38,341 bases of DNA from a virus. The stretch covers positions 1 through 38,341 of the IMG/VR virus record IMGVR_UViG_3300024520_000211; one strand, given 5' to 3'. The position numbers were made by a program, and so were the translations under genes. The notes under the pieces are model-generated. The model made no database searches and had not been told where the DNA came from. It was given only the letters and a program-made list of their open reading frames with translations. Positions 1 to 38,341 of the stretch are shown here, in pieces. The stretch's first letter is position 1, and every line of letters starts with the position of its first letter.

Positions 1-143
1 TTGCTGTGAATGATAATAACGGGCATTAGCTATCGCCTCTAATTGTCTGTTTTGTCTATGCTTCCCGTTCTATCCTAAATCCTTAATGATTGCAATACCT
101 ATTTTCTTCAATGATATCATGCAGTTATCTAAACCTCCCTTTA
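1..143. repeat. Left copy of the 143-bp terminal direct repeat
   Basis: This stretch recurs at 38199-38341 in the same orientation with 141 of 143 bases identical. The two differences are at 127 (A here, G in the other copy) and 135 (C here, T in the other copy). Repeats of this kind arise when a circular genome is assembled with overlapping ends, or from true short terminal redundancy as in T7 (160 bp). It contains two of the iteron-like elements and a GATAAT hexamer at 12-17. Confidence 0.95.
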
Positions 144-153
144 ATAGTATAAT
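125..153 (+). promoter_or_regulatory. Candidate rightward early promoter
   Basis: A perfect TATAAT lies at 148-153, with TTATCT at 125-130 as a weak -35 and a 17-bp spacer. An iteron-like element (106-126) overlaps the -35 and another (164-184) lies over the expected start site. A protein binding these elements would therefore be placed to control this promoter. The -35 reads TTGTCT, nearer to consensus, in the right-end copy of the repeat. Confidence 0.45.
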
Positions 154-211
154 GACAGTATTTCCCTAATGATATCAATGACTTAAAGACCCATTCAATC
201 TGATGCCTTTC

Positions 212-240
212 TACCCCACCATGGGGCTTTTTACCCCACC
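212..240. promoter_or_regulatory. CCCCA/TGGGG inverted-repeat operator, upstream set
   Basis: CCCCACCATGGGG at 214-226 is an inverted repeat of CCCCA and TGGGG around 3 bp, followed by another ACCCCACC at 233-240. The same half-sites recur on the far side of the first gene (841-901). This looks like a second operator family, distinct from the TGATATCA elements. The binding protein is unknown. Confidence 0.5.
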
Positions 241-269
241 CTGAATCATAATGATATCAATGACTTGCC

Positions 270-417
270 AAATCACCCCTAAAAACTGATGCCTTAGCAC
301 CCCATCCCCTATTTCTTAACTGTCTGTAATTGCTCAAGTAAATACTTGGCACGTTGGATGCAATGTATGTTTGCATGAACGCAGCTACAACGCTGCAAAG
401 ACATAGGAGGCGCAAGT
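270..417. other. Leader upstream of the first early gene
   Basis: No gene is seen. The leader holds CCCCATCCCC (300-309), a word like the TGGGG/CCCCA operator motif, and TACTTGGCAC at 343-352, which recurs at 927-936 (ATTACTTGGCAC) ahead of the next gene. It ends with the ribosome-binding site AGGAGG (404-409) of the first early gene. The shared TACTTGGCAC word may be part of a promoter or operator used at both places. Confidence 0.4.
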
Positions 418-840
418 ATGGCGATATGCTATCGTGCTGAGGACGATGATGGTGCGGGAACGTGCGCATTACCTGAGCAATTGAAGCGTGAACGTACAAG
501 TGACAAGGTGTCCCGCAAGGGAACGGTCAAGGTACGCAAGCGAAATGGCGGCATTGTGGATTATGCTCCGGCCTATAAAACGGCTAAGGGTGCAGCAAGC
601 AAGGCTAAATTATTCTCTTACTTTGGTAATGAGAGCAATGGCGAAAACTCAAGAGTCTATCTTGCCGCAGCACAGTATGGGGACGGCAAATTCGATTGCG
701 CTTTGCACTTGCAAGGCAAGGTTATCACAAGCTTGTGTGGCGTAAACGCTACAAAAGCCATGGCTTTTGCTCGACAATACATGGGCATGGAAGCGCAAGG
801 GTACGAAGTTTGCACCTATCGCGTTGGAAGTTTCGCATAA
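418..840 (+). CDS. Unrecognised early protein, 140 aa, bracketed by operators
   Basis: First gene of the rightward block, with a strong ribosome-binding site (AGGAGG, 404-409) 8 nt before ATG. I do not recognise the family. The N-terminal third is charged and basic (residues 23-45, rich in Lys and Arg). The C-terminal part looks like a compact alpha/beta domain with cysteines near residues 98, 107 and 131. CCCCA/TGGGG operator-like repeats lie on both sides of the gene, and it is separated from the next gene by 130 bp. A regulatory or host-takeover role is therefore possible, but nothing in the protein proves it. Confidence 0.75.
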   Translation: MAICYRAEDDDGAGTCALPEQLKRERTSDKVSRKGTVKVRKRNGGIVDYAPAYKTAKGAASKAKLFSYFGNESNGENSRVYLAAAQYGDGKFDCALHLQGKVITSLCGVNATKAMAFARQYMGMEAQGYEVCTYRVGSFA

Positions 841-901
841 TGGGGCCTAAGTACCCCACATGGGGTATAAAGGCACCACTAATTGGGGCCTAATTACCCC
901 A
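841..901. promoter_or_regulatory. TGGGG/CCCCA operator cluster between first and second genes
   Basis: Two near-identical 18-mers, TGGGGCCTAAGTACCCCA (841-858) and TGGGGCCTAATTACCCCA (884-901), are inverted repeats of TGGGG/CCCCA with an 8-bp centre. Between them CCCCACATGGGG (854-865) forms a tighter inverted repeat. The second 18-mer abuts the proposed -35 at 902-907, a classic operator position. The centre spacing differs from the upstream CCCCACCATGGGG site, so the protein may read half-sites in more than one arrangement. Confidence 0.6.
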
Positions 902-929
902 TTAACATAGGCTAAGTTATTGATATTAC
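902..929 (+). promoter_or_regulatory. Candidate promoter for the main early operon
   Basis: TTAACA (902-907) is followed after 16 bp by TATTAC (924-929), with a TG at 921-922 giving an extended -10. It directly follows the CCCCA half-site at 897-901. The downstream genes from 971 onward are tightly packed and probably form one transcript. The assignment rests on consensus matching alone. Confidence 0.35.
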
Positions 930-970
930 TTGGCACTAAACATGGCACAGTAGGTGCATTAAGGTTTGGC

Positions 971-1090
971 ATGACTGAGTACGAAATTAAAGACTTACCC
1001 AAGTTGGGATGGATTACGATTCGATTTGTAGGGGAAGAAAATATCTACTTTAAGCACAACAATGTGTGGTGCTATATCAAGGTAGGCTAA
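971..1090 (+). CDS. Small unrecognised protein, 39 aa
   Basis: A short open frame, ATG 971 to TAA 1088-1090. It has many aromatic and charged residues (includes WITIRF and VWCYIKV) and predicted beta character. The ribosome-binding site is weak (AAGG at 961-964). It sits alone just downstream of the candidate operon promoter and 23 bp before the next gene. The pattern resembles short phage proteins of the type used to inhibit host enzymes, but no family is recognised. Confidence 0.55.
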   Translation: MTEYEIKDLPKLGWITIRFVGEENIYFKHNNVWCYIKVG

Positions 1091-1113
1091 CAACAATGTA
1101 GGAAGGACAAAAC

Positions 1114-1380
1114 ATGAAAACTTTTACACAACAAACCATGCCGTTGGAGGTGCGCCTAGCACGGATTCGAGCATGGCAGCAAGCTGATGCGGTGAACGAT
1201 ACCGCCGATAAAGTATGGCTAAATCTAAGCTGTGACTTTGTTCCGGCGGGACCACACGTTGGTCGTGTGAATACTGTGAGAGCAGAGAGCTTAAAGCTCA
1301 AGGCAAAATGCAAGCAAGTATATTGGAGCTTTTTACCTGCTCCTGTGAAGCTTGTGCGAATCTTAACGGGAAGGCGATAA
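1114..1380 (+). CDS. Unrecognised early protein, 88 aa, basic
   Basis: ATG with an AGGAAGGA site just upstream. The protein is basic, especially at the C-terminus (SLKLKAKCK and ILTGRR), and probably mixed helix/strand. No family recognised. It is the first of a run of tightly spaced small genes (next start 1 nt after this stop), so it belongs to the early operon. Confidence 0.7.
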   Translation: MKTFTQQTMPLEVRLARIRAWQQADAVNDTADKVWLNLSCDFVPAGPHVGRVNTVRAESLKLKAKCKQVYWSFLPAPVKLVRILTGRR

Positions 1381-1381
1381 G

Positions 1382-1618
1382 ATGTATACAGGAAGAATAC
1401 CGCAAGTGCGGGAGGTTAGGGTGCTGACTGCTCAAGATGATATCTTGAACTATCGAGCCAAGGTTCTTTTAGCAGGGCTAAAGCTCGAAATATTGGGCCT
1501 GTCACGCAGAGGGCCAAGCTGCTACAAGATGGTGAAGGCAGAGTATGGCTTGAAGGGTAGCAAGCAAAAGGTATTAGACCAACTCAAGGGGATTATAGAT
1601 GGGCAAGAACAAGGGTAG
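1382..1618 (+). CDS. Unrecognised early protein, 78 aa
   Basis: Starts 1 nt after the previous stop, so it is probably translationally coupled. Basic in the middle (LSRRGPSCYKMVKAEYGLKG), with a helical C-terminus. Residues 50-70 resemble a short helix-turn-helix stretch, but not well enough to name one. The 3' end overlaps the next gene by 20 bp in another frame. Confidence 0.65.
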   Translation: MYTGRIPQVREVRVLTAQDDILNYRAKVLLAGLKLEILGLSRRGPSCYKMVKAEYGLKGSKQKVLDQLKGIIDGQEQG

Positions 1619-2012
1619 AGCGCGACTAGATAAGGATCGCAAGCGAGGGGAAGGTTGGGTGCGTCAACAGGCGCACCTAAACCTAAGCCTAAAGGAAAAG
1701 ATTGAAAAGTCGAGCAAGCGACGGGGCTACTCGATGAAGGAAACGATACGCAATATGCATCCCATAAAGGGTGATAACAAGGAACGCGCACTGATTTTAA
1801 GAACTCGTGTGGTTCTCGTGTCCGTGCTACATGAAGCACTAGCCAAGGGGGATGATATTTGGAAAACGTTATACTATAACGCACTAAACCATCCCCAAGA
1901 TTGGAATAGACTAGATGGTAAGCACCTGAAATCGGTAGCTAAAAAGCAATCGGGATTCATCAAGGGGCAATCAAGGAATTGGGCGAAGAAAGAGAGCGAG
2001 AAAAATGGATAA
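1599..2012 (+). CDS. Unrecognised strongly basic protein, 137 aa
   Basis: A Lys/Arg-rich protein throughout, with an N-terminal basic tail (MGKNKGRARLDKDRKRGEGW) and a likely helical centre. Charge and length would suit a nucleic-acid-binding role, but no known domain is recognised. It overlaps its neighbours at both ends (20 bp upstream, 8 bp downstream), typical of the compressed early operon. Confidence 0.7.
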   Translation: MGKNKGRARLDKDRKRGEGWVRQQAHLNLSLKEKIEKSSKRRGYSMKETIRNMHPIKGDNKERALILRTRVVLVSVLHEALAKGDDIWKTLYYNALNHPQDWNRLDGKHLKSVAKKQSGFIKGQSRNWAKKESEKNG

Positions 2013-2190
2013 GATTTTGAGAAAGACTGCGTGGTATTTGGCTGCGCATATTGATGAACATTTGCGCAAGACATCCCGCAAGAGATTGGCTGCGCGATTG
2101 ATGCATGAAGTAGGAATCGAGGAGATAATCTTCGAGGGTTTAAACAAACTTGGACTAGGGGAAAAATATGACGATGTACAACAGGGATGA
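2005..2190 (+). CDS. Unrecognised helical protein, 61 aa
   Basis: ATG lies inside the end of the previous gene. The protein is predicted almost entirely helical, with a basic middle (KTSRKRLAARLMHEVG) and a glycine-rich end. It overlaps the following gene by 23 bp. No family recognised; toxin-antitoxin pairing with the next gene was considered but has no motif support. Confidence 0.6.
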   Translation: MDKILRKTAWYLAAHIDEHLRKTSRKRLAARLMHEVGIEEIIFEGLNKLGLGEKYDDVQQG

Positions 2191-2476
2191 AAGCCTAAGC
2201 GCTAGGCTGCTAGGATTCATTCAGGATAAACCTGCGTACTTGGTGCAGCTTCAAGAGTTAGGACATCCTGACCACATAGCTGACCATCTAACTGAAGATC
2301 TGCTAGGGCTGCTGCACATGATGCGGGAACTCATGGTAGACCAATGGGTAACGGCAAAGGGTATTGCCTATGGGACAAGGCAGCTTCTGCGCTTTGTGCA
2401 TGAAGAAAGCTTTGACGATTTTATAGATAGGGTGGATGTGCAGTGGATTGCGCAGCACATAGCACCAACCGAATAG
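2168..2476 (+). CDS. Unrecognised early protein, 102 aa, acidic and helical
   Basis: An acidic, all-helical protein. Residues about 30-60 (HIADHLTEDLLGLLHMMRELM) read like a winged-helix-style core, though I cannot assign a family. Start ATG is within the preceding gene and the stop lies 8 nt before the next start. Its acidity contrasts with the basic neighbours. Confidence 0.65.
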   Translation: MTMYNRDESLSARLLGFIQDKPAYLVQLQELGHPDHIADHLTEDLLGLLHMMRELMVDQWVTAKGIAYGTRQLLRFVHEESFDDFIDRVDVQWIAQHIAPTE

Positions 2477-2484
2477 GGGGAAAC

Positions 2485-2946
2485 ATGGCAAAGATTAAGA
2501 AGTCAACGTATGTACTATGGCGTGGGCCTAGCATGTACGATGGGAAACCGATTCGGGTTGTAGTCTCGAATCTAAAGACAAAAACAGCCAACGAGAAGAT
2601 TGGAAACATGGCGCAAATTTGGATATTGCCTGATAGTCGGGACAAGCTAACCGATATCATGGCAAGGGGGGATGATGTAAGCTATTGCGGAGAATGCCCA
2701 TTGCGGTGGTTCTTAGCGAGGCAGAGGAAAAAGGCAGGTGAGCAGGACAAAGGCAAGTGCTATGTGACGTGGGTATATGCCCCAAACAATGTGCATAAAT
2801 CCACGCATGACAAGCCAACCGAATGGGAGGAAGGGCTGCAAGCAATACGGGATGTGGATAGGGACATCCGGGTAGGCGCAGCAGGGGACATGGGGGCAGT
2901 GCCGCCCAAACAAACCAAGGAAATTTACGAGGCGATAAATGGCTAA
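2485..2946 (+). CDS. N-terminal half of a DUF7227-like protein
   Basis: A 153-aa protein. ATG 2485 is preferred over an in-frame upstream start at 2443 because GGGGGAA lies just before it. Features match my recollection of a plasmid/phage family (DUF7227): an opening YVLWRGPSMYDGKPI, then SNLKTKTANEKIGNMAQIWIL, CGECP with C68 and C71, and GKCYV with C92. In the relatives I recall, this region is followed in the same chain by the domain encoded here by the next gene. The cysteines suggest metal binding; function is unknown. It ends by overlapping the next ATG by 8 nt. Confidence 0.75.
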   Translation: MAKIKKSTYVLWRGPSMYDGKPIRVVVSNLKTKTANEKIGNMAQIWILPDSRDKLTDIMARGDDVSYCGECPLRWFLARQRKKAGEQDKGKCYVTWVYAPNNVHKSTHDKPTEWEEGLQAIRDVDRDIRVGAAGDMGAVPPKQTKEIYEAING

Positions 2947-3241
2947 GAGAAGATTCAGCAATTATACACACAATTGGGAAAATGCTCCGCATCTTGCGAA
3001 CTTCGCAATGGCAAGCATAGACCCTTACATGGATGAAGGGGCAAAAGATAGGGCCAAGGTGCTAGGCTTTAGAACCTTCAGAATTATAGATAATATCAAG
3101 CAAAAACAGGACGATGAAATACTCTGTCCGTCGAGTGCGACACTAGCGGTGGCGAAGACAACCTGCAGTGACTGTGGGCTATGCGATGGGAAACAGGGAG
3201 AGAGAGACACGCGAAAGAATATTGTGGAGGTAGTACACTAA
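2939..3241 (+). CDS. C-terminal half of a DUF7227-like protein
   Basis: A 100-aa protein with YTHNWENAP, FAMASID and LGFRTFRI, then LCPSSA (C63) and TTCSDCGLCDG (C76, C79, C82). These match the second half of the family named for the previous gene, as I recall it. The frame is +1 relative to the upstream gene, and its ATG (2939) lies within the last codons of that gene. The two products may assemble into the metal-binding unit that relatives make as one chain. Sequencing error is possible but less likely, because the start codon and the length fit a clean gene. Confidence 0.75.
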   Translation: MAKRRFSNYTHNWENAPHLANFAMASIDPYMDEGAKDRAKVLGFRTFRIIDNIKQKQDDEILCPSSATLAVAKTTCSDCGLCDGKQGERDTRKNIVEVVH

Positions 3242-3438
3242 TGAAGGCAATTTCAATCACAGAGCAAGAATATATTGAATACTCAGATAGCTACACAGGT
3301 TTTTGTACCGACTGTCAAAGCTTTACCACCTCGTGTGTAGAGCCTGATGCGGAAGGATATACTTGTGAAGAATGCGAGAGAACAACAGTTTGTGGTACCG
3401 AACAGGCGCTCATAACGGGGCTTGTGGATATATCATAG
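3241..3438 (+). CDS. Small zinc-ribbon protein, 65 aa
   Basis: The start at 3241 follows GGAGGTAG and directly abuts the previous stop; an upstream in-frame start at 3181 would overlap deeply. Two CxxC knuckles, C22/C25 (CTDC) and C42/C45 (CEEC), with the CVEPDAEGYTC spacing and a final TEQALITGLV, match a common small phage zinc-ribbon family of unknown function. It continues the Cys-rich cluster of the two preceding genes. Confidence 0.8.
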   Translation: MKAISITEQEYIEYSDSYTGFCTDCQSFTTSCVEPDAEGYTCEECERTTVCGTEQALITGLVDIS

Positions 3439-3456
3439 GAACAAAGGAGGGAAAAA

Positions 3457-3702
3457 ATGGATAACATGCAACTAAAAATTGAAACCCATAACAGCTACGG
3501 GTTCGATGGAACCATTTGCTTAGATGTGAGTGGGCATCCATGCGAGGTGCAGAACTATGTCGATGAGTACATCGAGACTTACCCGGCGCATCAATACAGA
3601 ACCTACCAAGTGTCTTCGTACAAGGCACCGAACGGTCGGTTTGTGGTGTGCCTGTGCCGAAAAACACAACTAAGGGAGTGCGCGGATGAAGCTAACCGAT
3701 GA
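3457..3702 (+). CDS. Unrecognised early protein, 81 aa
   Basis: ATG follows AAAGGAGG (3444-3451). The mixed alpha/beta sequence has a Tyr-rich centre (YVDEYIETYPAHQYRTYQVSSY) of the kind seen in small phage proteins handling nucleotides or peptides, but no family is recognised. It overlaps the methyltransferase gene by 17 bp. Confidence 0.7.
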   Translation: MDNMQLKIETHNSYGFDGTICLDVSGHPCEVQNYVDEYIETYPAHQYRTYQVSSYKAPNGRFVVCLCRKTQLRECADEANR

Positions 3703-4276
3703 TGTATTGGCTATGCCCGACACAGACCCAAGGGATTTAATTGTGGGAGGGAGTACAGCCAAGAGCCGGATGTACATGAGTGTGCCTATGCGCTACTTGT
3801 TAGAGAATGGACACCTCGAAAAGGCGAGAGTAGACACTACTCAGCCGAACCAAACGTTCGACACAAACATGCTCGACTATGGGTGTGGAAGGGGTGACGA
3901 TATACGTGACCTCTTGCAGGAGGGAGTAAAGTGTTGGGGATATGACCCCTACCATGTCGATGCGAAGTGGACTTTAGGGTGTAAATGGCCCCTCGTCACT
4001 TGCATCTACGTAGCCAACGTGCTAGACAGAGAGAAGGCGAACAGCCTAATAGGGGAAATACAAGATATACTGCGCCACGATGGCGTTGCCTTTATGGCAA
4101 TAAGAAATGACTTACCTGAGACAGGAGCGCGTGGCAGGAACTGCACACAAACTCCATGGAAGTTAGAGTTTGGCTCAAGGGGGTCGAGCGAGTACCACAT
4201 GGGACAGACCCTGCACAAGAGTCCGGGGTTCTACCTCTACAAATTTGGAAAGGGAGACAAATGCAAAGTGGTTTAA
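3686..4276 (+). CDS. SAM-dependent methyltransferase, 196 aa
   Basis: A Rossmann-type methyltransferase. The SAM-binding motif I is LDYGCGRGDD (residues 63-72), the acidic residue that holds the ribose hydroxyls is probably D87 in GYDPY, and VTCIYVANVL (104-113) corresponds to motif IV. The N-terminal TAKSRMYMSVPMRYLLENG matches a group of phage and plasmid methyltransferases. Substrate unknown: DNA-base methylation is less likely because no DPPY-type catalytic motif is visible. Overlaps both neighbours. It shares the neighbourhood of the Cys-rich genes that accompany such enzymes on plasmids. Confidence 0.85.
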   Translation: MKLTDDVLAMPDTDPRDLIVGGSTAKSRMYMSVPMRYLLENGHLEKARVDTTQPNQTFDTNMLDYGCGRGDDIRDLLQEGVKCWGYDPYHVDAKWTLGCKWPLVTCIYVANVLDREKANSLIGEIQDILRHDGVAFMAIRNDLPETGARGRNCTQTPWKLEFGSRGSSEYHMGQTLHKSPGFYLYKFGKGDKCKVV

Positions 4277-4419
4277 GCAAGGAATATATAAGGGGGTGGG
4301 AGCGATTCCATCATTGGTTGCATAATAATTATGGGGATGAAGCCACTCGGCTGCAGCCCAACGGTACAGTTAAGAAAACAAAGGAAGGAAAAAAAGATGA
4401 GCAATCTAAACAGAAATAA
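4261..4419 (+). CDS. Small basic protein, 52 aa
   Basis: The start at 4261 (MQSGLSKEY) is preferred over an upstream start at 4156 because AAGGGAG lies just before it and the overlap with the methyltransferase shrinks to 16 bp. The sequence has an aromatic segment (GWERFHHWLHNNYGD) and a Lys-rich tail. No family recognised. It overlaps the next gene by 23 bp. Confidence 0.5.
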   Translation: MQSGLSKEYIRGWERFHHWLHNNYGDEATRLQPNGTVKKTKEGKKDEQSKQK

Positions 4420-4711
4420 TGAGGAAAAAGTCGTATCAGAACTTGAGTTCTGCGTAGGAGTAGGCATGAGTGTGATGGACGATCTTATGTTTAAGGTGGA
4501 GCATCTCCAAGAGATTCTCTATGACCAAAACATGATGCCACCTGCCATGGCTAAGTGGGTAAACCAATCCATCTGCAATGGGGCTATGTGGCTAGGTGAG
4601 GGGCATTCCTTGTGCGGAGAAAACGAGAGCGCAGAGGATGCGTACGCTCAAGCACTGACGCGACTGCGCAAGCGGATGGCAGATGCCAACAGTCCGGGGA
4701 GTGATCTATAG
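4397..4711 (+). CDS. Unrecognised early protein, 104 aa
   Basis: The start at 4397 follows AAGGAAGGAAA; an earlier in-frame start at 4331 would overlap the previous gene almost completely. The protein is largely helical with cysteines near residues 20, 60 and 73, and a helix rich in Arg near the end (ALTRLRKRM). No family recognised. The next gene follows directly. Confidence 0.65.
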   Translation: MSNLNRNNEEKVVSELEFCVGVGMSVMDDLMFKVEHLQEILYDQNMMPPAMAKWVNQSICNGAMWLGEGHSLCGENESAEDAYAQALTRLRKRMADANSPGSDL

Positions 4712-4885
4712 ATGTGGAACCATCGACATGAGAACAACCATAAGGCAGCGCTAAAATACTTAGCGGCTAATGCGTATAAGAAGTCGGTAGAGGCGCGAGT
4801 AGCACTGAGGGTAAGGATTGCCTTGGCCTTAGTGTCGCTTGGCCTAGCAGCCCTTATACACTTCTTCATAGGGAGGGTAGGATGA
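4712..4885 (+). CDS. Small single-pass membrane protein, 57 aa
   Basis: ATG 4712 to TGA 4885. The first half is hydrophilic and basic. Residues about 36-54 (IALALVSLGLAALIHFFIG) form one clear transmembrane helix near the C-terminus, giving a C-tail-anchored topology with the basic half in the cytoplasm. Its stop overlaps the nuclease start as GATGA, so the two are coupled. It may anchor a complex to the membrane or act on the host envelope; no family recognised. Confidence 0.65.
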   Translation: MWNHRHENNHKAALKYLAANAYKKSVEARVALRVRIALALVSLGLAALIHFFIGRVG

Positions 4886-5781
4886 TAACCCAAAGTGCTT
4901 TAAAGAAATACCAACAGTGTGAGCAGATGTACAAGTACAGATACGTCGATGGTTACCGCGAAGTAGTGCGGTCAGATGCCATGACGCTAGGCACTCTTGT
5001 CCACGCAGGGCTTGAGTGTTTTCTGCACGAGAAGGATGTGATACACGCAGTGTGGCACATGGAACAGGTGGCAGAGGTAGAGGAAGACCTACCTGAAACT
5101 CACCTTATCATAGACCAAGCGATGATTTTGCTGCGTGGCTACTACGAGAAATGGTATGACGCGCACCATGCAAAATACGAAACGGTGTCGGTGGAGGAGG
5201 AGTTCGAGATCTACTTGGGAGGTCAGAAGTTTGGGGGAAAAATCGATGGCCTGATTAGGGAGAAGAAAAGCCGAAGGCTTGTGCTGATTGAGCATAAGAC
5301 ATCCGGTGATAGGACTGCCACTAGCATGGGAGGAACCTATTGGAAACAGCTAAACAGCGGCATGAACATACAGCTTGTCCTGTATCAGGAGGCCATGAGA
5401 AAAAAATATGATGACGGTTCTGACAAGCCGCCAAAAATTTTGTATGACGTACTTTATAAAAACAGACCTAAGATGAAGGACTTAGAAGACATGAGAGTAT
5501 ATTATATGTCTAGCTATGCCCCCTTCTACAGAAAAGAGCTTTACTATACAGAGGAAGAACGCTATAGAGCATTGTGGGAGTTGGAAATACAAGCCAAAAG
5601 AATAAGTCAGAGAGAGAAAGACGGTTGTTGGACACGTAGTACGGCCAACTGTCGCAGTGGGTTTGGGCTATGTGCTTACTTCGATGTCTGTCAGGGGATG
5701 GCAGAACTCGCCACTGCAACTAATCTTGAGTACATGGATGACATGCATCCTGAATTAAATATAACTAAGGAGGAAAAATGA
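4882..5781 (+). CDS. RecB/Cas4-like PD-(D/E)XK nuclease with Fe-S cluster cysteines
   Basis: A 299-aa nuclease. The core is visible in order: H41 in GTLVHAGL, D122 in GGKIDGLI, E137-x-K139 in VLIEHKTSG, and QxxxY at 164-168. C13 plus C257, C264 and C270 have the spacing of the 4Fe-4S cluster in Cas4 and AddB nucleases. It probably resects double-stranded ends to make single strands for the Sak4-like protein encoded next, whose start overlaps its stop. SSB follows in the same operon. This is a recombination module, not an adaptation cas4, since no other cas genes are present. Confidence 0.9.
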   Translation: MITQSALKKYQQCEQMYKYRYVDGYREVVRSDAMTLGTLVHAGLECFLHEKDVIHAVWHMEQVAEVEEDLPETHLIIDQAMILLRGYYEKWYDAHHAKYETVSVEEEFEIYLGGQKFGGKIDGLIREKKSRRLVLIEHKTSGDRTATSMGGTYWKQLNSGMNIQLVLYQEAMRKKYDDGSDKPPKILYDVLYKNRPKMKDLEDMRVYYMSSYAPFYRKELYYTEEERYRALWELEIQAKRISQREKDGCWTRSTANCRSGFGLCAYFDVCQGMAELATATNLEYMDDMHPELNITKEEK

Positions 5782-6752
5782 GCAGGTTTTCACTGAACAA
5801 ATCAAAGGAGAAGCGCATCAAGCCACCACCTAGACTAATGATAATTGGAGATCCCGGCATAGGGAAAACCACCTTCGCCGCAAATGCGGAGAGTCCTATC
5901 ATCATTGCTACGGAGAGTGGTGCGGTTGGTACAACTGTCCCTACGCTACCCACAGATGGGGTATGTAAGACGTGGCAGGATGTGGTTGACGCAGTCAAGG
6001 TTCTTCAAGAAGAAGACCATGACTTTAAAACGGTAGCTATTGATACCCTCGATAACATGGTATCTCTTTTAGAGAGACACATATGCCACAGGGATTTTGA
6101 TGGAGTGTACAACTCCTCGCGTGGCAAAGAGGGATTTAACTCATTCGGTAAGGGGAATGCTGCGGTGGCTCAGGAACTGAAGAAGTTTCTGCATCAAGAT
6201 CTTGATGAGCTACAGTGGTGCAAGGGGATGCAAGTCATTCTTCTCTCGCACACAGGTCAAGCTAAGGTTTCGAGTAGCCTTAGCACTGATTGGACTGCTG
6301 TTGCCGCAAGCATACCCAAAAACTCACTAGCAGTAGTGAACTCTTGGTGTGACCAAATCGGACACGCTTGCACAGACGTGCGAGTCATCCAACGAGAGGG
6401 TGAGAAAAACAAGGCGCAGTCCGTTGGGTCTGACCGATGGCTTGTGTTCGAGCCTGAGCCGGGTAGGCTAGTGAAGAGTCGTGTGGGGTATGAGATGCCC
6501 AACAAGATTCCCCTGTCTTACGGTCAGTATCTAGAGGCCATGGGTGTGGACATGCAGAAGATTGAGATAGCAACCACCATGACCTTGATCGAATCCTTGG
6601 AAGAGGACGAGAGCATAGTGTCTGCAGCGCTCAAGAGCGTTCAGAAAGAACTTAAGAATGGAGAGATCGATATCATAACGCCGGAGGTTCTAAGCAGATT
6701 AGAGCTTGGCAAAATTAAACAGTTAAACAATTGGTTAAACACCAAAGCATAG
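5778..6752 (+). CDS. Sak4-like RecA-fold recombination ATPase
   Basis: A 324-aa AAA_24/Sak4-type protein. Walker A is GDPGIGKTT (residues 24-32), Walker B lies in KTVAIDTLDN with D89, and a later LLSH (about 155) resembles the sensor segment. Sak4 proteins are RecA/Rad51-like single-strand annealing or recombination proteins that work with a phage SSB, and the SSB gene follows directly. The overlap of its start with the stop of the nuclease gene supports a nuclease-recombinase-SSB unit. It would act in recombination-dependent replication or repair of phage DNA. Confidence 0.87.
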   Translation: MSRFSLNKSKEKRIKPPPRLMIIGDPGIGKTTFAANAESPIIIATESGAVGTTVPTLPTDGVCKTWQDVVDAVKVLQEEDHDFKTVAIDTLDNMVSLLERHICHRDFDGVYNSSRGKEGFNSFGKGNAAVAQELKKFLHQDLDELQWCKGMQVILLSHTGQAKVSSSLSTDWTAVAASIPKNSLAVVNSWCDQIGHACTDVRVIQREGEKNKAQSVGSDRWLVFEPEPGRLVKSRVGYEMPNKIPLSYGQYLEAMGVDMQKIEIATTMTLIESLEEDESIVSAALKSVQKELKNGEIDIITPEVLSRLELGKIKQLNNWLNTKA

Positions 6753-6761
6753 GAGAACTTA

Positions 6762-7205
6762 ATGATTACTTATCCTGATGGAAAAAGTACAGTAACTGCA
6801 ACTGCAGCTAACACCGATACACCGTTTGTATTCCCCAAGGGAGAGTACGACTATTCGGTTACCACTGTAGGATACAAAACCTACCGGACAGGAACACAGG
6901 GCATCGAGATTGAACTCGAAGGTGTCTACAGCAGCGGGAAAACTTTCCGATGCTTTGACCGGGTCTTCCTCACAGAGAATGCGATGTGGAAGTTAGACCA
7001 ATTCCTTTCAGGGTTGGGTCTAACCAAGCGTCCTGAGAACGAGGACGAGTTAAACAGCCTGACGGGACGCAGAGGTCGCGCAGTCATGGGGCCAAACGAG
7101 GATGGCTATCCAAAGGTCATCAAATATCAGGAAGAGGAACGAGTGGAGGATTGGTCAACTGTTGGCCCGCCACCCATTCAGACCTCAGAAGATGTGCCAT
7201 TCTAG
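6762..7205 (+). CDS. ssb: Phage single-stranded DNA-binding protein
   Basis: A 147-aa protein with beta-rich body and the acidic C-terminal tail ending EDVPF (143-147), the type of tip (DDxPF) by which SSBs recruit host partners. It directly follows the Sak4-like gene, the usual place for SSB partners of such recombinases. ATG follows AGGAGA. It is followed by the intergenic hairpins at 7210-7310, so it probably ends this sub-operon. Confidence 0.8.
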   Translation: MITYPDGKSTVTATAANTDTPFVFPKGEYDYSVTTVGYKTYRTGTQGIEIELEGVYSSGKTFRCFDRVFLTENAMWKLDQFLSGLGLTKRPENEDELNSLTGRRGRAVMGPNEDGYPKVIKYQEEERVEDWSTVGPPPIQTSEDVPF

Positions 7206-7209
7206 ACAG

Positions 7210-7226
7210 ATACTCAGCTTGAGTAT
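7210..7226 (+). other. Small hairpin after the SSB gene
   Basis: ATACTCA (7210-7216) and TGAGTAT (7220-7226) are a perfect 7-bp inverted repeat around GCT, 4 nt past the SSB stop. No T-run follows, so it is not a standard intrinsic terminator. It may be an RNA stability element or an operator. Confidence 0.5.
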
Positions 7227-7254
7227 TCTGTAGATTATGGTAGTTTACTGATGT

Positions 7255-7310
7255 GGGCATAACCTGACGCTTCTTTCCTTCCTAACCCCCTTATGCGTCA
7301 GGTTGTGTCC
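7255..7310 (+). other. Long hairpin between SSB and initiator genes
   Basis: The 10-bp arms AACCTGACGC (7261-7270) and GCGTCAGGTT (7295-7304) pair perfectly. Pairing extends outward with two G-U pairs to a 16-bp stem (7255-7270 with 7295-7310). The 24-nt loop is almost all pyrimidine. No T-run follows on either strand, so it is unlikely to be a terminator. It lies in the only sizeable gap inside the early operon, just before the initiator-like gene (7328). A replication or RNA-level control element is plausible. Confidence 0.6.
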
Positions 7311-7327
7311 CATCTTAAGGGGGAAGC

Positions 7328-7873
7328 ATGGATTACGAAACAGAATTAAAAATGAATCCGCTTAGGGACACCTCCCTACCTGCCGCCATAGCGGAATTGG
7401 TAGATAGCGTCAAACTTTTGACGGTTGCTGTTCAAGGTCTAAAAAAAGAAAGTGGGTCAAAGAAAAAAAGTATTAGTAATAATAAAAGAATTAATTATAA
7501 AGATAATATTAATATATATAATAGCAGGGAACGTGCCATAATGGATGTGGTTGAACATTACAAAGAACTTCACCCTAAATCCAAGGCAGGATTGAATCCT
7601 AAAAGCCCAACCTACAAGGCAGTTGATGCCCGATTAACTGAGGGTTACTCAGTCATGGATCTGCAGGAGGCTATAGACGGGATGCACAAATCACCGTTCC
7701 ATTGCGGTCAGAATAAACAGGGAACCAAGTTCCTAAGCTTGGAACTTTGTATGCGTAATGCGGAACACGTTGAGTCATTCATTATGATAGAAAAAGAAAG
7801 CGGTAAGCCGAAGGTGAGCGTCAACACGCTCAAGACGGTAGAGGCAATGAAGTCTTGGTTAAAGGAGGATTAA
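7328..7873 (+). CDS. Replication initiator/organiser-like protein
   Basis: A 181-aa protein. Residues about 70-155 (VVEHYKELHP, YKAVDARLTEGYSVMDLQEAIDGM, FLSLELCMRN) follow the pattern of the conserved C-terminal domain of phage replisome organisers, which bind DNA and help load helicase. The N-terminus has a coiled stretch and a Lys/Asn-rich linker (45-65) whose DNA is conspicuously AT-rich (7440-7520). Such a patch inside an initiator gene can serve as a replication origin, as in lambda O; here that is inference. ATG follows AAGGGGGAA. Confidence 0.65.
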   Translation: MDYETELKMNPLRDTSLPAAIAELVDSVKLLTVAVQGLKKESGSKKKSISNNKRINYKDNINIYNSRERAIMDVVEHYKELHPKSKAGLNPKSPTYKAVDARLTEGYSVMDLQEAIDGMHKSPFHCGQNKQGTKFLSLELCMRNAEHVESFIMIEKESGKPKVSVNTLKTVEAMKSWLKED

Positions 7874-8127
7874 TGAAAATTTTCAAGAGTAGATTTAGAT
7901 GGATCAACCTGCTCATATGCAGGTGGTTTGGATGCGGCATGACGCACGTAAGCGCTATGGCTTTTTCAGATGCCCAAAGGGAACCCGAAGAGATCCTGCT
8001 CATCTGCCCTAGATGTGAGCAAGCTCATTGCCATGAGTGGCCTCACCCCGGTCAGGTCATTGGGTTAGATGAAGTCGATGTGGAGTTCCACTCAGACTTT
8101 AGCGTAGACAGAAAAACATTACACTAG
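7873..8127 (+). CDS. Small Cys-rich, probably zinc-binding protein
   Basis: An 84-aa protein; the start at 7873 follows AAAGGAGG and overlaps the previous stop (TAATG). Cysteines 16, 21, 45, 48 (CPRC) and 53 with nearby histidines suggest a zinc-binding fold. The first 20 residues are basic and aromatic. Small zinc proteins of this type are common in phage early operons; function unknown. Confidence 0.65.
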   Translation: MKIFKSRFRWINLLICRWFGCGMTHVSAMAFSDAQREPEEILLICPRCEQAHCHEWPHPGQVIGLDEVDVEFHSDFSVDRKTLH

Positions 8128-8135
8128 GAGGATAG

Positions 8136-8423
8136 ATGGCAGCACCACTTAACACACTAGGGGCCGACTGTGAGTGGAGTCCCTTTGACGTAGCCATGAA
8201 GATGGCTAAAGGGGATTGCGGTTCGGGGTCGATCAGGACGCAGCACGACATGACCGTTGAAGAGATCAACGCACTTGAGGAATTGTACGGTGCCAAGATT
8301 CGGATGGACGTGGAAGTGTTGGTTCACAAACCATGGGACAGAGCGTCTGTAGAAACAGGATGGTTTCTTCAGCGCCGACTGTTTCGAGAGAAACTAGCAG
8401 AGAAAGAGAATGAACAAAAGTGA
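8136..8423 (+). CDS. Unrecognised early protein, 95 aa
   Basis: ATG follows AGGAGGA. The first 35 residues (ADCEWSPFDVAMKMAKGDCGSG) look structured; the rest is helical with an Arg/Glu-rich C-terminus. No family recognised. It overlaps the next gene by 14 bp, so it is coupled to the replication module. Confidence 0.65.
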   Translation: MAAPLNTLGADCEWSPFDVAMKMAKGDCGSGSIRTQHDMTVEEINALEELYGAKIRMDVEVLVHKPWDRASVETGWFLQRRLFREKLAEKENEQK

Positions 8424-9138
8424 CAAGCGGAAATTTGTTGAGGTGCTTACATCGCTCAGTGACCTCTACGATGCGTCAATCAGCGAGAACTCTATCCAAC
8501 TTTATTGGGATATTCTTCAGAAGTATTCCATTGATGAGTTTGTTCTTTCTGCAAAGGCTCATGCGTCAACGTCGAAGTGGATGCCAAAGCCTAGTGATTT
8601 CATCGATAGTTTGGAGAGCGCTACGCCAAGCTCAGAGGAGAAAGCAATAGTGGCTTGGGCTGCGGTAACCTCCTCAACAAGATCGATCGGCGGGAACACG
8701 TCTGTGCGGTTCGACGATCCACTTATTCACGCAGTGATACGTAGCTTGGGAGGGTGGTCAGGGTTATGCGCTAGTTCTGCCACATACTTTCAGACTACCA
8801 TGAGGCGGCAGTTCATCGCTACATACCAAAGTATGTATAACTTATGCGTTTTGGGGCTTAAAGTTGATGGACTGCTTCCTCTTCAAGGGAGGGACAGAGG
8901 ACGCGAGGTAGAAGTTAAGACGCAGATACCTAGTGGACCGCAGCATCTGCTGCTCAAGGAACAGGAAAAGGAATTACTTACCGAAGGAGGGACAGATGAC
9001 AGTAGGGTTAAGCGCCTCGTATCAGGAGTATCAGAGGCTACGAAAATCCATAGCAATTCACGAGAACTACATAATGAAGTTCTCCAAGGAAAAAAGGACA
9101 AACGAAAAAAGGGCAAAAGAACTGATGGGGATGATTGA
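8410..9138 (+). CDS. DUF6475-like replication accessory protein
   Basis: A 242-aa protein. Residues 1-55 (RKFVEVLTSLSDLYDASIS through AKAHASTSKWMPKPSDFIDSL) and 95-125 (SVRFDDPLIHAVIRSLGGWSGLC) match what I recall of DUF6475, a phage family resembling lambda P-type helicase loaders. The C-terminal third is charged and probably disordered, ending in a Lys-rich tail. That tail is read in a second frame by the next gene. With no helicase gene present, a role in recruiting host DnaB is likely but unproven. Confidence 0.7.
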   Translation: MNKSDKRKFVEVLTSLSDLYDASISENSIQLYWDILQKYSIDEFVLSAKAHASTSKWMPKPSDFIDSLESATPSSEEKAIVAWAAVTSSTRSIGGNTSVRFDDPLIHAVIRSLGGWSGLCASSATYFQTTMRRQFIATYQSMYNLCVLGLKVDGLLPLQGRDRGREVEVKTQIPSGPQHLLLKEQEKELLTEGGTDDSRVKRLVSGVSEATKIHSNSRELHNEVLQGKKDKRKKGKRTDGDD

Positions 9139-9280
9139 ACGGAGACTCGCCAAGAAGGCTGCGCGAGAGGAGGAGTTGGAATATGTTAACTGTGACATTG
9201 AAAGAATGGAAGCACATGAGCGAGAAGGAAAAAAGGGAGTGGAAGGAGTTCTACGACGAGAAAGAAAATCCTGCTCTTGA
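8996..9280 (+). CDS. Overlapping coiled-coil protein, 94 aa
   Basis: ATG 8996 has a strong site (GAAGGAGGGA) right before it and opens a frame that shares 143 bp with the 3' end of the preceding gene and 98 bp with the next. An upstream in-frame start at 8933 lacks such a site. The product is a highly charged continuous helix (coiled coil) of Lys, Glu and Arg. No family recognised. The strong ribosome-binding site is the main evidence that it is real. Confidence 0.6.
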   Translation: MTVGLSASYQEYQRLRKSIAIHENYIMKFSKEKRTNEKRAKELMGMIERRLAKKAAREEELEYVNCDIERMEAHEREGKKGVEGVLRRERKSCS

Positions 9281-9362
9281 AGATAAACCATGGGAAAAAT
9301 ATAAGGGCGGCTACTTACCAAAACGAAAAAAAATAGACGACATTCCTTGGGGGAAAAAATGA
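9183..9362 (+). CDS. Small charged protein, 59 aa
   Basis: ATG 9183 with GAGGAGG just upstream; the upstream in-frame start at 9135 is less well supported. The protein is charged and Trp-rich, with a helix WKHMSEKEKREWKEFYDEK then a proline/lysine tail (YLPKRKKIDDIPWGKK). The last residues, DDIPW, resemble the acidic-aromatic tips that bind SSB-interacting pockets, but this is only suggestive. Overlaps both neighbours. Confidence 0.55.
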   Translation: MLTVTLKEWKHMSEKEKREWKEFYDEKENPALEDKPWEKYKGGYLPKRKKIDDIPWGKK

Positions 9363-9841
9363 CACCGCGAGAATCATTTGAAACAAAAAAGGATTTATCC
9401 AACGAGCAAGATGCACTAGAGAGCTTGGGGGTCAGCGAGAGGTACAGCTTTATGAAGCTGCCCGTGTCCTACAGGCTAGACTATGCCATGATACGCAAGA
9501 GGCCCGGAGATCAATGGTTCGGCGCTAACATTCTCTCCTTCATTGAGATAAAATGCCGGAGTGGGAAAAGCACAGACAAGGTGGAGTTCTCCATCTCCGC
9601 GCTCAAGATCACGCATGGGATGCTCCTATGCAAAGCCACAAGCAAGCCCTTTCTTCTTGTCATCAAGTGGTCAGATGAAACCCTTGTGGGAAACGTGGCA
9701 GAGATCGATTGGAAGGTGCAGATGGGTGGACGGGTTAAGAGTCAAAGAGACTCCGCTGACATCGAGCCGATGCTTACGTGCAACATCGAGAAGAGCTTCC
9801 TCACACCGGAGGCGTTCTTTAACAGGGGCAAGAAACAATGA
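9359..9841 (+). CDS. Second PD-(D/E)XK-like endonuclease, 160 aa
   Basis: ATG 9359 after GGGGGA is preferred to TTG 9347. The nuclease core is RLDYAMI (D41) followed by FIEIKCRSGK (E63-x-K65), and the N-terminal NEQDALE may hold the first acidic residue. Length and simple layout suit a structure-specific or Holliday-junction-type nuclease; the substrate is unknown. Overlaps the previous gene by 4 nt and the next by 4 nt. Confidence 0.7.
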   Translation: MTPRESFETKKDLSNEQDALESLGVSERYSFMKLPVSYRLDYAMIRKRPGDQWFGANILSFIEIKCRSGKSTDKVEFSISALKITHGMLLCKATSKPFLLVIKWSDETLVGNVAEIDWKVQMGGRVKSQRDSADIEPMLTCNIEKSFLTPEAFFNRGKKQ

Positions 9842-9933
9842 ACAAGATTCTAGATAAGCTTATAGATATATTGGTGGTCATCACTGCCGTTCTGTTTTTA
9901 GCTTTTCTTTTATTCATAACAGCAGGAGGATAA
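9838..9933 (+). CDS. Tiny membrane protein, 31 aa
   Basis: ATG 9838 overlaps the previous stop (ATGA). After a short hydrophilic start (MNKILDKLID), residues 11-29 (ILVVITAVLFLAFLLFITA) form a single transmembrane helix that fills the rest of the protein. No family recognised. Tiny membrane proteins in phage early operons often act on host membranes or superinfection; that is inference. The stop leads straight into the strong ribosome-binding site of the next gene. Confidence 0.55.
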   Translation: MNKILDKLIDILVVITAVLFLAFLLFITAGG

Positions 9934-9934
9934 G

Positions 9935-10114
9935 ATGGGAAGACGATCAAGAGTATACAACACATATCACCTCGCAACCACAACAGAGGCGCTGACGGAG
10001 CGTCTTATCGAGGTTGTGCAGAAGGCACAGGATGACGAGGTCACTGAGGTAACCGTCCCGGTCAAGCTCATAGAGGATTCGCTTGGGGAGATATTAGTGT
10101 TGGGCAACAAGTGA
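9935..10114 (+). CDS. Unrecognised early protein, 59 aa
   Basis: ATG follows AGGAGGATAAG. The order is basic start (MGRRSRVYNTYHLA), helix, then beta segment (EVTEVTVPVKL). Its stop overlaps the next ATG as TGATG, so the pair is translationally coupled. No family recognised. Confidence 0.6.
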   Translation: MGRRSRVYNTYHLATTTEALTERLIEVVQKAQDDEVTEVTVPVKLIEDSLGEILVLGNK

Positions 10115-10551
10115 TGGGTGGCGCAAGCAGCAGACGCAAGGGTCATAACTTCGAGCGAGAGCTTACCAATATTCTGAAGGCGCGGTTCCCACAACTCGAC
10201 ATCAAGAGGGGATTGGGACAGACGCGAGTTGGCAGCGAGTGCGCTGATGTAGAGATGCCTGACTTTTGGATCGAGGCCAAGCGAGGCAAGCGAACCAACA
10301 TCAAGGCAGCACTGCGTCAGGCCATTAGCGACAGTGCCGCTTCGGGAAAGACCCCCGTTGCGGTGTGCAGGGACGATGGGAATATTCAGCCCACCGTCAC
10401 TATGCTCCTTATAGACTTTATGAGATTATTGGAGGATCATTTCGATGCAGAAATTTATAGAAGAATTGAGGGCCATCCCCGTCTTCCTGACCGGAGCGAC
10501 GATTCTCTTGACTATGTCAACGGTGACATCAGGCTGCAGCCTCCCCACTGA
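10114..10551 (+). CDS. Third PD-(D/E)XK nuclease, Holliday-junction-resolvase-like
   Basis: A 145-aa protein; ATG 10114 is chosen, though GTG 10111 is possible. The nuclease core is GHNFEREL (E14), then MPDFWIEAKRGKR with D50, E54 and K56. The order matches small archaeal/phage-type resolvases and related endonucleases. It probably processes branched recombination intermediates before packaging. Its last 107 bp are shared with the lipoprotein gene in another frame. Confidence 0.78.
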   Translation: MGGASSRRKGHNFERELTNILKARFPQLDIKRGLGQTRVGSECADVEMPDFWIEAKRGKRTNIKAALRQAISDSAASGKTPVAVCRDDGNIQPTVTMLLIDFMRLLEDHFDAEIYRRIEGHPRLPDRSDDSLDYVNGDIRLQPPH

Positions 10552-10864
10552 GGTACTGTGCGAAAACCACTGTTGGCACATTAGGGACTGCGCTTCGGAT
10601 AACGATCCTGCCCACAGGGTAGACAGTCTTCTGTCCGTGGATGAATGCTTCTTGGACTGTCAAGATAGGTGGTCACATGGTCAGCTTAAGGATGCCTACA
10701 GCACCCACCGAAAGATGTCTCGTGACCGCGAGATGAACCGGGGCGTAGCGGGGTGCGAGTATATGTTCTACTTCGCAAGGCGCTATGGGGATGGTGCAGA
10801 GTGCATCGAGGGTGTGCAAAGTGTTGCAGTTGATGGTAACCTTTATGACTGTTACGTGAGGTAG
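10445..10864 (+). CDS. Cys-rich predicted lipoprotein, 139 aa
   Basis: ATG 10445 follows GGAGG (10430-10434) inside the nuclease gene. The N-terminus has a charged start, a hydrophobic stretch (about 11-27) and TSGC at 28-31, a lipobox-like signal with C31 as the lipidated residue. Eight more cysteines follow, so disulfides in the periplasm are likely. It could be an outer-membrane spanin or a superinfection-exclusion lipoprotein; length and Cys content are unusual for spanins. It is the only exported protein seen in the early block and lies just across the convergent junction from the lysis genes. Confidence 0.65.
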   Translation: MQKFIEELRAIPVFLTGATILLTMSTVTSGCSLPTEVLCENHCWHIRDCASDNDPAHRVDSLLSVDECFLDCQDRWSHGQLKDAYSTHRKMSRDREMNRGVAGCEYMFYFARRYGDGAECIEGVQSVAVDGNLYDCYVR

Positions 10865-10866
10865 AC

Positions 10867-11034
10867 ATGACTTTAGAACAAATCAAGCAGGAGCTGTTGG
10901 AGCGAATCAAGAACGCAAAGTACAACGGTCAGGACGAGATCGTTCTCACCCTATCGAAGGCCGCGATGATGTTGGAGGGACTCATCACGCAGACGTGGGA
11001 CGATACAACAATTCCTATTATTGAGGAGGAGTAA
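10867..11034 (+). CDS. Last early gene, 55-aa helical protein
   Basis: ATG 10867 (2 nt after the previous stop) to TAA 11034. The product has an amphipathic helical start (LEQIKQELLERIKNAKY) and an acidic end. Its 3' end overlaps the 3' end of the last late gene on the other strand by 17 bp (11018-11034). No family recognised. Confidence 0.55.
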   Translation: MTLEQIKQELLERIKNAKYNGQDEIVLTLSKAAMMLEGLITQTWDDTTIPIIEEE

Positions 11035-11395
11035 ACAGAATACTCCATAACTGAGGGTTCAGATTCCTAAAGAGCAGGGTGCCCTTGGCTATGTTTTCTG
11101 CAAGGTCTTCATTGCAAATTGGAACGATCCCCTCCATGGCCCCATACTCCTTGCTCCTGTCATGCATCCACATCCCCTCCAAGAGGACGTGCCATATCTC
11201 ATGCAGGAGGGTGTGACGCATGGCGGTATAATCTAGCTTAGAACTAATAGTTACGGTTCTCTTCTCGAAGTCAGTTACCCCGTCAAGCTCCTCGCCATCC
11301 TCTATGATTGTCACAGCAGATAGGATGGAAAACGATGCCCACCCACAGTGCATATGGCTCACGCCGCCGCGCCGCAACTCCTCGAATAAGTCCAT
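11018..11395 (-). CDS. HExxH metallopeptidase-like protein, 125 aa
   Basis: The last late gene. The zinc-protease motif HEIWH (residues 65-69) sits in RHTLLHEIWHVLLEG, and E100 in EDLAENIAKG is placed like a third ligand in ImmA/IrrE-type zincins. The end (LLFRNLNPQLWSIL) matches a small phage family I recall with HELLH motifs. Function unknown; possibilities are cleavage of a host regulator or virion maturation. Its position after the endolysin is odd for either. Starts 1 nt after the preceding stop. Confidence 0.7.
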   Translation of the reverse strand: MDLFEELRRGGVSHMHCGWASFSILSAVTIIEDGEELDGVTDFEKRTVTISSKLDYTAMRHTLLHEIWHVLLEGMWMHDRSKEYGAMEGIVPICNEDLAENIAKGTLLFRNLNPQLWSILFTPPQ

Positions 11396-11396
11396 C

Positions 11397-11657
11397 CTAT
11401 CGCTTGGACTTCTTCATTTTCTTTTTAGCTAGAGAGGGGTACGCCTTCCTTGCTGCCTTCTTTATACCGGATGGGTTAGGCGCGTTGTGAGCAAGCTTTA
11501 TCGCTGACTTTGCACGGGACTTGGTGTTGATCGGATAGCTGCCCTTGGGTGCGCCTCCCGCAGTACCCGCAAACTTCTTCACCCCCTTGTACTTTCCCAC
11601 GTTAGAGCCTCCGGGTTTCTTCCGGGCCTTACGGATATATGATTTAGTTAACGCCAT
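11397..11657 (-). CDS. Very basic Lys/Ala/Gly-rich protein, 86 aa
   Basis: The start at 11657 (MALTKSY) follows CAGGAGAAC inside the endolysin end; a TTG at 11678 is weaker. Nearly a third of residues are Lys or Arg, with a central KGSYPINTKSRAKSAIKLAH segment resembling a recurrent phage motif (DUF6582-like, from memory). It may bind DNA or enter the virion. Overlaps the endolysin by 14 bp. Confidence 0.7.
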   Translation of the reverse strand: MALTKSYIRKARKKPGGSNVGKYKGVKKFAGTAGGAPKGSYPINTKSRAKSAIKLAHNAPNPSGIKKAARKAYPSLAKKKMKKSKR

Positions 11658-12498
11658 CTTGTTCTCCTGTATATTCAAATATGAATCCGCTATTTAGCAT
11701 AGCCGATACTAGGTTGTCTGCGGCTCTTAGCTTATTATGTATTGGACGGCAGTCTGTCCTGATATTGTCCATATACAGGAACTTGCCGGGGCAGACCTTC
11801 ATGGGGTCGTTAGAGGCGTAGGCAAGCTCAGTGTGACCCATGATATCAAATCTCCCTAGAAAAGCAGTGAGGATGGCACAGAGGGATCGTACGGCCTCCT
11901 TTTGATAGGGGGTTGGGTGGTCAATACTGAAGTCACCTCGAACAGCCACGGCGATGCTTCGTGAGTTCCATCGACGTGCGTGGACACCACATTCATTTAG
12001 GGGCATACACTGAAATATCTTGTCAAAGTCTACCACTATATGGTAGGGGTTTTCCCCACCTGTACCACCAAGGCTACGGTGGGATTGAAACCAATTACTA
12101 ACATGGAGTCCAAAATGATGTTTACTATTGTCTCTTGCTTGTTCGCTGCCGCAGTATTCGCACTCGTTGTCAGCGCACTCTAGCTCCGGGCCGATGCGGT
12201 GGATGATGACATTTTCGGGTTTGATAAGTTTTTTATATTTTATGTCTTGAGCTTCGCTCGTTACATCAATTATATCTACACCCAAATCATCCACCACATC
12301 ACCATTCCATTGATACTCCGGCAATAGCACGAAGCTCCTTTTCTTTATCGCTATAGGTTCCAAAGAGATTGGCGAACAACTGTAGGCGTGCAGAAGCCTT
12401 GTATCGGTTTTTGACACCTCCCTCAAGACTTCTACCATCAGTCGTGCCATAAAAAGAAGTACATCCCGTACCCACCTTGAGAGCCTTGGCTTCTTCAA
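11644..12498 (-). CDS. Endolysin: N-acetylmuramoyl-L-alanine amidase
   Basis: An Amidase_2/PGRP-type lysin that cuts the amide between muramic acid and the stem peptide. Zinc ligands appear as H100 (NVIIHR), H222 (GHTE) and C236 (VCPGK); the fold signature HARRWNSRSIAVAVRGDF lies at 173-190. The start is uncertain: TTG 12498 after AGAGAAGAGA, or ATG 12450. The first 95 residues are not part of the usual amidase and hold no clear signal peptide. An insert with C108, C113 and C116 precedes the core. It follows the holin gene by 9 nt. Confidence 0.88.
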   Translation of the reverse strand: MKKPRLSRWVRDVLLFMARLMVEVLREVSKTDTRLLHAYSCSPISLEPIAIKKRSFVLLPEYQWNGDVVDDLGVDIIDVTSEAQDIKYKKLIKPENVIIHRIGPELECADNECEYCGSEQARDNSKHHFGLHVSNWFQSHRSLGGTGGENPYHIVVDFDKIFQCMPLNECGVHARRWNSRSIAVAVRGDFSIDHPTPYQKEAVRSLCAILTAFLGRFDIMGHTELAYASNDPMKVCPGKFLYMDNIRTDCRPIHNKLRAADNLVSAMLNSGFIFEYTGEQDGVN

Positions 12499-12507
12499 TC
12501 TCTTCTC

Positions 12508-12795
12508 TTACTTTTTTTCAAGTTTCGATGCTGCCTCCATGGCCCTCATCTTTATCCGGTCAGACTCAAGTTTGATGTGCTTCCCCTTGAGATGCGCCCT
12601 GCATACGTTGTACCCTAGTGCAGATAAAACGGAACCCAACACACCGATCAAAGCCAAGAGGGTTCCGTTCTCTATCATCCCCGATCCCTGAACTGCCTCC
12701 ACTAGGGCAGCGAGAGTCGGTAGAGCGATACTTGCAGCCATGGCCGCTAGGGTATGCTTGTTCTCCGTAGTATGTTTTCCCTCTTTCACGTACAT
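12508..12795 (-). CDS. Probable holin, 95 aa, two membrane segments
   Basis: Two hydrophobic segments are visible, about residues 17-36 (AAMAASIALPTLAALVEAV) and 43-62 (GTLLALIGVLGSVLSALGYN). A short basic N-terminus precedes them and a charged Lys/Arg/Glu tail (65-95) follows. This is the layout of a class II holin with both ends in the cytoplasm. It sits directly upstream of the amidase gene, the classical holin-endolysin order. Confidence 0.75.
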   Translation of the reverse strand: MYVKEGKHTTENKHTLAAMAASIALPTLAALVEAVQGSGMIENGTLLALIGVLGSVLSALGYNVCRAHLKGKHIKLESDRIKMRAMEAASKLEKK

Positions 12796-12798
12796 TTT

Positions 12799-13149
12799 CT
12801 ATACACCCATTTGGTTGAGAACGTCAATATCTAAAGTTGTAGCCACGCCCACCCCAAATTGACTGCGTATAACGAAGTCCTTCATGGGTTGACCGGGGGT
12901 AACGGTGAAGCTTTGTGACCCTATCACTAGGGGTGCAGCCGCAGGAACTGTGGTGAGAGCCGCGCTCAGGGTTCCATCAGGGTTGGTAAAGTGGATAGTC
13001 AGGTTAGCTGTACTAACGGCAGTAGAGGATATATTTACCCTCACCCCATTGTTGCCTCCTTTGAGAGTTCCACTAAACAGTGTTGCTGCAGCGCCTGTTC
13101 CAACCATTTGATTGTTTTGCTGTTGCCTTATAAAAGCATTACTAGCCAT
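12799..13149 (-). CDS. Small beta-rich protein, possibly virion decoration, 116 aa
   Basis: Thr, Val, Ala and Gly rich, without cysteine. The pattern of alternating hydrophobics (VRVNISSTAVSTANLTIHF, AAPLVIGSQSFTVTPGQ) suggests an immunoglobulin-like or jelly-roll beta fold. Composition resembles the decoration-like proteins at 28649-29419. It is wedged between the membrane/coiled-coil gene and the holin. A fibre tip, decoration or adhesion protein is likely; no family recognised. Confidence 0.6.
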   Translation of the reverse strand: MASNAFIRQQQNNQMVGTGAAATLFSGTLKGGNNGVRVNISSTAVSTANLTIHFTNPDGTLSAALTTVPAAAPLVIGSQSFTVTPGQPMKDFVIRSQFGVGVATTLDIDVLNQMGV

Positions 13150-13150
13150 T

Positions 13151-13420
13151 TTATTTTCTCCTTAGAAGGTGTTTTAAGATAGTCTTTATGTTCTCGTTCA
13201 TTTCATGTTGTAGCACCTCAACTCTATCGAGTCGAGTCGAAGTATCCTGAAGGTCACCCCTCACCTTGAGGAACTCCTGCTTTGCCTCTGCCTTGGAAAC
13301 AAACTTGTACGAAGTGCTGCACGGCCCCATGTTGCCGCTAAAGATAGCGATGGCACTCACTGCCGCCACAATCTTTCCTGTCTGACGTAGGCGCTCTGTT
13401 AACGGATTGAAGTCTGCCAT
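13151..13420 (-). CDS. Membrane-anchored coiled-coil protein, 89 aa (spanin-like?)
   Basis: The start at 13420 lies 2 nt after the stop of the giant ejection gene; a longer frame from 13468 would overlap it. One hydrophobic segment (about residues 16-29, KIVAAVSAIAIFSG) is followed by a coiled coil (42-89, VSKAEAKQEFLKVRGDL onward). N-terminal anchor plus periplasmic coiled coil is the plan of an inner-membrane spanin, and the holin and endolysin follow. A holin accessory protein is the alternative. No obvious outer-membrane partner is encoded beside it. Confidence 0.55.
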   Translation of the reverse strand: MADFNPLTERLRQTGKIVAAVSAIAIFSGNMGPCSTSYKFVSKAEAKQEFLKVRGDLQDTSTRLDRVEVLQHEMNENIKTILKHLLRRK

Positions 13421-13422
13421 TC

Positions 13423-16400
13423 CTACACCATTCCCAACGTCATTTCGGGTCGGGCGCGTACGCCCCACTCGTCCCGCTGCACCCCTTTTTCCAATGGAGT
13501 CTCTGTGCGACTCGCTATGCCAAGAGGCTTGTTGCCCATGGATGGCTCCTGATCGTCAGGGGCATAGACTACTGCCTGTATACCATTGGTCAAATCCGCA
13601 GTGGGTACTGACCCTAAATTCATATCCGTTATCTTCGCCATCACAAGTTGTTTTTGATAGGGTATCATATGACCGTACCTTTGCCCAATGTCTGCTACAG
13701 CTTCCTTGAACTCTATTGCCGACTTGGGTCTTAAGTTGTTGAATACTTCCATGGAGAAGTTATCCAAGGTTCCATCTAAGAACCTATCATATATGGATGC
13801 CTTCGTATTTGCTAATACATTCAGCGCTAATTCTAGTCTGTCTATCTCTTCCATTGTTGGTTCAGGATTTCCCTGCATATCGTATCTCTTGGTGAGTATG
13901 CTGCCAAGGTATTCCAATTCCTTCTGTGCGTTGAGCTTGATGTGTTCAGCCAAGGGTGCGTCCCACATGGCTATTGGCTCATATGCTGCAGTCAGGATGT
14001 TGTCGGTATCGAGGGGGCGCTTAACTGCTGCACTTATCTCCCTTGCTCTTTTCCAATATGCATCTCTTCGACTGTCACCTGCTCGATCTCCTTCTCTGTT
14101 CACTGCCAACACATCCATTGGGGTGAAGAGTGCGCTCGTGGGCTGAGGCTCCTTGGGTTCCTTGCGCGGTCTTCCCGGCCCTCTCTTCGGTTCCTCTTCC
14201 GGTGGCCTGTCCTTATGCACCTGAGCCTCTGCAGAGAAGCGAAGGTACACGCTTCCGGGCGGCACACCTAGTCCCTCGACAAACTTTACAGACGTATCCT
14301 TCACCAACTTTCTTCCTGAGTTGATGCCCTTGGTCATCTCACTGTTTACATTGTCTGCCCATTTGGTCATCTTGTTTAATTCGTAGACGTATTTAGACCT
14401 AACCTTTTGGGGTAGGCTGTGAGCATTCAGAAAATTATCTGCCCCTGCTTTTGCCGCCATAAGGCCTAGCCTTCCCGGCCCCGATATCCCTAATCGCTTC
14501 CCCATAATCTGTATGGGCCAACTCCACAGATCCCTCAATCCCTGCTTCTTGGCTGATGCCTTACTTGTGGAATTAATGATTGTTTCTAGGACATGGAACG
14601 TGCGGTTGCCGTCTACAAAGGCCGCCATCACCCCGTCACCCGCCACCTCACCCATAGACCACCTTGCGGTACTCTGTATCTTTCTCTCTAATTCAGATCT
14701 TATTAACTTGAAAGCTTCGTTGTTTACCTTGTTGAGGGTTTCTCTGTCACTAACCGTATGCCCATAGGTAAGCGCTCCTAGATCAGAGGTTATCGTTTGA
14801 GCCTCAGTGAATGTTGTGTTGTCTCCGTTTCGCCGCCAATCATTAGCTATCTTCTCTGCGTGTTCTATTTCTGCCTTGCCATCTTTTTTGAATCTTGATT
14901 CACTATATGGAGTGTCGGCTGTTGGTGCAGGGGCATTCTCCCTTGCCCATCTGCGTTTAATGCTAAGAAGAAGGTCATCAGCAGTTTGGTTAAATTCCAC
15001 AGACTTGGAACCCGGATGTCGCTTTTCCGGTATTATGTCATAAGAAAGTCGTTCTACGTCTTCCTTAGCTGCCGCGATCTCTCCATCAAGAAGTTCAGAT
15101 TGCGTCTTTGCCTTTTCCCCACCTCTTCTTTCACTCTGACCCAACTCAGTTTTTTTCTGAGTAAGCTTGGACGCAGCCAACTTCTTAGCCCTGTCGTTGC
15201 TATACCTCTTACCCCCTACCACTTTAATCCTACCCCTCCTCGCGGTTCCCGAATCGTGGGCCACTCTCCCTGCACCCTCTCCTCCTAACTCGTCATAGGT
15301 TAAACCTGTCTTTGAAAGCTCTTCTTGACTAAGATCGAAATTATCAAGCTCATCAAGTACCTCCTGTTGGGTAGCATCTCCGCTCTTCATTTTGTTTATT
15401 TTATTTTCGAGTTGTATTTTTTGCTCTTCGGCTATTCTCCTCCTCATAACCGATGCCTCATCTTTGCCCTGAGCCAAATTCTTTTTCTGCTGCTCAAGGT
15501 CAACCACTCTTTGTATTTTGCTATCAAGGTCTACGTGATGTTCCTTCGATAGCACCTCCTCAGCCTCATCTGTTAATGAGTTCTTTCCACGTTCAGCTTC
15601 AAACCTTGCTGAGTTATCTAAGTCGCTTTGTGCTTGGTTCCTGTTTTTTAAAGCCTTCTTCTGCACCATATTCATACGGGCAATTAGGTCTTCAGGCTTG
15701 TCAAAAGCCTGAATCATAGGCCCATCAAGTCCGTGATCTCTACCAAACTGTGCATCGTTTAACATGAAATGAAGATTTTCCGAAAAGTCTGTATCCCCTC
15801 GCTTACTTTTCAATAATTTGCTTAGCTTCCGGTTATCAATCTTGCCGCCAACTGTTGCTGCACGAAGTATATCCACTGTATATTTTTCACGAGGAGACAT
15901 TCCCACGGTCTTGAGTACAGTATTAGACATACCCTCCTGTGCCTTCGACATCTGACCGGACAAGTCGATGCCGCCCTTAGGGAGCAGGGGAACAACCTTA
16001 GTTAAAGGGCCTACTCCGGGAACTTTTCTTAGTTTCTCTTGTATGAATCGGCCCCCTGCAGTTGTAGACAATACAAGTCCCCATAGCCCCACATCGTATA
16101 AGGCACCGTCCATGACATGGTTCATAAAGTTTTCAGCAGAGTGTTCAACGTCACCGACTATTTTCTTTGTCTCATAGGCACCAACGCTGTACAACGCGCC
16201 TGTCGTAGCAGAGTAAGCCGCTCCTTTTGCCGTAGCTGTAGCAAAGGTTCCACCGTTCTTCAACAACATATTGACTATTGATACGGCAGCAGTCGGAGAG
16301 ATGTTGAGCGCGGCGATTTTGCCTCCGGTGGTAAGTGGCTTGGCTACTTTAAGTGTGGCCTGTGCAACCTTGGCTGACCCCGTTGCAAGCTTATGCACTC

Positions 16401-17178
16401 CCATCATTTGCCAATTCAGGATATTAAAAGCTCCTTTGGCACCCCTCGCGGCGGCTATGACATATTGGTTTCGGGCCATCATTTTTATAAAATCCGGGCC
16501 ACCCTTGGTCACCCACTTGGGAAGGTGTTTTAGTCCTGCGTAGCCAAGTGCCGTTACTGCAGCGACAGGGGCTGCAGTTGACCCTGCAAGGGCCGCTGCC
16601 CCCATCAACCCAAGACCAACACCTAATTGAGTTAATGGAATGCCATACTCCCACATTTCGACTTCGGCTTTGCGATTCTCTCGAAGCCATGTCACCACCC
16701 CACTCAACCCCTGCGTTTCAGCCGCAGCCTCTGTTCCAATCGGCATAAGACCCTTGGTCATACCCAATATCCTTGCCATAGAGTCTGTGTCTATACCATG
16801 AATATGTTCATACGCCTCACCTACAAGCTTCTGTTGCTTTTGGTGCAGAGCGGAGGCAGTCTGCTCTTTGGTTGCAAAAGAGTTTCCGTAGAAATTCTGT
16901 TCTCCCAACTTTTTATTTATGTACCCACCGGACATGGGAGATATGGTTTTATTGTTTTTGTCGAACATCAAATATTCGGTAAGTGCGTCTGCGCCATAGA
17001 GAGGCACACCACGGATATCTGTTTTCAGAAGAGCTTCGTTCGCCTCTTTTGCGGTTGGAAACGAAACGAGTTTCCCTGACTTCGCATTCATAAGACTTAT
17101 AGACTTGTCTTTCGCGGGTTGCGGATAAGGAAGTTCTTCCCCTGACTCCGGGTCTATAGCATATATTTTATTAGGCAT
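13423..17178 (-). CDS. Giant ejection (internal virion) protein, gp16-like, 1251 aa
   Basis: Third of three genes that match T7 gp14-gp15-gp16 in order and rising size (T7 gp16 is 1318 aa). A long Gly/Ala-rich hydrophobic stretch (about 180-216) could insert in the membrane during DNA ejection. The middle (about 500-700) is coiled coil and charged. An AT-hook-like GPGRPRKEPKEP lies near residues 1000-1012. I see no transglycosylase motif at the N-terminus, unlike T7 gp16. It would form part of the conduit that carries DNA across the periplasm. Confidence 0.7.
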   Translation of the reverse strand: MPNKIYAIDPESGEELPYPQPAKDKSISLMNAKSGKLVSFPTAKEANEALLKTDIRGVPLYGADALTEYLMFDKNNKTISPMSGGYINKKLGEQNFYGNSFATKEQTASALHQKQQKLVGEAYEHIHGIDTDSMARILGMTKGLMPIGTEAAAETQGLSGVVTWLRENRKAEVEMWEYGIPLTQLGVGLGLMGAAALAGSTAAPVAAVTALGYAGLKHLPKWVTKGGPDFIKMMARNQYVIAAARGAKGAFNILNWQMMGVHKLATGSAKVAQATLKVAKPLTTGGKIAALNISPTAAVSIVNMLLKNGGTFATATAKGAAYSATTGALYSVGAYETKKIVGDVEHSAENFMNHVMDGALYDVGLWGLVLSTTAGGRFIQEKLRKVPGVGPLTKVVPLLPKGGIDLSGQMSKAQEGMSNTVLKTVGMSPREKYTVDILRAATVGGKIDNRKLSKLLKSKRGDTDFSENLHFMLNDAQFGRDHGLDGPMIQAFDKPEDLIARMNMVQKKALKNRNQAQSDLDNSARFEAERGKNSLTDEAEEVLSKEHHVDLDSKIQRVVDLEQQKKNLAQGKDEASVMRRRIAEEQKIQLENKINKMKSGDATQQEVLDELDNFDLSQEELSKTGLTYDELGGEGAGRVAHDSGTARRGRIKVVGGKRYSNDRAKKLAASKLTQKKTELGQSERRGGEKAKTQSELLDGEIAAAKEDVERLSYDIIPEKRHPGSKSVEFNQTADDLLLSIKRRWARENAPAPTADTPYSESRFKKDGKAEIEHAEKIANDWRRNGDNTTFTEAQTITSDLGALTYGHTVSDRETLNKVNNEAFKLIRSELERKIQSTARWSMGEVAGDGVMAAFVDGNRTFHVLETIINSTSKASAKKQGLRDLWSWPIQIMGKRLGISGPGRLGLMAAKAGADNFLNAHSLPQKVRSKYVYELNKMTKWADNVNSEMTKGINSGRKLVKDTSVKFVEGLGVPPGSVYLRFSAEAQVHKDRPPEEEPKRGPGRPRKEPKEPQPTSALFTPMDVLAVNREGDRAGDSRRDAYWKRAREISAAVKRPLDTDNILTAAYEPIAMWDAPLAEHIKLNAQKELEYLGSILTKRYDMQGNPEPTMEEIDRLELALNVLANTKASIYDRFLDGTLDNFSMEVFNNLRPKSAIEFKEAVADIGQRYGHMIPYQKQLVMAKITDMNLGSVPTADLTNGIQAVVYAPDDQEPSMGNKPLGIASRTETPLEKGVQRDEWGVRARPEMTLGMV

Positions 17179-17202
17179 GATTTATACTTACTCCTAATAT
17201 GA

Positions 17203-19182
17203 TTATTCAAATGGATTAAAGGCATCCACCACGGTACCTACTGCAGATTTTATACCTTCTATTGCCCCAACATCCTGTAGGTACAGTTCTCCATCCTTGC
17301 CACCCAACCTGTCAAACTCTTCCGGCATGGTAAATCTCAGATATTCCTGACCAACGGTTGATTGACTGATAGGAGGATATAGTTGGTTAATCTCCTCTAA
17401 TTCCAAATCGGTGAGCAGCGCACCTTCTGCGCGACTCGCTTTATTCACAATTGACCTGTTATATCTTTTGCGTATGCTGTCATAAATAAAAGGGCTAAGT
17501 AGAGTGGGAGATCCACTATGTGCAAGTAGCCATTTCTGATGTGCATTCAGGGCTAGTGAACCCTCTCCTGAATAAACCGATCGCTGATTCGCTGCGCCCA
17601 TTAACCCACCTAGTATCTCCACATTCGTGTTTATCGTTCGCGCTACCTGTTCGGCAAATGCTCTAGGACTAGTAAATGCTTTTGCAATCCTATTGAATGT
17701 TTTCTCAAAGTCTTTCTCAGTTATTCTTCCACCACCCTGCTCCGCTTTTGCTATGGCAAATGCTCGTGCTTCAAGTTCCCCTTTGAGCATTGCTTTTTTA
17801 GCTCTTACATATGCTGCGTTAGCATTCTTTTCACCTCCCAATATTTGTCTCATTTGACTAAATATAGGGTGTATTGCACCGAATCCCTGAATCGTCCATA
17901 AATTCCATATTTTGTCCCTCTCCTCTTTCGGAGTTTCTGCCAATACTATGTCAATAAAAGTCTCGAAGGTTTTGTTAACAGCAGCAATGTTAGTTATAGC
18001 TGCATCATATATTTTAATAGTATCTTTGCTTGGAGGGTTCTCAGTTGGGTCATCCAATCGCATATCCCGGCTCTCCTGAGCGGCAGTCTTGGTCAGTCTC
18101 TTCTCAAGCCTCTCTTGCTCTGCTATGATGGATAGGTCTCTCTCCACTACACTCTGTGCCTCATCGTTTTCTATTCTTGCTTGAGAGTCTTGAAGGACAT
18201 TCTGTGCGGTCTGAAGCTGTTCCGCTGACATATTAACCGAATACTTTTCGTTTATAATTTCTAAAGCATTCCCGATATCATCTAAAAACATTTGTTTTTG
18301 CTGATAGATATCTTCCATTTGATCTTGGGTCACATCGAGAATGTTCTTAAACAGAATTTCTTCTTCCGATAGTTCCTGATTCAGCATACTGTACTCAGTC
18401 TGATTTTGTCTGACCATAGCGTCTACTTTGTCGTTCATGTATTTTACTGCTTCGTTCTCTCCACCGAATAAGCTTTGTCTTATTGCTCCAACAAATGCAG
18501 CAGCAATACCAAAGCTACTTGAGAATACTGTTTTATAGGGATTTCTTGTTTGGAATGCAAGCATAGCTTGTCTGATTTGTCCTTGCTTCACTTGGAATGT
18601 GGCCTTGGCATCCTCCCTGATGACCTCTTTTGTTGCTTCCAAATCCTTAAATTGTTTCATTCTAGAATTTTTTGTTTCAAGTATTTTTACTTTTTCCTTA
18701 TTTTTAGCCACTTCATTCTTAACACTTCTTTCTATGTGCGCTTTCTCACGGTTATACAAAATTTTAGCTTGTTCCGATTCAAAGTTCAAATCCTTCTGTC
18801 TTTTTTTAAATTCTAAATCAGCTTTTAAAGTAGAAGATATCTCTCCTGTTTCTTCTGCACTCTTAGCTCTTGATTCCCTTGACTCCTCAGCGGTCAATGG
18901 AGGGTTGGCTCCCCCCATGCTCAATGCCGTTTCTATTGCACTTGCAGGTGTTGCCGCACTTTGGGTTTCTCCGGTTCCTAGCCTTTTGGTTTTTGTCGGT
19001 GTGGCAGCTTGTTGCTTGCGAATCAATGCCGAATTCCACAATTCTACATATTTGTAATCCTTCTCAGTCTCTGCTGACTCCGTTAACAGCGAAACTCCCT
19101 CGCGCAACTCTTCAACACTACGGGTATTGATGAGTTGCTGCATCGCTTGGAGATTCTCTTTTGTAATTGCAGTATCTGCCAT
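17203..19182 (-). CDS. Ejection (internal virion) protein, gp15-like, 659 aa
   Basis: Mostly helical with long coiled coils (about 100-380), very rich in Glu, Lys, Gln and Ala, no cysteine seen, and no catalytic motif. Position between the small and giant ejection genes and its size fit the T7 gp15 role (747 aa), a helical tube segment in the periplasm. ATG follows GGAGAATAC. Sequence similarity to T7 itself is not evident to me; the assignment rests on order and composition. Confidence 0.65.
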   Translation of the reverse strand: MADTAITKENLQAMQQLINTRSVEELREGVSLLTESAETEKDYKYVELWNSALIRKQQAATPTKTKRLGTGETQSAATPASAIETALSMGGANPPLTAEESRESRAKSAEETGEISSTLKADLEFKKRQKDLNFESEQAKILYNREKAHIERSVKNEVAKNKEKVKILETKNSRMKQFKDLEATKEVIREDAKATFQVKQGQIRQAMLAFQTRNPYKTVFSSSFGIAAAFVGAIRQSLFGGENEAVKYMNDKVDAMVRQNQTEYSMLNQELSEEEILFKNILDVTQDQMEDIYQQKQMFLDDIGNALEIINEKYSVNMSAEQLQTAQNVLQDSQARIENDEAQSVVERDLSIIAEQERLEKRLTKTAAQESRDMRLDDPTENPPSKDTIKIYDAAITNIAAVNKTFETFIDIVLAETPKEERDKIWNLWTIQGFGAIHPIFSQMRQILGGEKNANAAYVRAKKAMLKGELEARAFAIAKAEQGGGRITEKDFEKTFNRIAKAFTSPRAFAEQVARTINTNVEILGGLMGAANQRSVYSGEGSLALNAHQKWLLAHSGSPTLLSPFIYDSIRKRYNRSIVNKASRAEGALLTDLELEEINQLYPPISQSTVGQEYLRFTMPEEFDRLGGKDGELYLQDVGAIEGIKSAVGTVVDAFNPFE

Positions 19183-19191
19183 TGTATTCTC

Positions 19192-19935
19192 CTACCGTCG
19201 TCGGTACCTGTTACTTAGGCCACCGCTGATCTCATGATTGTCATTGTCGTCCCGAAACCCATTTCGTTGATTGCCGTATGGACTTAATTCAAGGTTAAGG
19301 GCTGCGCCTCCCGCTCCTCCCTCCTGATTGTATGCACTAGCGTTGAATGACTGATTTTCAAGGTACTTTGTTAGTGCGCTTCCTGCTCCACCGACTCCAC
19401 CTCCTGCTGCAAATGATAATCCCATCTGTGCAATATCCATAAGAAGCTTGGTGATTTGCTGCTTCTCTATCCTCGCTGCCTTGGCGAGTTCGTAATTATC
19501 TTCTTTTAATGCCCTAACTTCTTTCGCCTTCACCTTTCTTAATTCCATTTGAAGAACAGCCATCTGTTGATTTCCACCGATATTAAATTTGGAAAGAGTC
19601 TGACCCGTGATTCTAGATTGTTCAGCCGCAGTGTTTCCGCGACTCTTCATTTGTCTGTACATATTGGCCTGTTGATTTGCCATGGCTATCGATGCTGCTG
19701 CAATGTTGGGGTCTTTCCACGGCTCCATTCTGATTTCTTCAGCTTCGGCTAGTTGCCTGTCAGTCTCAGCCTCTACATCGAGCCTTGCTGCTTTTTCATC
19801 ATCGGATTCAACGAATCCCATAGCCTGACCCGCCTGTCTTAACTCAGGAAGAGGGTCAAGAAACTCCTCTGCCTTACCTATAAGCTTACCAAGGAAACCC
19901 TTTTCTTCTTCCTTTTTCTTTTTCTTTTTTGCCAT
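19192..19935 (-). CDS. Ejection (internal virion) protein, gp14-like, 247 aa
   Basis: Opens with a Lys-rich run, then a helical body with ANQQANMYRQ and AAEQSRITGQTLSKF, a form common in phage internal core proteins of this place. A Gly-rich hydrophobic stretch follows (about 170-187, MGLSFAAGGGVGGAGSALT), perhaps membrane-active. T7 gp14 is 196 aa and inserts in the outer membrane. It is encoded between the nozzle and the other ejection proteins as in T7-type genomes. Confidence 0.7.
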   Translation of the reverse strand: MAKKKKKKEEEKGFLGKLIGKAEEFLDPLPELRQAGQAMGFVESDDEKAARLDVEAETDRQLAEAEEIRMEPWKDPNIAAASIAMANQQANMYRQMKSRGNTAAEQSRITGQTLSKFNIGGNQQMAVLQMELRKVKAKEVRALKEDNYELAKAARIEKQQITKLLMDIAQMGLSFAAGGGVGGAGSALTKYLENQSFNASAYNQEGGAGGAALNLELSPYGNQRNGFRDDNDNHEISGGLSNRYRRR

Positions 19936-19944
19936 AGTCTTCTC

Positions 19945-22900
19945 CTATACGGTTTTGGATTCCTTCAGCTTAAAGCCTCCGGTCTTACCTGCTACCTCTA
20001 GCATAACATTGTTTAAGGAAAACCCCTGCGTATCTGTGGTGGCTACTTCCTTTATCTTTATCTTCAAAGCCTCACATTTTTGTATTTTAGGCTTATGTCG
20101 TAGTTGGTATATGTTATCAGGATTTGAGCCTCCATAATAGGCCGGACTTCCCCATGCGGCCCCTCCACCGTACGTGAAGATCTCCGATATATCTGAGGCG
20201 GTGAGGGGGATAGCCTCGTCGGGGTACTCTTTGTAGTTCGTAAAAACCTCTAGAACGAAATTAGTATCCGCATGGAGTTCACCTAGCAGGTAGATCTCCT
20301 TAACTCTCTGATATCCCTGTGGTGTAGTCATTTTAATCCACGCAGTCTCCACATCAATAGATACATGGTCGGCACCATCGTTATAGAAATTCTCCGTTTC
20401 AACCATATGTCCACCTACATATCCTGATGACGGATCGTCTGCATCGAGTATATGGTGTTTTCCTTTTATCTGCACACTATTTGATTTAGACCTTTTATCT
20501 GAAGTTGTCCATTGTTTAAATAGCGTATTGTATATAATCATGCCATTAGTGTCACACAAGCGCAGTTCATATTTGTCGGGTATGTGGACGGCAGATAGGA
20601 GGGGTGATTGCAGACTGAGGCCCACCTCTATTCCTATCTTATCGAGTTTGAAGTTTCTAGTGATGTAGTACACATCGTCCCTAGCCTGAAAGAAGGTTCC
20701 TGATTCAGTCTCGACTATGGACGTTGGGTCACTGCACCCTATAGTGGCTGAGTAAGCGATCGGTGCGGAGTACCCACTCCCAACATCCTTCTCATCTAGT
20801 GGTGTTCCTACTGCAGATAGGATGGAGTTCTCTTTAAAAAGGAATAACCTGTTACTTAGACCACTCACCCCTATTATTCCTCCACCCTCGCTGAAGGTTT
20901 CTATGGATTGATTTGTTCCGAACTCTGTTGAGTATCCATATTCTATGGGCTTTGAGTACCACACTTTGTTTCTCGCACCCGCCCCCAAGAGAAAAACCCT
21001 ACCATCATGCTCAGATATATCCTTTACAGCCGGAGGGGATATATTGGGACTGACACCATAAGCCGTGTATATGAGTTCTCTTTGAGTGAGTTGGGCATCA
21101 GTTGAGGTGAATACGAATGGAACTGCCCCCTTGTATTCCTCACTTAAGATATCAGGATTTTGAATATCTATTGTTTTCTCATGGAGAAGGACACCCGCTG
21201 CCCCCGCCGCAGCTTCTGTTAAGGCACCGGGTGAAAGGTTGAGACTTCGGTATCCCTTCAAAACAATTCCGGGCTTCTCGCTTAAGGACTTATCATAAGG
21301 GGCAACATAAAAAGTGAGATTGTTATTTCCACCCGATGTACTTAGTATCTCCTCTGTAGGAATGAACGCAGCCGATCCTGCATTGTATTGCAATACAAAA
21401 CAAATATCGCCACCGAAAGGATATGTCTGAAGTATCTCTGCTGTTTTGGTTCTTGAGACATTAGTTATAAAGTCCCCGACTACAAAGTTAGTACCAACCG
21501 CAACGCATATAATAGGCCCGATGCTTGGATTAATCCCTGCGACAAGAACTGTTTCTGATCCTGATCCCGCGCCAATATGGTTGTCAGCAGCAGTACCCTG
21601 AATAATAATTGATTCGGATGGAGAAGAACGATGGATTATCCCATTAGAATCCGTCCACTCGAATATAAATGCAAATTGATATTTTGGGAAAAGAGCGTTT
21701 GCGGGATTCTCATAGAATATGTTGGGAACTCCAAAGTCATCATCGGATCGTGAGAACGGAGTAATCACCGGGTCAAAGGTTTTTCCAAATGTGGCGTTCT
21801 TTGGATCGGGGCTTGTTACCTTTATTACATTGGGTTGAAGATGGTAGTTACTTTCCATGTAACTTGTTCCGTTATAAACCTTGAGAAACCCACCTGTGGT
21901 GAAGAGGTTATCTTGGTACTGAAGCCCTTGGACAGGGAACCCCATATCAAGACTAATGCTAGACACATAACTTTCACCTAAAGAGGTAAACCCGAAAGCA
22001 CCAAACTGCAGACTACCCTGTTGGTCGCTTGTGCTGTGAGGACATATAAAATATCTTCCTATGGACTTAGGATCGGTGGTAGACCCATAAGAACTTCCAT
22101 CTAAGGATTTAGATATCGCATGACCCGGAACTATAAGATTGTTCCACACACCGCCCCCTGTTAAGTCGTAGTTGACCCGATATGCCATCAGGAAGGTTGT
22201 CCCAAAGGTGTCTACGGGATCGGACAGCCTGTATTCCTTTCTTACTACGGGGAAGAGTAGATATCTATATTCATCCTCCAATCCCTGCCCATCTATACTT
22301 GGGCCATTTCTGTAGCAACTTCCATTATTCACATCCTGAAAAGCCTCGTCATAGCCACCTGATGAAGGATGTGCCTGTGGCTTACAGTACATCAGGTCAT
22401 CCTTTCGAACAGCAGTTGAATCCGGTAGTAAAGGAAAGTTCCAATTAATATCATTTATAAAGTAAACTATTGTCCGGCAGTCTCTATCTCCAACAATGTT
22501 AGCTGCGACAGGCCCTACCGCCTCACCCTCGTTGGAAGTCTCTAAAGTTTCTTCCTCAAGATAGAGAATCAAATATTTCTCTTGTTCAGTCGGCCAAGCA
22601 TGACTTGGAAATTTTGGGTTTACCAAGCTAATCGATTTAGGAATATAGTCTCTATTAAATTCCCAATCGCTTGCTGCTGCCGCCGCTAAAGAATTAGGTT
22701 GTATAAGAATCAGTTGTGCATGGTCATCCATTACCCCTGCTACATTGGATTGATGGTAGCCAAGAATGATGCTTCTTTGATCTCTTTCTATATCTAATAA
22801 CTGATAAGCACCCGCAGCGGGAGGTTTAGTGAGTGCCAAAGGAACAACAGTATCAAATGGAGAACTATCAGGCGGGGGTACAGCAGGAAAAGGAGCAGGG

Positions 22901-24318
22901 TTTACCGGGGCGCTTACAAAGTCACCTCTCGTAGAAACAGACCAAGACAAAAGGGTGACGGTCGCAGGTGCAAGTCCGGGGTCTATATCTATCTGAAGAT
23001 TGAAGAGTGTGTTCTGAGCCATATTAATAAATGACTTAGGACTATTGGAAAATCCCTCAACGGTAGATCTGACCGTACCTGCAGGTGCGCCCCCATACGC
23101 TTCTCGTGGCCCCTCGACTATCATCGATCCTGACCCAAATCCCGGCATAAACGAACTAGGAGTTGGCCCCTGAACAATGTTCTTCAGATAGTATTTTTGT
23201 CTTGTATCTGCTGTTTGGTCGAAAGGCGCACCACCGGGATACCATGGTTGGTATAGCCACTGCGCACCATACATGATCCACATTTCTGAATTTTTCTCAT
23301 CGCAGATGAAATCAATATGGTCTAAAAGTCTTGCTATGGAATATTGCACGTCTAAAATAGTTAAGGGATCGGCAGGAGAATATAGAATGTCGGGGTCTGT
23401 AAGTGTTGGATCGGCTATACCTGCCCATGTCCAAAAATCACTCTGATAGTCTAGTGAATAACCGACATTAGAATCAAGCCCCATAACCCATACTTCAGGG
23501 GTTAGACGATACTCCGCATAGGTTCCTGTTCCAAATACCGTTAAATCAGTAGCCGCACCTGTATCGAAAGTATACTCCCTAGAACTCTTAGACATTGCAA
23601 TAATAATAAACTTATCGGGTGTAGACCCAATCGTTGCTTTCCCGCCCCATGGAACCACCTTTATTGACGTATACCCTGTGCAATTTCCAAAAAGCAGGTT
23701 TGGGGAGATAGATTCTTGTTTAAATAATACCTTGTCGTTGTCTACGTCCTCTACCACTACAGTTATTTTTCTATTAAAATCATTTGGCCCCATCAGACCG
23801 ATATTGTCATCAACAGATTCTGCCCCATACACGGTACACTTCAATCGTCTTTCCCTGCCCTCTTCAGGTATGAGTAGGAATGCACAGTCTATAGCCAAGT
23901 TTGGTTGAGCATTATTGGTTGCTTCCATTGCATCGCTAGAGGCAGGAAGGAGCGATCCTATGGCGCTTTCTTTAGGCTCTACGGCAAAATTAAAGGAATT
24001 GGAATCTCGCCAATTTTTAGGGTAGGTGAAGTAATCGAAGTCCCTTCCCTTCGGGATCTGCTCGTAGACCTTGTTGGCAGACATGATGACCGGGTTGTCA
24101 TTATAGTTAAAGATGTTCATAGGGGGATCGATAATCTCCCCATCCATAGTTTCATCCCCGCTAAACTTATACCCCTCTCGTTTAGAGATAGTCTTGGGCT
24201 TATTAAGAGTTATGTTTTCGGCCCTTATCAGCTTGCTGTTCAAGACAAGCTTACGATCGGTAAACTCGTCTGCACCAAACCCAAAGTCGATTGAAACTCT
24301 TCTAGACTTTAAAGCCAT
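19945..24318 (-). CDS. Tail nozzle protein (gp12-like), very large, 1457 aa
   Basis: The N-terminus (DRKLVLNSKLIRAENITLNKPKTISKREG) is the hallmark of the beta-propeller nozzle proteins of podoviruses. The C-terminal half has a second such block (GVSGLSNRLFLFKENSILSAVG, FFQARDDVYYITR) typical of propeller blades. The middle (about 350-1000) is a long beta-rich insertion with Pro/Gly-rich linkers. At 1457 aa it is nearly twice T7 gp12 (794 aa), so the insertion may carry receptor-binding or enzymatic domains. ATG follows GGAGGC. It should form the tail tip below the adaptor. Confidence 0.8.
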   Translation of the reverse strand: MALKSRRVSIDFGFGADEFTDRKLVLNSKLIRAENITLNKPKTISKREGYKFSGDETMDGEIIDPPMNIFNYNDNPVIMSANKVYEQIPKGRDFDYFTYPKNWRDSNSFNFAVEPKESAIGSLLPASSDAMEATNNAQPNLAIDCAFLLIPEEGRERRLKCTVYGAESVDDNIGLMGPNDFNRKITVVVEDVDNDKVLFKQESISPNLLFGNCTGYTSIKVVPWGGKATIGSTPDKFIIIAMSKSSREYTFDTGAATDLTVFGTGTYAEYRLTPEVWVMGLDSNVGYSLDYQSDFWTWAGIADPTLTDPDILYSPADPLTILDVQYSIARLLDHIDFICDEKNSEMWIMYGAQWLYQPWYPGGAPFDQTADTRQKYYLKNIVQGPTPSSFMPGFGSGSMIVEGPREAYGGAPAGTVRSTVEGFSNSPKSFINMAQNTLFNLQIDIDPGLAPATVTLLSWSVSTRGDFVSAPVNPAPFPAVPPPDSSPFDTVVPLALTKPPAAGAYQLLDIERDQRSIILGYHQSNVAGVMDDHAQLILIQPNSLAAAAASDWEFNRDYIPKSISLVNPKFPSHAWPTEQEKYLILYLEEETLETSNEGEAVGPVAANIVGDRDCRTIVYFINDINWNFPLLPDSTAVRKDDLMYCKPQAHPSSGGYDEAFQDVNNGSCYRNGPSIDGQGLEDEYRYLLFPVVRKEYRLSDPVDTFGTTFLMAYRVNYDLTGGGVWNNLIVPGHAISKSLDGSSYGSTTDPKSIGRYFICPHSTSDQQGSLQFGAFGFTSLGESYVSSISLDMGFPVQGLQYQDNLFTTGGFLKVYNGTSYMESNYHLQPNVIKVTSPDPKNATFGKTFDPVITPFSRSDDDFGVPNIFYENPANALFPKYQFAFIFEWTDSNGIIHRSSPSESIIIQGTAADNHIGAGSGSETVLVAGINPSIGPIICVAVGTNFVVGDFITNVSRTKTAEILQTYPFGGDICFVLQYNAGSAAFIPTEEILSTSGGNNNLTFYVAPYDKSLSEKPGIVLKGYRSLNLSPGALTEAAAGAAGVLLHEKTIDIQNPDILSEEYKGAVPFVFTSTDAQLTQRELIYTAYGVSPNISPPAVKDISEHDGRVFLLGAGARNKVWYSKPIEYGYSTEFGTNQSIETFSEGGGIIGVSGLSNRLFLFKENSILSAVGTPLDEKDVGSGYSAPIAYSATIGCSDPTSIVETESGTFFQARDDVYYITRNFKLDKIGIEVGLSLQSPLLSAVHIPDKYELRLCDTNGMIIYNTLFKQWTTSDKRSKSNSVQIKGKHHILDADDPSSGYVGGHMVETENFYNDGADHVSIDVETAWIKMTTPQGYQRVKEIYLLGELHADTNFVLEVFTNYKEYPDEAIPLTASDISEIFTYGGGAAWGSPAYYGGSNPDNIYQLRHKPKIQKCEALKIKIKEVATTDTQGFSLNNVMLEVAGKTGGFKLKESKTV

Positions 24319-24331
24319 AAGGTAGCCTCCA

Positions 24332-26860
24332 CTACAGGACTCCGGGAAACGTAGTAGTTCCTATTGTATTGAAATGAAATTCATTCGGCTCGTCCTGTGT
24401 AATTGTGGGAACGATTATTGAAGGGCCGGGACCGGGGAGAGGCCCTTCAGCAAAATCCATCCTATACCACTTAACAAAACAATAATTTCCTGTGGCAGAC
24501 ATTTGAACATCAGGCAGATAAACCTGATACTCTATCAAGGGTGCCGGAGCCGGGGGGGAGGGGATAATATTTACTGAATTTTGTGCAGGAGCAACTTGGA
24601 TAACCGTCTGCTCATTGAGGGGTTGATCAAAATAGATAATAAATTCTCCCCATGTACCCTGAAAGGTCTGCGGCATATCGGGTTCAGTACCCGGTGCCAT
24701 CCCATGAGAATAACTAGCAACATTCCAATGTGGACTTGCAGGAACTTTACCCGAAATTCCTATATTATCCGCAAGCATCCTAGCATATGATGTAACCTGA
24801 TTGTTTCCATGCCTACATAAAACATCTTCTGTCGTTGTGGGTACTTCTGTCTCGATTCCCACCAAACCTACCAAAGGTGCAGGTACATTTGCTGCCCCCA
24901 CAGCGTTGTAGCTGTATCCCGCACTGACACCCTCGTAGACATAAGACGCAACGCCCTGACCAATCCTTATTGGGCCACCTGCTCCGTAGGGCATTATATC
25001 CTGCTGCGTTGCAATCATTCTAGTGGGCTTAGGAGCTACAGCAGTCTGATCGGATTCTAATGATAGGAAGAGAGCGCGAGATACTTGCCAAATAAAAGAT
25101 CCCAATCCGTTGCCACCCACAGTATCAAGATCATAAAGCATTTGGCAAGACCCTGCACCGCCTACCGGAGCATCGACATAATACTCTCTGAAGGATTGAT
25201 CATTGAACGGATTATAAGTAAAGGGATTGTTAAATCCAAGAACCCTTTCATGCGTGAACTGCGTCATAATTGGGCCGGGTATATTTGTCTGTTGCTGCCT
25301 CTCGAAGCTCCCAACAGCAGCGTACCTAGCAAAACTAGCATTATTGTAGTTAAGATTAAGTCGTTGATTGTCACACGTAAAGATGAGTCCTGTAGCATCA
25401 GTTTTTCCGCTAGTATTTACGGTAGCCCCTATCAACCCACTCGTATTAGAATCCCCGATCGTGACATCTATTGCGGCAAGGACACCGGAATTACTTGTAG
25501 ACGATGCAGCAGTAAAACTACCTACTGCTAAACAGTTTATACTTCCGGGATTAGAGGCAATAGTTATATCTGCTGCAGCCAAAGTTATACCCGCACAGGC
25601 ACCCGGTGAAGGTGGGTCTACAGGGGCCAAGGCCCCAAATAAACTAGAATCTCCCATTATCATTGTTTGGTTGGATGCAAGCTCCACTGTAGGATTTACC
25701 GGGCCGACTCCGCGACGAGCAACAAGCTGTAACTGACTTGTAGCAAGCCCGGCCATTTCTCCTGAGTCAGATATTTTAACTTCTGTATTATGGTAGGTAG
25801 GCCCAAGTGTTCTGTATGTACTAAATAATGATATAAGAGAGCTGTTTACTCCAACATTGTCACCATGGGTTATCGTAATATCCGCACTTGAATTAAGAGT
25901 TATAGGGCCTAGCAGAGGTTGTGCATCAGGGAACAATGGGTCACACGTATATAAGTTTATTTGGTGCGATGCCATTATTGTTCTAGAATTACCCGCATTT
26001 GGTGCGGGAGGAGTGGGGCCAACCCAATCTACATGACCGATTTCTAGATATCGTGGATTTGCTAGTGGGTCGGTACCGTATATTCTTCCACCGGAAAATG
26101 GACGAAGAGGTACTCCAATGGCCTTACTTGTTGTCTCTATAATAAGCTGACCACCTAATCCACTATCAGACAAGACCTCTAACTTGCCCTCGATTCCTGT
26201 TCCACCCACAGGTGTAACAAGAGCCTTCCGCCCCACTGCCCCAAAGTTTAAAGTAAGGGTGCCACTGTTTGCGATAAGATCTAAATCGCCGCTCATGCCA
26301 ACCGTAACCTGACTTTCCACTATTTCGGTTTCAACTTTAGAGAACATACCTGAAGCAAGAGAAGAAAAAATGGCAGTTGCCCCATCACCCGTTGTGAATT
26401 TATATCGCTGTATAGCTTGTTGGTAAGCTGCTTTTCCAAGAGTCAGAACTGTGTTGTTATAGTCTTGAGTGAATCCGTCACTACTAGGCAACGCGCCCCC
26501 ACCTGACGTTAGTTGGATTTCAACGACACCATTGTTAAACCATAAGTCTGCCGGAACGTTAGGTGGAACCGTGCCACCGGGGTCTTTGATAAACAGCATA
26601 AGACCACCCGCAGGAGAAACACTTTGGTTCTTGAAGCCAAATGCTTGTGCGTCTGTGGCCTTGTAGTCCTGTCCCAAGCTTTCAAAGGACAAGTCTCCAT
26701 CTATGGAGATACCTGCAACCCCAAGGGGAACCCCGTTCCCACCCGTATGGTCATGGGCGTTAAATGTGTTCTGAATAGCAGTCAGCGCAGTATTGATTTG
26801 ACCCGCTGCGGTAATTCCCGGCGTAACTCCCGGTGATGGTAATACTAATGCTAAAGCCAT
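24332..26860 (-). CDS. Tail fibre or appendage protein, 842 aa
   Basis: The N-terminus carries HDHTGGNG (36-43), a motif frequent near the N-terminus of phage fibres and appendage proteins. The rest is beta-rich, full of Gly, Asn, Ser, Thr and Pro, as in trimeric fibres with parallel beta structure. The last 200 residues look like a compact domain, possibly the receptor-binding head. The gene lies between adaptor and nozzle, so it may attach at the connector. No tailspike catalytic motif is evident. Confidence 0.7.
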   Translation of the reverse strand: MALALVLPSPGVTPGITAAGQINTALTAIQNTFNAHDHTGGNGVPLGVAGISIDGDLSFESLGQDYKATDAQAFGFKNQSVSPAGGLMLFIKDPGGTVPPNVPADLWFNNGVVEIQLTSGGGALPSSDGFTQDYNNTVLTLGKAAYQQAIQRYKFTTGDGATAIFSSLASGMFSKVETEIVESQVTVGMSGDLDLIANSGTLTLNFGAVGRKALVTPVGGTGIEGKLEVLSDSGLGGQLIIETTSKAIGVPLRPFSGGRIYGTDPLANPRYLEIGHVDWVGPTPPAPNAGNSRTIMASHQINLYTCDPLFPDAQPLLGPITLNSSADITITHGDNVGVNSSLISLFSTYRTLGPTYHNTEVKISDSGEMAGLATSQLQLVARRGVGPVNPTVELASNQTMIMGDSSLFGALAPVDPPSPGACAGITLAAADITIASNPGSINCLAVGSFTAASSTSNSGVLAAIDVTIGDSNTSGLIGATVNTSGKTDATGLIFTCDNQRLNLNYNNASFARYAAVGSFERQQQTNIPGPIMTQFTHERVLGFNNPFTYNPFNDQSFREYYVDAPVGGAGSCQMLYDLDTVGGNGLGSFIWQVSRALFLSLESDQTAVAPKPTRMIATQQDIMPYGAGGPIRIGQGVASYVYEGVSAGYSYNAVGAANVPAPLVGLVGIETEVPTTTEDVLCRHGNNQVTSYARMLADNIGISGKVPASPHWNVASYSHGMAPGTEPDMPQTFQGTWGEFIIYFDQPLNEQTVIQVAPAQNSVNIIPSPPAPAPLIEYQVYLPDVQMSATGNYCFVKWYRMDFAEGPLPGPGPSIIVPTITQDEPNEFHFNTIGTTTFPGVL

Positions 26861-26863
26861 GGT

Positions 26864-27004
26864 CTATCCCTCTAACTTTTTTAGTCGGTTTTCTAGGTCG
26901 ATTATTCTTCTACTTAAAGATAAGATTATACTCTCCAACTGACCTTGGATATAATTTATATCCTCATTGTCTGAGTCTATCCGCGAGTAGGTTTCATTAG
27001 CCAT
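26864..27004 (-). CDS. Tiny coiled-coil protein, 46 aa
   Basis: ATG 27004 overlaps the previous stop as TAATG, a standard coupling, and the frame ends TAG at 26864. The product is acidic at the start (YSRIDSDNEDIN) and then a single leucine-zipper-like helix (LESIILSLSRRIIDLENRL). It sits between adaptor and fibre genes. It may be a fibre-assembly or tail chaperone; no family recognised. Real because spacing would otherwise leave an untranslated gap in a tightly packed operon. Confidence 0.6.
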   Translation of the reverse strand: MANETYSRIDSDNEDINYIQGQLESIILSLSRRIIDLENRLKKLEG

Positions 27005-28398
27005 TAGACGAAGTACCAATCATTTGGATATTTAGTGAAGTTAACATCGGTCACACGGAATGGTGTTCCCGCATCTCTCTCTATTGCTACATCTCCGATT
27101 CGCACTCTCATCATCTCCTTATCGCGCATCAGAGTCTCTACATTGGACTCTTCTTTTTCGAGGCACTTAATGGCTGCGTCTATTACTGCGTACTCTTCCC
27201 AACCCTCACACAGGTAATGCATAACTGTGTCTATGGCGGGGGTATGAGATGGAAAAAGAGCATCCCCTGCAGCCGAAAGCATTTGAAAATTCTGATCAGT
27301 GTGCATGGTCACAACAAAAGTATTAGTAGGAACATCCACACTCTCTATGGTTCCAACCGATTGTGGAGAGGCCAAGGATGGTAGGTTGTTCTGTATGTAA
27401 GCAGGGAGTCCTCTATCCAATCTGTCCTGAAAATAGTTGTTAATGAGTGCAGTCATGGGAGCGCCTGTAGTGCTTATAACTGTACCATCCGCAGACACAC
27501 CTAGTATATTTCCAAAAGTATCTCCACCGAGATAGCAATCGTCTAAAGAGAATGGTGGTAAATTATTTTTGCATGGTATATACCATATCTTTATGGGGGT
27601 ATTGGCAACATCATTAGTGAACTTTATACGGTCACCCACAAAACAATACTTGGTGTTATAGGCCAAGACTGTACTTGGTAGATATTCAAGCATATCTCTC
27701 TCACCGAACATGAACCTTTCCATGTTAATTAGTCTACCCCCAACATCGATGGAGATCCCCTCTAACTTCATAAAATCATCAATAGCAAAATTAGATGGCG
27801 CGACAACTGATGGATAAAATTCTGTTACACCTACTACGGCAGCACCGGAACCATCATCCGTTACAATAAAAAAATTATTCAAAGAGTCTGAAAACGTAAT
27901 TCTACCCGCTACGCTTGGAACATCGCAGGTTCCCCCTATGTTGGTCTGTAAGGCAGGGATTCCACCTGCCGCTATAGTAGCAACCCTGTATGCCTCTATT
28001 AAGTTATATATTCCGGGTAGATTAAACATATAACCAACAGACCCAACAGGAACCGGGGTCAACGCAGGGCCGGGGCCGGGAGGGAATACCGTTATGAGCA
28101 AACTTCCGGGGTCGTTATCATTGAAAGAAAGACCACCTAATACCGTGTCTGTATAGCTTCGATCTAAGGTATATGGCTCAAAGCTTCGTATAAAATATTC
28201 ACCACTCCCGTCTAGAGTAGTGTCTATCTCCTCCATTACATAATGCTGATAGCTTGTAACGAAGAGATCGTACAACTCAGTTAGCGAGTCATTAAGATAT
28301 TTGTGTATCTCAGTATCGGTAACGAACTGAGTATTCTCCATATCCGCTCTACGGCGAACACGAGTTGTCATCGACAAGAGAGTAGCACTGTTTGCCAT
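27004..28398 (-). CDS. Head-tail adaptor protein with large insertion, 464 aa
   Basis: The N-terminus (LSMTTRVRRRADMENTQFV then TEIHKYLNDSLTELYDLFV) is the typical start of podovirus head-completion/adaptor proteins, which bind beneath the portal. The C-terminus (VMHYLCEGWEEYAVIDAAIKC, KEMMRVRIGDVAIERDAG) is the usual closing helix of such proteins. A beta-rich insertion of about 250 residues between makes it more than twice T7 gp11 (196 aa). It probably decorates the connector. Confidence 0.7.
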   Translation of the reverse strand: MANSATLLSMTTRVRRRADMENTQFVTDTEIHKYLNDSLTELYDLFVTSYQHYVMEEIDTTLDGSGEYFIRSFEPYTLDRSYTDTVLGGLSFNDNDPGSLLITVFPPGPGPALTPVPVGSVGYMFNLPGIYNLIEAYRVATIAAGGIPALQTNIGGTCDVPSVAGRITFSDSLNNFFIVTDDGSGAAVVGVTEFYPSVVAPSNFAIDDFMKLEGISIDVGGRLINMERFMFGERDMLEYLPSTVLAYNTKYCFVGDRIKFTNDVANTPIKIWYIPCKNNLPPFSLDDCYLGGDTFGNILGVSADGTVISTTGAPMTALINNYFQDRLDRGLPAYIQNNLPSLASPQSVGTIESVDVPTNTFVVTMHTDQNFQMLSAAGDALFPSHTPAIDTVMHYLCEGWEEYAVIDAAIKCLEKEESNVETLMRDKEMMRVRIGDVAIERDAGTPFRVTDVNFTKYPNDWYFV

Positions 28399-28409
28399 AA
28401 TCGCTCCGA

Positions 28410-28598
28410 CTACGAAGTGCTGTTGTGTATCCTAATAAAATCCGATAATGAATTTTCTAATCTCTCAGCATCTCCGGTTTTAAGTGCTTCAATTACTGCA
28501 TATGTAGCAGCATTAGGAGCAGAACTTTTCTTGGGCTTTGGAGTATCCGTTTGAACCCGTTGAAGAATGGTTTTAGCCATCTTTTCTCTATTAGTCAT
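28410..28598 (-). CDS. Small helical protein, 62 aa
   Basis: A basic N-terminal helix (REKMAKTILQRV), a Pro/Lys linker and an acidic C-terminal helix (ALKTGDAERLENSLSDFI). It starts just downstream of the intrinsic terminator (28615-28643) and is the first gene of the connector/tail segment. No family recognised; a head-assembly factor is possible. Confidence 0.6.
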   Translation of the reverse strand: MTNREKMAKTILQRVQTDTPKPKKSSAPNAATYAVIEALKTGDAERLENSLSDFIRIHNSTS

Positions 28599-28614
28599 AA
28601 CACACCACTTGCGT

Positions 28615-28643
28615 GAAAAGAGAGGGACACGAATGTCCCTCCC
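28615..28643 (-). terminator. Intrinsic terminator with UUCG loop after the capsid genes
   Basis: On the minus strand GGGAGGGACA pairs with TGTCCCTCTC (10 bp, one G-U) around the extra-stable loop TTCG, then TTTTC follows (28634-28643, 28620-28629, tail 28615-28619). It lies right after the second decoration gene and before the 62-aa gene. It would lower transcription of connector and tail genes relative to capsid and decoration genes. Confidence 0.75.
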
Positions 28644-28648
28644 ATAAA

Positions 28649-29026
28649 TTATAAATCAGTTACCATTATAGTGAAGTCCAAAAGATCACCTGCTGCCCAA
28701 GCTGCATCTGCACCCGCTATTCCCTTGTTAAGAACAATGGATGGGGCCACCGCAGCAGTTAGAGTATCCGCACTAATACGTGTGGTATGGCCCTGTCCTG
28801 CTGCTCCTGCAGCGCTAAAAGTATGAAGCACACAGAGAACCTGTCCAACCTGTCCACTATCTAAGGTAATGGTAATATCTGCCCCTAATGGCGCGACAAC
28901 AGACTGAAATCCGTTACCGTTAATTGCAGCAAGTGGTGTTCCATCGATAGACCCTGAGATCTGTCGCATGGGATTAGCCGGATCACCTGATATACCTGCT
29001 AGTTCCTTTGAAAGAGTACCTGACAT
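28649..29026 (-). CDS. Decoration-like protein B, 125 aa
   Basis: Shares the opening LSKELAGISGxxxxPMRQISGS with the gene just upstream, then diverges, with the last part (DLLDFTIMVTDL) again similar to its partner (RLDFTLMISGPFA). Ala, Gly, Thr and Val rich, beta character. ATG follows AAGGAGAT. Position after the major capsid gene suggests a capsid decoration or cement protein. The pair arose by tandem duplication; what separates their roles cannot be read from the sequence. Confidence 0.65.
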   Translation of the reverse strand: MSGTLSKELAGISGDPANPMRQISGSIDGTPLAAINGNGFQSVVAPLGADITITLDSGQVGQVLCVLHTFSAAGAAGQGHTTRISADTLTAAVAPSIVLNKGIAGADAAWAAGDLLDFTIMVTDL

Positions 29027-29044
29027 TGTTTTATCTCCTTAAAA

Positions 29045-29419
29045 TTATGCGAAAGGCCCTGAAATCATAAGTGTGAAATCAAGCCTATCTGTTGGAACAC
29101 GAGGCGTGTCTGCCCCTCCTGTCCCTAAAGCGAAATCTATAAATCCACCCGGTGCGGCTAGACTTTGATTTGCAATCCTTACACTAGTACCCTGCTCATT
29201 TGCATCACCTGACCAACAAGCGCTGACAGATAGAACCTCATTAGTTGGCCCATTATCCAAAATAATTTGGAAACCATTGAGCTGAAGAAGGGCAGTAAAG
29301 CCGCCACCTGTCGTAACAGGTTGACCTCCCACATCAACTACAGATCCTGAAATCTGACGCATTGGATGAGCAAGACTGCCGGATATCCCGGCCAATTCCT
29401 TTGAAAGAATACCTGCCAT
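29045..29419 (-). CDS. Decoration-like protein A, 124 aa
   Basis: Start at 29419 (MAGILSKEL) with GGAG before it is preferred to the upstream ATG at 29431. The protein is a paralogue of the next gene, 19 bp away: same N-terminal signature, same length, same beta-rich composition and related C-terminus. Probably present at high copy because it lies between the capsid gene and the terminator. No enzymatic motif. Confidence 0.65.
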   Translation of the reverse strand: MAGILSKELAGISGSLAHPMRQISGSVVDVGGQPVTTGGGFTALLQLNGFQIILDNGPTNEVLSVSACWSGDANEQGTSVRIANQSLAAPGGFIDFALGTGGADTPRVPTDRLDFTLMISGPFA

Positions 29420-29437
29420 TTTTATCTCCATTCTTCT

Positions 29438-29460
29438 GAAGGGGGTACAAGACCCCCCTC
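29438..29460 (-). other. GC-rich hairpin between capsid and decoration genes
   Basis: On the minus strand GAGGGGGGT and ACCCCCTTC form a 9-bp stem (one G-U) around CTTGT. The sequence after it (TTCAGAAG) is not a true T-run, so it is at best a weak terminator or a processing/stability element for the capsid message. Confidence 0.55.
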
Positions 29461-29470
29461 AGTGTAAGAA

Positions 29471-30775
29471 TTATGGTAAAACTACTCTGCCATTCCAACC
29501 CGGTGCCTTGCACGAGAGTTGGGCATAGTAACCAATACGGGCTTCAATAGCGTCAGCATCTGTCACACGAAGCAAGCGATTGCCATCGTGACTCAAAATG
29601 CGTGGGCATTGACCCAAACTGTTCATTGTCCAAGTGTCCAACTGAAGCAACCAAGCAGTAGCAGGTTGACAATCTGCGTCAGGAATACACCTAATGGTGC
29701 CATATGGAGCATGAAGCTCTAGTGCTTCAAATCCAATTTTTCCTTTTTCAGATGGGCCTTCCCCGTCCGACTTAACATAACGGATACGACTATTCGCTCC
29801 GGCTCCAATTTCATTTACAAGCGCTGAAAATCTATCAAAGCTCATAAAACAATAATCAGGTCTACCACCTTCTCTACCAATCAGCGATGCTGTATCGATA
29901 AGAGTTTGTTCAATGGTAGCTCCGGTAACACCACGGATTCCTGCCAAACGGGTAGGATCTGCACTTCGGTCTACACCGAAGAAGTTATCACCCGGTGCAG
30001 GTGCTACTGCGGGTAACCATGCCTCAAGACCACTGATCTTAAGATTTCGGTCACCAACCACGATGTACTGATCACCAACACCCGGAACACCCGCTCCACC
30101 TACTTGCGTAGCTGTAAAGCCGGGAGTTGCACCCCCACGTTGTACAGCAGTAACAAGTAACTGCATGGTTGGGATCGCAGCATTGTCTTGAAGCAGCATA
30201 CCTACCTCAACACCTGTGATCTGATCGCCAAGAGCGGCAATAGAGTTAACCTGAATTGGAGGGCCAAGTGCAACAGCACCACCCGCCGTGTCGAAAACTA
30301 CACCACTTCCATCACGATATGTAGCATGACAGAGTGATCGAGTAATAGCGCTCATGGCACCGTCGATCTCTGCAGTCGCTGCTTGCATAAATGCGTTGGA
30401 ATCACCCTTCGACGCATCCAAAGTTTCACCGTCAACACGGGCAATCGAGTAGTCTCGATCTCGTGTCAGTAAAAAACTCTGAATTTGAGAAGGTTGGTAT
30501 TGGTTAGGCCCTAAGACCGCACCTGTCTTCTGCGCTGCCGTAAAGGTAGCACTTCTGTTCTGTGGGTTGGCACTCATTACCGGGACGGGCATAACCCGGC
30601 CACCCATTTTAGTATATTTAGGTAACAGTGCTAGGAGTGGTCTATTCTTATAGACTAAATCCGTAACCTGTTGCCCATGATAATGCTCTTTTAACGCTTC
30701 TTCAAAGCTGACGAGATCTAAATCTCCCGCAGGAGAAGCGAACATATTGACGTGAGCGTAGACTTGATGAGCCAT
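29471..30775 (-). CDS. Major capsid protein, 434 aa
   Basis: An HK97-fold capsid protein by context and content: follows the scaffold gene directly, precedes decoration-like genes, and ATG has a strong GAAAGGAA. The N-terminal SFEEALKEHYHGQQVTDLVYKNRPLLALLPKYTKMGGRVMPVPV matches the family of podovirus/siphovirus capsid proteins whose opening segment (YKNRPLLA) holds the N-arm. The middle is Gly/Ala-rich, the end PGWNGRVVLP is a typical terminus. It forms the icosahedral shell. Confidence 0.85.
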   Translation of the reverse strand: MAHQVYAHVNMFASPAGDLDLVSFEEALKEHYHGQQVTDLVYKNRPLLALLPKYTKMGGRVMPVPVMSANPQNRSATFTAAQKTGAVLGPNQYQPSQIQSFLLTRDRDYSIARVDGETLDASKGDSNAFMQAATAEIDGAMSAITRSLCHATYRDGSGVVFDTAGGAVALGPPIQVNSIAALGDQITGVEVGMLLQDNAAIPTMQLLVTAVQRGGATPGFTATQVGGAGVPGVGDQYIVVGDRNLKISGLEAWLPAVAPAPGDNFFGVDRSADPTRLAGIRGVTGATIEQTLIDTASLIGREGGRPDYCFMSFDRFSALVNEIGAGANSRIRYVKSDGEGPSEKGKIGFEALELHAPYGTIRCIPDADCQPATAWLLQLDTWTMNSLGQCPRILSHDGNRLLRVTDADAIEARIGYYAQLSCKAPGWNGRVVLP

Positions 30776-30793
30776 GTTCGTTTCCTTTCAGTT

Positions 30794-31591
30794 TTATCCC
30801 CACCGTAACTTAGCTGCAGCCCTATCAATGGACTCCTGCCTAGTTGTCGGCTGATCGTCCACATAACGTGGAGCTTGGGTTCCGATATCATTAGTTAATG
30901 TTTTCTGCCTACTGTCTCGCGGCACAGGGGTTCTTCGACTTTCGCCTACCCTCGCTAGTCCTAACTTCGCTAACATCCGATCAGAGGATACATATCTTCT
31001 CGCCTCTGCCTCATAAAACTCTTGGACAGCTTCACACGCTGCTTTCTTTTCCATCACGTTGCCTGTCTCACTATAGTGTTGTCCAATCACACTAAGTACG
31101 ACATCTTCGGCATCGGCACTTTTCAGTATATCAAAATCTTCTTCATTAGTATCTATGAAATCGCGCACTTCCACAAGTGCTTTTTCGTATGCTTCTTTAG
31201 CTTGCGCTTCTTGGTACTGAGTTGCTCTTTTATCCGAAACTTCTTCGTGACCCTTTATCTGCCCCTCCAAGTTTTCGATCTTACTCATAATATCAGCTTT
31301 ATAGATATCTTCAGGAGACTGACTAAGACTGTTTAGGTGATGGTCAGTATATTTGTCGTACGTTAGACCCATAGACTCTGCAAATGCAATGGGGTCTTTC
31401 TCTACTGTATCTAGCTTACCTTTGAGTTCATCTAATGACCCCTCTTTGGCCTGAAGCGACTCTTCCATTTTTTTAAGACTAGCCTCTTTTTCCGCAAGAT
31501 CTGCTGCTTGGCGGCTTGCGTCAAAGACGTTGGGTTCTTCTTCTACTTCATTTTCTTGCTGCATCGCTTGTGTATTTTCTTCAGTCATCAT
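30794..31591 (-). CDS. Scaffolding protein, 265 aa
   Basis: Acidic, Gln/Glu/Lys-rich and almost wholly helical, with coiled coil at about 25-110 and a basic C-terminal end (RKTLTNDIGTQAP through AAAKLRWG) that usually binds the capsid protein. It lies between portal and capsid genes, the standard place for a scaffold. The start at 31591 follows GAAAGGAA; ATG 31588 is equally possible. It would guide procapsid assembly and then leave. Confidence 0.8.
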   Translation of the reverse strand: MMTEENTQAMQQENEVEEEPNVFDASRQAADLAEKEASLKKMEESLQAKEGSLDELKGKLDTVEKDPIAFAESMGLTYDKYTDHHLNSLSQSPEDIYKADIMSKIENLEGQIKGHEEVSDKRATQYQEAQAKEAYEKALVEVRDFIDTNEEDFDILKSADAEDVVLSVIGQHYSETGNVMEKKAACEAVQEFYEAEARRYVSSDRMLAKLGLARVGESRRTPVPRDSRQKTLTNDIGTQAPRYVDDQPTTRQESIDRAAAKLRWG

Positions 31592-31603
31592 TTTTCCTTT
31601 CAA

Positions 31604-33484
31604 TTATGATGGTAATTCTTGTCCCGGCATCTGTGCCAATTCAGACATCACGCCGGATGGTTCTGCTTGTGGTGGAGCATTGGCTGCTTGGGCCTGAGCT
31701 TGCAGTTGAGCCGCTTGCATTTGCTGCGCCATCATTTGCTGCTGTTGGGCTTGCATGGCTTCGTTCATCAATGAACTAGAATCAGCAACAAAACGCCTCA
31801 TTAGCCCCAAACGATCTTCATCTACACCATCTAGTCTCGCCCGAATATAAGCTTGGTTCATTTTCTTCATGGAAAGAGCCAAATTACTAAATGGCTCCGG
31901 GGCGATGTACACCCCCTTCTCGATTATAGTTTCAATAATCATATCTATTTCTTCCACTGCAGCGTTCTCCAAACTCTGTACAGATTCTATATCAGGAAAA
32001 TCTAATAAAGCCAACCCATCCTCTCTTGAAAGAAGACCGGATCTCATCATCTCCTCTACAGTCTGAAGCCTTGCAGCCGGAGTAACAGGGAGTAATGCAG
32101 TTGGGTATATTTGCATGACATATTGGTCTTCAGCTAAGTCGATATCTCCCCACTCGATACTCTCCAAATTATCTTTAGAGAATGCGGTAATGGAGAAATC
32201 GCTTTTACCTTCATTGGCTATGTCTCTTGCTATATTTACCATCTGCTTCGCTGCGTCCAAATACATTTTCTCATAAGCTCTACCAAAAGCTAGAAATCTC
32301 TCGCTTTCGATATCAGAGAACTCGCGCAGCGCTCTGCCGCTCTCAATGCCTGATGGCTTTCGAGCAGAAGCAGACAACTGACTTACTCCCACAATTTCAT
32401 ACGCTCTCGAATAGAGCCTATCCAAATGAAGAAACATTTCGGGACTCACCGCATTGGCAGTCTTGTATATCGGAGCCGTTCCCGCATATTCAATAACCCC
32501 ACCTATTTCATTGTTTATATGCCCCTTGGAAACTTTGCTCCCACGCTCTATGAAAATCTTAGGGATGCTACATAGATGCAAAGAAATCTGTATAGTTTTC
32601 AGCATCTTGTTTATCTCGATTTGTAATCCTGTAAGCTGCTCTGCTATTCCCTGACCCCAATACCCCATGCCCCTGTCGCTCCATCTAAGCGATACGAAGG
32701 GAAAGTATGGCCTATTGTATGGTTCGTCCAATAGAGTCACGCTATCGATGACTATGCTATGCCTTCCATCCTCAGAATCCCTAGAGGACGGTAAATGCCA
32801 TGCTTCTATTACCGTTACATGGGTGGCTATTGCCATGGTGGAACTTCCATCTCGCTCCATCGTTGCACTGAGAATTTCCTGTTCCTTCTCAGGATACAGG
32901 CCAATAAGAACTTCCCGGTTCACCTGCTTCCTTTGAAAAGCTTGCCGGGGAGTCCCATAAATAGCTTCAGCATCATCAATAAGAATCTCATGGGGGAATA
33001 CTCTCTCGCCCACAATGTTGCCATCGTTCTCGTAGATCTTCATAAACCCTGTACCAAATATGCAAGCATCACGGCACACATCTTCGCCTACCTCGTAGAT
33101 ATCGCTTGCATAGAATAGGCCCTGTGTGAACTTGTTGAGAAGTTTAGCTTTTCTCTTCATCGAATAGTCTGCCCCGCTTGTCAGAAATAAAGGACGGGGT
33201 CTGTTTCGCATAATCTTTGATACGATTGTAGAAACCATGGAATGAACGACATTCAGGGTAAGCCGTGAGTCCGAACTGAATGAAGTCGAAGGCGCTCTCG
33301 CGTATTGGTTAGCGGTTAGACCTGCAATCGGCAAGTTGCCATAAAGACGCAGGTGTCTCAGATCGCCATAGGATCGGTACTGTTGGTTGTCAGCAATGTA
33401 CATTGCCGCATCCCAAACATATGTGTATATATTTTCCTCATCCGCTTGCCACCAAAAGGTATTGAATTTATCTTTAGAAACCAT
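31604..33484 (-). CDS. Portal protein, 626 aa
   Basis: Podovirus-type portal: N-terminal RSYGDLRHLRLYGNLPIAGL and RLTLNVVHSMVSTIVSKI, the basic NRPRP, MGYWGQGIAEQLTGLQIEINKM, and ESGRALREFSDIESERFLAFG are all typical. The C-terminus is Gln/Met/Ala-rich (MQAQQQQMMAQQMQAAQLQ onward) and probably forms the barrel or disordered tail. It forms the dodecameric DNA entry ring to which terminase and adaptor bind. It overlaps the previous gene by 11 bp. Confidence 0.88.
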   Translation of the reverse strand: MVSKDKFNTFWWQADEENIYTYVWDAAMYIADNQQYRSYGDLRHLRLYGNLPIAGLTANQYARAPSTSFSSDSRLTLNVVHSMVSTIVSKIMRNRPRPLFLTSGADYSMKRKAKLLNKFTQGLFYASDIYEVGEDVCRDACIFGTGFMKIYENDGNIVGERVFPHEILIDDAEAIYGTPRQAFQRKQVNREVLIGLYPEKEQEILSATMERDGSSTMAIATHVTVIEAWHLPSSRDSEDGRHSIVIDSVTLLDEPYNRPYFPFVSLRWSDRGMGYWGQGIAEQLTGLQIEINKMLKTIQISLHLCSIPKIFIERGSKVSKGHINNEIGGVIEYAGTAPIYKTANAVSPEMFLHLDRLYSRAYEIVGVSQLSASARKPSGIESGRALREFSDIESERFLAFGRAYEKMYLDAAKQMVNIARDIANEGKSDFSITAFSKDNLESIEWGDIDLAEDQYVMQIYPTALLPVTPAARLQTVEEMMRSGLLSREDGLALLDFPDIESVQSLENAAVEEIDMIIETIIEKGVYIAPEPFSNLALSMKKMNQAYIRARLDGVDEDRLGLMRRFVADSSSLMNEAMQAQQQQMMAQQMQAAQLQAQAQAANAPPQAEPSGVMSELAQMPGQELPS

Positions 33485-34250
33485 ACTTAATCCTCTCAGC
33501 CGGAGTCAGACTCATCATACTTTCGTTATACTCTGTCTCCAAGCGCTGCAGGTCTAGCCTAGACTGATTTAACTTTTCAGTAAGTATATCTGCCTCAACG
33601 GCATTTTTCTGTAACATTAAATCTAAAGATGCATCACGAATATCCCCTATTTGCTTTTCCTCAGCTTCCTGCTGCATTGCATCCATTTTTTCTTGGATAT
33701 CTTTTGTAGGCTTAGACGGCTCTACAGTCATTGATGGTAGAGATGGTGTTACTGACCACGAATCCTTCTCTTCTAATTTCTTCTTGGCAAGAGATGCTTC
33801 TTCCCCTACCGATTCGTCTAACCTTGCTTGAGGGTCAGAAGCTTGAAATGTTCTAGACTCAATCTCCCTCTCCAAACGCCCCTGCTTCTCCGTAGTGATT
33901 CTACGATCCAATGCAGCATCTTCGCGTGGAGTGGCAATCACCTCATCAGGTTCAGTCGCAATAGGTGGAAGGGGCGGCTCTTCTTCAGGTACTAAAGGTA
34001 CAAGATCCATGCGGGGCGGTGCCTGTGCTTCCGCTTTTTGCTTCTGATACCACTCCGGAGCGTTGGTTGTACGATCTCCTTCTCCGGTTTGTGTATTTAC
34101 ACTAAAGTTTTTACTAGCCGTGTTATTGGAGAACACCAATTCCAAGACCTTATCTGCTAATTCAATATTTTCAGTAGCGTCTATTTGAGCAAGTAGCTTC
34201 TGAAGTGTATCCAATGCTGCCTGATCGGCTAGTGGACTTTGGTCTGCCAT
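33474..34250 (-). CDS. Unrecognised Pro/Glu-rich coiled-coil protein, 258 aa
   Basis: An acidic start helix, then a Pro/Glu-rich stretch (about 85-110, VPLVPEEEPPLPPIATEPDE) probably disordered, then two coiled-coil regions ending AERIKYGF. It lies between terminase and portal genes and is next to a 4-aa overlap with each. It may be a scaffold-like or portal-associated factor. No family recognised. Confidence 0.65.
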   Translation of the reverse strand: MADQSPLADQAALDTLQKLLAQIDATENIELADKVLELVFSNNTASKNFSVNTQTGEGDRTTNAPEWYQKQKAEAQAPPRMDLVPLVPEEEPPLPPIATEPDEVIATPREDAALDRRITTEKQGRLEREIESRTFQASDPQARLDESVGEEASLAKKKLEEKDSWSVTPSLPSMTVEPSKPTKDIQEKMDAMQQEAEEKQIGDIRDASLDLMLQKNAVEADILTEKLNQSRLDLQRLETEYNESMMSLTPAERIKYGF

Positions 34251-34499
34251 CTATCGTCCTCCCGATGAATAATATAATAATTCTTCTTCTTCATCAGCAC
34301 TCAGCTTATTATCCCCTTGAGTATCAATGAACTTGCTAACACCTTCTGCGGGGAGAGAAACAAAATGAGTAAACTTCAAACTTATCTCTCCAATGGTAAC
34401 TTCCTGAACACCGTTTGAACGAAGAGTCCGTAGAAACTCATCTAGTTTACCTGTGTTTTCCATCATTTCCAATAGCTTAGACGTTTTTTTTAATATCAT
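34251..34499 (-). CDS. Unrecognised small protein, 82 aa
   Basis: ATG 34499 overlaps the terminase stop as ATGA (a GTG at 34514 is the alternative). N-terminal basic helix, a beta stretch (VQEVTIGEISLKFTHFVSL), then an acidic Glu run (SADEEEELLYY). Directly abuts the next gene. No family recognised; position suggests a packaging or assembly aid. Confidence 0.6.
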   Translation of the reverse strand: MILKKTSKLLEMMENTGKLDEFLRTLRSNGVQEVTIGEISLKFTHFVSLPAEGVSKFIDTQGDNKLSADEEEELLYYSSGGR

Positions 34500-35959
34500 A
34501 AATTCTCCCACCAATCCATTTCTTCCTCCTTCTTCACTTTTATTATCTCATCGTCTTCCCAATCATCCCAATATTTTTTCCAATATTCTTGTGTTCCATA
34601 GGTTGGATTAAATGGCAATTCTTCGCTACAATAGTGTTTGGACTCACGCCACGCATAAAGAAAGGCATCAGACAGATGATTTTCAAACCTCTTATCTTCG
34701 GACTTTCTATCCTCCTGCCACTGCAACAACCCCCACTCACCTGCCAACAAGCTGTTCGGTGGGACTTTGACGAACCCGGAGCGGAGATCAGAGTTAAGAA
34801 GTTCAATGTAGCTAAACTTGTCATGTTTCGTTGCGGCGAAGACGGGGAGATTATAACGGATACGGAACTCCTCAGCGATGCTCTTTCCAAGACCTCCGGT
34901 ATCCATTACAATTCTGATGAATTTATACTCGTCCATGAGTTGTTGGATCTTCTTGGCGATTACTGCCGGAATCATCCCGACTTCTTTCATTTCGTAGACA
35001 AGATAGAGAGTAGGAAGGTACCTATTAAAGGCACAAACAGTAAACGCACTTGCATCGTTGAATCCCAAATCCACTCCAAGTATATACTCGAAGTCATAAT
35101 CAATGGTGGGGAGGGAGTCGTACAAATTAACAGCCTCGTCGAATTTATAAACCAAACTGTCTGCGGACCGAATCCATCTCCCGCACCACTCACGTAGGTA
35201 GACGGGATGGTCATTATCCCACCCCCTTCTCATCATTCGTCGCTCTAGCCACTCATCTGCGTGGGGAACATGGGGGTTGTCCCGAATAGTCCAATGGTGG
35301 TTGCTGTAATCTCCATCCTCCACTGTGGTGACCCTATGGAAGATACCCGCACAAGCAGCATTCGGAGTTCCTATGAGACACATTGTTCCATCATGGTCGA
35401 TCAGTGTAGGCTCCAAGACCTCCTCCACAAGCTCATCCATATGAGGCCCAAAGGAAGCGCACTCATCAATGACGATTAGTACAAATGCACTCCCCCTGAG
35501 CTTATCTACATCTGCTTGGTCATTCGCTGCCGTCAAATATATGACACTCCCGTTGGGGAGATATGCAGTCAACTCTGAGTTATTGAAGTTGATGTTCATA
35601 CTATACTTGCGGTCTAGCTGCTTCAGCTTAGGCCACATGACGCGCTTGGCATTGATACGAGTCAAAGCGATATAGGCTGCCTCGCTCTCAGGATTCTCTA
35701 AGGCTTGTTTTAAGAGATAAACCGCAGCAGAGTGTGTCTTTCCTGCGCGGCGCGAACACAGGGCAGTCTTGAGCTTTGCAGGGTCGCTTATGAAGGCCAC
35801 TTGCTTGTCGAAGCAATCCTTATAGAACTGAGTAGACCTCTCTGTGGCTTTGAGGGATTTCTCCTTTTGAGGTGGTTCGCCGAATCGCTTGACGTACTCC
35901 TTGAGTACCTCACGGGCTTCTATAGGATTCATGTGGGTTTCTTTAGACATACTTTCCAC
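34496..35959 (-). CDS. terL: Terminase large subunit
   Basis: A 487-aa packaging motor. Walker A is CSRRAGKT (residues 68-75) and Walker B VLIVIDEC (160-167), with the ATPase coupling segment near CLIGTPN (194-200). The nuclease half has D297 in VDLGFND, D353 in RIVMDTGG and a late D in NHLSDAFLYAW, as expected of an RNase H fold. GTG 35959 after GGGGGA is favoured; ATG 35950 or 35932 are possible. It overlaps the upstream gene by 31 bp. It cuts and pumps DNA into the procapsid at the portal. Confidence 0.92.
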   Translation of the reverse strand: MESMSKETHMNPIEAREVLKEYVKRFGEPPQKEKSLKATERSTQFYKDCFDKQVAFISDPAKLKTALCSRRAGKTHSAAVYLLKQALENPESEAAYIALTRINAKRVMWPKLKQLDRKYSMNINFNNSELTAYLPNGSVIYLTAANDQADVDKLRGSAFVLIVIDECASFGPHMDELVEEVLEPTLIDHDGTMCLIGTPNAACAGIFHRVTTVEDGDYSNHHWTIRDNPHVPHADEWLERRMMRRGWDNDHPVYLREWCGRWIRSADSLVYKFDEAVNLYDSLPTIDYDFEYILGVDLGFNDASAFTVCAFNRYLPTLYLVYEMKEVGMIPAVIAKKIQQLMDEYKFIRIVMDTGGLGKSIAEEFRIRYNLPVFAATKHDKFSYIELLNSDLRSGFVKVPPNSLLAGEWGLLQWQEDRKSEDKRFENHLSDAFLYAWRESKHYCSEELPFNPTYGTQEYWKKYWDDWEDDEIIKVKKEEEMDWWENL

Positions 35960-36159
35960 ACTGTTCCCCCTATTGTAGTTTTGACCATACAGATAATGTC
36001 CTTAAGAGCCTTCGGCATCTTCCCCTCTACCTGTGTTCTTATACGATGAACTTCATCATCTGTCATAGACGGTATACCGGAGCTGTTGTACTCTGCTGCT
36101 CTGATATGACAGTCAGTTATAACTATACCATTAACCTCATAATCCCTATTCTTTGCCAA
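35929..36159 (-). CDS. Unrecognised small protein, 76 aa
   Basis: TTG start at 36159 following GGAAAAGAT (no better upstream start; the first in-frame ATG is at residue 32). Mixed alpha/beta sequence with a basic C-terminus (TTIGGTVWKVCLKKPT). Its 3' end overlaps the terminase start. No family recognised; a small terminase subunit was considered but no helix-turn-helix is visible. Confidence 0.5.
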   Translation of the reverse strand: MAKNRDYEVNGIVITDCHIRAAEYNSSGIPSMTDDEVHRIRTQVEGKMPKALKDIICMVKTTIGGTVWKVCLKKPT

Positions 36160-36197
36160 CTTTTATCTTTTCCTCCACAGGCATAAAGATTTTCCAA

Positions 36198-36542
36198 TCA
36201 ATTTCCTTGAAGCGCTCGAAGGGTAGTAGTTTTCTTTTTGGCTTTGGTGTGTTTCTTGGTGACTCCTCGCGTAACCTGTTTTCCTTTTTGTTCGTCATTT
36301 TTGGAAGCCTCCTTCTTGAACTCACTCACCGCAGGTTCATTCAAAGTCTCAAAAGAAGTTACGTTCTCCAAAGGAATACAGGTACTCTCATGGTTCTTAT
36401 GAACAATGACTATTCGATCTTGCACTTGCAGTTCGATGTAGTCAGCGCCCCAACCTTGTGCATCCTCTATAGTTGCGATGCGGGTGTTCTTTCCGTGCTT
36501 GAGCCTTACAGTATCAGTGAATAGAACCTTCTTAAGTTTCAT
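36198..36542 (-). CDS. Unrecognised basic protein, 114 aa
   Basis: The first 60 residues are beta-rich (RLKHGKNTRIATIEDAQGW, QVQDRIVIVHKNHES) and could be a small SH3/KOW- or PilZ-like barrel. The C-terminal 45 residues are Lys/Thr-rich and probably disordered. Overlaps the acetyltransferase end by 11 bp. No family recognised; a DNA- or RNA-binding role is suggested by charge. Confidence 0.6.
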   Translation of the reverse strand: MKLKKVLFTDTVRLKHGKNTRIATIEDAQGWGADYIELQVQDRIVIVHKNHESTCIPLENVTSFETLNEPAVSEFKKEASKNDEQKGKQVTRGVTKKHTKAKKKTTTLRALQGN

Positions 36543-36993
36543 TTTTTTTTCCTTCTTTCATATAAATATACAGCAAATAAGGATTATATATAATGTTATT
36601 TTCCTCTTTGCTCTTTTTACGCTTGTGCTTCATAAAGTGGGTAGTGATTATGTGCGGAGCCTCTCTCCATCCAAATTCATTCAGGAGCATCTCCCCAATC
36701 CCCTTCTTTCTGTACTTCTTCTTAACATAGATAAAGTGTAACACAAGTGGGTCATAGACCTCCCCACACACCCACCCATAGATCTTCGTGGGACTCGCGG
36801 CATCACAGGCAACCCGCAACACTGAACGCTCGATCAGGCAGTCTATGATCTTTCGGTGCTGCGAATAGTAGACACTGTTCACCACCCCCACGGAGAAGGG
36901 ACTCTCCCTATACTGCTTCAGCCAACTGTTGTAGATGAGGGGTAGGTCATCCTGTATGGCCTCCCTAATAATAATGTCTAGTTCCTCTTCCAA
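36532..36993 (-). CDS. GNAT-family N-acetyltransferase, 153 aa
   Basis: Acetyl-CoA-dependent acetyltransferase. The opening DIIIREAIQDDLPLIYNSWL is a typical GNAT strand-helix start, and KKKYRKKGIGEMLL (about 91-104) is motif A with R95 and GIG (98-100) that hold the pyrophosphate. The start is TTG 36993 after AGAAAGG, since no early in-frame ATG exists. Substrate unknown: a host regulator, the phage's own proteins, or a small molecule. The late-strand location between small genes and terminase is unusual for a host-modifying enzyme. Confidence 0.8.
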   Translation of the reverse strand: MEEELDIIIREAIQDDLPLIYNSWLKQYRESPFSVGVVNSVYYSQHRKIIDCLIERSVLRVACDAASPTKIYGWVCGEVYDPLVLHFIYVKKKYRKKGIGEMLLNEFGWREAPHIITTHFMKHKRKKSKEENNIIYNPYLLYIYMKEGKKNET

Positions 36994-37048
36994 TTTAGAC
37001 CTTTCTAATTGACAAGATGCTTCAAAGTATATATATAAATATCTATTA

Positions 37049-37093
37049 GATAAGTAACACGCTGAGGCGGCAGTGAGGTGGGTGTTACTTATT
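37049..37093 (-). other. Hairpin at the end of the coiled-coil gene
   Basis: GATAAGTAACAC (37049-37060) and GTGTTACTTATT (37082-37093) form a 12-bp stem with a 21-nt loop, including one G-U pair. It overlaps the stop of the 133-aa gene and is followed on the minus strand by an AT-rich stretch with several TATATA words (about 37030-37040). It may be a weak terminator plus a new promoter for the GNAT-terminase genes. Confidence 0.5.
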
Positions 37094-37486
37094 AATTAAC
37101 TTATCTAAATCCTTATCACTCATCTTCAATGACTTAACCGCTTTCTGAATACGACTCTTCAATTCCTTATCGTCCATCTTATCTACCTCACTCAAACCGC
37201 GCACTTCACCTTCTATCCGCACCAACCTGTCCAACGAGTTTATAAGCCTAGACAAGTGCTTGGATTCATTCTCGTCCAAACACTCGACAGACGTACCTAT
37301 CCTCGATGCCAACTTGGTCATCTCCACATGGAGCAAAGACATGAAGTCAGACACAAGCCCCTGAGAGCTTGGCACAACCCTAGTTACCTGCATCTTCTTC
37401 TGAGCAGACAACTTGTTGAGCTTTTCCTTTTGGGCTTCTTCCTTACTGAGATTCGGAAGAGGGGTTAGCCGATGTGGCTTCTCCAT
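37085..37486 (-). CDS. Possible terminase small subunit, helical, 133 aa
   Basis: All-helical with a central coiled coil (LSRLINSLDRLVRIEGEVRGLSE) and a Lys-rich end. The motif of a helix followed by a short charged helical tail is shared with several phage small terminase proteins, and the gene is upstream of large terminase in the same operon. No helix-turn-helix is evident, so confidence is low. It overlaps the previous gene by 44 bp. Confidence 0.5.
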   Translation of the reverse strand: MEKPHRLTPLPNLSKEEAQKEKLNKLSAQKKMQVTRVVPSSQGLVSDFMSLLHVEMTKLASRIGTSVECLDENESKHLSRLINSLDRLVRIEGEVRGLSEVDKMDDKELKSRIQKAVKSLKMSDKDLDKLINK

Positions 37487-37709
37487 TGCTACCCGCTTCC
37501 GGCGAAGGACTTCCTGCCTCTAGCTGTGTTACCACACTGAGGGCAATATCCAACCCGTCGATCTGAGTGTCCACTATTAATAGTTGCTTAGATAGCCGAT
37601 CTATCTGATGCGTAAGTGATCCTCGCTGAGTACACAGCTCTTGGTACTTACCGTTGATAGCATCTCTGCTCTCATTGGTATCTACGCTAGTAGCTTCCAC
37701 GTTTTCCAT
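37443..37709 (-). CDS. Coiled-coil protein, 88 aa
   Basis: A central coiled coil (YQELCTQRGSLTHQIDRLSKQLLIVDTQIDGL) and a Gly/Ser/Pro-rich acidic tail probably disordered. No family recognised. Overlaps both neighbours (23 bp and 44 bp). Similar proteins occur beside small terminase subunits, so an assembly role is possible. Confidence 0.6.
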   Translation of the reverse strand: MENVEATSVDTNESRDAINGKYQELCTQRGSLTHQIDRLSKQLLIVDTQIDGLDIALSVVTQLEAGSPSPEAGSNGEATSANPSSESQ

Positions 37710-37863
37710 ACTTTAATCCTCCTGATGATTTACTTGGTTTCTTCTTCTTGCCTTGGCTTGCCTTGATGGCTCTACCTTGGCGTTCTGCTGCTTCTTTAGT
37801 TGAGTATTCTTTTCCACTAGAACCCCACTTGTACTTTCCACTTGGTGTTTTTCTTACGGGCAT
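37687..37863 (-). CDS. Small basic protein, first late gene, 58 aa
   Basis: The start at 37863 (MPVRKTPSG) follows GGAGGTT; an earlier in-frame start at 37878 lies before that site. The sequence resembles a widely spread small phage family with the pattern KYKWGSSGKEYSTKEAAERQGRAI, of unknown role, here with a Lys/Ser-rich tail. It is first in the late transcript and is expressed early in that block. Compare the basic protein at 11397-11657 at the far end of the same strand. Confidence 0.7.
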   Translation of the reverse strand: MPVRKTPSGKYKWGSSGKEYSTKEAAERQGRAIKASQGKKKKPSKSSGGLKYGKRGSY

Positions 37864-37946
37864 GTTTTTAACCTCCAAAAAATAAAACGGGCTTATGAAA
37901 TAGTGATGTGTCTGTGTGTCTGTATTCTAACTGTAGTTGGATTTTT

Positions 37947-37962
37947 GGGGGGGTGGGTCGGG
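37947..37962 (+). other. G-quadruplex-forming motif in the control region
   Basis: The + strand carries seven G, then T, GGG, TC, GGG. This satisfies a four-tract G3 quadruplex pattern with loops of 1, 1 and 2 nt. It lies just left of the first iteron and upstream of the first late gene, on the strand that would be the template for leftward transcription. A role in replication or late promoter control is inference only. Confidence 0.6.
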
Positions 37963-37966
37963 ACTT

Positions 37967-38124
37967 CCTTAATGAAATCAACCACTTAGCTAAGCCTCTA
38001 GAATCATTCATCTTTTATTTTCCTTAATGATCTTAGGCACTTGCCAACCCTTTAATATCATTGAACTTTATATTCTTTAATGATATCGTGGGTTTAAGAA
38101 CCTTAATGATATCAATAACTTGCA
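37967..38124. repeat. Iteron-like repeats, right group
   Basis: Five related elements start near 37967, 38022, 38050, 38075 and 38101. The best match the core AATGATATCAATRACTTGC, with TGATATCA as a perfect 8-bp palindrome, usually preceded by CYTT. The last four are spaced 28, 25 and 26 bp apart, close to two and a half helical turns, as expected for sites bound cooperatively by one protein. The copy at 38050 is degenerate and has lost about 3 bp; the copy at 38022 has lost the palindrome but keeps both flanks. They may be replication-initiator iterons or repressor operators; no initiator gene with a known iteron-binding fold is evident. Confidence 0.75.
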
Positions 38125-38198
38125 TAAATAGGCATAAAACCGTTAGATATCGGCTATTTACACCTATTTTAGTGAATAAACTATGTTTTTCAGGGGGT

Positions 38199-38341
38199 TT
38201 GCTGTGAATGATAATAACGGGCATTAGCTATCGCCTCTAATTGTCTGTTTTGTCTATGCTTCCCGTTCTATCCTAAATCCTTAATGATTGCAATACCTAT
38301 TTTCTTCAATGATATCATGCAGTTGTCTAAACTTCCCTTTA
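38199..38341. repeat. Right copy of the 143-bp terminal direct repeat
   Basis: This is the second copy of the end repeat. The window ends inside the repeat region, so the true end of the similarity to the right cannot be seen. In this copy GATAAT (38210-38215) is preceded by TTTTCA at 38187-38192 with a 17-bp spacer, which is a plausible rightward sigma70-type promoter reading across the junction. The mismatch at 38325 turns TTATCT into TTGTCT, in the hexamer that serves as the -35 of the promoter proposed at 125-153. Confidence 0.95.

Follow-up and report, generated by a model that had tools for sequence, protein, structure and literature searches.

TGGGG/CCCCA dyads, IHF-type sites and sigma-54-type promoters in the early control region of an uncultured phage

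The early control region and its repeats

The window, that is the whole 38,341-base record analysed here, overlaps at its ends over 143 bp (1-143 against 38199-38341) with 2 mismatches, and this terminally overlapping record is probably either a closed circle of ~38.2 kb or a terminally redundant genome. Among the products of the rightward genes, which run from 418 to ~10.9 kb, are an exonuclease, a Sak4-like annealing protein, an O-like replication initiator, a helicase-loader-like protein and a RusA-like resolvase. The leftward genes, which run from ~37.9 to 11 kb, include those for the terminase, portal, major head protein and an amidase. The divergent control region consists of 37,879-38,341 joined to 1-417. 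No tRNA or Rfam family was found in the window, and cultured phages yielded no detectable relatives of the portal or capsid and weak matches only for the terminase and Sak4. An unsystematic look revealed no integrase, so the phage is apparently lytic.

The first early gene (418-840, plus strand) encodes a 140-aa protein with no Pfam or PHROG family match and nothing significant in the PDB; its predicted fold has a pLDDT of 42.5, which makes the model unreliable. Further into the rightward operon, the O-like initiator gene lies at 7328-7873 (PHROG 16167, 1.9e-16). Antisense inside this gene are sigma-54-type matches of 11-13/13, at 7523-7539 (minus strand) in the window, 8555 in L016, 8522 in L019 and 5274 in L013, adjoining an AT repeat tract. 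The match is kept in several relatives despite amino-acid changes and is absent from L011 and L012; transcription across an origin is a possible function.

The preliminary description reported repeated inverted sites on both sides of gene 418-840. The sequences that it quoted (CCCCACCATGGGG at 214-226, TGGGGCCTAAGTACCCCA at 841-858 and TGGGGCCTAATTACCCCA at 884-901) are present, and they do lie on both sides of the gene. The repeat unit is, however, a 17-18 bp dyad, TGGGG-N7/8-CCCCA, in which one half is sometimes degenerate and of which there are six copies. Upstream of the gene these are TGATGCCTTTCTACCCCA at 201-218 (plus strand, left half degenerate), TGGGGCTTTTTACCCCA at 222-238 (plus strand), which is placed 21 bp or two helical turns start-to-start from the copy at 201, and the promoter-proximal TGATGCCTTAGCACCCCA at 287-304 (plus strand). 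Downstream, TGGGGCCTAAGTACCCCA (plus strand) begins directly after the stop codon, TGGTGCCTTTATACCCCA at 861-878 (minus strand) is an inverted copy, and TGGGGCCTAATTACCCCA (plus strand) is again promoter-proximal. Start-to-start distances within clusters are 20-23 bp for three neighbouring dyad pairs. The six-copy unit had been missed and the register misplaced: CCCCACCATGGGG is the junction of dyads 201-218 and 222-238, and the reported differences in centre spacing arise mostly because half-sites of adjacent units were paired with each other, the spacer within a unit always being 7-8 bp.

The inverted sites themselves are nevertheless real. Perfect dyads of the form TGGGG-N0-12-CCCCA number 3 in the window against a mean of 0.45 in shuffles, and at least three occurred in 0 of 100 shuffles. 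The half-site TGGGG by itself turns up about as often as chance predicts (88 occurrences against 79 expected). The extended pattern TGRNGCCTNNNNACCCCA has 5 matches in the whole record, all within the dyad region, while a reversed control pattern has none. CCCCA-N2-5-TGGGG was rejected as the unit, with a spacer varying from 2 to 5 and two occurrences in the window, a chance result given at least two in 7 of 100 shuffles. The repeat family at 201-304 and 841-901 very likely represents regulatory elements.

Sigma-54-type promoters and IHF-type sites

Past the last dyad of each cluster, at a distance of 40-41 bp, comes a sigma-54-type promoter (GG-N10-GC). P1 (TTGGCACGTTGGATGCA, 346-362, plus strand) is situated upstream of 418-840, with its -24 element 41 bp beyond the dyad at 287-304. 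Scoring 12/13, it is the best match in the genome and the sole site of at least 12/13 in 38 kb, where 0.05 are expected in window shuffles. The relative L007 (protein 92% identical) retains both elements of P1, TTGGCAC at -24 and TGCA at -12, while most of the spacer between them has changed. P2 (ATGGCACAGTAGGTGCA, 942-958, plus strand) is a weak match (10/13) conserved in L007, with its -24 element 40 bp beyond the dyad at 884-901. Its predicted start is ~2 nt before a 39-aa ORF (971-1090, plus strand), which lies directly 3' of P2 and is also conserved in L007. We infer from these sequence matches that P1 and P2 are active promoters. A promoter-like -35 noted earlier beside one of the sites does not hold up as sigma-70, as positions 1-1500 contain 2 sigma-70-like sites against 3.3 expected, and the promoters there are of sigma-54 type.

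An IHF site between upstream dyads and a sigma-54 promoter is common, not obligatory. Such a placement is described as the usual arrangement at RpoN promoters (PMC7962754, PMC6528607), and matches were scored here to the IHF consensus WATCARNNNNTTR as quoted in PMC7962754. The gap between the dyads and P2 contains a 9/9 site (TATCAATAACTTA, 913-925, minus strand) ending 16 bp before the -24 element. Its counterpart before P1 is a weak IHF-like site of 7/9 (TTACAGACAGTTA, 317-329, minus strand), which also ends 16 bp before the -24 element and occupies the same place as stronger sites in other modules. A 9/9 site lies between the distal dyads and P1 (TATCAATGACTTG, 255-267, plus strand), and another forms part of an TTAATGATATCAATGACTT repeat (TATCAATGACTTA, 173-185, plus strand). 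Two further IHF-type sites are found in the control region, AATCAACCACTTA at 37976-37988 (plus strand), on the left side when the ends are joined, and TATCAATAACTTG at 38110-38122 (plus strand). The 737-bp control region thus holds four perfect consensus sites against 0.1 per shuffle, although these lie in related repeats and are not four independent events. What had been described as a first operator family, TTAATGATATCAATGACTTG (110-266 and 38079-38122), contains perfect IHF consensus sites and may represent an IHF array rather than a set of repressor operators.

Recurrence in related phages

Relatives were retrieved by Sak4, terminase and 133-aa protein searches, and both the sites and their geometry recur among them. 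L019, of which 13.4 kb were examined, has two perfect dyads, both 41 bp before a sigma-54 element (5338-5354 before 5396 and 6491-6507 before 6549), and in L016 a degenerate dyad at 7153-7169 lies 42 bp before TTGGCACAAGACTTGCA (7212). Across five modules from few independent lineages (window/L007, L016/L073 and L019), the gap from dyad to -24 element is 41 bp for P1, 40 bp for P2, 41 and 41 bp in L019 and 42 bp in L016, and in 5 of 5 gaps 15-16 bp separate the end of the best IHF match on the minus strand from the -24 element; both regularities were first noticed in the data and then measured, not predicted beforehand. Shuffling of the window or of L019 produced no dyad with a sigma-54 element at 40-42 bp (0 of 200 shuffles). 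The IHF matches in these gaps score 7/9 for P1, 9/9 for P2, 8/9 and 8/9 in L019 and 9/9 in L016, set against genome-wide frequencies per position of 0.8% for at least 7/9, 0.1% for at least 8/9 and 0.01% for 9/9. L073, a relative of L016, repeats its IHF and promoter arrangement with a 9/9 site. In L007 the P2 IHF site is 9/9 (TATCAGTCACTTA), the P1 IHF match is weak (6/9), and the distal dyads are eroded in their half-sites (TGATGCCTTTTTACCTCA, TGGGGCTTTTTGTCCCA).

Sigma-54 matches reach 12-13/13 in L016 and L019. The 700-bp control region of L019 has seven strong matches, with a further one at 6549, and contains 6 sites of at least 12/13 where 0.004 are expected. Over eight records the strict sigma-54 pattern gave 14 matches, most of them in control regions, against 1 for a reversed control pattern. 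The genes behind the promoter modules look different from one another between relatives. A match directed at the late operon (TTGGCATTACGATTGCA or TTGGCATTACAATTGCA) is conserved in L016 and L070/L071, and the window lineage has no late-directed match of at least 8/13 upstream of its late genes. L070 (91-200) and L016 (4800-4890) also carry a 21-bp tandem array of sigma-54-like units (TTGGCAYNNNNNTTGA repeated), in which only the last unit, a perfect one, has a complete -12 element; the array may consist of decoys or of sites for polymerase loading, or be a duplication in decay. At 23-92, the close relative L021 has two dyads together with a sigma-54 match (TTGGCATGGTCATTGCA) directed at the late genes, and after them comes a GC-rich repeat stretch of a kind that the window does not have.

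The 17-mer TGGGGCTTTTTACCCCA is identical in L016 (6877-6893) and L021 (23-39, minus strand). An exact scan found it in four further phage contigs, all of which have no sigma-54 sites, so the 17-mer alone is not diagnostic. GGGTGGGGCTTTTTACCCCACCC-like sequences occur away from any sigma-54 sites in phage contigs L089 (302), L090 (1220) and L092 (6152), where they look like a hairpin or terminator element. An unrelated phage contig with its own terminase and portal (L079, 640-765) has TTGGCATGAATCTTGCT sigma-54 sites in tandem, accompanied by two TTGGGTAAAATCCCCCA dyads, and the arrangement may therefore be wider than this phage group.

Readings of the dyads and their biological meaning

IHF-assisted sigma-54 promoters, which cannot fire without an ATP-driven activator, have a textbook layout: enhancer dyads (UAS) come first, then an IHF bend and then a -24/-12 element (PMC6528607, PMC7962754). 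We consider it probable, on sequence grounds, that the dyads are enhancer sites of an IHF-assisted sigma-54 early control region and not operators of an autoregulated repressor. A sigma-54 activator, or bacterial enhancer-binding protein (bEBP), would bind the TGGGG-N7/8-CCCCA dyads, its dimers occupying dyads at an interval of about two helical turns. A bend introduced by IHF in the stretch that separates dyad from promoter would bring the activator into contact with host sigma-54 RNA polymerase waiting on the -24/-12 element, and ATP hydrolysis by the activator would open the promoter. Transcription of the 140-aa gene and the early operon would begin at P1, P2 would boost the genes downstream of it, and early transcription would be gated by the signal sensed by the bEBP. 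This explanation is favoured by the rank of P1 as top match in the genome together with the excess of sites of at least 12/13 in L019, by the fixed dyad-promoter gap and IHF offset in five modules, and by the presence of the module before different first genes in relatives together with the late-operon match in L016 and L070/L071. It is weakened by the 10/13 score of P2 and the closeness of its predicted start to ORF 971-1090, the 7/9 score of the P1 IHF site, the degraded distal dyads of L007, the occurrence of the 17-mer in contigs that have no sigma-54 sites, the after-the-fact discovery of the gap and IHF offset, and the outcome of a prokaryote-wide scan in which no genome had several strict dyad and promoter matches.

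The preliminary description saw in the flanking sites an autoregulated early gene, with its 140-aa product as the candidate ligand. The dyads do bracket the gene in the window, in L006/L020 and in L007, where a check of orthologous genes found the motif kept around the 140-aa orthologue. However, searches of L016 (39,750 bp) and L019 (37,085 bp), which keep the dyads and the same promoter spacing, found no match to the protein, so it is not needed for the sites. Family and PDB searches found no DNA-binding domain in it, though its fold is poorly predicted. Autoregulation of 418-840 via the dyads is unlikely, and self-repression by the 140-aa product carries very little probability in our estimate. 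At the level of sequence there remains support for the dyads as likely protein-binding sites that form one family and accompany promoters in the early control region. A different phage or host repressor, for which the dyads would be negative sites near the sigma-54 promoters, would by sequence alone account equally well for tandem palindromes close to a promoter. The grouping of several 17-18 bp dyads about the first early gene is also reminiscent of the lambda oR/oL operator arrays. Unlike those, the phage dyads do not overlap a sigma-70 promoter and the gene adjoining them is not conserved with them. Instead, a fixed 40-42 bp, with an IHF site in it, separates them from the -24 element downstream; from that distance a bound protein could not block polymerase directly, which leaves a repressor improbable.

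Lambda iterons are 18-bp inverted repeats at ~20-bp spacing, and the size and spacing of the dyads resemble them in a phage that encodes an O-like initiator; IHF sites are also common at origins. Dyads serving as lambda-ori-type replication iterons bound by that initiator are nonetheless very improbable: L019A has a single dyad and the L016 copies are scattered, yet the promoter distance is kept in each module. Furthermore, the dyads at 201-304 and 841-901 are neither within nor beside the initiator gene at 7328-7873, and it is this gene that contains the AT-rich tract expected of such an origin. Inverted repeats might also form hairpins or terminators in a leader RNA or after 418-840. In favour of RNA elements, 836-906 folds better than shuffles (z -3.15), position 841 is immediately 3' of the stop codon, and 214-226 gives a 5-bp terminator-like match. 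Yet 841-901 has no T-run, 196-246 has a z of -0.31 on the plus strand, terminator-like matches are at chance (2 against 1.2), and the P1 dyads lie upstream of P1 and so would not be in its RNA. A role in RNA is accordingly most doubtful.

With regard to the activator of the proposed enhancer sites, no Sigma54_activat domain was found in eight phage records, some of them fragments, and the dyad-binding activator is on this account probably a host protein. A strict dyad and promoter pattern run over 84,980 prokaryote species gave 35 single matches and no genome with several, and several of the 35 lie inside ORFs or come from unrelated clades. In the Kangiellaceae contig L033, the gene for a sigma-54-type response regulator of a two-component system is immediately followed by TGGGG-N8-CCCCA and, after a 41-bp gap, a sigma-54 promoter, a layout shared with the phage modules. 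In contrast, several orthologues keep the regulator and the downstream sigma-54 promoter with other upstream sequences that have no dyad, and the match is the only one in 369 genomes of its class. This regulator was consequently rejected as a host link, and L033 is only a lead for the activator family. In L037 a sigma-54 response regulator adjoins a dyad and promoter with a 50-bp gap. Elsewhere, in several deltaproteobacterial, myxococcal or other proteobacterial MAGs (L035, L038, L039, L042, L044, L048, L053 and L055), genes whose products have N-termini of lipoprotein or secreted type are preceded by a TGGGG-N7/8-CCCCA dyad and a sigma-54 promoter, and this set may constitute an uncharacterised bEBP regulon.

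In phages without a polymerase of their own, transcription to our knowledge normally begins from sigma-70 promoters, which are active as soon as the DNA has entered. The phage UAS sequence differs from the NtrC, NifA and PspF sites known to us. The closest parallel in organisation is an IHF-assisted sigma-54 promoter with upstream activator sites, such as pilE of commensal Neisseria, which depends on RpoN, IHF and Npa (PMC6528607) and shares with the phage modules the UAS dyads, an IHF site between UAS and promoter and a GG-N10-GC -24/-12 element. It differs in that the phage modules sit in an early control region, before phage genes. Resistance of rpoN and himA mutants to lytic Salmonella phages has been explained mainly via RpoS and glutamine, not via phage promoters (PMC8744999). 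The open-access literature searched yielded no account of early sigma-54 promoters in any lytic phage; each of the parts is known, but their employment as such a phage's early switch seems not to have been described there. We regard as evenly balanced the proposition that there is an uncultured, apparently lytic phage group whose early genes, and in some relatives late genes, are under the control of sigma-54, IHF and a host activator, including 21-bp-period tandem arrays, such that infection proceeds only when a host stress, nutrient or surface-structure signal is on. If this is true, such a phage would read the signalling state of its host before committing, and the start of infection would be tied to host cell state. 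The dyad would then be the binding site of the activator, and could be used to identify both the host clade and the signal.
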